NCBI GenBank assembly: GCA_012512505.1
Contig: JAAZEB010000003.1
Coordinates: 1 to 42,756 of the forward strand
DNA: 42,756 bases
Direction of reading: 5' to 3'
From: Armatimonadota bacterium
GTDB taxonomy: Bacteria; Armatimonadota; JAAZEB01
The notes under the pieces were generated by a model. The model ran no database searches. It was not told the origin of the DNA and worked only from the letters and a program-made list of their open reading frames with translations. Below, piece after piece: positions 1 to 42,756 of this stretch. The position numbers and the translations under genes are program-made. The stretch's first letter is position 1; each line of letters starts with the position of its first letter.

Positions 1-523
1 CCCACACCGCGATCGGCCCCACCCAGAGGCTCCACGGCACCCGCGGCGGATGCACCCCCTCATACATCCCTTTGATGACTGCCGGGTCGTGTACCGCGGC
101 CCAGGAAGGAATGAGCTGCTGCGCCTCGGCCAGCCGGTTGCCGGACTGGGCAAAGTAGAACGGCGTGGTGATCAGCGTCAGCAGGTAGCGCGTCATCCCC
201 GGGCAAAAGACCGAGGAGGCGACGCAGAGGAAAAAGAAGATGAAGATCAACTCGCCGCGCGACAGGGGTCGCCCGCTGCGGCGCAGCACCCGGTTCAGCC
301 CCAGCAGCAGCACCAACCCCGCCACCGCCGGGATCGTCGGCACGCTCTCTGAGGTGTAGACCACGCGCGACACGATCTCCGACTCGCGAATCCACACCCC
401 CGCCAGTGCCGCCAGCGCCACGGCAATCGCCAGCGACCGGCGCGTGACGGCACCGACCGCGCCGGCGGCCTGCCCTATGGCCCTCTCGGAGGCCAGCCCC
501 CGTTCCTCGGAGCCGATCGCCAT
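1..523 (-). CDS. Polytopic membrane protein, DUF6785-like, N-terminal part only
   Basis: The reading frame opens at an ATG at 523 and runs off the left edge, so only about the first 174 residues are visible. A GGGAGGG Shine-Dalgarno lies just upstream. The visible part has hydrophobic stretches at about residues 29-45, 62-77 and 92-125, and ends in another (VPWSLWVGPIAVW). It resembles the N-terminus of the full-length protein at 39494-41443: both carry an L[ST]RGEL motif before the third membrane segment and a W-x-G-P segment afterwards. I therefore call both members of one family, probably the DUF6785/DUF6784 type of Planctomycetes and Armatimonadota. Function is unknown; a transporter-like role is possible but nothing here proves it. 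It lies 90 bases downstream of the glycosyltransferase gene on the same strand and may be co-transcribed with it. Confidence 0.75.
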   Translation of the reverse strand, partial: MAIGSEERGLASERAIGQAAGAVGAVTRRSLAIAVALAALAGVWIRESEIVSRVVYTSESVPTIPAVAGLVLLLGLNRVLRRSGRPLSRGELIFIFFFLCVASSVFCPGMTRYLLTLITTPFYFAQSGNRLAEAQQLIPSWAAVHDPAVIKGMYEGVHPPRVPWSLWVGPIAVW

Positions 524-613
524 CGCCTGCCCTCCCTGCCGGACGCGCGGCGGCACGGGCGCCCAGCGCGTTCCTGAAGTTCGCGCCAGAGGCCCCGCTG
601 CCTGCCACGATTC

Positions 614-1618
614 CTATGGCTGCTTGGGGGTGGCGAACAGGCGGTGGGAGAGACGGCCGGCGCACCGCTGCCAGGCACGCGCGGCGGTGAAGTGCGGGCG
701 CAGCAGCGTGCGCGCTGTCTGGGCGCCGGCGCCGGCCAACCGACAGAGCGCCCAGCGGGCCAGGCGGCGCTCGCGCCGGGCCTCATCCCCTGCGACGCTG
801 CACAGGCGGGCGCGGTCTCGCCACAGCAGGTAGAGGGTGCGCCGGCGCTGGCTCCAGGTCAGCGGCAGGGCCACCAGCGCCTCCGCGTAGACCTGGCAGG
901 CTACCGCGAGCTGCTTGCGGCACTCCTGCGACAGGCTCTCATCGTGGACGCGGTAGAGGTAGAGCGGCTCAGGCACGTAGGCGTAGGTGTGCCCCTGGCC
1001 GAGGAGGCGCAGCCACAGGTTGCAGTCCTCATGCAGCCACAGGTCGGCGCGGAAGCCGCCGGCGTGCAGCAGCGTTTGCCGGCGGGCCAGGATCCCCACG
1101 TAGGGCGTGTTGTCATCCAGGAAGCGGTCCAGGTCGCGCTCGCCGGCCGGCCCGGTGGAAGGCTGCAGGCGGCCATAGCGGCGCGCTCCGTCCCACAGCC
1201 AGGCCGCCGAGATCGCGAACGCCGCCCGGCTGGAGGCCTGGCTCAGCGCGCTCATCAGGGCAGCTACCCGCTCTGGCTCCAGTTCATCATCGGCATCGAG
1301 GAAGGTGACGTACTCGCCGCGGGCGTGGAGCAGGCCGGTGTTACGGGCGGTGCTCGGCCCGGCGTTCTCCTGGCGCAGGTAGCGCACCCGCGGCGCGAAC
1401 GACTGGGCCACTGCCGCCGTGCCGTCGGTGGAGCCATCATCGATGACGAGCACCTCGATCTGGGGGTAGGTCTGTCGCAGCGCCGAGTGGAGGGCGCCGG
1501 CCAGGTAGGCCTGGGCGTTGTGCGCCGGGATGATGATGGTGACTAGCGCGGGCTGGGGGCCGCGGCCTGGCGCTGCCCGGGTCTCGGCCCCGCTCAGGTC
1601 CGGATTGTCGAGCAACAT
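614..1618 (-). CDS. Glycosyltransferase family 2
   Basis: A 334-residue protein with a GT-A fold of glycosyltransferase family 2. The nucleotide-binding start VTIIIPAHNAQAYL is at residues 26-39, IDDGSTDGT at 59-67, and the metal-binding DAD motif (TFLDADDE) near 105-112. A HED segment (LWLHEDCNLWLRLLG) follows in the second half. Such enzymes transfer a sugar from a nucleotide-sugar donor to a growing glycan; donor and acceptor cannot be read from sequence. The arginine-rich C-terminus (about 260-334) has no clear membrane helix, so it is probably cytoplasmic or peripheral. The frame is open further upstream, but the ATG at 1618 is preferred because GAGGAGG sits 5 bases before it. It is divergent from the gene at 1851. 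Confidence 0.9.
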   Translation of the reverse strand: MLLDNPDLSGAETRAAPGRGPQPALVTIIIPAHNAQAYLAGALHSALRQTYPQIEVLVIDDGSTDGTAAVAQSFAPRVRYLRQENAGPSTARNTGLLHARGEYVTFLDADDELEPERVAALMSALSQASSRAAFAISAAWLWDGARRYGRLQPSTGPAGERDLDRFLDDNTPYVGILARRQTLLHAGGFRADLWLHEDCNLWLRLLGQGHTYAYVPEPLYLYRVHDESLSQECRKQLAVACQVYAEALVALPLTWSQRRRTLYLLWRDRARLCSVAGDEARRERRLARWALCRLAGAGAQTARTLLRPHFTAARAWQRCAGRLSHRLFATPKQP

Positions 1619-1850
1619 GGCGCCTCCTCTCCATGGACGCTGTCGGGCAGCCCGGCCGAGGTGCCGCTGCCCGTCTGTTCTGGCACCGCCCATTCAGGGG
1701 CTGGCGCCCGGGCCGGGAAGCCTGCACGAGGGGTGCCAGTCGCACGCTCCCTGGCAGCAAGAGGAGAATCGCGCGCGCCGGCCAACCGGTACCCCGGAGA
1801 AACGGCGGAACCGGTGAGTGGCCGGCCTGTGCAGCGGCCCGTGAGGGAGC

Positions 1851-4076
1851 ATGCAGCAAGGAAAGGCGAGCGCGTGGCGGCCGGGCGCGCAGCCCGGCGG
1901 AATGCCCTGGTGCCCTCCGCGGTGGCCATGGAGGCGATGGCTCGCGGCCGCGCTTCCGCTGCTCCTGGTCGCCCCGGCGTGCGCCGGGGCCGACGCGGCG
2001 CACGCCGGCCGCTCCTGGTCGCCCGCTCTGCTCCGCGCGGCGGCGCCGTGGCGCGACCGGATGAACGAGGCGATCGTCACCGCCGGCGACGACGGCCTGC
2101 GCGTGGCGATCGCGCCCGGCCGCGATTGGGCGATCGCCGCCGTGCCGGACGTGCGGCTCCCCACCAACACCGGCGCGATCCGGGTGCGCGTGCGTGCCCT
2201 GGAGGGCGGCGGCCGGTGGTTGATGCGCCTCTATGGTGATCTGCGCGGCACCGGCACCCACGGCAGCCTCGGCGCCTTCGAGGGCATGACCAGCCGCGGC
2301 ACGAAGACGCTGATCCTCGACCCCCGGCTGCTGCGCCTGGCACACCGGCCGCTGCTGCAGGTGCAGCTTGGCCTGGAGGGCCCGCCGGGCGCCGCGGTCC
2401 TCTTCCAGTCACTGGAGTTTCTGCCGGGGCCACGGCGGCGCCCGACCCCCGCCATCCCCGGCCAGCGCACCTTGGAAGCCGTGGCGCTGATGCCCAACCA
2501 CCCGCACCCCTTCCGGCTGCTCGACTGGCGCGCCGTGGCACACGGCTTCGACCGCCTGGCGTTCGACTTTGCCGCCCGCGGCGAGCACCTGCCGCTGATC
2601 TGGCTAGACGACTCGCGCGTCAACAGCGACCAGCCTGCGTTTGGCCTCTTCAGCTACGTCGGCGACACGCGCCAGGGTGGCAGCAACCACGAAGCGATCA
2701 CCGGAATGGGGGCGGTCCTTGGCGCCACCATTGCCGGCATCGACAAACGCCGGCAGGCGCACGACTACGTTCGCCTGTGCGAGGCCTACTACAACACCCG
2801 CAACGGCAGCCACCTTGTGCTCAACCGGATGGATGCCGAGACCGGCCACTCCTTCTGGTACGAGATCTGGCCGCACATCCTCTTCTATGCCCTGACCGAC
2901 CGCTACCCCGGCACCGGACGGATGGAGGCGATCCTGCGCGCTACCGCCGACCGCTGGGCCGAGGCCTGCCGGGTGATGCGCGGTGATGGCGACGTGCCGG
3001 ACCTCGACCACACCGCCTTCGATTTCCAGCGGATGCGCCCGGTCGATAACGGCCGCTGGAAGGAGCCCGATGCCGCGGCGGGGATCGCCTGGCTGGAGTA
3101 TGTCGCCTGGACCCGCACCGGCAACCCGGAGTACCTGGCCGCCGCCGAGGGCTGCCTCCGCTTTCTGGAGCGGCGTCGGCCGAACCCCTATTACGAGGTA
3201 CTGCTTCCCTGGGGCGCTCTGACGGCCGCCCGCGCCAACGCCGAGTTGGGCCGCCGTTACGACCTCCACAAGCTGCTCAACTGGTGCTTCGGCGTCAGCG
3301 ACTGCCGCGGCGGTTGGGGCGTCACCGTTGGTCGCTGGGGCCGCTACGATTGCCACGGGTTGGTCGGCAGCATCGACAACCGGGGCGGCTACGCCTTCGC
3401 GATGAACACCTTCGCGCAGGCCGGGGCGCTGGTGCCGCTGGTGCGCTATGATGCCCGCTACGCGCGCGCCATCGGCAAGTGGATGCTGCACCTGGCCACT
3501 GCCGCCCGCCTCTTCTACCCCAAGGAACTGCCGGCGGATCACCAATCGAGCGCCTTCTGGCAGGGTGACCCGGAGGGGGTGATCGCCTATGAAGGCCTGC
3601 GCCGGGAGTGGAATGGGAAAAGCCCCGTCGCCATGGGCGACCCGCTGGCGATGCAGTGGGGGCCTAAAACCGACCTGAGCCTCTACGGATCCGCCCTGGC
3701 CGGCTTCCTCGGCGGGATCGTCCGCCGCACCAACCATCCGCAGATCCTGGCGCTCGACTGCCTGGCCACCGATTTCTTCCCGGGCGCCTACGGCGAGGCG
3801 CCGACGAAGCGCGCCTACCCAACGACGCTCTACTACAACCCCTACCGTACCGCCCGGCAGGTGGCAATCACGGTTGGCCCTGCGCCTTGCGACCTGTACG
3901 ACGCGGTCACCCACCGCTTCCTGCGGCGCGGCGTTCAGGGGACGACGTACTTCCGCCTGCTGCCGGATCGGGCCGCGGTGGTGGTCGCCGTTCCGGCGGG
4001 GGGCGCGGTCACCCACGAGGGGCAGCGCCTGCGCGTGGCGGGCGTGGTGATCGACTTCCAGGCCGGCAGCGAGTGA
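1851..4076 (+). CDS. Secreted protein of unknown function, probable alpha-helical-barrel carbohydrate-active enzyme
   Basis: A 741-residue protein I cannot assign to a named family. An N-terminal signal peptide is evident (WRRWLAAALPLLLVAPACAGA, about 27-47), so it is probably exported. A beta-rich region (about 50-195) comes first. It is followed by a long aromatic, helix-rich region (about 215-600) with repeated helical hairpins typical of (alpha/alpha)6 barrels, for example TGMGAVLGATIAGIDKRR and EIWPHILFYALTDRYPGTGRMEAI. A beta-rich tail covers about 650-741. The layout resembles polysaccharide lyases or six-hairpin hydrolases, but no catalytic signature is certain. The start is uncertain: ATG 1851 has GAGGGAG very close, and an in-frame ATG at 1902 would give a more typical signal peptide. 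It is first of three same-strand genes (next starts 49 bases on), all exported and carbohydrate-related. Confidence 0.75.
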   Translation: MQQGKASAWRPGAQPGGMPWCPPRWPWRRWLAAALPLLLVAPACAGADAAHAGRSWSPALLRAAAPWRDRMNEAIVTAGDDGLRVAIAPGRDWAIAAVPDVRLPTNTGAIRVRVRALEGGGRWLMRLYGDLRGTGTHGSLGAFEGMTSRGTKTLILDPRLLRLAHRPLLQVQLGLEGPPGAAVLFQSLEFLPGPRRRPTPAIPGQRTLEAVALMPNHPHPFRLLDWRAVAHGFDRLAFDFAARGEHLPLIWLDDSRVNSDQPAFGLFSYVGDTRQGGSNHEAITGMGAVLGATIAGIDKRRQAHDYVRLCEAYYNTRNGSHLVLNRMDAETGHSFWYEIWPHILFYALTDRYPGTGRMEAILRATADRWAEACRVMRGDGDVPDLDHTAFDFQRMRPVDNGRWKEPDAAAGIAWLEYVAWTRTGNPEYLAAAEGCLRFLERRRPNPYYEVLLPWGALTAARANAELGRRYDLHKLLNWCFGVSDCRGGWGVTVGRWGRYDCHGLVGSIDNRGGYAFAMNTFAQAGALVPLVRYDARYARAIGKWMLHLATAARLFYPKELPADHQSSAFWQGDPEGVIAYEGLRREWNGKSPVAMGDPLAMQWGPKTDLSLYGSALAGFLGGIVRRTNHPQILALDCLATDFFPGAYGEAPTKRAYPTTLYYNPYRTARQVAITVGPAPCDLYDAVTHRFLRRGVQGTTYFRLLPDRAAVVVAVPAGGAVTHEGQRLRVAGVVIDFQAGSE

Positions 4077-4125
4077 GCGCGCCAGAGCGCGCCCGGAGCG
4101 CAGTGACGAAAGGAAGCACGACACG

Positions 4126-5514
4126 ATGAGAACGGCATACCAAATCGCCGTGCCGCTGCTGGCGGCCCTATGCGGGTGGTCGCCCGCGGGCGCGGCGGTG
4201 CGGCCGGCAGACCAGCCGGTGCGCCACTTCCCCTTTGGCGTCTACTGGCCGTGGGAGCGAACGGCGGGCATCGCGCGCAACGCCGGCGTCGATTCCTGGA
4301 CGTTCGTGCGCCAGACGTGTCGGCTGCTGAAGCAGGAGGGCGTCGATACGATCTGGCTGGTGAATATCGGCGTGGACGACACGAAGCGGCTACTGCAAAT
4401 CACCCGGCCGCTGGGGCTGAAGATCCTGCCTGGCCTCGCCGAGTTGGAGCCGCGCAACCGCCCCGAGACGGCCGCGGTGAAGGTCGACGACCCCGACTCG
4501 CTGGAGCGTGCCCTGGCCTACTATCGGCGGACGATCCCCACGATCGTGGAGGCCATCGGCGACGACCGCAGCGGGGTGCTGGCCTGGGTTCTCGGCGACG
4601 AGCCAACCGGCGGGGCGGTGGTTCTGCTAGAAGAAATGCGGCAGCTCTTTGCCGCGGCGGATCCCGGGCGGCCGGTGCTCACCGTTAGCATGTGGCACAC
4701 TACCCCGGAGGTGATCGACAAGACGCGCCTGATGACCCTCTGCATGGACCTCTACCCGTTCTTTGGGCCCCGGAGCCCGAACGGCCCGCACACGCCGGAG
4801 GCCTCGACGGCCTTCTACACCAACAACCTGCAGAAGATGGTGGAGGCCGCTGGCCGTGACGGGCGCGTCGGCTGGGTGATGCCTCAGTGCTACGGGGAGG
4901 TGTGGGGGCCGTGGGAGCTGCGCGCCGACGGCACCGGGGTGGCGCTGCCGGGCGCCTACTGGCACTGGCGCATGCCGACACCCGCCGAAGTGCGCTGGCA
5001 GGTTTGGGAGGGGCTGCGCTGCGGGGTGAAGGGAGTCCTCTTCTTCGTACTGCTCGGCAACGCCCAGGGAAGCCCGGGTGCCCAGCCGGTGGAGGAGGCC
5101 AGCGTCGCCGCCGTGCTGATCCGCGAGCCAACGCCGGTGGGCCCCGATGCCCTGCTCGATTACGTCGGCCGCCCCACGGAGCAGTTCCGCGCCGCCGCCA
5201 GCCTCTTCCGCCGGCTGGCGCCGCACCGCAACCTCCTCCGGCGCCTGCGCCCCACCAGCGAAGAGCTGCTGACCGCCAACGGTGCCGCGGTGGGCTGCTT
5301 CCAGGACCCCACCACGGGCGTTCACTACGCCGTGGTGGTGAACCGGGACCTGGCCGCGCCGCGCACCGTTCGCCTGACGCCCGGCGCCGGGATTGGCCGG
5401 CTGGATGACGTGCTGGCCAAGAAGCGCCTCCCACTGCGCGCGGCCGGGGAGCAGCGCGCGGCCAGCATGCGCCTCGCCGCCGGCGAGGGCTGCCTGCTGA
5501 AGCTGCTGCGGTAG
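4126..5514 (+). CDS. Secreted TIM-barrel glycoside-hydrolase-like protein
   Basis: A 462-residue protein with a signal peptide (MRTAYQIAVPLLAALCGWSPAGA, 1-23). The body reads as a TIM barrel: a first strand FPFGVYWPWERT at about 36-46, helix LLKQEGVDTIWLVN at 67-80, strand LKILPGLAEL at 98-107, and LAWVLGDEPTGG at about 152-163. The GDEP motif at a strand end is where a catalytic acid (E159) sits in clan GH-A-like glycosidases. The C-terminal 90 residues form a small beta domain. The family is not recognised with certainty; GH42-like or a DUF4434-type barrel are the closest descriptions I can give. AAAGGAAG lies upstream of the ATG with rather long spacing. It follows the 1851 gene by 49 bases and precedes the GH20-like gene by 68, so the three are probably one operon. 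Confidence 0.75.
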   Translation: MRTAYQIAVPLLAALCGWSPAGAAVRPADQPVRHFPFGVYWPWERTAGIARNAGVDSWTFVRQTCRLLKQEGVDTIWLVNIGVDDTKRLLQITRPLGLKILPGLAELEPRNRPETAAVKVDDPDSLERALAYYRRTIPTIVEAIGDDRSGVLAWVLGDEPTGGAVVLLEEMRQLFAAADPGRPVLTVSMWHTTPEVIDKTRLMTLCMDLYPFFGPRSPNGPHTPEASTAFYTNNLQKMVEAAGRDGRVGWVMPQCYGEVWGPWELRADGTGVALPGAYWHWRMPTPAEVRWQVWEGLRCGVKGVLFFVLLGNAQGSPGAQPVEEASVAAVLIREPTPVGPDALLDYVGRPTEQFRAAASLFRRLAPHRNLLRRLRPTSEELLTANGAAVGCFQDPTTGVHYAVVVNRDLAAPRTVRLTPGAGIGRLDDVLAKKRLPLRAAGEQRAASMRLAAGEGCLLKLLR

Positions 5515-5582
5515 GACCGCGTAGTCGCCGCGCGGGGCACGGCGCCATCCGGCAGCAAACCGCCTCGGAATGGAAAGGAACT

Positions 5583-8366
5583 ATGCCTGACTACACCGTG
5601 CTGCTCCTTGCCGGCGCGGCGCTGGCGGCCGGCTGGACCGCCGTGAACGCCGCGCCGGCCGACCTTGCCGCGTCGCTGCTGCCGCCGCCCCGGCAGCTCA
5701 TCCCGGGGGAAGGAAGCCTGCTGCTAGCGGGACGGCGCCTGACCGCCCGCCTGCCGGCCGGCGACGCACACTCGGCCTGCCGGGAAGTGGTGCGGGCAGC
5801 CTTGCGTACGGCCGGCGCCAGGGCCGTGGCTGGCGGGGATGCAGACGGCGATGCCTTCATCCTGGGTGAAGGGGCACCGCTTCCGCCGCTGCCGGAAGAG
5901 GGGATTGCCGCGCAGGGCTACGTGCTGGCGGTGGGTCCGCGCGGCATCGCTGCCCGCGGCGCCTCGCCCGCCGGGTTGCTGCACGCCGCGCAGACGCTGC
6001 GGCAACTGGCACGGCTGGCCGGCGGCCGGTTGCCCTGCCTTGCCGTGCGCGACAGCCCGGCAATGCGCCTGCGCGGCCTCTACATCGAGGGGGGGCAGGA
6101 GCGCTTCGGGCGCGTCGTGGCGAAGGAGTACCTCCTGGAGCAGATCCGTCGGCTCTCCGAGCTGAAGATGAACCTGCTGGTCATCGAGTGCTACAATCTC
6201 TTTCCCTTCCCCTCCTTTCCGGCGTGCGCCGACGCGGGCACCCTCTCTGCCGATGACTGCCGCGAGATCATGGCGGAGGCAAAGCGCTGGCACGTGACGA
6301 TCGTGCCGTCGCTGCAGACGCTGGCCCAGGCCTCCGAGCTGGTGTGGGGCTGCGATGCCGGCGCTTCCTACCGCGAGGTGACGGCCCCCGGGCTGACGTG
6401 CCCCTCTAACCCGGACCTGTATCCCTTCATCAAGGGCCTCTATCGCGACCTGCTCACCCTCTTCGACCAGGCGCCGCTGATCGGCGTTGGCTGCAGCGAG
6501 ATCGACATGCAGTGGCAGGGGCGCTACTGCCCGCGCTGTCAGGCGCGCGTGGATGCCGGCGAGACGGTGCGGGATCTGCTGCTCGGGCACGCGGAGAAGT
6601 GCATCGCCGCCGTGCAGGACGTGTCGCGGGAGCTGGGCCGGCCAATCCGCCCGATGATTTGGGGCGACGAGTTCTACATGTACGGCCCTGGCAAAGATTG
6701 GGTCGGCCTGGAGCGGATTTCGAAAGAGACCATCGTCGGCTTCTGGAAGTACTGGCCCGATTACGCCGGCATCGCGGGGTTGATGCGGCGCGGCTACGAC
6801 GTGCTGGGCATCTCCGCGATCTACAACCACTGCTTCTACCTGACCGACCTCTCGCCCGAGGACCCTCCCAAGTCGTGGCCGAGCATGGAGCAGACTGGCA
6901 CCCGCAACATCGCTGACCTGGTCGCCGCCGCCACCGCGGCCGCGCGGGCGCACCCCGAGCGCGAGTTCCTTGGCGTCGCCACCGCGTCGTTCTCCAAGCA
7001 TCGCTTGCGCGCGTTCGACACGCTCTGGCACGGCTTTGCTCTCAACGGCCACTGTACCTGGAGCGCCCCCGAACGCCCGATGGAGCATTACCTGCCGGCA
7101 TTCACCCGTGCCTTTGCCCGCCACTACTATGATGCCCGCACCGACCGGGCCGCCGCCACCCTCGCCGCCGCCTACGAGCGTCTCGACCGCTGCAAGTCGC
7201 AACTGGAGCGGGCCAATCAGACGCTGCATGATGTCGTGGGGGTCTACGATACTCAGGAGGCCGGCTACCTGGGCAACACGCTGGTGGAAGCCTGGCGGCT
7301 TTGCCGAGAGCATCTCGACGCGGAGGGCCGGCCCGGGGAGGAACTGGCGCGGATCCAGGAGGCGGCCGGCAGAGTGGTGAAGGAAGCGACCGCCGTGGCG
7401 CGCCGGCTGCGGGCGCACCGGAGCGCGGTCGGCCGGCAGGCGGAGCTGGACGACCTTTGTCTGGCCGCGGAGAAGATCGCCAACCACGCCGAGCGGCAGA
7501 TCTTGCTGGTGGAGGCATGTGCGGCCACGGCACGGGCGGCCAGGCTGCCGGTGGCGGCAGCGCGGGAGGAGATGGCGCGCCTGGCCCGCCGCTGGCGGCT
7601 ACACCAGGGCAAGGTGGAGGCGATCCAGAAGCTGGTTGCTCCCCTCTACACGCGCGGCGATCCGTGCGGCTACGCGGCGTTGCTGGGCGATGTGGCGATG
7701 ATCACCCAACACCTGGCGCGCCTGGCGCAGGAACCACCGGCGGAAGAGCAGCCGGCGGGAGAGCTACTGCTGGAGGAACCTTTCTCCGACCTCGATCCCG
7801 GTCGTTGGGAGGTGCTGGGCCAGCCCGCCGTTGCTGCCGGATGCCTGGAGACGCGTGCCCCCGGCGGCTGGGGCAACTACTGCGGCGTGCTCAGCCGCGA
7901 GGCGTTCCTCCTCGATGAGCAGCGCCCGCTGGTGGTGGAGTACACGCTGACTCCCGTGGTGATCGGAGTGGACAGCCAGCTCTTCGCCGCGGCGGAGCAC
8001 GGCCGGGAGATCGCCTTCCGGTTCGCCATTGCCGGGAACACCAACCGGCTGTTGCTGCACACGCGCTCGGCGGTCGCCCTACCAGACGGCTGGATTGATG
8101 CCGGCGCCGGCTGGAAGCACCGTGCCTCCAGCCCGGTGCTGCGGGCGGGCCAAACCTACCAGGTGCGCGCCGAGATCACCCGCCGCGGCTTCCGCGTGCG
8201 GGTGCGCCTGGCCGGTCAGGACCCCTGGGACCTGCCGTTCTGGGACAGTCGCGTGGTGCCGATGGACAGCCTGGAGCGCACTCGCCTCCTCTTTGCCGAC
8301 GTGGAGCCAGAGGGCGGGCAGGGCGCCTCCCGCTGGGGCCAGATTCGCATCACGCGGGCGCCATAG
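5583..8366 (+). CDS. Secreted GH20-like (hexosaminidase-type) protein with C-terminal jelly-roll domain
   Basis: A 927-residue protein with signal peptide (MPDYTVLLLAGAALAAGWTAVNAA, 1-24). Residues about 34-155 match the GH20 'domain 2' that precedes the hexosaminidase barrel (PAGLLHAAQTLRQLARL). The barrel starts at MRLRGLYIEGG (161-171) and runs to about 500, including FYMYGPGKDW and the FLGVATASF segment. A helical region follows (about 510-730, partly coiled coil by its charged heptads). A beta jelly-roll from about 745 to 927 (DLDPGRWEVLG onward) is probably carbohydrate binding. True GH20 enzymes carry an Asp-Glu pair in HIGGDE; here the equivalent stretch reads IGVGCSEIDMQW (300-311), so Glu306 is kept but the preceding Asp is Ser305. 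Either the specificity or mechanism differs, or the protein is a GH20-like non-hexosaminidase. It is last of a probable three-gene operon. Confidence 0.8.
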   Translation: MPDYTVLLLAGAALAAGWTAVNAAPADLAASLLPPPRQLIPGEGSLLLAGRRLTARLPAGDAHSACREVVRAALRTAGARAVAGGDADGDAFILGEGAPLPPLPEEGIAAQGYVLAVGPRGIAARGASPAGLLHAAQTLRQLARLAGGRLPCLAVRDSPAMRLRGLYIEGGQERFGRVVAKEYLLEQIRRLSELKMNLLVIECYNLFPFPSFPACADAGTLSADDCREIMAEAKRWHVTIVPSLQTLAQASELVWGCDAGASYREVTAPGLTCPSNPDLYPFIKGLYRDLLTLFDQAPLIGVGCSEIDMQWQGRYCPRCQARVDAGETVRDLLLGHAEKCIAAVQDVSRELGRPIRPMIWGDEFYMYGPGKDWVGLERISKETIVGFWKYWPDYAGIAGLMRRGYDVLGISAIYNHCFYLTDLSPEDPPKSWPSMEQTGTRNIADLVAAATAAARAHPEREFLGVATASFSKHRLRAFDTLWHGFALNGHCTWSAPERPMEHYLPAFTRAFARHYYDARTDRAAATLAAAYERLDRCKSQLERANQTLHDVVGVYDTQEAGYLGNTLVEAWRLCREHLDAEGRPGEELARIQEAAGRVVKEATAVARRLRAHRSAVGRQAELDDLCLAAEKIANHAERQILLVEACAATARAARLPVAAAREEMARLARRWRLHQGKVEAIQKLVAPLYTRGDPCGYAALLGDVAMITQHLARLAQEPPAEEQPAGELLLEEPFSDLDPGRWEVLGQPAVAAGCLETRAPGGWGNYCGVLSREAFLLDEQRPLVVEYTLTPVVIGVDSQLFAAAEHGREIAFRFAIAGNTNRLLLHTRSAVALPDGWIDAGAGWKHRASSPVLRAGQTYQVRAEITRRGFRVRVRLAGQDPWDLPFWDSRVVPMDSLERTRLLFADVEPEGGQGASRWGQIRITRAP

Positions 8367-8379
8367 CCGGCGCCCGGGG

Positions 8380-8847
8380 CTACAGCCGGCGCTCGCGCAC
8401 CAACGCCTGCTTCAGCGCCTGGTACGCCTCCTCCACGCGGGCCTCCTGCTGGCGGGCCTGCGCCTGCCGCGCCGGGTCGTCGGCGTGGTGCTCGGGGTTC
8501 CAGCGCTCCTTGAGGCGCCGGTAGGCGTGCTCGACGCGCTCCATGCCGGAGCCGGCGGGGAGCCCGAGGGTGGCGTAGTGGGCCGCCAGCGGGTCTGGTG
8601 TCGTGGCAAGCGGTTCGGCGGTCGGGGGGTCGGGTAGGGGCGCGTGGACCTCGGGGGGCGGGGCCGTGCGGCCAGGGGAGGGGAGGGACAGCCGCGCCTC
8701 GATCTCTGCCTGTGCCTGGGCGCGCGCCTCCGCTTCGGCAATCGCTTCGTTCAGCCGGCGCTCGTCCGGCTCAGGGCGGCGCAGCGAGTCGCCCACCGAG
8801 CGTCGCAGGCCGCGCATCACTCGCCACCACCGCTTGTTCATCCCCAT
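8380..8847 (-). CDS. J-domain-like protein with degenerate HPD motif
   Basis: A 155-residue protein. Residues 1-60 are basic, then rich in Ala/Glu/Gln (probable coiled coil, EAIAEAEARAQAQAEIEARL). A proline-rich linker follows (about 58-85). The last 65 residues align with a DnaJ J-domain: HYATLGLPAGSGMERVEHAYRRLKERW, then helix VEEAYQALKQAL. The loop that must read HPD to stimulate DnaK reads NPE here, so it is probably a J-like protein that cannot activate Hsp70. There is no signal peptide. AAGGA precedes the ATG by 6 bases. It is the last of four same-strand genes and its stop is 13 bases from that of the convergent GH20-like gene. Confidence 0.8.
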   Translation of the reverse strand: MGMNKRWWRVMRGLRRSVGDSLRRPEPDERRLNEAIAEAEARAQAQAEIEARLSLPSPGRTAPPPEVHAPLPDPPTAEPLATTPDPLAAHYATLGLPAGSGMERVEHAYRRLKERWNPEHHADDPARQAQARQQEARVEEAYQALKQALVRERRL

Positions 8848-8862
8848 CGGATCCTTCCCTAG

Positions 8863-9087
8863 CTACGACCGGCTATCCCAGCGGCGGAGCAGCTCGCGGA
8901 ACTCCTCACGCACGTCCTCGGTGCCACCGGGAGCGGGCAGCCCCTCGCCCCCAGCCGCCTGCCGGATCCGGGCCAGCTTCAGCTCTTGCAGCCACTCCTG
9001 CAGGATGTCCAGCCCATCGGTGTCGAGCTGCTCGATCAGGGGCCGAATCGCCTCCAGCAGGTCATGCCGCTTCACCAGGTCGCTCAT
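8863..9087 (-). CDS. Small hypothetical protein
   Basis: A 74-residue acidic, helix-rich protein (MSDLVKRHDLLEAIRPLIEQLDTDGLDILQEWLQELKLARI) with no cysteine, signal peptide or membrane segment. I do not recognise a family. Its reality rests on context: the ATG overlaps the stop of the upstream OB-fold gene by four bases (translational coupling), GGAAGGA stands 6 bases before the start, and the J-like gene follows after 15 bases. The helical content would suit a small partner protein, but no function can be inferred. Confidence 0.7.
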   Translation of the reverse strand: MSDLVKRHDLLEAIRPLIEQLDTDGLDILQEWLQELKLARIRQAAGGEGLPAPGGTEDVREEFRELLRRWDSRS

Positions 9088-9443
9088 CGGCGTTCCTTCC
9101 GTCCGGTTTGCACCACCGGACCGTAACCGTCTTTCATCTCCACTCGCCCCCGGGCGATGACCCGGTGCCCCTGTGTCGGCACCGCGCGGTCGGTGAAGAC
9201 CACGATCTCGCCGCTCCCATCATCAAGCCGGTAGACCCCGCCGCCCGCCGGCGGCAGGTCAAAGGAGGGAACCACGGTGCCCCGCACGATCACCAACCGG
9301 TTGGCAAAGCGCTCGGGATCGGCCAGGATCTCTCCCACCGGCACCGGCCGCGGGAGCTTCCACCACCCCAGCAGGCCGGCGGTCACCAGCGCCACGCCGA
9401 TCACCACGACCCCCACCGGGCGGTTCCCGCCGCGTCTTCTCAT
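9084..9443 (-). CDS. Membrane-anchored OB-fold protein
   Basis: A 119-residue protein with one N-terminal membrane helix (PVGVVVIGVALVTAGLLGWW, about 9-28) after a basic start (MRRRGGNR), so the rest should lie outside the cytoplasm. Residues 36-110 read as an OB-fold five-stranded barrel: VGEILADPERFANRLVIVRGTV, then VYRLDDGSGEIVVFTD, then HRVIARGRVEM. Similar short exported OB domains occur in many bacteria with poorly defined ligands. AGAGG lies 6 bases before the ATG. It starts 29 bases after the phosphodiester-glycosidase-like gene and overlaps the next gene by four bases. Confidence 0.75.
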   Translation of the reverse strand: MRRRGGNRPVGVVVIGVALVTAGLLGWWKLPRPVPVGEILADPERFANRLVIVRGTVVPSFDLPPAGGGVYRLDDGSGEIVVFTDRAVPTQGHRVIARGRVEMKDGYGPVVQTGRKERR

Positions 9444-9472
9444 GCGGTGCCTCTTTCCCTATACCCGGTGCC

Positions 9473-11404
9473 TTACCTGTTTTTCGCGGCCGTGGACGCC
9501 GCCGCGGTGCCCGGGATCTTCAATGAGAAGGGTGGCGCCGTGCCAGCGCTGACGGTCACCGGTGTCTCCGCCGCCAGTGCCGCCAGGGGCAGTGGCAGCC
9601 GGACCTCTCCCCGAGCATCGGTTGTTCCCTCGGCGGTCTGCGGGCCTTCGCCGGTCGTGTAGGCAAGCGTCAGTGTGGCCTCGGGCACGGCGTTGCCGTA
9701 GGCATCCACCACCCGGGCACGCACGGTGCCACTGCCGTTGGCGGCCGGCTCCAGGGCCGCGGTCACCCGGGCCGGCGGGCCCGCCACGGTGATCACCTCG
9801 GCCCGCGCCAGGTGCTGTCCGGTGGAGAAGCTCACCGCTCCGGGGCCGGCCCGCATCCCCAGCAGGGTGCCGTCTTGGGTCAGCCGGCCGATCTGTCCCT
9901 CCAGCGCCCAGGTGACGGCATCCTCCGGCAGCTCCTGCCAGGTGCCGTCTGGCTGGCGGCGGGCCGCCCGGAAGCGCACCGGCGAGCCGGCGGTGATGGC
10001 GATCCGGCCGTCGGCGGCGACGGCGCCCTCCGGCGGCAGGAGGGCCAGCTCGCCCTCCTCGGCCGGCGATGGCTCCTCCGTGAATATCAGCACCGCGTTC
10101 GCCACCAGGCGCTGCGTTCCTTGAGAGGGAGAGTTCACCACCACATTGCGGAGCGCGAACGTGGTCGAGCCGCCTCCGTCGAGGTTCATCGCCTCCACCG
10201 CCCCCTCGGCGCGGAGCCACTCCGCCAGCTCCGCCAGGGTGACCCCGCCGCTCAACAGCGGCTGCCGCCCATCCACGGCGACCAGAAGCAGCTTGCCGTC
10301 GCGGGTGAGGGCGATGGCACTGCGCGGGTTGCGGCCGTTCAGCACGTCCGGGCGGAACTGCTCCGGGTTGCCGCCGAGGCAGACCTCGCCGTTCTTGATC
10401 AGGCGCGGGCCGCCCCCCACCGCTTGCCAGACTTCGTTCCAGCTCTGGCCCCCCTCGCCGATCAGGTTGATGCGCAGGCTCACCGCGTCGGCGGTGTTCA
10501 CCGCGCGGAGGAAGTTGGCGGCCGCGCCGTGCCCGGAGAGGACGAAGCCCTCGGGGGGAATCGGGGTGCTCGCCCGCCCGGGGCGGATCTCGGAGACGGT
10601 GCCGGTGACCGCGACGCCGGCGCGCACCGGCCCGCTGGGCCACTCCACCGCCACCTCCACCCCGGCGGCGTTGGCGCCGGTGTTGCTGCCGTAGCGCGGG
10701 GTGTAGACGATCAGTTCGTTGGCGCCGCGCGCCCGGTTTATCCCTTTCACCGGGAAGGAGCGCCCGCCCACGCTCACGGTGGCCTCCAGGCGCACCGGGC
10801 CCCAAAGGGTGCGGCCGTCGCGCGTCAGGCCAAAGGCACAACGGTTGGGATAAGGCTCACTCAGCAGCTCGCCATCCGTGATCTGCAGGCCGAGCGGGTC
10901 GCCGTTGCCGAAGTAGTCGCCGTTGATGGCCGCCAGCGCTCCCCGACGCAGCGCCAGCTTGCCAACGGCCTCCCGGCCCTTCGTCACGTCGGGGGTGATC
11001 AGGACATCTTTGCCCGGCCACACCTGCAGGCGCCAGCCAGGCTGCCGCAGGTCGGCGCGCAGCACGTTGACCACCAGGGGATGCGGCGGCGCTTCCCGTA
11101 CCACCTGCTGGTGCTGGATCCCCGGTGCCACCTGCCGCGTCACCCGCCGTTCGATGGGTGGCGCGGAGGCCGGCGCCGCCGGTGTCTCCGGGGCGTTCTC
11201 GGCCGCGGCCAGGGGGAGGGGTACCGCCGGGGCCGCCAGGAGGGCTGCCAGGAGTAGCCGCCGCCCGCGAGGCGCCAAGGTTGGGGTCAGCCTGAGCAAT
11301 GAGCGGTAGGCAAAGCGGATACGTTTCGCTGGGGATGGGTGGATCGCTGCCAACACCTTGGGGGCCAATCTCCTCTCCGGATAGGTTACCCTATGCCGGA
11401 TCAT
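9473..11404 (-). CDS. Phosphodiester glycosidase-like exported protein (NAGPA/DUF2233) with C-terminal Ig-like domain
   Basis: Up to 643 residues. A signal-like segment (RRLLLAALLAAPAVPLPLAAA, about 48-68) is followed by the NAGPA/DUF2233 domain at about 105-430. Its hallmarks are visible: AAINGDYF (158-165), GGGPRLIKNGE (330-340), RNPRSAIAL (358-366) and NLDGGGSTTF (407-416). The mammalian relative removes GlcNAc from a phosphodiester; bacterial members act on cell-envelope phosphodiesters or glycans. Residues about 450-640 form Ig-like beta domains, the last being invasin/Big1-like (VVDAYGNAVPEATLTLAYT). The start is uncertain: ATG 11404 lacks a good ribosome site and puts 47 residues before the signal, while a GGAGAGGAG (about 11370) could serve in-frame TTG or GTG starts 36-50 bases downstream of 11404. 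It is first in a four-gene unit. Confidence 0.85.
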   Translation of the reverse strand: MIRHRVTYPERRLAPKVLAAIHPSPAKRIRFAYRSLLRLTPTLAPRGRRLLLAALLAAPAVPLPLAAAENAPETPAAPASAPPIERRVTRQVAPGIQHQQVVREAPPHPLVVNVLRADLRQPGWRLQVWPGKDVLITPDVTKGREAVGKLALRRGALAAINGDYFGNGDPLGLQITDGELLSEPYPNRCAFGLTRDGRTLWGPVRLEATVSVGGRSFPVKGINRARGANELIVYTPRYGSNTGANAAGVEVAVEWPSGPVRAGVAVTGTVSEIRPGRASTPIPPEGFVLSGHGAAANFLRAVNTADAVSLRINLIGEGGQSWNEVWQAVGGGPRLIKNGEVCLGGNPEQFRPDVLNGRNPRSAIALTRDGKLLLVAVDGRQPLLSGGVTLAELAEWLRAEGAVEAMNLDGGGSTTFALRNVVVNSPSQGTQRLVANAVLIFTEEPSPAEEGELALLPPEGAVAADGRIAITAGSPVRFRAARRQPDGTWQELPEDAVTWALEGQIGRLTQDGTLLGMRAGPGAVSFSTGQHLARAEVITVAGPPARVTAALEPAANGSGTVRARVVDAYGNAVPEATLTLAYTTGEGPQTAEGTTDARGEVRLPLPLAALAAETPVTVSAGTAPPFSLKIPGTAAASTAAKNR

Positions 11405-11464
11405 AACAGATTGGCTGCTGGGAAGTCAACGCGGGGAAGCGGCGTGGGGGGAGAAGGGCAGCGG

Positions 11465-11510
11465 TGCATGGGAGCATCCCGGGCGCGCCTTCCCAAGACG
11501 CTCCCATGCA
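11465..11510. repeat. Perfect 11-bp inverted repeat
   Basis: TGCATGGGAGC (11465-11475) and GCTCCCATGCA (11500-11510) are exact complements around a 24-base loop. There is no T-run on either side, so a simple terminator is unlikely. It could be a regulatory hairpin or a protein-binding site upstream of the 11404 gene. Confidence 0.6.
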
Positions 11511-11807
11511 TGCCCTGAGTTTCTCGAGCGGTCCGGTGTGTCGGCGGCGACGGCGAGACGATAGCAACTACGCAACGCCTGGTGGGTCCTTCCACTCACG
11601 CCTACCATCTGGCAGCCCCCCGGCGGCCCCTAGCCCGCATACTCAACAGAAGTGCGCGGGTTCGCGGCCGGCCGCGGTGCTGCCCCCACCCGGGAACAGC
11701 CGCGTTGCCACTCATCCCTTCCGCGCGTGCCAACCACACACTCCAGAGTAGATCACCTACCCCCTCGCCATGCGGCACGCCGGACGAACACCGGATTCGA
11801 GAAGGAA

Positions 11808-11852
11808 CAAGGGCCCGCTGCCGGACGGCCGAGTTCCGGCTGCGAGCCCTTG
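11808..11852. repeat. Two-tier stem-loop, possible structured RNA
   Basis: CAAGGGC (11808-11814) pairs with GCCCTTG (11846-11852). Inside it GCCGGA pairs with TCCGGC around a nine-base loop. The nested pairing in a region with no gene makes a folded RNA or a repeat relic possible. No known RNA family is recognised. Confidence 0.45.
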
Positions 11853-12257
11853 TAGCAAAGGCTAGCTCGTCGGCCCTTCGGCAACCCGGCTGTCATATCG
11901 GCGCCGCCAGCGACAGCGGTGGAGACGGTGCGCCCGCTCCTGTTTCCCGGCGAATAGCGGCAGCCGACGTAGACCCGTTGCTTTGCGCCCCCTCGTTTCC
12001 TCGGGTTTGCCTTTTCGGGGTTCCCCCCCTCGCCCCCGTTGTGGGGCCAGGCGGGTTCTCCATCCGAGCCTGTCATCTCTGAGACGAGGATGCCCCACGC
12101 TTTGTTCCATTGCCGCGAGGGTGGTTCACTCTGGCACGCGCTGTGCCGTCATCGTGGTGAGAGGGGCGCCGGCATCTTGGGCGTCGGGGTCTGGCCCGCG
12201 CGCGTAAGCCGCGGCGCGGTTGGGTAACCAGGCCAACAGCGGAGCCACGTTTTCCCA

Positions 12258-12276
12258 GGGGAGGATTGACACGGTG
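12258..12276 (+). promoter_or_regulatory. Ribosome binding site deciding a GTG start
   Basis: GGGGAGGA (12258-12265) stands 8 bases before GTG at 12274. This is the best translation signal in the frame, so the GTG is preferred over an upstream ATG at 12220 that lacks one. Confidence 0.65.
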
Positions 12277-12591
12277 ACCAGCATCCAGTCGGCAGTGGCG
12301 ATGCCGCCCGATGCCCAGACGGAGCAGGGTGGCGAGAAGGCGAACACCGGGCGCCGGCCCTTCATCCTCTGCTCGCGGCACCTGGAGCAGCGGCGGGAGT
12401 GGGTAAACCTGCCGGAGGGAGAGCAGAAGCAGCGCGAGCACCAGCGCCTCTTCCGGGCGGTTGCTTTCTGCCCGGAGTGTCAGGAGTTGTCCTGGAGCGG
12501 CCAGCCGCCGCCGCCCCAGCCGGAGCCTCAGCCGCAGCAGCAGGCCCCGGACACCTACTCCTGGTGGCGCGATGTCATGGGCCAGCCCTGA
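12274..12591 (+). CDS. Small putative zinc-binding protein
   Basis: A 105-residue protein read from a GTG start. Its core is FILCSRHLEQRREWVNLPEG, then about 20 charged residues, then FRAVAFCPECQEL. The C-x2-H and C-x2-C pairs, about 38 residues apart, would suit a zinc ribbon or zinc knuckle. The C-terminal third is a Pro/Gln-rich tail (PPPPQPEPQPQQQ) ending in SWWRDVMGQP. There is no signal peptide. No family is recognised. It converges on the CcrM-like methyltransferase gene, with 76 bases between the stops. Support for it being real is the strong ribosome site and the cysteine pattern; codon composition is not decisive. Confidence 0.6.
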   Translation: MTSIQSAVAMPPDAQTEQGGEKANTGRRPFILCSRHLEQRREWVNLPEGEQKQREHQRLFRAVAFCPECQELSWSGQPPPPQPEPQPQQQAPDTYSWWRDVMGQP

Positions 12592-12597
12592 TCGGCT

Positions 12598-12666
12598 GCT
12601 CTGCAAGATCTATCAACGAACCAACGGGGCAGCCTGCCAGGCGCACCGCTGGCGCAGTTGCAGAGC
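12598..12666. terminator. Candidate bidirectional terminator between convergent genes
   Basis: GCTCTGCAA (12598-12606) and TTGCAGAGC (12658-12666) are perfect complements. They enclose a second hairpin, GCCAG/CTGGC (around 12637-12654). The position exactly between two convergent stops suits transcription termination, but there is no T-run, so an intrinsic terminator is only probable. Confidence 0.45.
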
Positions 12667-12667
12667 T

Positions 12668-13759
12668 TTAGCCGCCGCGCGCCCGGGCCTCCTGGCGGAA
12701 AGCATCGAGGACCACCAGGCCGGCGGGCGTCTTCACGTACCAGTGCTCCCAGCCGTTGCAGGCCAGGCGGCCCGCCGCCAGGGCGCCGATCTGGTGGATC
12801 GAGCCGGTGGCGTCGCCCAGGCGCAGGCGACCATCGGGCAGCACCTCGGCCACCCGCTCTTCCGCCCGGTCGAGGTAGAGCCGGGTGCCTGGCGGGATGG
12901 CGCCGGAGGCAACAAGGGTGGCGAACGGCACGCGCGGCAGCCGCCGTCGCTCCGGCTGCTCCTCCGGCAGCGGTTCGACCGGCACCGCGGCGATGCGCTG
13001 GCGGGCGGCGGCGATGTAGCGCGCGTCACGCTCGATGCCCACCCAGTGCCGCCCCAGCCGCCGCGCCACCGCGCCGGTGGTGCCGGTGCCGAAGAACGGG
13101 TCGAGCACCACGTCGCCGGGGGAGGTGGTCGCCAGGATCACCCGCTCCAGCAGGGCTTCCGGCTTTTGGGTGGAGTGGACCTTCTGGCCATTCACCTGCA
13201 GCCGCTCCGCGCCGCGGCAGATCGGCAGCCGCCAGTCGCTGCGCATCTGCTTGCCGCCGTTGAGGTGCTTCATCAACTGGTAGTTGAAGGTATAGCGCCG
13301 CTGCCGGGCCGATTTCTTTGCCCACAGCAGCGTCTCGTGCGCGTTAGCGAAGCGCACGCCGCGGAAGTTCGGCATCGGGTTGGTCTTCACCCAGGTGATC
13401 TCGTTGAGGATCCAGTAGCCGAGGTCCTGGAGGATCGTTCCGACGCGGTGGATGTTATGGTAGGTGCCGATCACCCACAGCGTGGCGGTCTCTTTCATCA
13501 CCCGCCGGCAGGCGCTCAGCCACTGGCGGGTGAAGGCGTCGTAATCGGCAAAGCTGGCGAAGGCATCCCAGGCATCGTCTACCCCCGCCACCCGGGTGAG
13601 GTTGGGCCGCCGCAGTTCCTGGTCGGGCAGTTGCAGGTTGTAAGGGGGATCGGCGAAGATGAGGTCCACCGACTGTTCCGGCAGCGTTTCCAGGATCTCA
13701 CGGCAGTCGCCCTGCAGGATCGTATCGAGGGGCAAGGCGCCCGGGTCCTCCAATGACAA
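12668..13759 (-). CDS. ccrM: CcrM-type adenine-N6 DNA methyltransferase (predicted GANTC)
   Basis: A 363-residue protein, close to the length of Caulobacter CcrM (about 358) and collinear with it. Visible: ILQGDCREIL (14-23), FADPPYNLQL (35-44) with catalytic DPPY, WVIGTYHNIHRVG (95-107), NPMPNFRGVRFANAHETL (127-144), STQKPEALL (196-204) and the SAM-binding DPFFGTGTTGA (220-230). The C-terminal region (about 270-363: RVPFATLVASGAIPPGTRLY, GSIHQIGAL, CNGWEHWYVKT) is the extra domain that marks CcrM/M.HinfI-type enzymes and takes part in DNA recognition. CcrM methylates adenine in GANTC; the same target is inferred here. No restriction endonuclease gene is adjacent, so it is an orphan, as in Caulobacter. 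The start is TTG at 13759 with AGAGGAG about 9 bases upstream. Confidence 0.93.
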   Translation of the reverse strand: MSLEDPGALPLDTILQGDCREILETLPEQSVDLIFADPPYNLQLPDQELRRPNLTRVAGVDDAWDAFASFADYDAFTRQWLSACRRVMKETATLWVIGTYHNIHRVGTILQDLGYWILNEITWVKTNPMPNFRGVRFANAHETLLWAKKSARQRRYTFNYQLMKHLNGGKQMRSDWRLPICRGAERLQVNGQKVHSTQKPEALLERVILATTSPGDVVLDPFFGTGTTGAVARRLGRHWVGIERDARYIAAARQRIAAVPVEPLPEEQPERRRLPRVPFATLVASGAIPPGTRLYLDRAEERVAEVLPDGRLRLGDATGSIHQIGALAAGRLACNGWEHWYVKTPAGLVVLDAFRQEARARGG

Positions 13760-14060
13760 GGGCTAGGCTCCTCTCACGCCCGTCAGGCATCCGTTGCCTC
13801 CTGCTTCGCCGCGTCGGGGGGCAAATCCTGTTGCCAGGCGAACACCGGCCCTACCCTTAGGGAGGGATGCCGCGCCCGCCGTGGCGAAGTAGGCGATGGC
13901 GCCGACACCGCCCCAAGGCCCGGTCGGGCAACGCATCGCGGTAGGGGCGAAGCAACCGGCGGCCATGCAGGCGCACAGGCGCCAAGGTGAGACACGCCGG
14001 TTGTTTCGCCCCTACGAACCCTGACACCTGACACCTAACACCTAACACCTGGTACCCGCC
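13760..14060. repeat. Intergenic repeat element with long hairpin and heptad repeats
   Basis: This 301-base gap between divergent genes holds several structures. CCCTACCC/AGGGAGGG forms a tight hairpin near 13851-13868. A 20-base inverted repeat, GTAGGGGCGAAGCAACCGGC (13941-13960) against 13996-14015, pairs at 19 of 20 positions around a 35-base loop. Directly after it, five 7-base units follow (CTGACAC twice, CTAACAC twice, CTGGTAC) from 14021 to 14055, ending six bases before the next ATG. The heptads displace any normal Shine-Dalgarno. The whole looks like a dispersed non-coding repeat inserted upstream of the 14061 gene. Confidence 0.7.
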
Positions 14061-15041
14061 ATGACACCCAAAGAGAACCTGCTGCGAGTGCTCCGCTTTG
14101 ACCACCCGGAGTACGTGCCGACCGGGATTCCGGCCTACTGCCTGAGCTACGTGGGTGCCGGCCACGAGGGCCTTGATGGCAGTGGCGGCGATGGCTCGCC
14201 CGCCGGCTCGCGCTGGCGCGACATCTGGGGCGTGGGCTGGCACAAGGAGCTGCCGGACGTCATGGGGATGCCCGAGGTCTGCCCGCTCGCCGATCTGCGC
14301 CGGGTGGACACTTACCCCTACCCCGATCCGTTGGACCCGCGCATCTGCGGCCGCATCCATGCCGACCCGATGGAGTTCGACCGCGAGCAGCTCTTCCTGG
14401 GCGGGGCACACCGCGACACCCTCTTCGAGCAGGCCTACATGCTGGTGGGGATGGAGAACCTGATGGTGGCCTTCTACGACCAGCCGGTGGCCGTGAAGGC
14501 GCTTCTCCACCGCATCATCGACTTCCACCTCGGCCTGGCGCGGCAGTACGTGGCGAAGGGGGTGGAGTGGGCGTTCGTGGGCGATGACCTGGGGCACCAG
14601 TCTGGACTGCTCTTCTGCCGCGCGATCCTGGAGGAGTTCTTCGTCCCCGAATACCGCCGCCTCTTCTCCTTCTACAAGGAGCACGGCGTGCGCCTCAGCT
14701 TCCACTCCTGTGGGCGCGTGCAGGAGATCCTCGACCTCTTCATCGACCTGGGCATCGACGTGCTCAACCCGGTGCAGGCAACCGCCAACGACCTCCCCCT
14801 GGTGCGTGCGCGCACGCTGGGCAAGATGACGCTGCAGGGCGCCATCCCCAGCCATGTGGTGCAGGAAGGGCCCGTCGAGCGCATCCGCGCCGAGGTGCGG
14901 GAGAAGATCGCGCTGCTGGGGCGCGACGGCGGCTATCTTTGCGCCCCCGATCAGGGCCTGCCGTTCCCGGCGGAGCACCTGGAAGCCTTCTCGCAGGCCG
15001 TGCAGGAGTTCGGCCGCTACCCGCTCTCCCTTGAGCCCTGA
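14061..15041 (+). CDS. Uroporphyrinogen-decarboxylase-like (URO-D/methyltransferase superfamily) protein
   Basis: A 326-residue TIM-barrel protein of the URO-D superfamily, which also includes zinc-dependent methyl-transferring MtaA/CmuA enzymes. It starts TPKENLLRVLRFDHPEYVP, the usual opening. It carries GVEWAFVGDDLGHQSGLLF (167-185) and FHSCGRVQEILDLFIDLGIDVLNPVQ (214-239). The H-x-C-G motif (H215, C217) is the zinc-binding signature of the methyltransferase branch rather than of heme-pathway HemE. The true substrate is unknown; no corrinoid-binding protein gene is near. The ATG at 14061 has no clear Shine-Dalgarno because the heptad repeats occupy that space. It has two divergent relatives in the window (25336 and 27818). 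Confidence 0.85.
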   Translation: MTPKENLLRVLRFDHPEYVPTGIPAYCLSYVGAGHEGLDGSGGDGSPAGSRWRDIWGVGWHKELPDVMGMPEVCPLADLRRVDTYPYPDPLDPRICGRIHADPMEFDREQLFLGGAHRDTLFEQAYMLVGMENLMVAFYDQPVAVKALLHRIIDFHLGLARQYVAKGVEWAFVGDDLGHQSGLLFCRAILEEFFVPEYRRLFSFYKEHGVRLSFHSCGRVQEILDLFIDLGIDVLNPVQATANDLPLVRARTLGKMTLQGAIPSHVVQEGPVERIRAEVREKIALLGRDGGYLCAPDQGLPFPAEHLEAFSQAVQEFGRYPLSLEP

Positions 15042-15139
15042 TGCTGCGGCGCTGGCGGGTTCTGTCGCCATGGGTGCGCCAGGCGAGGGCCAGCCCGCCG
15101 GTATGGCCCCTCTCTACATCCATGGCAGGGAAGATCCGG

Positions 15140-15168
15140 TTGCATTCCTCGCCCGGTTGCGGTATACT
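15140..15168 (+). promoter_or_regulatory. Sigma-70-like promoter for mazEF
   Basis: TTGCAT (15140-15145) and TATACT (15163-15168) are separated by exactly 17 bases. Transcription would start near 15175, about 25 bases before the mazE ATG. The GTAT...ATAC flanks just after the -10 could be part of an autoregulatory operator, which is usual for MazEF, but this is inference. Confidence 0.6.
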
Positions 15169-15199
15169 CATCGTAGATACGTCGGGGGGGAGCAAGTTG

Positions 15200-15442
15200 A
15201 TGCAGACACGTGTTCAGCAGTGGGGGAACAGCCTGGCGGTGCGGATTCCGAAGGCGTTTGCCCGGGAAGCCCAGATCGCGGCTGGTTCAGCGGTGGACAT
15301 CTCCGTCGTGGACGGTAAGCTCGTTGTGGAGCGTGCTGCTGCGCCTCACTACTCTCTAGATGAGCTGCTGGCAGGCATCACGGACGACAACCTGCACGGG
15401 GAGTGGCACACAGGCCCGGCCGTCGGCGCAGAGGAGTGGTGA
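15200..15442 (+). CDS. mazE: MazE-type antitoxin (AbrB/SpoVT fold)
   Basis: An 80-residue protein. Residues 1-48 are the swapped-hairpin AbrB/MazE DNA-binding domain (MQTRVQQWGNSLAVRIPKAF, then AGSAVDISVVDGKLVVE). The C-terminal 30 residues (YSLDELLAGITDDNLHGEWHTG) are acidic and would wrap the toxin. The frame is open upstream, but the ATG at 15200 is preferred because GGGGGGAG lies 8 bases before it and the homologous domain begins there. It is followed four bases later by mazF. As is standard for the family, MazE should neutralise MazF and repress its own promoter. Confidence 0.93.
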   Translation: MQTRVQQWGNSLAVRIPKAFAREAQIAAGSAVDISVVDGKLVVERAAAPHYSLDELLAGITDDNLHGEWHTGPAVGAEEW

Positions 15443-15446
15443 ACTG

Positions 15447-15782
15447 ATGGCCTACGTGCCTCACCGTGGCGATGTCGTTTGGATTACGCTTGACTCGCAG
15501 GCAGGCCATGAACAGGGCGGACGACGACCGGCCGTAATTCTGACGCCCGCTTCCTACAACGGACGGACGGGGATGGCGCTCTGCAGCCCGGTGACGACGA
15601 AGGTGAAAGGATACCCTTTTGAGGTGATCCTTCCGCCCGATCTGGAGGTCCGGGGCGCCATCCTGGCGGACCAGGTGAAGAGCCTGGATTGGCGCGCCCG
15701 CACTGCCGCACTCATCTGCAGCCTGCCCGATCGTGTCGTCGTCGAGGTCCTCGCCAAGCTGCGCGCCCTGCTCGCCGAGTAG
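15447..15782 (+). CDS. mazF: MazF-type mRNA interferase toxin
   Basis: A 111-residue protein of the same length as E. coli MazF and readily aligned with it: YVPHRGDVVWITLD (3-16), HEQGGRRPAVILTPASYNGR (21-40), CSPVTTKVKGYPFEVILP (46-63) and GAILADQVKSLDWRAR. The catalytic residues of E. coli MazF (R29, T52) correspond to R27 and T50 here. The toxin cleaves RNA at short specific sites; the site is not predictable. GAGGAG lies upstream within the end of mazE, supporting coupled translation. Its stop is followed by a strong hairpin. Confidence 0.95.
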   Translation: MAYVPHRGDVVWITLDSQAGHEQGGRRPAVILTPASYNGRTGMALCSPVTTKVKGYPFEVILPPDLEVRGAILADQVKSLDWRARTAALICSLPDRVVVEVLAKLRALLAE

Positions 15783-15820
15783 CCGATAACGATCAGGACG
15801 CAGAGCGGCGTTGACGGAGT

Positions 15821-15850
15821 CCCCCGGTTGCGGCCGGGCGCAACCGGGGG
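15821..15850. terminator. Strong hairpin between convergent genes
   Basis: CCCCCGGTTGCG (15821-15832) and CGCAACCGGGGG (15839-15850) form a perfect 12-bp stem with a six-base loop. It lies between the mazF stop and the stop of the oxidoreductase gene on the other strand (15857). It lacks T-runs, yet its place and stability suit a bidirectional terminator. Confidence 0.65.
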
Positions 15851-15856
15851 ATTGCG

Positions 15857-17035
15857 CTACGAGAGCTCGTCTAGCAGGGGCAGGTCCACGAAGGTGCCGG
15901 TATCGAGGGAGTGGCGGGCGCCGATGGCGATTGCCGCGCTCTCGAAGCCGGCGCGCAGGCCGGAGAGCGGCTCGCGGCCCTCGCGGCAGGCGCGGGCGAA
16001 GTCGGCCAGCAGGTCGTTGTCGGCGTTGCCGTGGCCGGTGTCGCCGCTGGGCTGCTCGCGCTTCCGTTCGCGCGTGTAGCGCTCCGTCACCTCCACCCAG
16101 GCCTCGCCGGTGTCGTGGTTTGCCTCGATATCGAGCTGCGCCTTGCTGCCATACAGCGTGAAGTGCAGCCCGTAGTAGGGGGCAAAGTGAACCTCGCGGT
16201 AGCTGGCGACCCGGCCGCCGACATACTCGATATTCACCAGGGTAACGTCTTCCACGTCGCAGGCACGTGACCAAACGCAGTGGTCGTCGCCATAATTGAC
16301 GGTGATCCCCAGCGGATCGAGATTGCCGGCGGATTGGTGGATGTGCGGGCAGGTGTCGCCAGTGGCGCAGTTGGAACAGCGCTTGTCGGCTGGCTCGTCG
16401 CCGCCGAAAAAGAGGAGGCCGCCGCTCGCCGCTACCCGGCGTGGGCTGCAGCCCATGAACCAGTTGAGCAAGTCGAGGCTGTGAACGCCCTTCTGCAGCA
16501 CCAGACTGACCACCTGGTCGCGCGAGCGGGTGCGCTGGCGGGCGAAGAACTGGGCGTGGTCGCGCCCGACGTGGTCCACCAGGGAGGCGGCCAGCACCGT
16601 GCCGATGGCGCCCGAGTCGAGGATGCGGCGGGCATGCTGCCAGATGGCGTTCTGACGCATCTCCAGGAAGGTGCCGACGGTGCGGCCGCTCTGCCGCTGC
16701 AGGCGGGCGATGGCGATCAGGTCGTCAAAGCTCTGGGCCATCGGCTTTTCGATGAGGACGTGCCGGCCGTTCTCCAGCGCCTCGCGGGCGTTGCCATAGT
16801 GGAAGCGGTCGCCGGTGCCGATGAGTACCGCTTCGATGTCGGCCTCGCGGGCCATCGCCGCCCCGGAGGGGAAAAGCGCCACCCCGGGGAACTTCTCCCG
16901 GGCGATGGCGAGCATCTCCTCCTTCATGTCGGCCATCGCCACCAGCTCGATCTCCGGGCACTCGCGGGCCATGTGGGCGATCCAGAACCCACGGATCCCT
17001 AACCCTACCACCCCGACCCTCAACGGTGCAGTCAT
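15857..17035 (-). CDS. Gfo/Idh/MocA family NAD(P)-dependent oxidoreductase
   Basis: A 392-residue protein. The N-terminal Rossmann fold has VGVVGLGIRG (7-16), and the family EKP motif (LIEKPMAQS) is at 94-102. The C-terminal domain has QKGVHSLDLLNWF (181-193), where H185 is a likely catalytic histidine. Such enzymes oxidise sugars, inositols or glycosides (often at C3) with NAD or NADP. Oddly, an insertion FGGDEPADKRCSNCATGDTCPH (about 210-231) carries C220, C223, C229 and H231, a possible metal-binding cluster. In this window it could feed 3-keto sugars to the DUF1080 protein at 20760. It starts at ATG 17035 and is divergent from nothing; the PEPCK fusion gene lies upstream on the same strand, 286 bases away. 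Confidence 0.9.
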   Translation of the reverse strand: MTAPLRVGVVGLGIRGFWIAHMARECPEIELVAMADMKEEMLAIAREKFPGVALFPSGAAMAREADIEAVLIGTGDRFHYGNAREALENGRHVLIEKPMAQSFDDLIAIARLQRQSGRTVGTFLEMRQNAIWQHARRILDSGAIGTVLAASLVDHVGRDHAQFFARQRTRSRDQVVSLVLQKGVHSLDLLNWFMGCSPRRVAASGGLLFFGGDEPADKRCSNCATGDTCPHIHQSAGNLDPLGITVNYGDDHCVWSRACDVEDVTLVNIEYVGGRVASYREVHFAPYYGLHFTLYGSKAQLDIEANHDTGEAWVEVTERYTRERKREQPSGDTGHGNADNDLLADFARACREGREPLSGLRAGFESAAIAIGARHSLDTGTFVDLPLLDELS

Positions 17036-17103
17036 CAGGTGACTTCCCCTCTATGGCGCAGCCCCTTCGGCCGCGCTGTTTGCGGATATGTCTACGAAGC
17101 GCC

Positions 17104-17139
17104 GCATCCCGCCGGGCACCGGGGCGCCTAGCGGGATGC
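17104..17139. repeat. Perfect 9-bp inverted repeat upstream of oxidoreductase
   Basis: GCATCCCGC (17104-17112) and GCGGGATGC (17131-17139) pair around an 18-base loop. On the plus strand it is followed by a T-rich stretch (CTGTTTGTTCGTT). For the minus-strand genes on either side it sits in the 5' region of the oxidoreductase, so it may be a regulatory hairpin. Confidence 0.4.
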
Positions 17140-17207
17140 CCTGTTTGTTCGTTGATGTCCCTTAGCTCAGCAAGGGTGCGCGCCGGTTGGCCGGTCGCGG
17201 GGGGAGC

Positions 17208-17326
17208 AGCGGCCCTCCGTGCTCCATCGGCTCGCGGAAGGGCCGCTCTCCGTGGCAGGTGGCTGCCGGCTCCCCACCGATCCTGAGCTGCTGCGCCGCG
17301 CCTGATGATTCCGCGGAACCGTCAGG
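17208..17326 (-). terminator. Candidate terminator hairpins after the PEPCK-aminotransferase gene
   Basis: At the gene end, CCTGA (17301-17305) and TCAGG (17322-17326) enclose a perfect palindrome TTCCGCGGAA (17309-17318). Further on, AGCGGCCCT (17208-17216) pairs with AGGGCCGCT (17239-17247). Neither is followed by a clear T-run, so this is a position-based call. Confidence 0.4.
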
Positions 17327-20300
17327 CCTTCTCGGACTTCAGCTCGCGCGCGGCCGTGGCCAGGATGGAGAACAGCTCCGGGAGCTGCTCCAGCTCTACC
17401 GCGGAGAACGCCACGCGGATATCCTGCGGGCCGTCGGCGATCACGCCAACGCCGTAGTTATCCAGCAGGTACTTGCGATAGCGCTCGGCATCCAGGCCCT
17501 TCAGGCGCAGACACATGAAGTAGCCGGCATTGAAGGGGTAGGGGGTCCACAGATCGGCAAAAGCCGGGTTGGTAAGGATCTCCTGCACCTTCTTAGCGCG
17601 TGCCTCCAGGATCTCGCGCTTCTGCTGGCGCTGGGCGGCAAACTGCGCGTCGGCCATCGCTTTCACCAGCACCGACTGCGACGGCTGCGCCCCGTTGGAG
17701 ATGGTGCTGCGAATGGCGCCGGCCACCTTCCGCTCCAGCGCCCCGTAGAGCGCCTCATCGCTGTTGGCGGCCCTGGCGCTGAACGTGAGCATGCCCACGC
17801 GGAAGCCCCACACATACTCCTCTTTTGTTGGCCCATCCACTTTCACCGTCACGATGCGCTCGTGGCAGCCGGCCAGCCGGGCAAACAGCGACTCTTGCAG
17901 CGCGTCTGCCTCATAGAAGAGTCCGAAGTAGGCGTCGTCCGTCACCACCACCAGCTCGCGGCCCTCATCGGCCGCGTCGCGCAGCACGTTCACCAGCGCG
18001 TCCGCCTCGGCTGCCCGGATCGAGTAGCCGGTCGGGTTGTTCGGGAAGTTGAGCACCAGCAGCGCCTTGCCGTCGTCAGTGCGCGACTGCAAAGCATGGC
18101 GCAGGCCTTCGACGTTGAAGCCGCCCTCCTCGTTGAAGAACGGGTAGAGCGCCAACTGCGCCTGCAGGCGCACGCCGAAGAGGAGCTCGTAGTTCTCCCA
18201 GAACTTATCCGGCAGCAGCACCAGGTCGCCCGGGTTCACGAACAGGTCGCCCACCAGGCTGAGGGCATGGGTGACGCCGTTGGTGACGATCGGCGTGGAG
18301 AAGCTCTTGCCGGCCAGGCTGGGGTTCTTCGCCAGCAGTTGCGCGCGCCACTGTGCGCGCAGGTCGGGCCGGCCGGTGGCGGGCGCGTAGGCAAGCGCCT
18401 CCGCCGGCGACAGGTCGGCGAAGTGCTCCATCACCGCCGGGAGGAACATCGGCTTGCCGCCCTCGCGGGCGATGCCGATCGTGGCATCGAAGCGGTGGGC
18501 TTTCTCCTTGGCCTCCGCGCTCTGCGCCAGGATCCCTTTGGGGAAGTAGAGCCGCCGCCCCAGGTCAGACAGCATCTCGTAAAGGGCGGGGTTCTCCTCG
18601 CGCAGCGTCTCGTTCAGCTCCGCGGCCAGCGGCCGCACCTCGGTGCCCGGCTTCAGGAAGTGGACCGGCGCCTCCAGGCGCTGCGACAGTTCCGCGTGCT
18701 GCTGCCACAGCTCCTTCGGCATCCGCGAGCCGATCTTCTCGAAGAAGGTGGTCACCTGCTGGTGCTCTTCCTTCCACTCTTCCCGGTTCACGGCGAACAG
18801 CTTGCGCAGCGTTGGCCGGTCGATGTCCAGGCCGGTGACGTCCAGGCTGTCGGTGGTGGGCACGAAGCCGATCGGGGTTTCCTGGGCATCGGCCTCGTCG
18901 CGGCAGCGCCGCAGAATCCACTCGATCACGCGCAGGTTCTCACCGTAGCCGGGCCACAGGTACTTGCCGTTCTCATCGGTGCGGAACCAGTTGACGTGGA
19001 AGATCTTCGGCGGCTCCGCCAGGCGCTGGCCGACGTCCAGCCAGTGGTGGAAGTAGTCGCCGATGTGGTAGCCGCAGAACGGCAGCATCGCCATCGGGTC
19101 GCGGCGCACCTCTCCCAGGGCGCCGTACTGGGCGGCGGTGCGCTCCGAGGCCATGGTGGCGCCCAGGTAAACGCCGTGCTCCCAGTCGAACGCCTCGCAG
19201 ACGAGCGGCGACAACCGCGACCGCCGGCCACCGAAGATGATCGCCGAGATCGGCACGCCGTGGTGGTGCTCGGTGCGGTACGAGTGCGTCGGGCACTGCG
19301 ACAGCGGCGCGGTAAAGCGGCTGTTCGGGTGGGCCCCGAGGATCGGCTTGCCCTCCTCATCGGTCATTCCCGGATGCCAGGGCCGGCCCTGCCAGTCGAG
19401 CGCCTCGGCCGGGGGCTCGCCTTCGCCATCCTCCCACCAGACGGTGCCGTCGGGCGCCAGCACCACGTTGGTGTAGATGGTGTTCTTGGCGATCGTCTTC
19501 ATCATGTTGGGGTTCGTGCGGCTGTTGGTGCCCGGCGCCACCCCAAAGAAGCCGGTCTCCGGGCTGATCGCCCAGAGGCGGCCGTCGGTGTCGATGCGCA
19601 TCCAGGCGATGTCGTCGCCCACGGTCCAGATCCGGTAGCCCTTGGCTTTCAGGCCCTCCGGCGGCAGCAGCATCGCCAAGTTCGTCTTGCCACAGGCGCT
19701 GGGGAAGGCGGCGGCCACGTACTCGATGCGGCCGTTCGGCTCCTCGATCCCCATGATGAGCATGTGCTCGGCCAACCAGCCCTCGCGCTTGCCCAGGTAG
19801 CTGGCGATGCGCAGTGCCAGGCACTTCTTGCCCAGCAGCACGTTGCCGCCGTACCCCGAGCCAACGCTCCAGATCGTGTTGTCCTCGGGAAAGTGCAAAA
19901 TGAGCCGGCGCTTGATGTCCAGGTCCGCTTTGCTGTGCACGCAGCGGGTGAACTGGCCGCCGGTGCCGAGTTGCTTCAGCACCGCTTTACCCACGCGGGT
20001 CATGATCCGCATGTTCAGCACCACGTAGATGCTATCGGTCAGCTCCACGCCAATCTTGCTGAAGGGAGACCCCACCGGCCCCATGCTGAAGGGGATCACG
20101 TACATCGTGCGGCCGCGCATCGCGCCGGCAAGAATCTCGCCGGCACGGCGGTAGCCTTCCTCGGGCGACATCCAGTTGTTGGTCGGGCCGGCGTCTTCCC
20201 GCAGGCGCGTGCAGATGTAGGTCAAATCCTCAGTACGGGCCACGTCGTTGGCCGCCGTGCGGTGGTAGACGCAGCCGGGCAGTTTCTCCTGATTCAGCGG

Positions 20301-20441
20301 CAGCAGTTCTCCCGTGCTCAACGCTTCCTGCGTCAGCCGGTCTTTCTCCTCCTCCGACCCATCGATCCAGACGATCTTGTCCGGCTGACACAGCCGCGCC
20401 ATTTCCTGGACCCAGGCATTCAGCTCACTATGGTCACTCAC
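17322..20441 (-). CDS. Fusion protein: GTP-dependent PEP carboxykinase + class I/II PLP aminotransferase
   Basis: One uninterrupted 1039-codon frame holds two enzymes. Residues 1 to about 592 are a complete GTP-type PEP carboxykinase: LLGKKCLALRIAS (202-214, metal-ligand Lys), GWLAEHMLIMGI (221-232, metal-ligand H226), P-loop FPSACGKTNLAML (246-258) with reactive C250, VGDDIAWMR (274-282, D277), GFFGVAPGTN (297-306), and FHVNWFRTDENGKYLWPGYG (481-500). A short helical linker follows. Residues about 610-1039 are a fold-type I aminotransferase: TNGVTHALSLVGDLF (720-734), NFPNNPTGYS (798-807), VVTDDAYFGLFY (832-843), PLP lysine K873 in DGPTKEEYVWGFRVG (869-883), and IRVAFS with R1009 near the C-terminus. 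The first enzyme interconverts oxaloacetate + GTP and PEP + CO2 + GDP. If the second uses aspartate, the pair links aspartate to PEP. The start is GTG at 20441 with GGGAAGG 5 bases upstream. Cytoplasmic. Confidence 0.95.
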   Translation of the reverse strand: MSDHSELNAWVQEMARLCQPDKIVWIDGSEEEKDRLTQEALSTGELLPLNQEKLPGCVYHRTAANDVARTEDLTYICTRLREDAGPTNNWMSPEEGYRRAGEILAGAMRGRTMYVIPFSMGPVGSPFSKIGVELTDSIYVVLNMRIMTRVGKAVLKQLGTGGQFTRCVHSKADLDIKRRLILHFPEDNTIWSVGSGYGGNVLLGKKCLALRIASYLGKREGWLAEHMLIMGIEEPNGRIEYVAAAFPSACGKTNLAMLLPPEGLKAKGYRIWTVGDDIAWMRIDTDGRLWAISPETGFFGVAPGTNSRTNPNMMKTIAKNTIYTNVVLAPDGTVWWEDGEGEPPAEALDWQGRPWHPGMTDEEGKPILGAHPNSRFTAPLSQCPTHSYRTEHHHGVPISAIIFGGRRSRLSPLVCEAFDWEHGVYLGATMASERTAAQYGALGEVRRDPMAMLPFCGYHIGDYFHHWLDVGQRLAEPPKIFHVNWFRTDENGKYLWPGYGENLRVIEWILRRCRDEADAQETPIGFVPTTDSLDVTGLDIDRPTLRKLFAVNREEWKEEHQQVTTFFEKIGSRMPKELWQQHAELSQRLEAPVHFLKPGTEVRPLAAELNETLREENPALYEMLSDLGRRLYFPKGILAQSAEAKEKAHRFDATIGIAREGGKPMFLPAVMEHFADLSPAEALAYAPATGRPDLRAQWRAQLLAKNPSLAGKSFSTPIVTNGVTHALSLVGDLFVNPGDLVLLPDKFWENYELLFGVRLQAQLALYPFFNEEGGFNVEGLRHALQSRTDDGKALLVLNFPNNPTGYSIRAAEADALVNVLRDAADEGRELVVVTDDAYFGLFYEADALQESLFARLAGCHERIVTVKVDGPTKEEYVWGFRVGMLTFSARAANSDEALYGALERKVAGAIRSTISNGAQPSQSVLVKAMADAQFAAQRQQKREILEARAKKVQEILTNPAFADLWTPYPFNAGYFMCLRLKGLDAERYRKYLLDNYGVGVIADGPQDIRVAFSAVELEQLPELFSILATAARELKSEKA

Positions 20442-20759
20442 AAGACCTTCCCTTTCCGCTCAACATATCGGCGTTACAGTACAGTATAGTCATCATAGTC
20501 ATCCGATTTCTACTCTGGAGTCCCAGAATCCTGCTGTACCAGCAACCCCAACATCGGTGCCTTCCGCTGGCCTGCCGCCCGGGCACGGCAGCGCACCCCC
20601 CGCGACGCCGGGGGCCTCCTGTGGGTTGGGCGTGGAGGGTGCGGGCTGCCCCCCGCCAGGGGATCGGCGCGTTCGAGGAGGCATCGGCCGGCGGGTGGCG
20701 AACCACCCGAGGTAAGAGCGGCAAGGCGGGCGCGGGGCCTGCCACCGAAGGAGGACACC
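20442..20759. promoter_or_regulatory. Divergent promoter region with tandem repeats
   Basis: This 318-base gap separates the PEPCK fusion (-) from the DUF1080 gene (+). Near the fusion gene the DNA turns AT-rich, unlike its surroundings. It holds ACAGT twice in tandem (20476-20485) followed at once by ATAGTCATC twice (20486-20494, 20495-20503). Read on the minus strand this gives TATACT, a good -10 candidate, inside the repeats, though no matching -35 is clear. The rest of the gap is GC-rich with a C/G-run hairpin near 20594-20614 and no gene. Confidence 0.55.
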
Positions 20760-21464
20760 ATGAGCGGGAAATGGATCTGCATCATCTTCGCCCTGGCTGT
20801 GCCCGTCCTGGTCGGGGCGGCCGAGAATGAGAGGGGCCGGGTGATCCGGCCGTTCAACGGCAAGGACCTAACCGGCTGGAAAACCCGGGCCCAGGGCGAG
20901 AACACGAACTGCTGGGTGGTTGGCAAAGCAAAGGTTGCCGCCGATCCCAAGGCGCTGGAGGTGGAAGCGGGCGGCAGGGAGCTGATCAACCACCCCGAGT
21001 GGGGCAAGAGCCTGGATCTCTACACCGAGCAGAAGTTCGGCGACTGCCGGGTGGAGGTGGAGGTGATGGTGCCGCAGGGCTCCAACTCCGGCATCTACCT
21101 GATGGGCGAGTACGAGGTGCAGGTGTGCGACAGCTTCGGCCGAGAAGAGATCGGCCAGGGTGACATGGGGAGCATCTACAGCGCGGCGACGGCGGCCAAG
21201 AACGTGTCGCGCAAGCCAGGCGAGTGGCAGAGGTTCGTGATCGACTTCCGCGCCCCCCGCTTCGATGCCCAGGGCAACAAGATCGCCAACGCCATGTTCG
21301 TGAAGGTGACCCTGAACGGCGTGGTGATCCGCGAGAACGTAGAGGTGAAGGGCTCCACCGGGGGCGGCTTGACGGGTGAGGAGCACCCCACCGGCCCGCT
21401 GATGCTCCAGGGCAACCACGGCGCCGTCGCCTACCGCAACCTGCGCATCATCCCGGCGCGCTAA
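20760..21464 (+). CDS. Exported DUF1080 (3-keto-disaccharide hydrolase domain) protein
   Basis: A 234-residue protein with a signal peptide (MSGKWICIIFALAVPVLVGAAEN, 1-23). The rest is one DUF1080 jelly-roll: FNGKDLTGWK (33-42), FGDCRVEVEVMVPQGSNSGIY (about 93-113), YEVQVCDSFG, and the C-terminal GPLMLQGNHGAVAYRNLRI. DUF1080 proteins are named for hydrolysis of 3-keto-glycosides formed by Gfo/Idh/MocA-type dehydrogenases, two of which are encoded in this window. AAGGAGG sits 5 bases before the ATG. It is a single gene, divergent from the PEPCK fusion and followed by a repeat-filled gap. Confidence 0.92.
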   Translation: MSGKWICIIFALAVPVLVGAAENERGRVIRPFNGKDLTGWKTRAQGENTNCWVVGKAKVAADPKALEVEAGGRELINHPEWGKSLDLYTEQKFGDCRVEVEVMVPQGSNSGIYLMGEYEVQVCDSFGREEIGQGDMGSIYSAATAAKNVSRKPGEWQRFVIDFRAPRFDAQGNKIANAMFVKVTLNGVVIRENVEVKGSTGGGLTGEEHPTGPLMLQGNHGAVAYRNLRIIPAR

Positions 21465-21777
21465 ACCGGCGAACCAGTGCGCGCCCGACGCCTCCTACAC
21501 CGGGGGCGCATTCCGACGACCGCGGTCGGATCGCCGGCGGCCTACTCTACTCGCCAGCCGGCGTAGGAGGCGTCCGACGCCTGGGAGATGTTACTCCTCC
21601 AGGAGGGATGGCCGGAGTGCCCGAGCCATCGGGCTTCACACTGTTAGGAAGCCGCATGGCTGCGGCGCTCCGTTGCTCTCTCAGGAGATAGCCGGAGTGC
21701 CCGAGCCATCGGGCTTCTGCCAGGCGGCCGCGTCGCCGCGGCACCCCCGCTGCGCTACCCTCGGGCATGGAGGGCTC
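21465..21777. repeat. Repeat-rich intergenic region with paired double-hairpin units
   Basis: No gene is seen in this gap between convergent genes. GACGCCTCCTACACCGG (21487-21503) pairs at 16 of 17 positions with 21558-21574, enclosing TCCGAC/GTCGGA. Next come two units 80 bases apart, each starting with an identical 27-base stretch (21611-21637 and 21691-21717) that contains the hairpin GCCCGA-gcca-TCGGGC. Each unit then has a second hairpin, GCCGCA-tggc-TGCGGC (21651-21666) in the first and GCCGCG-tcgc-CGCGGC (21727-21742) in the second; the stem change is compensated on both sides. The region may also terminate transcription from both sides. Confidence 0.75.
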
Positions 21778-22626
21778 CTACGAGGGGCTGATGGGTGGCC
21801 CGGCCTGTTCGGCCGCCTCCAGAAGCTGGCGGCCGAACTCGCGGGCGCTGAAGAGGGTGCGCCGCAGGCCGCCGGCCTTCTCGATCAGGCCCAGGTCCAG
21901 GTCGGCAAAGAGGAAATCCTCCTGGTGGCGCCGGCTGCGGACCACCATCTCGCCGAAGGGGTCCAGTAGGTAGCTATCGCCGTAACCGACGCCATCGTAG
22001 CTCATGCCGGCATCGCGGCCGAAGGTGACGTTGTTGCCGCGCAGGAAGTAAACGCCGTTCTCGGTGGCGCGGGCGATATGGTCGCTGCGCACGTGCTGGA
22101 AATGGGTGAGCAGATACTCCTTGCTGATGTAGTTGTAGTGGGGCGAGAAGATTACCTGGGCCCCCTTGAGCGCCAGAATGCGCGTCGGTTCGATGTAACC
22201 GCCATCGGCACAGATCACGATCCCGAACCGCAGGCCCTCTCGCTCGAAGACCGGGAAGTCGCGCCCTTGCCGGTGGAACGGTAGGTAGGCGCACGACTTG
22301 CTGTAGGTGCCCAGCAGTTGGCCGCGCTCGATCACCGCCGCCGTGTTGTAGAGATCCGCCCCGCGCCGTTCGTTGAAGCCGACGATGAGGGTGGCCGGGA
22401 AGCGCCGAGTCTGCTCCCGCACCGCCTCCATCTGGGGCGAGTCGACGGCGAAGGCGTGCCGGCGCGCTTCTGACTCCTGGTCTTGGTAGCCGGTCAGGAA
22501 ACACTCCGGCAGGCTGACGATCGCCACGCGGTTCGCCTCCGCCAGCTCCAGCGCCTCGACCACCTTCGCCAGGTTCGCCTCGAACTCGCCCGGCCGGCAC
22601 GCGCACTGATAGTGACCGATCCGCAT
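21778..22626 (-). CDS. Carbon-nitrogen hydrolase (nitrilase superfamily)
   Basis: A 282-residue protein of the usual length. The catalytic Glu-Lys-Cys triad is visible: VSLPECFLTGY (E41), GTYSKSCAYLPFH (K110) and GIVICADGGYIEPTRIL (C139). Members hydrolyse amides such as N-carbamoyl compounds, deaminated glutathione or nitriles; the substrate here is not predictable. No signal peptide is present, so it is cytoplasmic. The frame is open 50 codons further upstream, but the ATG at 22626 fits family starts (MRIGHYQCACRPGEFEANLAK) and follows a purine-rich GGAGGAAGG...GGGG ribosome region. It is divergent from the GH2 gene (165 bases apart). Confidence 0.92.
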   Translation of the reverse strand: MRIGHYQCACRPGEFEANLAKVVEALELAEANRVAIVSLPECFLTGYQDQESEARRHAFAVDSPQMEAVREQTRRFPATLIVGFNERRGADLYNTAAVIERGQLLGTYSKSCAYLPFHRQGRDFPVFEREGLRFGIVICADGGYIEPTRILALKGAQVIFSPHYNYISKEYLLTHFQHVRSDHIARATENGVYFLRGNNVTFGRDAGMSYDGVGYGDSYLLDPFGEMVVRSRRHQEDFLFADLDLGLIEKAGGLRRTLFSAREFGRQLLEAAEQAGPPISPS

Positions 22627-22791
22627 TCGCTTTCCCCATCCTTCCTCCGTGCCGCGCCGGTGTTCGGTGGGCGGGCCGCCGGTTCCTCCCCGCCCGGGGA
22701 GGAGATAGGCCGGCCGCTGCGAACACAGGGACGCGCCGCTGCCGTCGGTCGCGCGCCGGCCGTTGGGGTCGGGCACCGTGGAGAAGCAGAC

Positions 22792-25299
22792 ATGGCCATT
22801 ACCGTGATCCCCTTAAGCGGGAGCGACTGGAAGGTCCTCCCGATGATGCCCCGCGAGTGGGAGTGGCGCCGCATCTGGGAAAACCCGGAGCAGGTGGATG
22901 CCGCCCTCTGGATCCCGGCGCGCGTGCCCGGCACGGTGCAGGACGACGCCCAGGACGCCGGCCTCACCCCCGATTGGACCTACGACCTCAACAGCCGCGC
23001 TTGCGAGTGGACCAGTGAGCGCGGTTGGGTCTACCTCAAGACGTTCGCGACACCCCCCCTGCCGCCCGGCGGCATCGCCCGCCTCCAGTTTGAGGGCGTC
23101 GACTACGCTTGCCATGTCTACCTGAATGGCCACCACCTGGGCGACCACGAGGGGATGTACGACGCCTTCGAGTACGACGTGACCGACACCCTGGCCCCGG
23201 AGGGCACGAACCGGCTGGTGGTGATCGTCGAGCCGGCGCCGCGCGAGCAGGGCCAGATCGGCCGCACCAGCGACGTGCGGATCTGGAAGGCGCGCTTTGC
23301 CTACGACTGGGACTGGTGCGTGCGCCTGGTGCCCCTCGGCATCTGGGATGAGGTGAGCCTGCAGGTCACCGGGCCGGCGTATCTGCGCGAGGTGCAGGTG
23401 ACCTCCTCTCTCAGCGAGGACCTCACCCGTGCCGAAGTGGGTATCACCGCCGACATCGCCACCCAGGGCGCTGCGGCGCTGGGCCTGCAGGTACGCGCGG
23501 CCGTTCGCTTCGCGGGCGCCCCGGTGGCGAGTGCCGAAACCCGCGTGCTCGCCAGCGGCGGCAGCACCGGGTGTGCCCAACGGGTTGCCATCGAGGCCCC
23601 CAGGCTGTGGTGGCCGAACGGCTACGGCGAACAGGCGCTCTATGAGGCGGTGGTCGGCCTCTACAGCGACGCGGGCGAGTTGGTGGACGAGCGCATCGTC
23701 TCCTTTGGCCTCCGGCGGGTGCGCGAACTGGCGAACGATGGCGCCCCGGAGGGCGCGCTTCCCTACGTGCTGGAGGTGAACGGCGTCCGCGTCTTTACCA
23801 AGGGCTGGAACTGGGTGCCAATCCACCAGCTTTACGGACGGGATATGCCGGAGCGCTACGAGCGCTGGCTGCGCCTGGCGCGCGACGCTCACTGCAACCT
23901 GCTGCGTGTCTGGGGCGGCGGCCTCCTGGAGAAGGAGGTCTTCTATCGCCTTTGCGACCAGCTCGGCATCCTGGTGTGGCAAGAGTTCATCCAGTCTTCC
24001 TCCGGCATCGACAACCGACCGAGCGAGGATCCCGAGTATCTGCGCTACATCCGCGACCAGGCGGAGAAGATGATCCCCCGCCGACGCAACCACCCCTCGC
24101 TGGCGATCTGGTGCGGCGGCAACGAGTTGATGCACGACGACTGGCGGCCGCTGGACGACAGCCACCCCGCGCTGGCGGTGCTGAAGGAGTGCGTGCGGCG
24201 CCTCGACCCGGAGCGCCTCTGGCGGCCCACCTCTGGCTCCGGCCCCACCGCCAATGCCGACCCGGCGAAGGTCGGGCAGATGCACGATGTCCACGGCCCG
24301 TGGCAGTACGCCGGTAGTGAGGGGCACTACGCGCTTTACAACGGCATCGACGCGCTGCTGCACTCGGAGTTCGGCGTGGAGGGGGCGGCCAACCTGGAGG
24401 CGATGTGCCGCGCCAACACCGAGGCGTGCCTGTGGCCGCCGGATGCCACCAACCCGCTTTGGCTGCACAAGGGAAGCTGGTGGATCCACCGGGAGAAGCT
24501 GGAGGGCCTCTTCGGCCCCCTGGCCGACCTGGAGACGTTCGTGCGCGCCAGCCAGTTCTTGCAGGCCGAGGGGCTGCGCTACGCCATCGAGGCGAACCGA
24601 CGCCGCAAGTGGCGCTGCGCCGGCACGATCCCGTGGCAGTTCAACGAGAGTTGGCCCAACCTGGCCTGCACCAACGTGATCGACTTTTACGGCCAGCCGC
24701 GCCCGGCCTACTGGTGGTGCCGCCGCGCCTACGAGCCGTTGCACCCCAGCGCCCGCTACGACAAGCTCTCCTGGCGCCCGGGCGAGACTTTCCAGGCCGA
24801 GGTGTGGCTGAACCACTCGCTGCCGGCCGCGCCGCAGTGCGCCGTGTCTTGGCAGGTGCTTGACCTGCGCGGGCGCGTGCTGGCCGGCGAGGAAGCCCGC
24901 CTCCCGGCGCCTGCCGCCGGTGCCGCGCGCGTGGCGGCGGTGCGCTGGCCGATCCCCGAGTTGGCGGTGCCGGCATTCGTCCTGCGCTTGCAGGTGGCCG
25001 GGGCTGGCCTGCCGCTGGACTACCTCTTCTCGACGGCCGAAGCGCCGATCTTCGCGCCGCTGCTGTCGGCGCCCCACACCACGCTGCGGGCGGAGCGGCA
25101 GGGCGAGCAGATCACTCTGCGCAACACCGGCGAGGCGGTGGCGCTCTTCGTGCGCCTGGAGGACGCCGGCGGCGCCTGGCGCGAGTTCAGCGCGAACTAC
25201 TTCCTCCTCGCCCCGGGCGAGGAGGTTGCCGTGCGTTGCGCCCCCGCCGACGGCCCGGTCCGGGTTACGGCGTGGAACGCGGAGCCGCATCTGATCTGA
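22792..25299 (+). CDS. Glycoside hydrolase family 2, beta-mannosidase-like
   Basis: An 835-residue protein. The N-terminal sugar-binding domain (about 35-190: RVPGTVQDDAQDAGLTPDWT, then FEGVDYACHVYLNGHHLGDHEGMY and FAYDWDWC) is typical of the beta-mannosidase branch. An Ig-like domain follows (about 195-310). The TIM barrel from about 330 contains GWNWVPIHQLYGR, LLRVWGGGLLE, the acid/base glutamate E445 in IWCGGNELMHDD, and the nucleophile E526 in LLHSEFGVEG. Beta-rich domains close the protein (about 690-835). No signal peptide is seen, so it probably removes mannose, or a related residue, from imported oligosaccharides. GGAGAAG lies 6 bases before the ATG. The next gene (URO-D-like) starts 36 bases after the stop, suggesting co-transcription. 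Confidence 0.93.
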   Translation: MAITVIPLSGSDWKVLPMMPREWEWRRIWENPEQVDAALWIPARVPGTVQDDAQDAGLTPDWTYDLNSRACEWTSERGWVYLKTFATPPLPPGGIARLQFEGVDYACHVYLNGHHLGDHEGMYDAFEYDVTDTLAPEGTNRLVVIVEPAPREQGQIGRTSDVRIWKARFAYDWDWCVRLVPLGIWDEVSLQVTGPAYLREVQVTSSLSEDLTRAEVGITADIATQGAAALGLQVRAAVRFAGAPVASAETRVLASGGSTGCAQRVAIEAPRLWWPNGYGEQALYEAVVGLYSDAGELVDERIVSFGLRRVRELANDGAPEGALPYVLEVNGVRVFTKGWNWVPIHQLYGRDMPERYERWLRLARDAHCNLLRVWGGGLLEKEVFYRLCDQLGILVWQEFIQSSSGIDNRPSEDPEYLRYIRDQAEKMIPRRRNHPSLAIWCGGNELMHDDWRPLDDSHPALAVLKECVRRLDPERLWRPTSGSGPTANADPAKVGQMHDVHGPWQYAGSEGHYALYNGIDALLHSEFGVEGAANLEAMCRANTEACLWPPDATNPLWLHKGSWWIHREKLEGLFGPLADLETFVRASQFLQAEGLRYAIEANRRRKWRCAGTIPWQFNESWPNLACTNVIDFYGQPRPAYWWCRRAYEPLHPSARYDKLSWRPGETFQAEVWLNHSLPAAPQCAVSWQVLDLRGRVLAGEEARLPAPAAGAARVAAVRWPIPELAVPAFVLRLQVAGAGLPLDYLFSTAEAPIFAPLLSAPHTTLRAERQGEQITLRNTGEAVALFVRLEDAGGAWREFSANYFLLAPGEEVAVRCAPADGPVRVTAWNAEPHLI

Positions 25300-25335
25300 G
25301 GGATGCGCGCGCATCCCGCCACGGGAGATCACCAG

Positions 25336-26394
25336 ATGACTTCACAGGAGCGAGTGTTGCTGGCGCTGCGGCGCCAAGAGGCCGACCGGGTGCCGATCCA
25401 CGACACGCCGTGGGGCACCACCGAGGAGCGCTGGCACCGCGAGGGGATGCCGGAGGGGCAGTCATCCTACGACTACTTCGGCTTCGAGATCCGCGGCTAC
25501 TGGGGCGATAACTCGCTGCAGCTCGAACGCAAGGTGATCGAGGAGACCGACGACTACATCATTGCCACCGACGGCAACGGCGCCACGATGAAGAACTGGA
25601 AGCACCGCACCACGACGCCCGAGCTGGTGGACTTCCTCATCAAGTCGCGCGCCATCTGGGAAGAGTACAAGCCCCGCCGCGCCTACAACGACCGGCGTGT
25701 CGACTGGAGTGGCGCCCGTGCCGCCTATGACGACGCGCGTGCCAAGGGCCTCTTCTTCTACCTCGGCTGGGGCCCTGGCTTCACCCAGGTCTGCGATATG
25801 GTCGGCCCGGAGCGGCTGCTGATCGCCATGGTCGAAGAGCCCGAGTGGGCCAAGGACATGTTCATGACCGATGCCCAGGTGTGCGTGGCCATCGCCGAGG
25901 AGATGATGGCGCGCGGCTTTGACTTCGATGCCGGTTGGATCTTCGACGACCTGGGCTACAAGCACAAGGGCTTCTTCTCCCCGGCGATGTACCGCGAGCT
26001 GCTGATGCCCGCGCACAAGCTGATCTGCGACTGCTTCAAGAGCCGCGGCAAGCCGATGCTGCTCCATAGCTGCGGCTACGTGACCGAGTTCATGCCTCTC
26101 TTCATCGAGTGTGGCTTCGATTGCATCCAACCCCTGGAGGTGAAGGCGGGCAACGACCTGATCGCCCTCAAGAAGCAGTATGGCGAGTGGCTTTGCTTCA
26201 TGGGCGGCATCGACGTGCGCGCCATGGCCGATCCCGACCCGCGCGTGATCGAGCGTGAGATCGCCACCAAGCTCCCCGCGGCCAAGCAAGGCGGCGGCTA
26301 CATCTTCCACTCCGACCACTCCGTGCCAGACAACGTCAGCTTCGCCCAATACCAGCGGGTGATGGAGCTGGTGGCCGAGTACGGGCGCTACTAA
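25336..26394 (+). CDS. Uroporphyrinogen-decarboxylase-like (URO-D superfamily) protein
   Basis: A 352-residue TIM-barrel protein starting [20 protein letters not shown], the normal URO-D opening. [20 protein letters not shown] is at about 197-216, and [28 protein letters not shown] at 241-268 carries the zinc-type H-x-C-G motif (H244, C246). Later, [11 protein letters not shown] and [18 protein letters not shown] are conserved in this branch. It is not expected to be HemE. GGGAGA lies 8 bases before ATG 25336; an ATG at 25303 is in frame but has no ribosome site. It lies 36 bases after the GH2 gene. Such URO-D-like genes next to glycosidases recur in this window; the reaction is unknown. Confidence 0.88.
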
Positions 26395-26470
26395 TCCCTG
26401 CCCCTGGCGAACATCGGCGGCAGGAGGCGCCCGGCCTCCCACGAACAGGACAGCGTAAGTGGTTGCATCG

Positions 26471-26507
26471 GGGGCTGCCCGGCCGCCAGGCGCGGCCGGG
26501 CAGCCCC
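26471..26507 (+). terminator. Very stable hairpin, candidate terminator
   Basis: GGGGCTGCCCGGCCG (26471-26485) and CGGCCGGGCAGCCCC (26493-26507) make a perfect 15-bp stem with a seven-base loop. It lies 77 bases after the URO-D-like stop and 55 before the prepilin-like ATG. There is no T-run, so it could also be a 5' hairpin of the prepilin transcript. Confidence 0.55.
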
Positions 26508-26561
26508 ACAGCCAGCGGGCGGCCCACCACCCCGCGCCGGGCCGTCCGAGCGGAGGTGCAC

Positions 26562-27218
26562 ATGGTACGAAGGGATCGTCAGCCGACCGGATTCACGCTC
26601 ATCGAGCTGCTGGTGGTGATCGCAATCATCGCCATCCTTGCGGCCATTCTCTTCCCCGTCTTTGCCCGCGCGCGGGAGCAGGCGCGGAAGAGCACCTGTC
26701 AGAGCAACCTGAAGCAGTTGGCGAATGCCGCGATCATGTACGCCCAGGACTACGACCAGCGCCTGCTGCCAATGGCGGCGCTGAGCGCCACTGCCGGCCC
26801 GATCTGGTGGTCGACCCTGGTCCAGCCCTACTTGAAGAACGAGGGCGTGCTTTTCTGCCCCAGCGCCGATGGCTACTGGAAAACCGACTGCTCTTGCTTC
26901 CAGCCGCAGGATCGACGGGCCCTCGGGGGCTACGGCATCAACTGCGGGGCGCAAAACTGGTGGAGGGGATCGGCGGGCGGGCATGGCGGCGCCGCCGAGA
27001 CGGATGCCGCCATCGAGCTGCCGGCGGAGACGATCATCTTCGGCGACAGCAGTTGCATCAACCTGGGGCCCGCCGCCGAATACCCCGACCGCGGCACCGC
27101 CTGCCCTGGCTACCTGCGCCGACACAGCGAGCAGTGCAACTTCGCCTTCTACGACGGTCACGTCAAAGCGGTGAAGGCTCCCCCGTTCGGCCACTGGACG
27201 ATTTGGGGCAACGACTGA
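26562..27218 (+). CDS. Prepilin-like protein with N-methylation helix and H-X9-DG motif
   Basis: A 218-residue type IV pseudopilin-like protein. A short basic leader ends at G10, followed by [19 protein letters not shown] (11-29); prepilin peptidase would cut after G10. [20 protein letters not shown] and QDYDQRLLP follow, a pattern seen widely in Armatimonadota and Planctomycetes. Near the C-terminus [12 protein letters not shown] matches the H-X9-DG motif of the family. Several cysteines (CSCF, INCGAQ, SSCIN) suggest disulfides outside the cell. The role is unknown; such proteins are often numerous in a genome and may be surface or secretion-associated. GGAGGTG precedes ATG 26562, which is why I reject the longer upstream frame. 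Confidence 0.92.
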
Positions 27219-27322
27219 GCCGCCGCGCCGGAACGACACGCGGCACGGCGGCCTGGGTAGGACTCCGGCCGGCGGCGGGGAATGGGAGGGTGTGTGGCAC
27301 TGCCTGGGGAAGGAGTAGGCCG

Positions 27323-27775
27323 ATGACGGCAAAGGAGATCATGACCACCCCTGCGCTCACTGCGGGCCCGGAGACGCCCCTGGAGACGATCGCTGAACTG
27401 ATGCTGACCCATCGCATCAGCGGCGTGCCGATTGTCGATAGCGAGGATCGCCTGCTCGGGATCGTCACCGAGAGTGACCTGATCGAGGAAGAGCGCCGCA
27501 CCCAACACCTGCCGCGCCTCTCCCTGTTCGGCCTGGCGCTGGTGCGCGAAGGGACGGTGAAGGACGCCTATCTGGCCTCCCACCAGTTCATCGCCCGCGA
27601 AGTGATGACCAAGAAGGTCTTCACCGTGCATCCGGATACCCCGGTCACCGAGATCGCCGGGCTGCTGGTGCAAGAGCGAATCAACCGCGTGCCGGTGGTG
27701 GCGGAGGGGAAGGTAGTTGGCATCATCAGCCGGGCCGACCTGGTGCGCGCCCTGCACCGGTCGGCGCTTTTGTAA
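27323..27775 (+). CDS. CBS-domain pair protein
   Basis: A 150-residue protein consisting of two CBS motifs: about 1-60 (MTAKEIMTTPALTAGPETPL, then RISGVPIVDSEDRLLGIVTESDLI) and about 92-146 (AREVMTKKVFTVHPDTPVTE, then RINRVPVVAEGKVVGIISRADL). A 30-residue helical insertion joins them. CBS pairs bind adenosine nucleotides and usually regulate a partner. No fused enzyme is present and the partner is not evident. AAGGAG lies 8 bases before the ATG. It follows the prepilin-like gene by 104 bases and converges on the URO-D-like gene at 27818. Confidence 0.93.
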   Translation: MTAKEIMTTPALTAGPETPLETIAELMLTHRISGVPIVDSEDRLLGIVTESDLIEEERRTQHLPRLSLFGLALVREGTVKDAYLASHQFIAREVMTKKVFTVHPDTPVTEIAGLLVQERINRVPVVAEGKVVGIISRADLVRALHRSALL

Positions 27776-27810
27776 GGCCGGCGGAGCGTCTGCCAGGGGC
27801 CCCGCCGGCC
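27776..27810. terminator. Bidirectional terminator-like hairpin
   Basis: GGCCGGCGG (27776-27784), directly after the CBS stop, and CCGCCGGCC (27802-27810) form a perfect 9-bp stem with a 17-base loop. It lies exactly between two convergent stops (27775 and 27818). Confidence 0.6.
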
Positions 27811-27817
27811 CTTCACG

Positions 27818-28903
27818 CTAGGTGTTGGCCTTCAGCCAGGCGAGCGTCTCCTCTGCCGCCTGCTGGCTGGGTGCCCAGCAATCGTAGAAGAGGAGGTGGT
27901 GCTTCAGCTCCCGGTGGTAGATCTTGATATCCTCCACGCTGCAGGGGATCCAGACGGCTACCCCCTTCGCCTGGATCTCCTTGAGCAGGTCCATCCACTC
28001 GATGAACGGCTGGTTGCGGGCGCCGTGAACCCACTGGATGCAATCGAGCCCACGAATGGCGCAGATGTCGTTCAGGTGGACTAGGCACTCGGGGCCATCG
28101 AAGTGGTACACGCAGTGGCCGAGGTAGGCGGCTTCCTCCTCCAGGGCGGGCAGTGCCCAGCGCCGGAAGTGCGTGGGGCCGATCAGCGCCGCGAAGTCAC
28201 ACTGAATGGTGTTGGTGCGCACCGGGTGGTAGGCGTTCACCCAGCCGAGGGTGCCCGCGCGCCCCATGCCGGCCGCCTCATAGAGCCCCTCGTAGACCGG
28301 GGCGTATAGCGCGCGCGCGTCCTTCATCGCCCGGTCGATGGTCTCCGGGCAATCCATCATGTCGGTACACAGCTTCTCGCCCCCGCGCAGGGCTAGCAGC
28401 AGGTCCATGTTGCTGTGCAGGTCGAGGTGGGTGAGCAGGAGCTTGTCCTGGCACGCCTGCGCCAGCTTGCGGCAGAAGCGCAGCATACGCTGCCACCAGT
28501 AGTTATTGGGGTCCAGGGTGAGCGGCAGGGCCTGCTCCCAGTCGTCGATGCACGGTTTCACCCAACTGGTGCCGAACTCCTTGCGCTCGAAGACGAACTC
28601 CGCGCCCATCCAGGCGGCCATCATGTCTGGCCCGAAGCTGGGGGTGTAGCAGGGGATTGCCTCGCCGCCCCAGTAGGTAGCGGCGGCGGCGGCCAGCACC
28701 TGCTCGATGACCGGCCCGAACTCTTCCAGGGCGCCGGCCATGTAGGGAGGCCACGCGACCGGCGGCACGCCCTCCTTGGGGGCGCGGATCACGCAGCAGG
28801 GCCGGTCGATGATCTCATGTTCCCAGAAGGCGAGCCAGCGCTGCTTCGCCTCCGCGAAGTCTGGTTTGAACTCCAGGGTCGTGGTCGGTTCGGTGTCAGG
28901 CAT
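27818..28903 (-). CDS. Divergent URO-D superfamily protein
   Basis: A 361-residue protein whose length, TIM-barrel pattern and late LNDICAIRGLDCIQWVHGARN segment fit the URO-D superfamily. The motif H-x-C-G found in the other two URO-D-like proteins of the window is absent; the same region reads CVYHFDGPECLVHL, so metal binding, if any, differs. The N-terminus EFKPDFAEAKQRWLAFWEHEIIDRPCCVI is typical of a subgroup common in Planctomycetes-like genomes. ATG 28903 is chosen over an upstream in-frame start because AGGAG precedes it by 8 bases. Its substrate is unknown. Confidence 0.78.
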   Translation of the reverse strand: MPDTEPTTTLEFKPDFAEAKQRWLAFWEHEIIDRPCCVIRAPKEGVPPVAWPPYMAGALEEFGPVIEQVLAAAAATYWGGEAIPCYTPSFGPDMMAAWMGAEFVFERKEFGTSWVKPCIDDWEQALPLTLDPNNYWWQRMLRFCRKLAQACQDKLLLTHLDLHSNMDLLLALRGGEKLCTDMMDCPETIDRAMKDARALYAPVYEGLYEAAGMGRAGTLGWVNAYHPVRTNTIQCDFAALIGPTHFRRWALPALEEEAAYLGHCVYHFDGPECLVHLNDICAIRGLDCIQWVHGARNQPFIEWMDLLKEIQAKGVAVWIPCSVEDIKIYHRELKHHLLFYDCWAPSQQAAEETLAWLKANT

Positions 28904-29224
28904 GCGGTGCTCTCCTGTGTCGTAGGTTGCGTCAGACGCATCGCAGAAGGGGTGCCCTGGCAGCGCGGTTTCTCCCATAGCCGCGCTGCCTGCCCACGGA
29001 CCCTCCTGCCGCCGGCGTGGGCCCATCGTATCCCGAATCGCCGCCAGTGTCAAGGATGGCCTCCGCCGATGGGCCGGATCGCCGGCGTCCCGCCGGCTCC
29101 CGCCAGAGGCGCGAGGGCCAACGTCGGCCAGGGCTTGCCGGCAAGCCGCCGGCGCACCGACCGTGGCCGCCGGAATGCGCCTGGAGGGTCGGCGCGCCGC
29201 GGCTCTCCCGGACAGGCTCTGGGT
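28904..29224. other. Intergenic region with hairpins, no gene seen
   Basis: Between two minus-strand genes. It holds GTAGGTTGCGTCAGACGCA (28922-28940), whose TGCGTC/GACGCA halves pair, and a perfect 16-base palindrome GGCTTGCCGGCAAGCC (29132-29147). The palindrome is 77 bases beyond the stop of the DUF4838 gene and may be a terminator or a binding site. No open frame here has a ribosome site. Confidence 0.55.
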
Positions 29225-31663
29225 CTATTCCCCGGCGTCGATGGCGGTCAGCAGCAGGCGGGCGTCCGCGTCGGCGTCGGTGGTGACGAAGTAGGCCGGC
29301 TTCCAGATGCCGCCCATGCCCTGGCGGTTGTTTACCCGCACGGCCACCAAGTTCTCGCCCTCCTTCAGCAGCGGGCGCACGTCGAAGGCAAACGGCGTCG
29401 TCCAGATCGCCTCCGGCGCCAGTCCGGTCGCCTCGCAGGTATGGGTGAACGCTTTCTCGCCGTTGACCCACACCTCCGCGTCCTCATCGACGGCGGCGAA
29501 GAGGAGATAGAGCCGCTCCGCCGCTGCCAGCTCGGCCGGCACCACCACGCGCTGCCGGTACCAGGCGACCCCGGTGTAGTTGGCGAAGCCCTGGCTCTCC
29601 CAGCCGCTGCCCCGGTCGCTGCGCACCTCCGCCCAGCCGGCATCGTCCACCGCGGGGCCAAACCACGCCTCCTTCACCCCGACATCCTCGGGGTCGGTGC
29701 GGAATCGCCAGGTGGCGCCGAGCGGCCGGTAGGAGACGGCCGGCAGCTTCTGGGCCAGCAGCTCCTTCCAGACGGCGATCTTGCGCGCGGCGTCCGGGGA
29801 TCCCTCGGCGAAGTGGGTGATCTGCTCGCGCGCCACCGTCTCCTCGAGCTCGGCCAGGAGCTGCTCGTAGAGCGTGTCGGGCAGCGGTTTCGCCGCGGCG
29901 CCCCGAACGCGCTTGCCCAGCCGCACCTGCCCGTCGTCACGCAGGAAGCCGATGCCCTGGCACAGCGCCGCGTAGGCGACCGGCAGCTTCGCCAGCTTCA
30001 CGCGCCGGATAGTCTCCGGATCTTTGGCCAGCTTCTCCGCCTCGGCGAAGAGGGCCAGCGCCTGCTCCGTGAAGTCGCCGGCGATCACCTCGTTGTCGGG
30101 CGTGTAGCGGATGTCTGCCAGCAGGGGGTTCTCCTGGGGTGTCTTGCCGGGCCGCCGGTGGTACTCCTCCCAGCGCCGCCACTGCAGCTCCTGGTAGCGC
30201 CACAGCGGCTCGGCCGCCTCCCCGTAGTAGCCGTAGACGAAGTCGCGCATGAGGGCGCGGGTATCCAGCGTGGGATCCCAAAGCTGCTTGGCCCACACCC
30301 AGCAGCGCATCGGGCCGTCGGCGGAGCCGGGGCTCTGGTAGGCGCCCTGAAGCATGATCCCGCGCGCGTTGTGGTCGAAGAAGAAGCGGATGCAGGGGGT
30401 GACCACGGCCATGTTCGGCATCGGCGCCACGTAGTGGCTGAAGTTCACCGTGTAATCCCAGATATGGATCTGGGCGCCAATCGCCGCCCACGCCTTCATC
30501 GCTTGCTGGAACTTCTCCGTCTCCGTCACCGTGAGGAAGGGGCGCGACCAGGCGTGCGCGTCGGTGCAAAGCTGAATGGCGACGTTGTCGCGCGGGCGCA
30601 CACTCTTGGGCGGCAGGTAGGTATCGAGGTAAGCCAGCGTGGAGACGCGCACCTGCGGGAACTCCTCCTTGATCGCGTCGGCCACGGCGTTCACGAAGCG
30701 GATCAGCGTCACCGCCCGGGTGCCCTCGGGCTCATCAATCGCCAGGCACTCCTTACACTCGCAGTAGCCGGTGCCATCATTGGGCGAGACGCTGATGATC
30801 TCCGAGTGCGGGTTCGCCCGCAGGATCTCCTTCACCCGGTCGATAGTGATCCGCAGCACGTCGGGGTTGGTCAGGCAGAGCTGCACCGGCCGGCGCTGCC
30901 CGCCCAACTCGGAGAAGTACTCGGGATGCTCGGCGAAATAGCGGTCGGGCGGCACCAGGGTGTTATAGGTGTGCACGAAAAGGGCGTAATCGACGTGCCC
31001 GCCCCACTCCTCGGGGATCTTCGCGTACGGGGTGTTGGTGCGGTTGCGTAGTGACCAGGTGCTGTCGAAGGCATCCCAGTAGAACGGGTCGCGGATCTCC
31101 AGCACCGGCACGAAGCGCCGCGGCACCGGCTGAACGCGCAGCGTTGGCCGGCGGGGGAGGGTGACGGAATCGCGGTGGTACCAGCGGCAGCCGAGGTCTT
31201 CCTCCAGGAAGGCGTACACGGCGTTGATCGGCCCGCGCGTGCGGCCGCCGAGGAGGAAGAGGGTGGTGCCCTTCATGGCGATGGCATAGCCCTCGTTGCC
31301 CAGGTCGGCGCGGGCCGCGGCGAGCCGGGCGTTGCGCAGGAGGGCCGTCTGCCCGATGCTAATCTCGCGGCCGGTGGGCCGATAGCCGGACCCTTCGCGC
31401 ACCACGGAAAACTTGGCGTCGGTGATCCCCTGCAGCCACTGTGCCAGGTCGGCGGCGGCCTTCTCGTCCTGGGTGGTCGGTCGGGCTGGCAGCAGGATCG
31501 TGTAGCGCGCGCGGCCGGCAGCCGCCAGGGTGATCTGGGGGCCGGGCTTCCCACGGGGCTTCAGGGCATTGCGCCATTGGGCATGGAAGCCGGGCGCCGC
31601 CAGAGAGGGACCGGTGGCCAGGACGACTGCCAGGGTAAGGCAGATCAGCAGGCAAGGTTTCAT
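29225..31663 (-). CDS. Exported DUF4838 / alpha-glucuronidase-like glycosidase with C-terminal sugar-binding domain
   Basis: An 812-residue protein with signal peptide (MKPCLLICLTLAVVLATGPSLAA, 1-23). Residues about 50-165 are the small alpha/beta domain that precedes the barrel in alpha-glucuronidases and GH20 (DEKAAADLAQWLQGITD, GTTLFLLGGRTRGPINAVYAF). The barrel (about 170-520) has the DUF4838 signature ISVSPNDGTGYCECKECLAID (290-310) with C301, C303 and C306. A helical part follows. About 655-800 is a galactose-binding-like jelly roll (VAWYRQRVVVPAEL, AEVWVNGEKAF, NLVAVRVNNRQG). The substrate is unknown; uronic acid or amino-sugar glycans are plausible. ATG 31663 is chosen because AAAGGAG precedes it by 8 bases and a signal peptide begins there, although the frame is open far upstream. 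Confidence 0.85.
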   Translation of the reverse strand: MKPCLLICLTLAVVLATGPSLAAPGFHAQWRNALKPRGKPGPQITLAAAGRARYTILLPARPTTQDEKAAADLAQWLQGITDAKFSVVREGSGYRPTGREISIGQTALLRNARLAAARADLGNEGYAIAMKGTTLFLLGGRTRGPINAVYAFLEEDLGCRWYHRDSVTLPRRPTLRVQPVPRRFVPVLEIRDPFYWDAFDSTWSLRNRTNTPYAKIPEEWGGHVDYALFVHTYNTLVPPDRYFAEHPEYFSELGGQRRPVQLCLTNPDVLRITIDRVKEILRANPHSEIISVSPNDGTGYCECKECLAIDEPEGTRAVTLIRFVNAVADAIKEEFPQVRVSTLAYLDTYLPPKSVRPRDNVAIQLCTDAHAWSRPFLTVTETEKFQQAMKAWAAIGAQIHIWDYTVNFSHYVAPMPNMAVVTPCIRFFFDHNARGIMLQGAYQSPGSADGPMRCWVWAKQLWDPTLDTRALMRDFVYGYYGEAAEPLWRYQELQWRRWEEYHRRPGKTPQENPLLADIRYTPDNEVIAGDFTEQALALFAEAEKLAKDPETIRRVKLAKLPVAYAALCQGIGFLRDDGQVRLGKRVRGAAAKPLPDTLYEQLLAELEETVAREQITHFAEGSPDAARKIAVWKELLAQKLPAVSYRPLGATWRFRTDPEDVGVKEAWFGPAVDDAGWAEVRSDRGSGWESQGFANYTGVAWYRQRVVVPAELAAAERLYLLFAAVDEDAEVWVNGEKAFTHTCEATGLAPEAIWTTPFAFDVRPLLKEGENLVAVRVNNRQGMGGIWKPAYFVTTDADADARLLLTAIDAGE

Positions 31664-31756
31664 TGGGCTGCTCCTTTGATGGACGGCATCGCTGTTGCCA
31701 GAGGATTGTACGGCCGGCGGGGCATCTCCTGCCGCCGGCTTGGACGGCTCCCGCGG

Positions 31757-31785
31757 TTGCCGGGCGCTGGCCCGGGTAGTATAAT
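31757..31785 (+). promoter_or_regulatory. Sigma-70-like promoter for the GH5 gene
   Basis: TTGCCG (31757-31762) and a perfect TATAAT (31780-31785) are 17 bases apart. Transcription would begin near 31792, giving a leader of about 185 bases before the GH5 ATG. The leader contains a duplicated GC-rich motif, listed separately. Confidence 0.7.
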
Positions 31786-31802
31786 GGGGGCGTGGTCCTA
31801 CC

Positions 31803-31893
31803 GGCGTCTCCGGCGCCAAGGGGTGATCGTCTCGGGGTTGGAGCCCCCTCCGACGCCGGGCATGCCTCCGATGTAGGGGGCGTCTCCGGCGCC
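31803..31893 (+). repeat. Duplicated 15-base motif in the GH5 leader
   Basis: GGCGTCTCCGGCGCC occurs at 31803-31817 and again at 31879-31893, 76 bases apart. The first copy is preceded by CCTAC and the second by GTAGG, the inverse. Between them CGGGGTTGGAGCCCC can fold. The rest of the 313-base gap (31664-31976) holds the promoter and no gene. Confidence 0.7.
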
Positions 31894-31976
31894 GATACGG
31901 TCGTGCTTTTGCGCGAATCGAGCACGCGCGCGACGGCAAGGCTGCCGGATGCCGGCTTGCCTGGAGGTGACACGCG

Positions 31977-33587
31977 ATGGAGACCCTGGAGAGCTTCTGG
32001 CGTTGTGGCGGCTGGCTGCTCGTTGGCGGGCTGTTGGCTGGTTGGGCGCCGGCCGGACAGGCGGCGGAGGCGCCACCCGCCGTGCGGCGGGGCGACGTGG
32101 TGTTCCGCACCAACTTCGACACGCCGGAGGAGCGCGCGGGTTGGTCACAGGCCCCCTTTGCCGAGTGGACCACCGGGCACCCAGGGGGCACCGCCCTGCG
32201 GGTGACGGTGCCCGCCGGCCAGGCGGGCGCGCACATGATCCGGCTGCCGCTGGACCTCACCCGTTACCGCGGTGGCAAGCTCTACTTCGAGTGCCGGGCC
32301 AAGGCCGAGGACGTCAGCAAGCCGCCCGAGCCGTACAACGGGGTGAAGTTCATGCTGCACTACCAGTCGCCGCAGGAGGGTCCGCACTGGAACAACGAGA
32401 ACAACGTCCACGGTACGTTCGACTGGCGCAAACTCAGCTTCACCTCGCCCATCGCCGCGGATGCCACCGGCGGCGAGATCAACCTGGGCCTGCAGGGCAG
32501 CACCGGCACCGTCTGGTTCGATGACCTGAAGGTGGTGGTGGCCTCGGCGCCTCGGCCGCCGCGCCCCCGGCCGAAGCCGAACCCGGGGCCTGTCTTCAAG
32601 GGCCACAACCTGCCCCGCCTGCGCGGCGTGATGTCGCCCAACGAGTTCCGCGATGAAGACCTGCGCGTGCTCGGCCAGGAGTGGAAGGCGAACGTCATCC
32701 GCTGGCAGATGACCCGCAACTGGGGCCAGGCCGGCACCGATCGCGACCTGGAGGAGTACGGCCGCTGGATCGACTCCGAGCTAGCGGATCTCGATAAGGC
32801 GCTGGAGGCCTGCCGACGCTATGGGCTCCTGGCGGTGATCGACCTCCACTCGCCGCCGGGCGGCCGCTACGAGAACAACGACCTGGCGATCTTCCACGAG
32901 CCGCGCTACCAGGATGCCTTTGTGGCGCTGTGGGAGAAGATCGCCCGCCGCTACCGCGGTCATCCCGCCGTCTGGGGCTACGACCTGGTGAACGAGCCGG
33001 TCCAGAACGTGCCCCCGCCGGAGGGCGTGGCCGATTACCTCGGCGCCCAGGTGCGGGCCGCCCGCGCCATTCGGGCGATTGACCCCGACACCCCGATCTT
33101 TATCGAGGCCGACGAGTGGGATTCGGCCGCCGGCTTCCGCAACCTGGAGCCGGTGGACGTGCCCCGGGTGATCTACCAGGTGCATATGTACGTGCCGGGC
33201 GAGTTCACCCACCAGGGCGTCTACGGCTCGTCCACGGGCGTGCGCTACCCGGGCAAGATCGGCGCCACCGAGTGGAACAAGGAGCAGCTCCGCAAGGTGC
33301 TGCAGCCGGTGCGTGAGTTCCAGCTCGCCTACAACGTCCACATCTACGTTGGCGAGTTCAGCGCCATTCGCTGGGCTCCGGGCGACAGCGCCTACCGCTA
33401 CCTCAAAGACTGCATCGAGCTGTTTGAGGAGTACGGTTGGGACTGGACCTACCACGCCTACCGCGAGTGGGACGGCTGGAGTGTGGAGCACGGCCCCGAT
33501 CCAAACGACCACCGGCCCACCACCGAGCCAACCGACCGCAAGCGACTGCTGCTGCAGTGGTTCGCGAAGAACCGCAAGCCGAAGTGA
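31977..33587 (+). CDS. Exported GH5-type glycoside hydrolase with N-terminal carbohydrate-binding domain
   Basis: A 536-residue protein with signal peptide (WLLVGGLLAGWAPAGQAAEA, about 13-32). Residues 40-190 form a CBM4/9-like beta jelly roll (FRTNFDTPEERAGW, then GTVWFDDLKVVV). A proline linker follows (RPPRPRPKPNPGP, 193-205). The GH5 barrel runs from about 208 to the end: MSPNEFRDEDLRVL, VIDLHSPPGGR (287-297), the acid/base E340 in YDLVNEPVQN, VIYQVHMYVPGEF (398-410), and the nucleophile E460 in HIYVGEFSA. Members cleave beta-linked polysaccharides such as cellulose or mannan. GGAGGTGA lies 6 bases before the ATG, and a promoter is present upstream. It ends 6 bases from the convergent zincin-like gene. 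Confidence 0.92.
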   Translation: METLESFWRCGGWLLVGGLLAGWAPAGQAAEAPPAVRRGDVVFRTNFDTPEERAGWSQAPFAEWTTGHPGGTALRVTVPAGQAGAHMIRLPLDLTRYRGGKLYFECRAKAEDVSKPPEPYNGVKFMLHYQSPQEGPHWNNENNVHGTFDWRKLSFTSPIAADATGGEINLGLQGSTGTVWFDDLKVVVASAPRPPRPRPKPNPGPVFKGHNLPRLRGVMSPNEFRDEDLRVLGQEWKANVIRWQMTRNWGQAGTDRDLEEYGRWIDSELADLDKALEACRRYGLLAVIDLHSPPGGRYENNDLAIFHEPRYQDAFVALWEKIARRYRGHPAVWGYDLVNEPVQNVPPPEGVADYLGAQVRAARAIRAIDPDTPIFIEADEWDSAAGFRNLEPVDVPRVIYQVHMYVPGEFTHQGVYGSSTGVRYPGKIGATEWNKEQLRKVLQPVREFQLAYNVHIYVGEFSAIRWAPGDSAYRYLKDCIELFEEYGWDWTYHAYREWDGWSVEHGPDPNDHRPTTEPTDRKRLLLQWFAKNRKPK

Positions 33588-33593
33588 GGTGGC

Positions 33594-34145
33594 CTAGCAG
33601 CCGGATGCCTCACGCACGATCTGGCAGCCGACGCGGGAGGGGTGATCGATCACCCAGGTGGCGGCGGGAATGTGGCGGATGGCCAGCAGAACCAGCAGAT
33701 CGCCAGCCGCCAGCGAGAGCATGACCGCCGCGAAGAGGGTGAGCCAGCCCGCTCCCGAGAGGATGCCGGCAGCGCCGGGGAGGACCCCCAGCACCAGGCC
33801 CGGCAGCGCGGTGGCCCAGCGGTAGGCGCCGGCGCGCACCGCCGCGTGACAGTGCGTGGCCGGGGTGAGCGCCCGCCACAGGACGCGGAAGCGGATCTGC
33901 GCCCAGGGCGCGCCGCCGAAGACGCGGAAGCCGAGGGCGTGCAGCCCCTCGTGCGCCAACGCCCCCACCAGGACGACGATGAGGAACGTCAGGGGGGAGA
34001 AGAGGAGCGCCGCGCCGCGGGAAACGGAGGGCCAGCCCCATAGGAGCCCGTGCGGCACCAGGCAGAGGGCAAACGCCAGCCCTGCCACCGGGATCCCGAT
34101 CACGTTGGCCCACCCCGCCCCGTAGGTCGTATTCTTCCCACCCAT
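33594..34145 (-). CDS. DUF3267-like membrane zincin (putative metalloprotease)
   Basis: A 183-residue protein with about four membrane segments (for example VIGIPVAGLAFALCLVPHGLLWG, FLIVVLVGALAHEGLHALGF and WLTLFAAVMLSLAAGDLLVLLAI). The HEGLHALGF motif gives an HExxH zinc site at a membrane segment, as in the DUF3267 putative zincin family. A second histidine pair (THCHAAV) follows. Whether it cleaves proteins is unknown. ATG 34145 is chosen for the GGAGG 6 bases upstream; a longer frame exists. It converges on the GH5 gene and diverges from the six-hairpin gene at 34326. Confidence 0.82.
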   Translation of the reverse strand: MGGKNTTYGAGWANVIGIPVAGLAFALCLVPHGLLWGWPSVSRGAALLFSPLTFLIVVLVGALAHEGLHALGFRVFGGAPWAQIRFRVLWRALTPATHCHAAVRAGAYRWATALPGLVLGVLPGAAGILSGAGWLTLFAAVMLSLAAGDLLVLLAIRHIPAATWVIDHPSRVGCQIVREASGC

Positions 34146-34325
34146 CCCTGTCCTCCAGCAGCGGCCTGACGCCGCCGTTCCCGGCCGGCGTGCAAGCACC
34201 ATGCCCAATGGCAAGCCCGGGGAGCCAGCCGGAACGCATCAAAGCAGGATGCGGCGGGCCGGCCGGCTAACCACTGCACAGCGTTGGCGCGATGCCACCG
34301 CCGCACCAGAACCCAGGAGCCAACC

Positions 34326-37160
34326 ATGACCGTCCATCCCCGACCTGGCACCGGCCGAGGCCGACCCCCGTTCGTCGGTTCCCCCGTTGCCCCGTTTCTC
34401 CTGCGGGCGATTGGGCTCTGCCTTGGCCTGCTCGCCGCCGGGCAGGCCGAGGCCGACCTCCGCCCGCTGGCGTCCCCCTTCGACTACTTCAGCAACTCCT
34501 GGTCGTGCCTCGGGCTGAAAGACTACCCGCACGGCACCCGGGTCAGCCCCACGCACGAGCTGCTGCTGGATGGCGAGGTGCGCCTCGGGCTGCTGTTGGG
34601 CCGCGAGGCGGAGCCGATCCCGCAGCAGGTGCCGAAAACGCTGTATCGCGGCTACTTGCCGGCGGTGGAGTGGCGCCTCACCGATGGCCGGACGCGCTAC
34701 CTGGCGCGGGCGTTCGCCGTGCCGCTGCCGGGCGACGACGAAGAGGCGCGGTGGGTGTGGCCGATCGCTGGCCCAAACTACGTCAACGTGGTGCAGGTAA
34801 CCGCCGAACGGCGGGCGGGCATCGTCGGCTTGCGCCTGTTGGAGAAGGGCAGCCCCCTTCCCTTGCAGTGGCAGCGCCTGCCGAATGGCCTCGCGCGCGC
34901 CACCCATGCCGGCAAAACCTACGTGATCGCCCAGGTGGGCGCCGGAGAGCAAGCCGACGCGCCATACGGGTTTGCAGCACGCCCGGCGCCCGGCCGGCCG
35001 GTGACCCTGTGGATCCCCTTCACCCCGCTGGAGCAGGATGAGGCGCTGCAGGCCCGCGCCGCTGCCGATCCCAACGCCGACGGGGCGCTGCGGAGCCTGG
35101 AGACGTTCTGGGAGAGCCTGCTGGCGCGCGGCACGGAGCTGGTGATCCCCGAGCGCAAGGTGCTGGACACCTACCGGGCGTCGCTGATCTACCAGTTCAT
35201 CGGCAACGATCTGGGGGAAGTCCACGCTGGCGAGGGCTTCTACGATGCCCTCTTCCTGCGCGATGGCGCCTACCAGATCTGGTCGCTGGCCCTGGCGGGC
35301 TACCTCCCCGAGGCGCGGCAGGCGCTCGACCTGTTCCGCAAGCACCAGACGAAGGAGGGGCAGTTCGTTACTCAGGAGGGCCAGTTGGACGCGCACGGCT
35401 ATGCTTTGTGGGCGCTGGCCGAGTACTACTGGCTGACGCGCGACCGCGAGTGGCTGGCGGCCGTCTACCCCCAGGTGCAGCGCGCGGTTGCCTGGCTGAA
35501 GCAGGCGCGCGCGCAGGCCCCGGCCGACTCTCCCTTTGCCGGTCTGCTGCCGGCCGCGGTGGCCGATGGCGAGAACTTGTGGGATGGCCAGCACCACATC
35601 GTGGGCAGCGACCTGTGGGGCCTGCGCGGGCTGTTGTGCGCCGTCGAGATGGCGCGTGCCCTGGGCCGTACCGCCGAGGCGACGCAGTGGTCGCTGGAAG
35701 CCGCGGAGTACCAGGTGGCGCTGCGCCGGGCGGCGGCACTCGGCGGCCAGCCATACCTGCCGCCCAGTTGGGAGGGGGTCGGCACGCACTGGGGCAACCT
35801 GGAGAGCCTCTTTCCCACGCCCCTCTTCCGCCCGGACGACCCGCGTGTGGTTGCCACGCTGACGGAGGTGCGCCACCACTTTGGCGGGGGCTATCTGGAA
35901 GGCACGATCCGCTGGTCGCCCGGCGCGCAGACGGCAATCCACCCGTACCTGTCGCAGTTCGTCACCAACGCCGAGATCGTGCGCGGCAACCAGGCGCAGG
36001 CGGTGCGTGACTTCTACGCCTTCCTGCTGCACACCACCGCCACCCACGCGTTCCCGGAAGGGGTTTACCCCGAGCGGCGCCAAGCCTGGTCTGACACGAT
36101 TCCCCACCTCTGGGCGGCGGCGCTCTACCAGATCACCCTGCGCAACCTGCTGCTGCGCGAGTATCAAGACGAGCTGCACCTCTCCTCGGCGGTGCCGGCG
36201 CACTGGCTGGACCCGGGGCGCACCCTCCGCATCGCCGCCGCCCCCACGCGCTTCGGCACGACCAGTGTCACCTGGCGCGCGTCTCGCGACACCATCGCCG
36301 TGGCGATCGACCCACCGCGGGAGGTGCCACCGCGCTGCCTGGTGCTGCACTTGCCCGTCGGCCTGCGCCTGCTTGCCGCCACGGCGGATACCGGCCAGCC
36401 CGTCACCCAGGGCGACGGCGTAGTGCTGCCGCCGAACACGCGACGGGTGACGCTGCGCGTTCGGCGGCAGCGCGTGCCCCGGGTCGATTACGCCCGCGCC
36501 GTGCAGGCATACCAGGCCCGCGCTCCCCGTGGCAGTCGCCCGATCCCCGGCCTGGTGCGGCTGCCGCTGGCCACGCCCCTGCCGCCGGAGGAATGCGTGC
36601 TGCTCGATCTGGCGCCTTATGCCACCACCGATCCGTTTGCCGCTCCGTTCAACGCGCCGGACCCGGGCCACTACCGCTTCAACGGCCTGCGGTCGGGCGT
36701 GCAGAGCGTGGCCGGGGTGGCGTTCCAGGTGCTCGATCCGGCGGCCAGCGGTGGGCGTGGGGTGGTGGTCTTGCAGGGTGCCGAGGCGTGCGCGCCGCTG
36801 CCCTCCTCGATTCTGGTGCCGGTGAACCGCCGGGCGCGGCACGCTTACTTCCTGGGCAACGTCAGCGGCTGGTCGCCCGCCGACGGGGGCGCGGGGGAAT
36901 GGGGCGCCATCGCCGAGTACGTGATCCACTATGCCGACGGCACCACGCAGCGGGTGCCGCTGATCAGCGGGCGCACGGTGGATGACTGGGCTTCTCCGCC
37001 GTCGGCCACCGAGGTGGTTGTTGGGCTGCGGGGCGAGCCGTGGCACCTGAACGTGCTGGGGGTGAAGCTGCGTGACAAAAAGATCCGGGCGATTGAGTTT
37101 CGTGACCTGGGCACGCCCGCGGCCCCCTTGCTGGCGGCGATCACCCTTTGGCCCAAGTGA
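34326..37160 (+). CDS. Exported six-hairpin glycosidase with C-terminal beta domain
   Basis: A 944-residue protein with a signal peptide (FLLRAIGLCLGLLAAGQAEA, about 24-43). A beta-sandwich (about 45-245) leads into an (alpha/alpha)6 barrel (about 260-660) of the GH63/GH78/GH15-like type. The barrel includes FLRDGAYQIWSLALAGYLPEA (R312-D313-G314), LTRDREWLAAVYPQVQRAVAWL, GENLWDGQHHIVGSDLWG and WSDTIPHLWAAALY. A small beta domain follows (VPAHWLDPGRTLRI onward). The last 190 residues look like a galactose-binding module (GHYRFNGLRSGVQSVAGVAF). Substrate is unknown. CAGGAG precedes ATG 34326 by 6 bases. The paralogue at 37278 follows on the same strand. Confidence 0.82.
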   Translation: MTVHPRPGTGRGRPPFVGSPVAPFLLRAIGLCLGLLAAGQAEADLRPLASPFDYFSNSWSCLGLKDYPHGTRVSPTHELLLDGEVRLGLLLGREAEPIPQQVPKTLYRGYLPAVEWRLTDGRTRYLARAFAVPLPGDDEEARWVWPIAGPNYVNVVQVTAERRAGIVGLRLLEKGSPLPLQWQRLPNGLARATHAGKTYVIAQVGAGEQADAPYGFAARPAPGRPVTLWIPFTPLEQDEALQARAAADPNADGALRSLETFWESLLARGTELVIPERKVLDTYRASLIYQFIGNDLGEVHAGEGFYDALFLRDGAYQIWSLALAGYLPEARQALDLFRKHQTKEGQFVTQEGQLDAHGYALWALAEYYWLTRDREWLAAVYPQVQRAVAWLKQARAQAPADSPFAGLLPAAVADGENLWDGQHHIVGSDLWGLRGLLCAVEMARALGRTAEATQWSLEAAEYQVALRRAAALGGQPYLPPSWEGVGTHWGNLESLFPTPLFRPDDPRVVATLTEVRHHFGGGYLEGTIRWSPGAQTAIHPYLSQFVTNAEIVRGNQAQAVRDFYAFLLHTTATHAFPEGVYPERRQAWSDTIPHLWAAALYQITLRNLLLREYQDELHLSSAVPAHWLDPGRTLRIAAAPTRFGTTSVTWRASRDTIAVAIDPPREVPPRCLVLHLPVGLRLLAATADTGQPVTQGDGVVLPPNTRRVTLRVRRQRVPRVDYARAVQAYQARAPRGSRPIPGLVRLPLATPLPPEECVLLDLAPYATTDPFAAPFNAPDPGHYRFNGLRSGVQSVAGVAFQVLDPAASGGRGVVVLQGAEACAPLPSSILVPVNRRARHAYFLGNVSGWSPADGGAGEWGAIAEYVIHYADGTTQRVPLISGRTVDDWASPPSATEVVVGLRGEPWHLNVLGVKLRDKKIRAIEFRDLGTPAAPLLAAITLWPK

Positions 37161-37277
37161 TACCGGTTCCAGATCGCGGATTGCCGCTTGGCGCTCCCAG
37201 GGCGCCGCACTCCGCTGGCATAGTGTGCCCTCCTCGCAGGGCTCATGGTTACACAATCGCTCAACAATGGAGCTATG

Positions 37278-39500
37278 ATGATGCGCGATCTGCTACAGAC
37301 CTACCCGGCGCAACCCTCGCGTGCAACAGCCTCGGCCAGTCTAGGCTCCAGCCCCCTGAACGCCAACGGTGAGAGGCACCTCCCAATCGGCATCCCAAAC
37401 ACCGTCGATGCGCTGAAGACGTTCGTGGAGGCGGAGGGATGCTTCTCGCCGGGCTTCGGCACCTACGGCGTCTACTTCTGGGTCTTCGACCACGAAACCC
37501 GCCGGCTCACCGCGCCGACGATGGACGACGTGCCCTGCGAGCACGGCCTGGGCGAGGGTGCCCTGCTCATCCCCTGGAGCGCCTGGCTGGCTGGTGATAT
37601 CCTGGTAAGGACGGAGGTCTGCCAGACGATCGAGCTGTCGCCCGCCGGGCCGGTTCACGTCGTTAGCGCGCGCGTGCGCCTGGCTTGCAAGGGGTCCAGT
37701 GAGGAGAGGGTGTCGCTCTACGCCGCGCTGCGCCCGCTCGGGCCGGCGGGCGGCGATGTGCGGCACCTGGCTGCTGAACCCGACGCGCTACTCGCCGAGG
37801 GCCACCCCGCCCTGGTGGCGCTGGAGATGCCGGACGCCGCCGGCGTGTGCCCCACCGACACCATTGGGGAGCATGCCTTCGCCGGCACCCTGCCGTCGGC
37901 GCAGGGGGCGGAGTCGGCCGCGGGAGACTGCTCCGGGGCCCTGCGCTTCGACATCACTCTTCGCCCCGGCGAGATCCGCGTGCTCCGCTTCGTCTGCCCG
38001 GTGCTCCCGGGACGCCGCGCCGCCGGGCATCGGTGGGACGGCACTAGCGAGTGGGCCCAGTACGACCTGACCCCGCCAGACCCGCCCGATGAGGGGGTCC
38101 TCCAGCCCGACCCGGGCTTGGCCTGGTGCCGCTCGCTCGAGGCTGACGCGCTGTTCGCCCGGGCGGAGGGCTACTGGCAGGAGTTCCTCGGGCCGGCCGG
38201 GGTCACCGTTCCAGATCCGCGCTGGGGCGAGTGCCTGAGAGCCATCACGGCGCACGTTGCCCTGGCAATGAACGAGGGGGCTCCCGACGTGGCGGTGGTG
38301 AACTACAACGTCTTCAACCGCGACGGCGTCTACACGGCCAACATCCTGCAGAAAGCCGGGCGTTTTGACCTGGCCGCGGCCGCGATCGACTACTTCCTGG
38401 CACACCCGTTCAACGGACGCGCGTTCCCCGAGGCAGACAACCCCGGCCAGATCCTCTGGATCGCCGGCGAGCACTGGCGCTTCACCCGGGACCCGCGTTG
38501 GCTCGAGCGCATCTACCCCTCGGTGCGCCGACTGGCCGCCCTCATCCGCTACTACCGCACGACCCCTGGTCCGCACTGGGTGAGCCTCACGTCCCTCGAC
38601 TTCGGCGACGCCCTTTCCGAGGCGGAGCGCCGGGAGTTGCTGCCGGGCCGCTGCGACGGCACTCACCCCGAGTACACCGAGGCTTTCGACGTGGCGGGCC
38701 TGCGCGCGGCGGCCGACCTGGCCCGCGCGCTGGGGGCCGAGGAGGATGCAGTCGAGTGGCAGGCGCTGGCGGAGTCGCTTCTGGACGCCTACGGCCGCCG
38801 TTTTGGGAACGACCTCGCCGAGGGCTACGGCAGCTACTGTGTCCTCTGGCCTTGCCGGCTCTACCCGCTGGACCGCGGCGCCGGCCACGAGCGCTTCCGG
38901 GGTGTCGGCGCCCAGGAGCCGGCAGGGTGGCGCTACTTCCCCCTCGCCACGGCGCACCAGGGCCTGCTGGCGGGCAACCGCGCGGCCGGCCACGAGACGG
39001 TGCAGCGCCACCTGGCGCACCCGCAGATGCGGGGGTGGTACGCGTTCGACGAGGGCGGCCCCAGCGGCGTCGGCGGCTGGAACCACGCGCGTACCACCTG
39101 GCCCCGGGGGGAGGAGAGCGTGGCGATGCCCCACGGGTGGGCCATCGCCGAGATGTACCTGCTCCTGCGCGATTGCCTCCTCTTCGAGGATGGCGGCCGA
39201 CTGGTGCTCCTGTCCGGCATTCCTCCCGAGTGGTTCACCCACCCCGAGGGGATCGCCGTCCGCCACCTGCCCACCCACTTCGGCGCATGCTCCTTGGAGT
39301 ATCGACCTACGCCCGACGGCGCGGTGCTTACACTCTCACGGGACGCCGCGCCGCCCGATGGGTTCGTCCTCCGGCTCCCGCCCGACCTGATGGCCACCGT
39401 CACAGCCGACGACGCGCCGGTCGCCCCACAGCCCGGGGGCGACGTGCTCCTGCCCCCAGGCACCTGCCGCGTCAAGCTGCGCTTCGGGGAGCCTCAGTAA
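37278..39500 (+). CDS. Six-hairpin glycosidase, apparently cytoplasmic paralogue
   Basis: A 740-residue protein with no signal peptide. It parallels the preceding gene: a beta domain (about 20-280), then the helical barrel with YNVFNRDGVYTANILQKAGRFDLA (R348-D349-G350), FTRDPRWLERIYPSVRRLAALI and MPHGWAIAEMYLLLRDCLL, then LSGIPPEWFTHPEGIAVRHLPTHFG, which matches AVPAHWLDPGRTLRIAAAPTRFG in its neighbour. The galactose-binding tail of the neighbour is missing. Substrate is unknown. Start is uncertain: in-frame ATGs lie at 37245, 37275, 37278 and 37281; GGAG at 37269-37272 best suits the last two. Its stop overlaps the stop of the convergent membrane-protein gene by seven bases. Confidence 0.8.
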   Translation: MMRDLLQTYPAQPSRATASASLGSSPLNANGERHLPIGIPNTVDALKTFVEAEGCFSPGFGTYGVYFWVFDHETRRLTAPTMDDVPCEHGLGEGALLIPWSAWLAGDILVRTEVCQTIELSPAGPVHVVSARVRLACKGSSEERVSLYAALRPLGPAGGDVRHLAAEPDALLAEGHPALVALEMPDAAGVCPTDTIGEHAFAGTLPSAQGAESAAGDCSGALRFDITLRPGEIRVLRFVCPVLPGRRAAGHRWDGTSEWAQYDLTPPDPPDEGVLQPDPGLAWCRSLEADALFARAEGYWQEFLGPAGVTVPDPRWGECLRAITAHVALAMNEGAPDVAVVNYNVFNRDGVYTANILQKAGRFDLAAAAIDYFLAHPFNGRAFPEADNPGQILWIAGEHWRFTRDPRWLERIYPSVRRLAALIRYYRTTPGPHWVSLTSLDFGDALSEAERRELLPGRCDGTHPEYTEAFDVAGLRAAADLARALGAEEDAVEWQALAESLLDAYGRRFGNDLAEGYGSYCVLWPCRLYPLDRGAGHERFRGVGAQEPAGWRYFPLATAHQGLLAGNRAAGHETVQRHLAHPQMRGWYAFDEGGPSGVGGWNHARTTWPRGEESVAMPHGWAIAEMYLLLRDCLLFEDGGRLVLLSGIPPEWFTHPEGIAVRHLPTHFGACSLEYRPTPDGAVLTLSRDAAPPDGFVLRLPPDLMATVTADDAPVAPQPGGDVLLPPGTCRVKLRFGEPQ

Positions 39501-41443
39501 GGCCAGAAGACGTAGAGGTTGGTGCCGATCAGCATCCCGAGCAGGCTGAGGAGGCTGCCCACCACGAACTCGCCCAGCAGCAGCCCGAGGAAGAAGGGCG
39601 CCGCCCGGTAGTAGCCCTTCAGGCCGGTGTAGCGGAGCAGGACCGATTTCACCACCCAGGTGATCAGCGCCGTCGACCAGATGAAGGTGGAGGTGTAGGT
39701 GCTGGCGATGGCATAGCCGACCGGGTGCAGCGGGAACGCGATCAGGCGGGTGCGCAGCGCCTGCAGCAGCAGCGTGACTCCCCCGCCGGCACCGATGGCC
39801 GCCAGCGAATCCCAGTGCGGGCCCCCAACCGGATCGGAGAGGCGCTTGGAGAAGAGTTGGTAGGCCTCGTTGCCAAAGTAAAACTGCGTGCCGCCCAGCT
39901 TGCTGGTGGCGTGCCCGTAGTGGAGGCCCAGCCCCAGCGTCGTCGCGAAGGCGGCCACGTAGCCGGCCAGCGCGCCCACCACCACGAAAGCGACCAGACT
40001 GCGCTTTACCCCGGCGCGGTCGCTGAGGGCAAACGACTCGAGCGTGGCCGGCATCGGGTGGCCGGAGAACTCGCGTCCCCACCAGTGCGTTACCGCCAGG
40101 CTGGTGAGGCCTCCCGGGCCGAGGTTGTCGCGTCCGAGCAAACTGTAGAGGACCGGGCCGGGTGCCGCCAGCAGCAGGCCGGTGCTGGGGGGTCCGTACT
40201 GCGCCCGGATGCGCGAGAGGGACACGATCAGCGCCAGGTAGAGGAGCAGGAAGCCGGCCGCCAGCGCCCAGGGCATCCCGGCCAACACCAGGCCGATCCA
40301 GATCGCCGCACCGCCCCCCAGCGCGCCGTAGAGGGCGCTCTGGCGCGAGAGGAAGCTCTCGTCGAGCTGTGCCCACGCCTCCCGCCAGCGCCCGCGCGAG
40401 GCCCAGAGGGCGAACAGCAGCAGCGCCAGCAGTGCCCCCACCGCCTGCTCGCGCACGTAGGGGGCCACCATCTCGTAGGGCGCAAACTGCACCTCGCTCC
40501 CCAGCCAGTCGATGACCACCGCCTGCAGGCGCCCTACCCAGTAGAAGAAGAAGAGCGAAAAGAGCAGATCGGTGGGCAGAAAGTACTCCAGGCCCACCAG
40601 GAACGGGTTGAGCGAGTAGGGGATCAGGCTGAGGCTGGCCCAGGGGCGGGTCAGGCCAGGCAACACCAACGTCTGGCGCTTGACCGGCAGCGCCGGGAAG
40701 AGCGGGTTGCCGGCGCTTAAGGCGTTCAGGAGGTCAACGCCGGCGGCCAGGGCAAACCCGATCCAGAAGGCGGGGCTGCTGGTGAAGCTGGCGCGCCGGT
40801 CGGTCATCAGCAGTGGGATCTGCGTCAGGGGGAACGGCATCCGCTCTTGCTGGCGGAGCTGGGTGTAGGTGAGGGCGGAGAGGCAAACCCCAACCCACGT
40901 CACCGCCAGGATAAGCGCGCCCCAGCCCAGGAACGGCCCCAGCCAGGGGCGCCACAGCGAGGCGACCCACGGCTCGCGCGTGCCGGTGAAGAAGGCCCGG
41001 GCGGCCTCTGCGTCCTCCACCATCAACCGGTGCGGCAGGTGCGGCGCCAGGCTGTGCTGCCAGCGTTCATCCAGGTTGGCGAAGTGGGTAGAGAAGGGGA
41101 GTACCGCGGTCAGGTACTCCGTCATCATCGCCACCGAGGCACCGATGGTGGCCGCCACGAAGAGGAGCAGGAGCTCGCCGCGCGTCAGTGCCACCCGCGG
41201 CCACAACCGTCGCAGCAGTGCGTTGACGGCCAGCAGCACGACCAACGAGAAGACGACGTGGTAGTAGAGGGAGATCAGCGTGGCGTAGCCCTGGTTCCAC
41301 ATCACCTCCATGCCGGTCATCCACACGGCATCGAGGGCAGCCAGCAGCGCCCCCACAAGCAGGAGAACTGCCCGCCGACGGCGCCGCGGTTTCGGCTCGG
41401 CTGGGGCGGCGCTCGTCCGTTCTGCTCGGGTGATTGGCTCCAT
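39494..41443 (-). CDS. Polytopic membrane protein, DUF6785/DUF6784-like
   Basis: A 649-residue protein with about 13-14 membrane helices, beginning with AVLLLVGALLAALDAVWMTGM after a basic N-terminus (KPRRRRR), and ending FLGLLLGEFVVGSLLSLLGMLIGTNLYVFW. It has LTRGELLLLFVAATIGAS near residue 85-105 and a conserved outer-face segment FANLDERWQHSLAPHLP. Long hydrophilic loops (RQQERMPFPLTQIPLLMTDRR, HYGHATSKLGGTQFYFGNEAY) recall oligopeptide-transporter-like permeases, but the function of this family is not known to me. A paralogue is cut by the left edge (1-523). ATG 41443 has AGGAA 9 bases upstream; a GTG at 41491 is less likely. It is divergent from the oxidoreductase gene at 41629. Confidence 0.85.
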   Translation of the reverse strand: MEPITRAERTSAAPAEPKPRRRRRAVLLLVGALLAALDAVWMTGMEVMWNQGYATLISLYYHVVFSLVVLLAVNALLRRLWPRVALTRGELLLLFVAATIGASVAMMTEYLTAVLPFSTHFANLDERWQHSLAPHLPHRLMVEDAEAARAFFTGTREPWVASLWRPWLGPFLGWGALILAVTWVGVCLSALTYTQLRQQERMPFPLTQIPLLMTDRRASFTSSPAFWIGFALAAGVDLLNALSAGNPLFPALPVKRQTLVLPGLTRPWASLSLIPYSLNPFLVGLEYFLPTDLLFSLFFFYWVGRLQAVVIDWLGSEVQFAPYEMVAPYVREQAVGALLALLLFALWASRGRWREAWAQLDESFLSRQSALYGALGGGAAIWIGLVLAGMPWALAAGFLLLYLALIVSLSRIRAQYGPPSTGLLLAAPGPVLYSLLGRDNLGPGGLTSLAVTHWWGREFSGHPMPATLESFALSDRAGVKRSLVAFVVVGALAGYVAAFATTLGLGLHYGHATSKLGGTQFYFGNEAYQLFSKRLSDPVGGPHWDSLAAIGAGGGVTLLLQALRTRLIAFPLHPVGYAIASTYTSTFIWSTALITWVVKSVLLRYTGLKGYYRAAPFFLGLLLGEFVVGSLLSLLGMLIGTNLYVFWPY

Positions 41444-41628
41444 CAGGCGCGGGTTCCTGATCCTCCCGGGCGCCGGCTTGGGCCGGCACACCCTCTTCTC
41501 TTCGCCGGAGGCGAGTGCTCTCCTGGCAGGGCAGCGCGCGAACTGAAAGACTGCAGGCGCCCGCCTGGCTGGTGGCGAACAGAGCGATGCAGTTGCTGCA
41601 TATCACCACCACTCAAGGAGAACACTCT

Positions 41629-42696
41629 ATGGAACCGCTACGCTACGGCTTTGTCGGTGCCGGCACCATCATGAACTTCCACGCCGAGCGCCTCTCTCAG
41701 CGCGGCGATGTGGTCCTGGCTGCCGTCGCCGACGTCGCTGAGGCAACGCTCAATCGGGCCGCCGACCGCTTCGACATCCCCGGCCGCTATACCGACTACC
41801 GGACGATGATCGAGAAGGAAGACCTCAACGTGCTGGTGGTCTGCGTGCCGAACGCCTACCACGCGGAGGCGACGCTGGCGGGCCTGCGGGCCGGCTGCCA
41901 CGTGCTGTGCGAGAAGCCGCCGGCGCTGAATGCCGCCCAGGCGGAGGAGATGGCTGCCGCGGCGGCGCAGCGCAACCTGCGCCTGATGTACGGCTTGAAC
42001 ATGCGCTTCATGGGCGAAGTGGAGACGGCGCGCCGATACCTGGAGAGCGGCCGCTTCGGCAACGTCTACCACGGCACCGTGCAGATGTGGCGGCGCCGTG
42101 GCATCCCCGGCCTCGGCTCCTGGTTCACCACCAAGGCCGTCTCCGGCGGCGGCGCCCTGATCGATGTCGGCGTCCACATCCTCGACTTGACCCACTACCT
42201 GATGGGCCAGCCGAAGCCGGTGGCCGTCAGCGCCGTGACCCACGCGCGCTTTGGCATCAACCCGGAGACCTACAACTACCTGAGCATGTGGGGCACCCCG
42301 GTGCCGGGCGGGCCGTTTGACGTGGACGACCTGGCTGCCGCCTTCATCCGCTTCGAGAACGGTGCCTCGTTGGTCATCCAGGTCTCCTGGGCGGCCAACA
42401 CCAGCGACGGCAGCGAGATCCGGGTGCTGGGCGACAAGGGGGGCGCGGAGATCTCCCTGGGCGGCGGCGTGCGCATCCTCACCGAGGACAACGGCTTCAT
42501 CTCCGACATCACGCCGCAGTACCGCCCGCAGGACGCCTACGCCGCGCAGCACGCTCACTTCATCGAGTGCATCCGCGACCCGGAGAAGCCGCTGCGCACC
42601 TGCGGCCGCCAGGGCGTGGTCCTGCAGCACATGCTCGATGCCATCTACCGCTCGGCCGCCACCGGCGCCGAGACGCGCATCGAGATCGCGGACTGA
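41629..42696 (+). CDS. Gfo/Idh/MocA family NAD(P)-dependent oxidoreductase
   Basis: A 355-residue protein. The Rossmann motif YGFVGAGTIMNFHAE is at 6-20, VVCVPNAYHAEATLAGLRAG at 70-89, and the EKP motif (LCEKPPAL) at 93-100. The second domain carries GGGALIDVGVHILDLTHYLMG, with the D-x-x-x-H pattern of the catalytic region, and a beta-sheet ending DAYAAQHAHFIECI. It lacks the cysteine cluster seen in the 15857 protein. Likely a sugar or sugar-alcohol dehydrogenase. AAGGAG stands 8 bases before the ATG; the frame is open 38 codons upstream without another ribosome site. It is divergent from the membrane-protein gene. Confidence 0.92.
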   Translation: MEPLRYGFVGAGTIMNFHAERLSQRGDVVLAAVADVAEATLNRAADRFDIPGRYTDYRTMIEKEDLNVLVVCVPNAYHAEATLAGLRAGCHVLCEKPPALNAAQAEEMAAAAAQRNLRLMYGLNMRFMGEVETARRYLESGRFGNVYHGTVQMWRRRGIPGLGSWFTTKAVSGGGALIDVGVHILDLTHYLMGQPKPVAVSAVTHARFGINPETYNYLSMWGTPVPGGPFDVDDLAAAFIRFENGASLVIQVSWAANTSDGSEIRVLGDKGGAEISLGGGVRILTEDNGFISDITPQYRPQDAYAAQHAHFIECIRDPEKPLRTCGRQGVVLQHMLDAIYRSAATGAETRIEIAD

Positions 42697-42714
42697 GCCG
42701 GATGGCCCCCCCCA

Positions 42715-42738
42715 CCCCCCGAAGTCGGGGGGCTTTGG
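42715..42738 (+). terminator. Candidate intrinsic terminator
   Basis: CCCCCC (42715-42720) and GGGGGG (42727-42732) form a stem around GAAGTC, followed by CTTTGG. It lies 18 bases after the oxidoreductase stop. The motif GGATGGCCCCCC occurs on both sides of it (near 42700 and 42739), so the window ends inside a small direct repeat. Confidence 0.6.
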
Positions 42739-42756
42739 CGGATGGCCCCCCCGAAA

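Follow-up and report, generated by a model that had tools for sequence, protein, structure and literature searches.

The array and its surroundings

The window, the whole 42,756-nucleotide stretch analysed here, is contig C230 of the Armatimonadota genome G000 (assembly of 5.66 Mb in 396 contigs, 96.9% complete). In the gap where two convergent genes end, it carries a two-unit array, each unit with a hairpin A and a hairpin B, and ahead of the units lies a mosaic head (table 1). The sequence-only reading had described two units 80 bases apart that share an identical 27-base stretch; this 27-mer, GCCGGAGTGCCCGAGCCATCGGGCTTC, is indeed exact at 21611-21637 and 21691-21717, has no match across 100 dinucleotide shuffles, and belongs to a longer shared stretch in which 30 of 31 bases are identical between the units. 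The two hairpins that the same reading gave to each unit were recovered, A at 21619-21634 and 21699-21714, B at 21651-21666 and 21727-21742, as was the A-T to G-C change on both arms of hairpin B (GCCGCA-TGGC-TGCGGC in unit 1, GCCGCG-TCGC-CGCGGC in unit 2). Ahead of the units, a 17-base inverted repeat had also been reported; checked by eye, 21487-21503 pairs with 21558-21574 at 16 of 17 positions, and a repeat search gave 23-nt arms (21481-21503 and 21558-21580; 87% complementary). Its second arm falls in palindrome GGCGTAGGAGGCGTCCGACGCC of the head; in this array as in others (C12, C72, C136, C230), 53-54 bases separate this palindrome from the first hairpin A downstream. The 19-mer GTAGGAGGCGTCNGACGCC was considered as a GTAG REP family of its own (26 matches, control 3) and rejected as such: its distance to hairpin A is constant in several arrays, and it is therefore part of the mosaic head.

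Table 1. Features of the array and its flanking genes (positions in the window)
Feature	Position	Strand	Basis
Left neighbour: 3-keto-disaccharide hydrolase gene (PF06439), ends just before the array	20760-21464	+	Pfam; gene model
Outer arm of the inverted repeat, including the 17 bases GACGCCTCCTACACCGG	21481-21503	-	Repeat search
Second REP class, degenerate copy (GGTCGGATCGCCGGCG...), mosaic head	21525-21560	+	Sequence against head consensus
Head palindrome GGCGTAGGAGGCGTCCGACGCC	21561-21582	+	Position relative to hairpin A; head consensus
REP A, unit 1: GGAG-T-GCCCGA(GCCA)TCGGGC-TTC	21614-21637	+	Sequence, repeat search, shuffles
Short linker, A to B	21638-21647	.	Sequence; linker statistics
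REP B, unit 1 (inverted REP): GGAG-C-GCCGCA(GCCA)TGCGGC-TTC on the minus strand	21648-21671	-	Sequence, genome-wide matches
Long linker, B to next A	21672-21693	.	Sequence; linker statistics
REP A, unit 2, identical to unit 1	21694-21717	+	Repeat search, shuffles
Hairpin B variant, unit 2: GCCGCG(TCGC)CGCGGC, array-end form, then shortened tail	21727-21742	-	Sequence, variant counts
Right neighbour: carbon-nitrogen hydrolase gene (PF00795), convergent, ends just past the array	21778-22626	-	Pfam; gene model

Elsewhere in the window, the minus strand encodes at 17322-20441 a fusion of a GTP-type PEP carboxykinase with a class I/II aminotransferase (Pfam PEPCK, residues 10-588; Aminotran_1_2, 666-1024). 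Essentially the whole fusion is matched in 25 of the 80 loci retained, in MAGs with Armatimonadetes or planctomycete names, and most other loci among these 80 match the PEPCK part only; the best named matches are Armatimonadetes metagenome genomes (82%, 78%, and 77%), and planctomycete genomes reach ~76% among the full-length ones. A c-di-GMP-I riboswitch (61.6 bits; 11877-12021, minus strand) lies upstream of the gene for a phosphodiester glycosidase (NAGPA; 9473-11404), and has an unusually long stem insert, 62 bases compared with 4 in the consensus. The second REP class recurs at 29072-29162, as an inverted pair between two genes.

Copy number, alternation, and siting

The sequence-only reading had proposed a genome search for further copies and had taken a failure to find any as evidence against it; the search returned hundreds, mostly between genes. 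Hairpin A has 348 matches as a 22-mer at up to three mismatches, with none for the reversed-pattern control, and 369 as a shorter 18-mer at the same tolerance (control 12); hairpin B has 281 (control 3) and the palindrome of the second REP class 289 (control 0). Among the repeats assembled from 91 non-redundant loci, the 80-base unit is the most widespread. At 24 bases and with these copy numbers, the element falls within the definition of a REP (a palindrome of ~20-50 bases in more than 100 copies).

B is A inverted, both reading (C)GGAG-Y-GCC[CG or GC]AGCNAT[CG or GC]GGC-TTC on opposite strands, and the two alternate strictly. Among the loci retrieved from the genome, which hold 359 REPs (up to four mismatches) in 110 arrays, 249 successive REP pairs were counted: 139 are +-, 104 are -+, and six lie on the same strand (three ++, three --). 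The gap is 15 or 16 bases in 108 of the 139 +- pairs and 22-24 bases in 100 of the 104 -+ pairs, with a unit spacing of mostly 79-81. When the 99 arrays holding an A copy are oriented by it (11 of the 110 have none and are omitted), A is + in 185 of 188 cases and B is - in 150 of 160. Alternating REPs, regular linkers, and tandem units, the features of a BIME, are all present. The tag is CGGAG at the 5' side, neither CGTC nor GTAG, the commonest REP tag; it is kept in 90-98% of A and B copies, against 58-91% for TTC on the 3' side. Its GAG may pair imperfectly with TTC, in which case the tag would not be cleanly unpaired. The array thus fits the REP and BIME definitions, except for a differing tag that may be partly paired.

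Arrays may also carry conserved ends: 21 heads and 34 tails were found, of which 13 form head-tail pairs no more than 500 bases apart. Such heads and tails, common to many loci, could point to a composite, MITE-like element, in which inverted second-class REPs GGTCGGATCGCCGGCGTCCCGCCGGC bound a longer unit, the 80-base units are a variable tandem repeat inside it, and a transposase of another family moves the whole. Palindrome GGTCGGATCGCCGGCGTCCCGCCGGC is found + oriented upstream of 15 of the 21 heads and - oriented downstream of 10 of the 34 tails. Most tails, however, have no such palindrome on their distal side within 300 bases, A and B also occur as single copies, and the search, which covered Y1_Tnp/RAYT, identified no matching transposase; we regard such a composite as quite unlikely.

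The arrays are extragenic. With self-trained gene calls and starts picked by score, a single REP of 323 (up to three mismatches) lies in predicted coding sequence, although ~78% of the examined sequence is coding. At up to four mismatches 17 of 359 do, as do 9 of 10 control matches; the REP set was tightened to three because the reversed control gave chance matches at four. A cruder first gene model, which took the earliest start codon and placed 84 of 364 REPs in genes, was replaced by the score-picked starts. Called genes flank 73 of the 93 arrays on both sides (23 convergent, 7 divergent, 43 tandem), the other 20 having no called gene on one side and being left out of this tally. Between tandem genes, the median distance from the array to the stop upstream is shorter than that to the following start (101 vs 195, p 8e-6); the excess of convergent over divergent gaps is not significant against REP-free gaps (25/11 vs 22/19, p 0.17, looser REP set). 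Overall, arrays favour gene 3' ends.

Stem changes and the fold

Stem pairs 8-17 and 9-16 are Watson-Crick in 329 and 334 of the 359 REPs, against 174 and 177 if the positions were independent, and swap C-G to G-C jointly between A and B. Because this A-versus-B difference is one two-state contrast copied many times, most of these covariation cells are not independent events. Within B, the loop-adjacent pair 10-15 is AT in 117 copies, GC in 16, GT in 11, and AC in 4 (odds ratio 43). The G-C variant, seen in 16 of 157 B copies, comprises 13 distinct sequences, and G-T intermediates are present; the retrieval pattern scores both G-C changes as mismatches and is therefore biased against this result. 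The A-T to G-C change at the locus is one instance of this recurrent B variant, and the palindrome is kept through compensatory stem changes.

These compensatory changes, the position near gene 3' ends, and a 306-base region that folds better than all 100 of its dinucleotide shuffles (z -5.2 on the + strand, -4.7 on the -) are also compatible with selection at each locus for a structured RNA, regulatory or non-coding, be it an attenuator, a terminator, or an sRNA. Yet no Rfam family reaches its gathering score in the region (below-threshold matches, E 0.41-8.8), both strands fold about equally, as is typical of palindromic DNA, and hundreds of copies lie beside different genes. Neither a T-run terminator nor a promoter-like site was found, and a terminator or promoter reading was rejected on that ground. 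An RNA selected locus by locus is, in our view, very improbable. A kissing loop between A and B was likewise considered and dropped: only 25 of the 123 listed A-B pairs have complementary loops, so no kissing pair is kept. The sequence-only reading had left a choice between selection on structure and a mobile repeat family whose copies fold. Hundreds of intergenic copies with compensatory stems argue, at the level of sequence, for the mobile family; selection on structure, taken to mean a cis-acting or non-coding RNA at this locus, is not supported, given the Rfam result, the alternation of both orientations, and copies that track intergenic space instead of one gene.

Relatives, RAYT genes, and contig ends

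Hairpin A has at most three matches in every one of 60 relatives, the nearest genomes compared being other genera of the same family. The second REP class, sought in 30 relatives, has six matches in G007, one in G021, and none elsewhere, both same-family genomes included. REP families are commonly lineage-specific. Relatives lacking the stems had been listed in the sequence-only reading beside an absence of other copies as speaking against it; the repeat is indeed nearly absent from relatives, but other copies do exist in the genome.

Y1_Tnp is present in 41 of 61 genomes searched, including both of the same family. In the window's own genome (96.9% complete, 396 contigs), Pfam gave no match to the RAYT domain (Y1_Tnp, PF01797), and a profile built from the RAYTs of four relatives reached only 12.5 bits at best (E 0.29), within a frame of 516 aa. 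The arrangement of a REPIN-RAYT system, in which a Y1_Tnp gene has copies of its own genome's REP on either side, was not found in this assembly. In the same-family genome G001, a Y1_Tnp gene (L154 1941-2381, contig C105; best E 4.8e-23) sits among four copies of palindrome CGCGCGGAGCTGGAAGCTCCGCGC, which has 140 matches in that genome and none in the window's genome or in G002, the other member of the family. This arrangement resembles the window array in being a high-copy hairpin repeat within the same taxonomic family; yet the palindrome differs in sequence from the window's REPs and is absent from the window's genome. In G002 a Y1_Tnp gene lies between 58-base inverted arms with 93% complementarity; apart from these, their palindrome is close to unique (three matches). 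Y1_Tnp genes with flanking palindromes thus occur in the family, each genome having its own palindrome. G002 also contains, at L153 1678-1792, a pair of 57-base direct repeats spaced 58 apart; both carry a CGGAGC-tagged hairpin (GCCCG..CGGGC), possibly a relative of the window REP in a sister genus.

In the window's genome, contigs C21, C41, C49, C54, C69, C106, C110, C164, C166, and C199 start in or next to arrays, and C23, C30, C157, C161, C187, and C206 end there. Repeats therefore probably fragment the (short-read) assembly, and with so many contig ends at arrays, loss of a RAYT gene from the assembly is a live alternative to its true loss. Many contigs starting (e.g., C41, C49, C110, C164) or ending (C30, C157, C161, C187, C206) at arrays would also suit tandem duplication that arose passively at a few places and was then multiplied by an assembly or binning artefact. 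The 91 non-redundant loci have different flanks, however, and arrays also lie inside contigs, as in the window, which leaves an artefact hardly credible.

Interpretation and comparison with known REP systems

On the observed sequence, copy number, alternation, intergenic siting, 3'-end preference, compensatory stems, and near absence from relatives, we consider it very probable that the locus is a two-unit BIME (REP A on the + strand, REP B on the -, with a short and a long linker), set in a mosaic with a second REP class and of RAYT-type origin. Under such a model, the REPs would be non-autonomous DNA repeats that a RAYT-type (Y1, HUH) transposase copied in the form of single-stranded hairpins, reading the GGAG-tagged hairpin on one strand; the tandem units would have grown by local amplification, and the palindrome would be retained because the folded strand is the substrate. 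As no RAYT was found in the assembly, the gene would either have been lost after the expansion or be located in an unassembled stretch. By analogy, hairpins past the stop codons would be included in transcripts of the flanking genes and may affect transcript ends or stability. Judged by its sequence features, the array would work like a REP/BIME, with membership of a RAYT-driven system as a candidate assignment. It is fairly unlikely, instead, that at least two CGGAG-type REP classes at ~300 or more copies without a RAYT of their own owe their spread or maintenance to a different enzyme, or to replication and repair alone.

The BIMEs of E. coli and Stenotrophomonas, as described in PMC2817692, consist of alternating, regularly spaced REPs, from doublets to multi-unit arrays, whose stems vary by complementary changes. 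The window arrays share this alternation, spacing, and pattern of stem change, but their repeat is unrelated in sequence, a cognate RAYT was not found, and they belong to mosaics that also contain a second class of REP, a conserved head, and a conserved tail. The GTAG- and CGTC-tagged super-families, according to the main text of PMC3733652, are palindromes of 20-40 bases with a conserved tetranucleotide at one end that prefer gaps between unidirectional and convergent genes, the CGTC REPs being without a dedicated transposase. The window REPs are similar in palindrome size, end tag, and placement, and in lacking a dedicated transposase as CGTC REPs do; their tag is CGGAG, however, and words beginning GGAG are absent from that main text. 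REPINs with RAYT comprise two inverted REPs around a short spacer (PMC8049555), and the window's inverted REP pair and short spacer can likewise fold as one long ssDNA hairpin, although, in contrast to REPIN-RAYT systems as presented there, the RAYT gene was not found in the window's assembly. E. coli genomes without RAYT still retain REPINs, and spread or maintenance by a different enzyme, or by replication and repair alone, has already been considered for CGTC-tagged REPs.

In the literature searched, whose coverage was limited, we found no report of REPs in Armatimonadota (Armatimonadetes). Our findings add an Armatimonadota genome to those with REP/BIME mosaics, here with strictly alternating REPs and two classes of linker. 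Within one family, a genome with a RAYT flanked by its own palindrome stands against a genome in which two REP classes give ~900 matches and a RAYT was not found, a contrast that makes it testable by what means REPs spread and are maintained when the transposase is missing.
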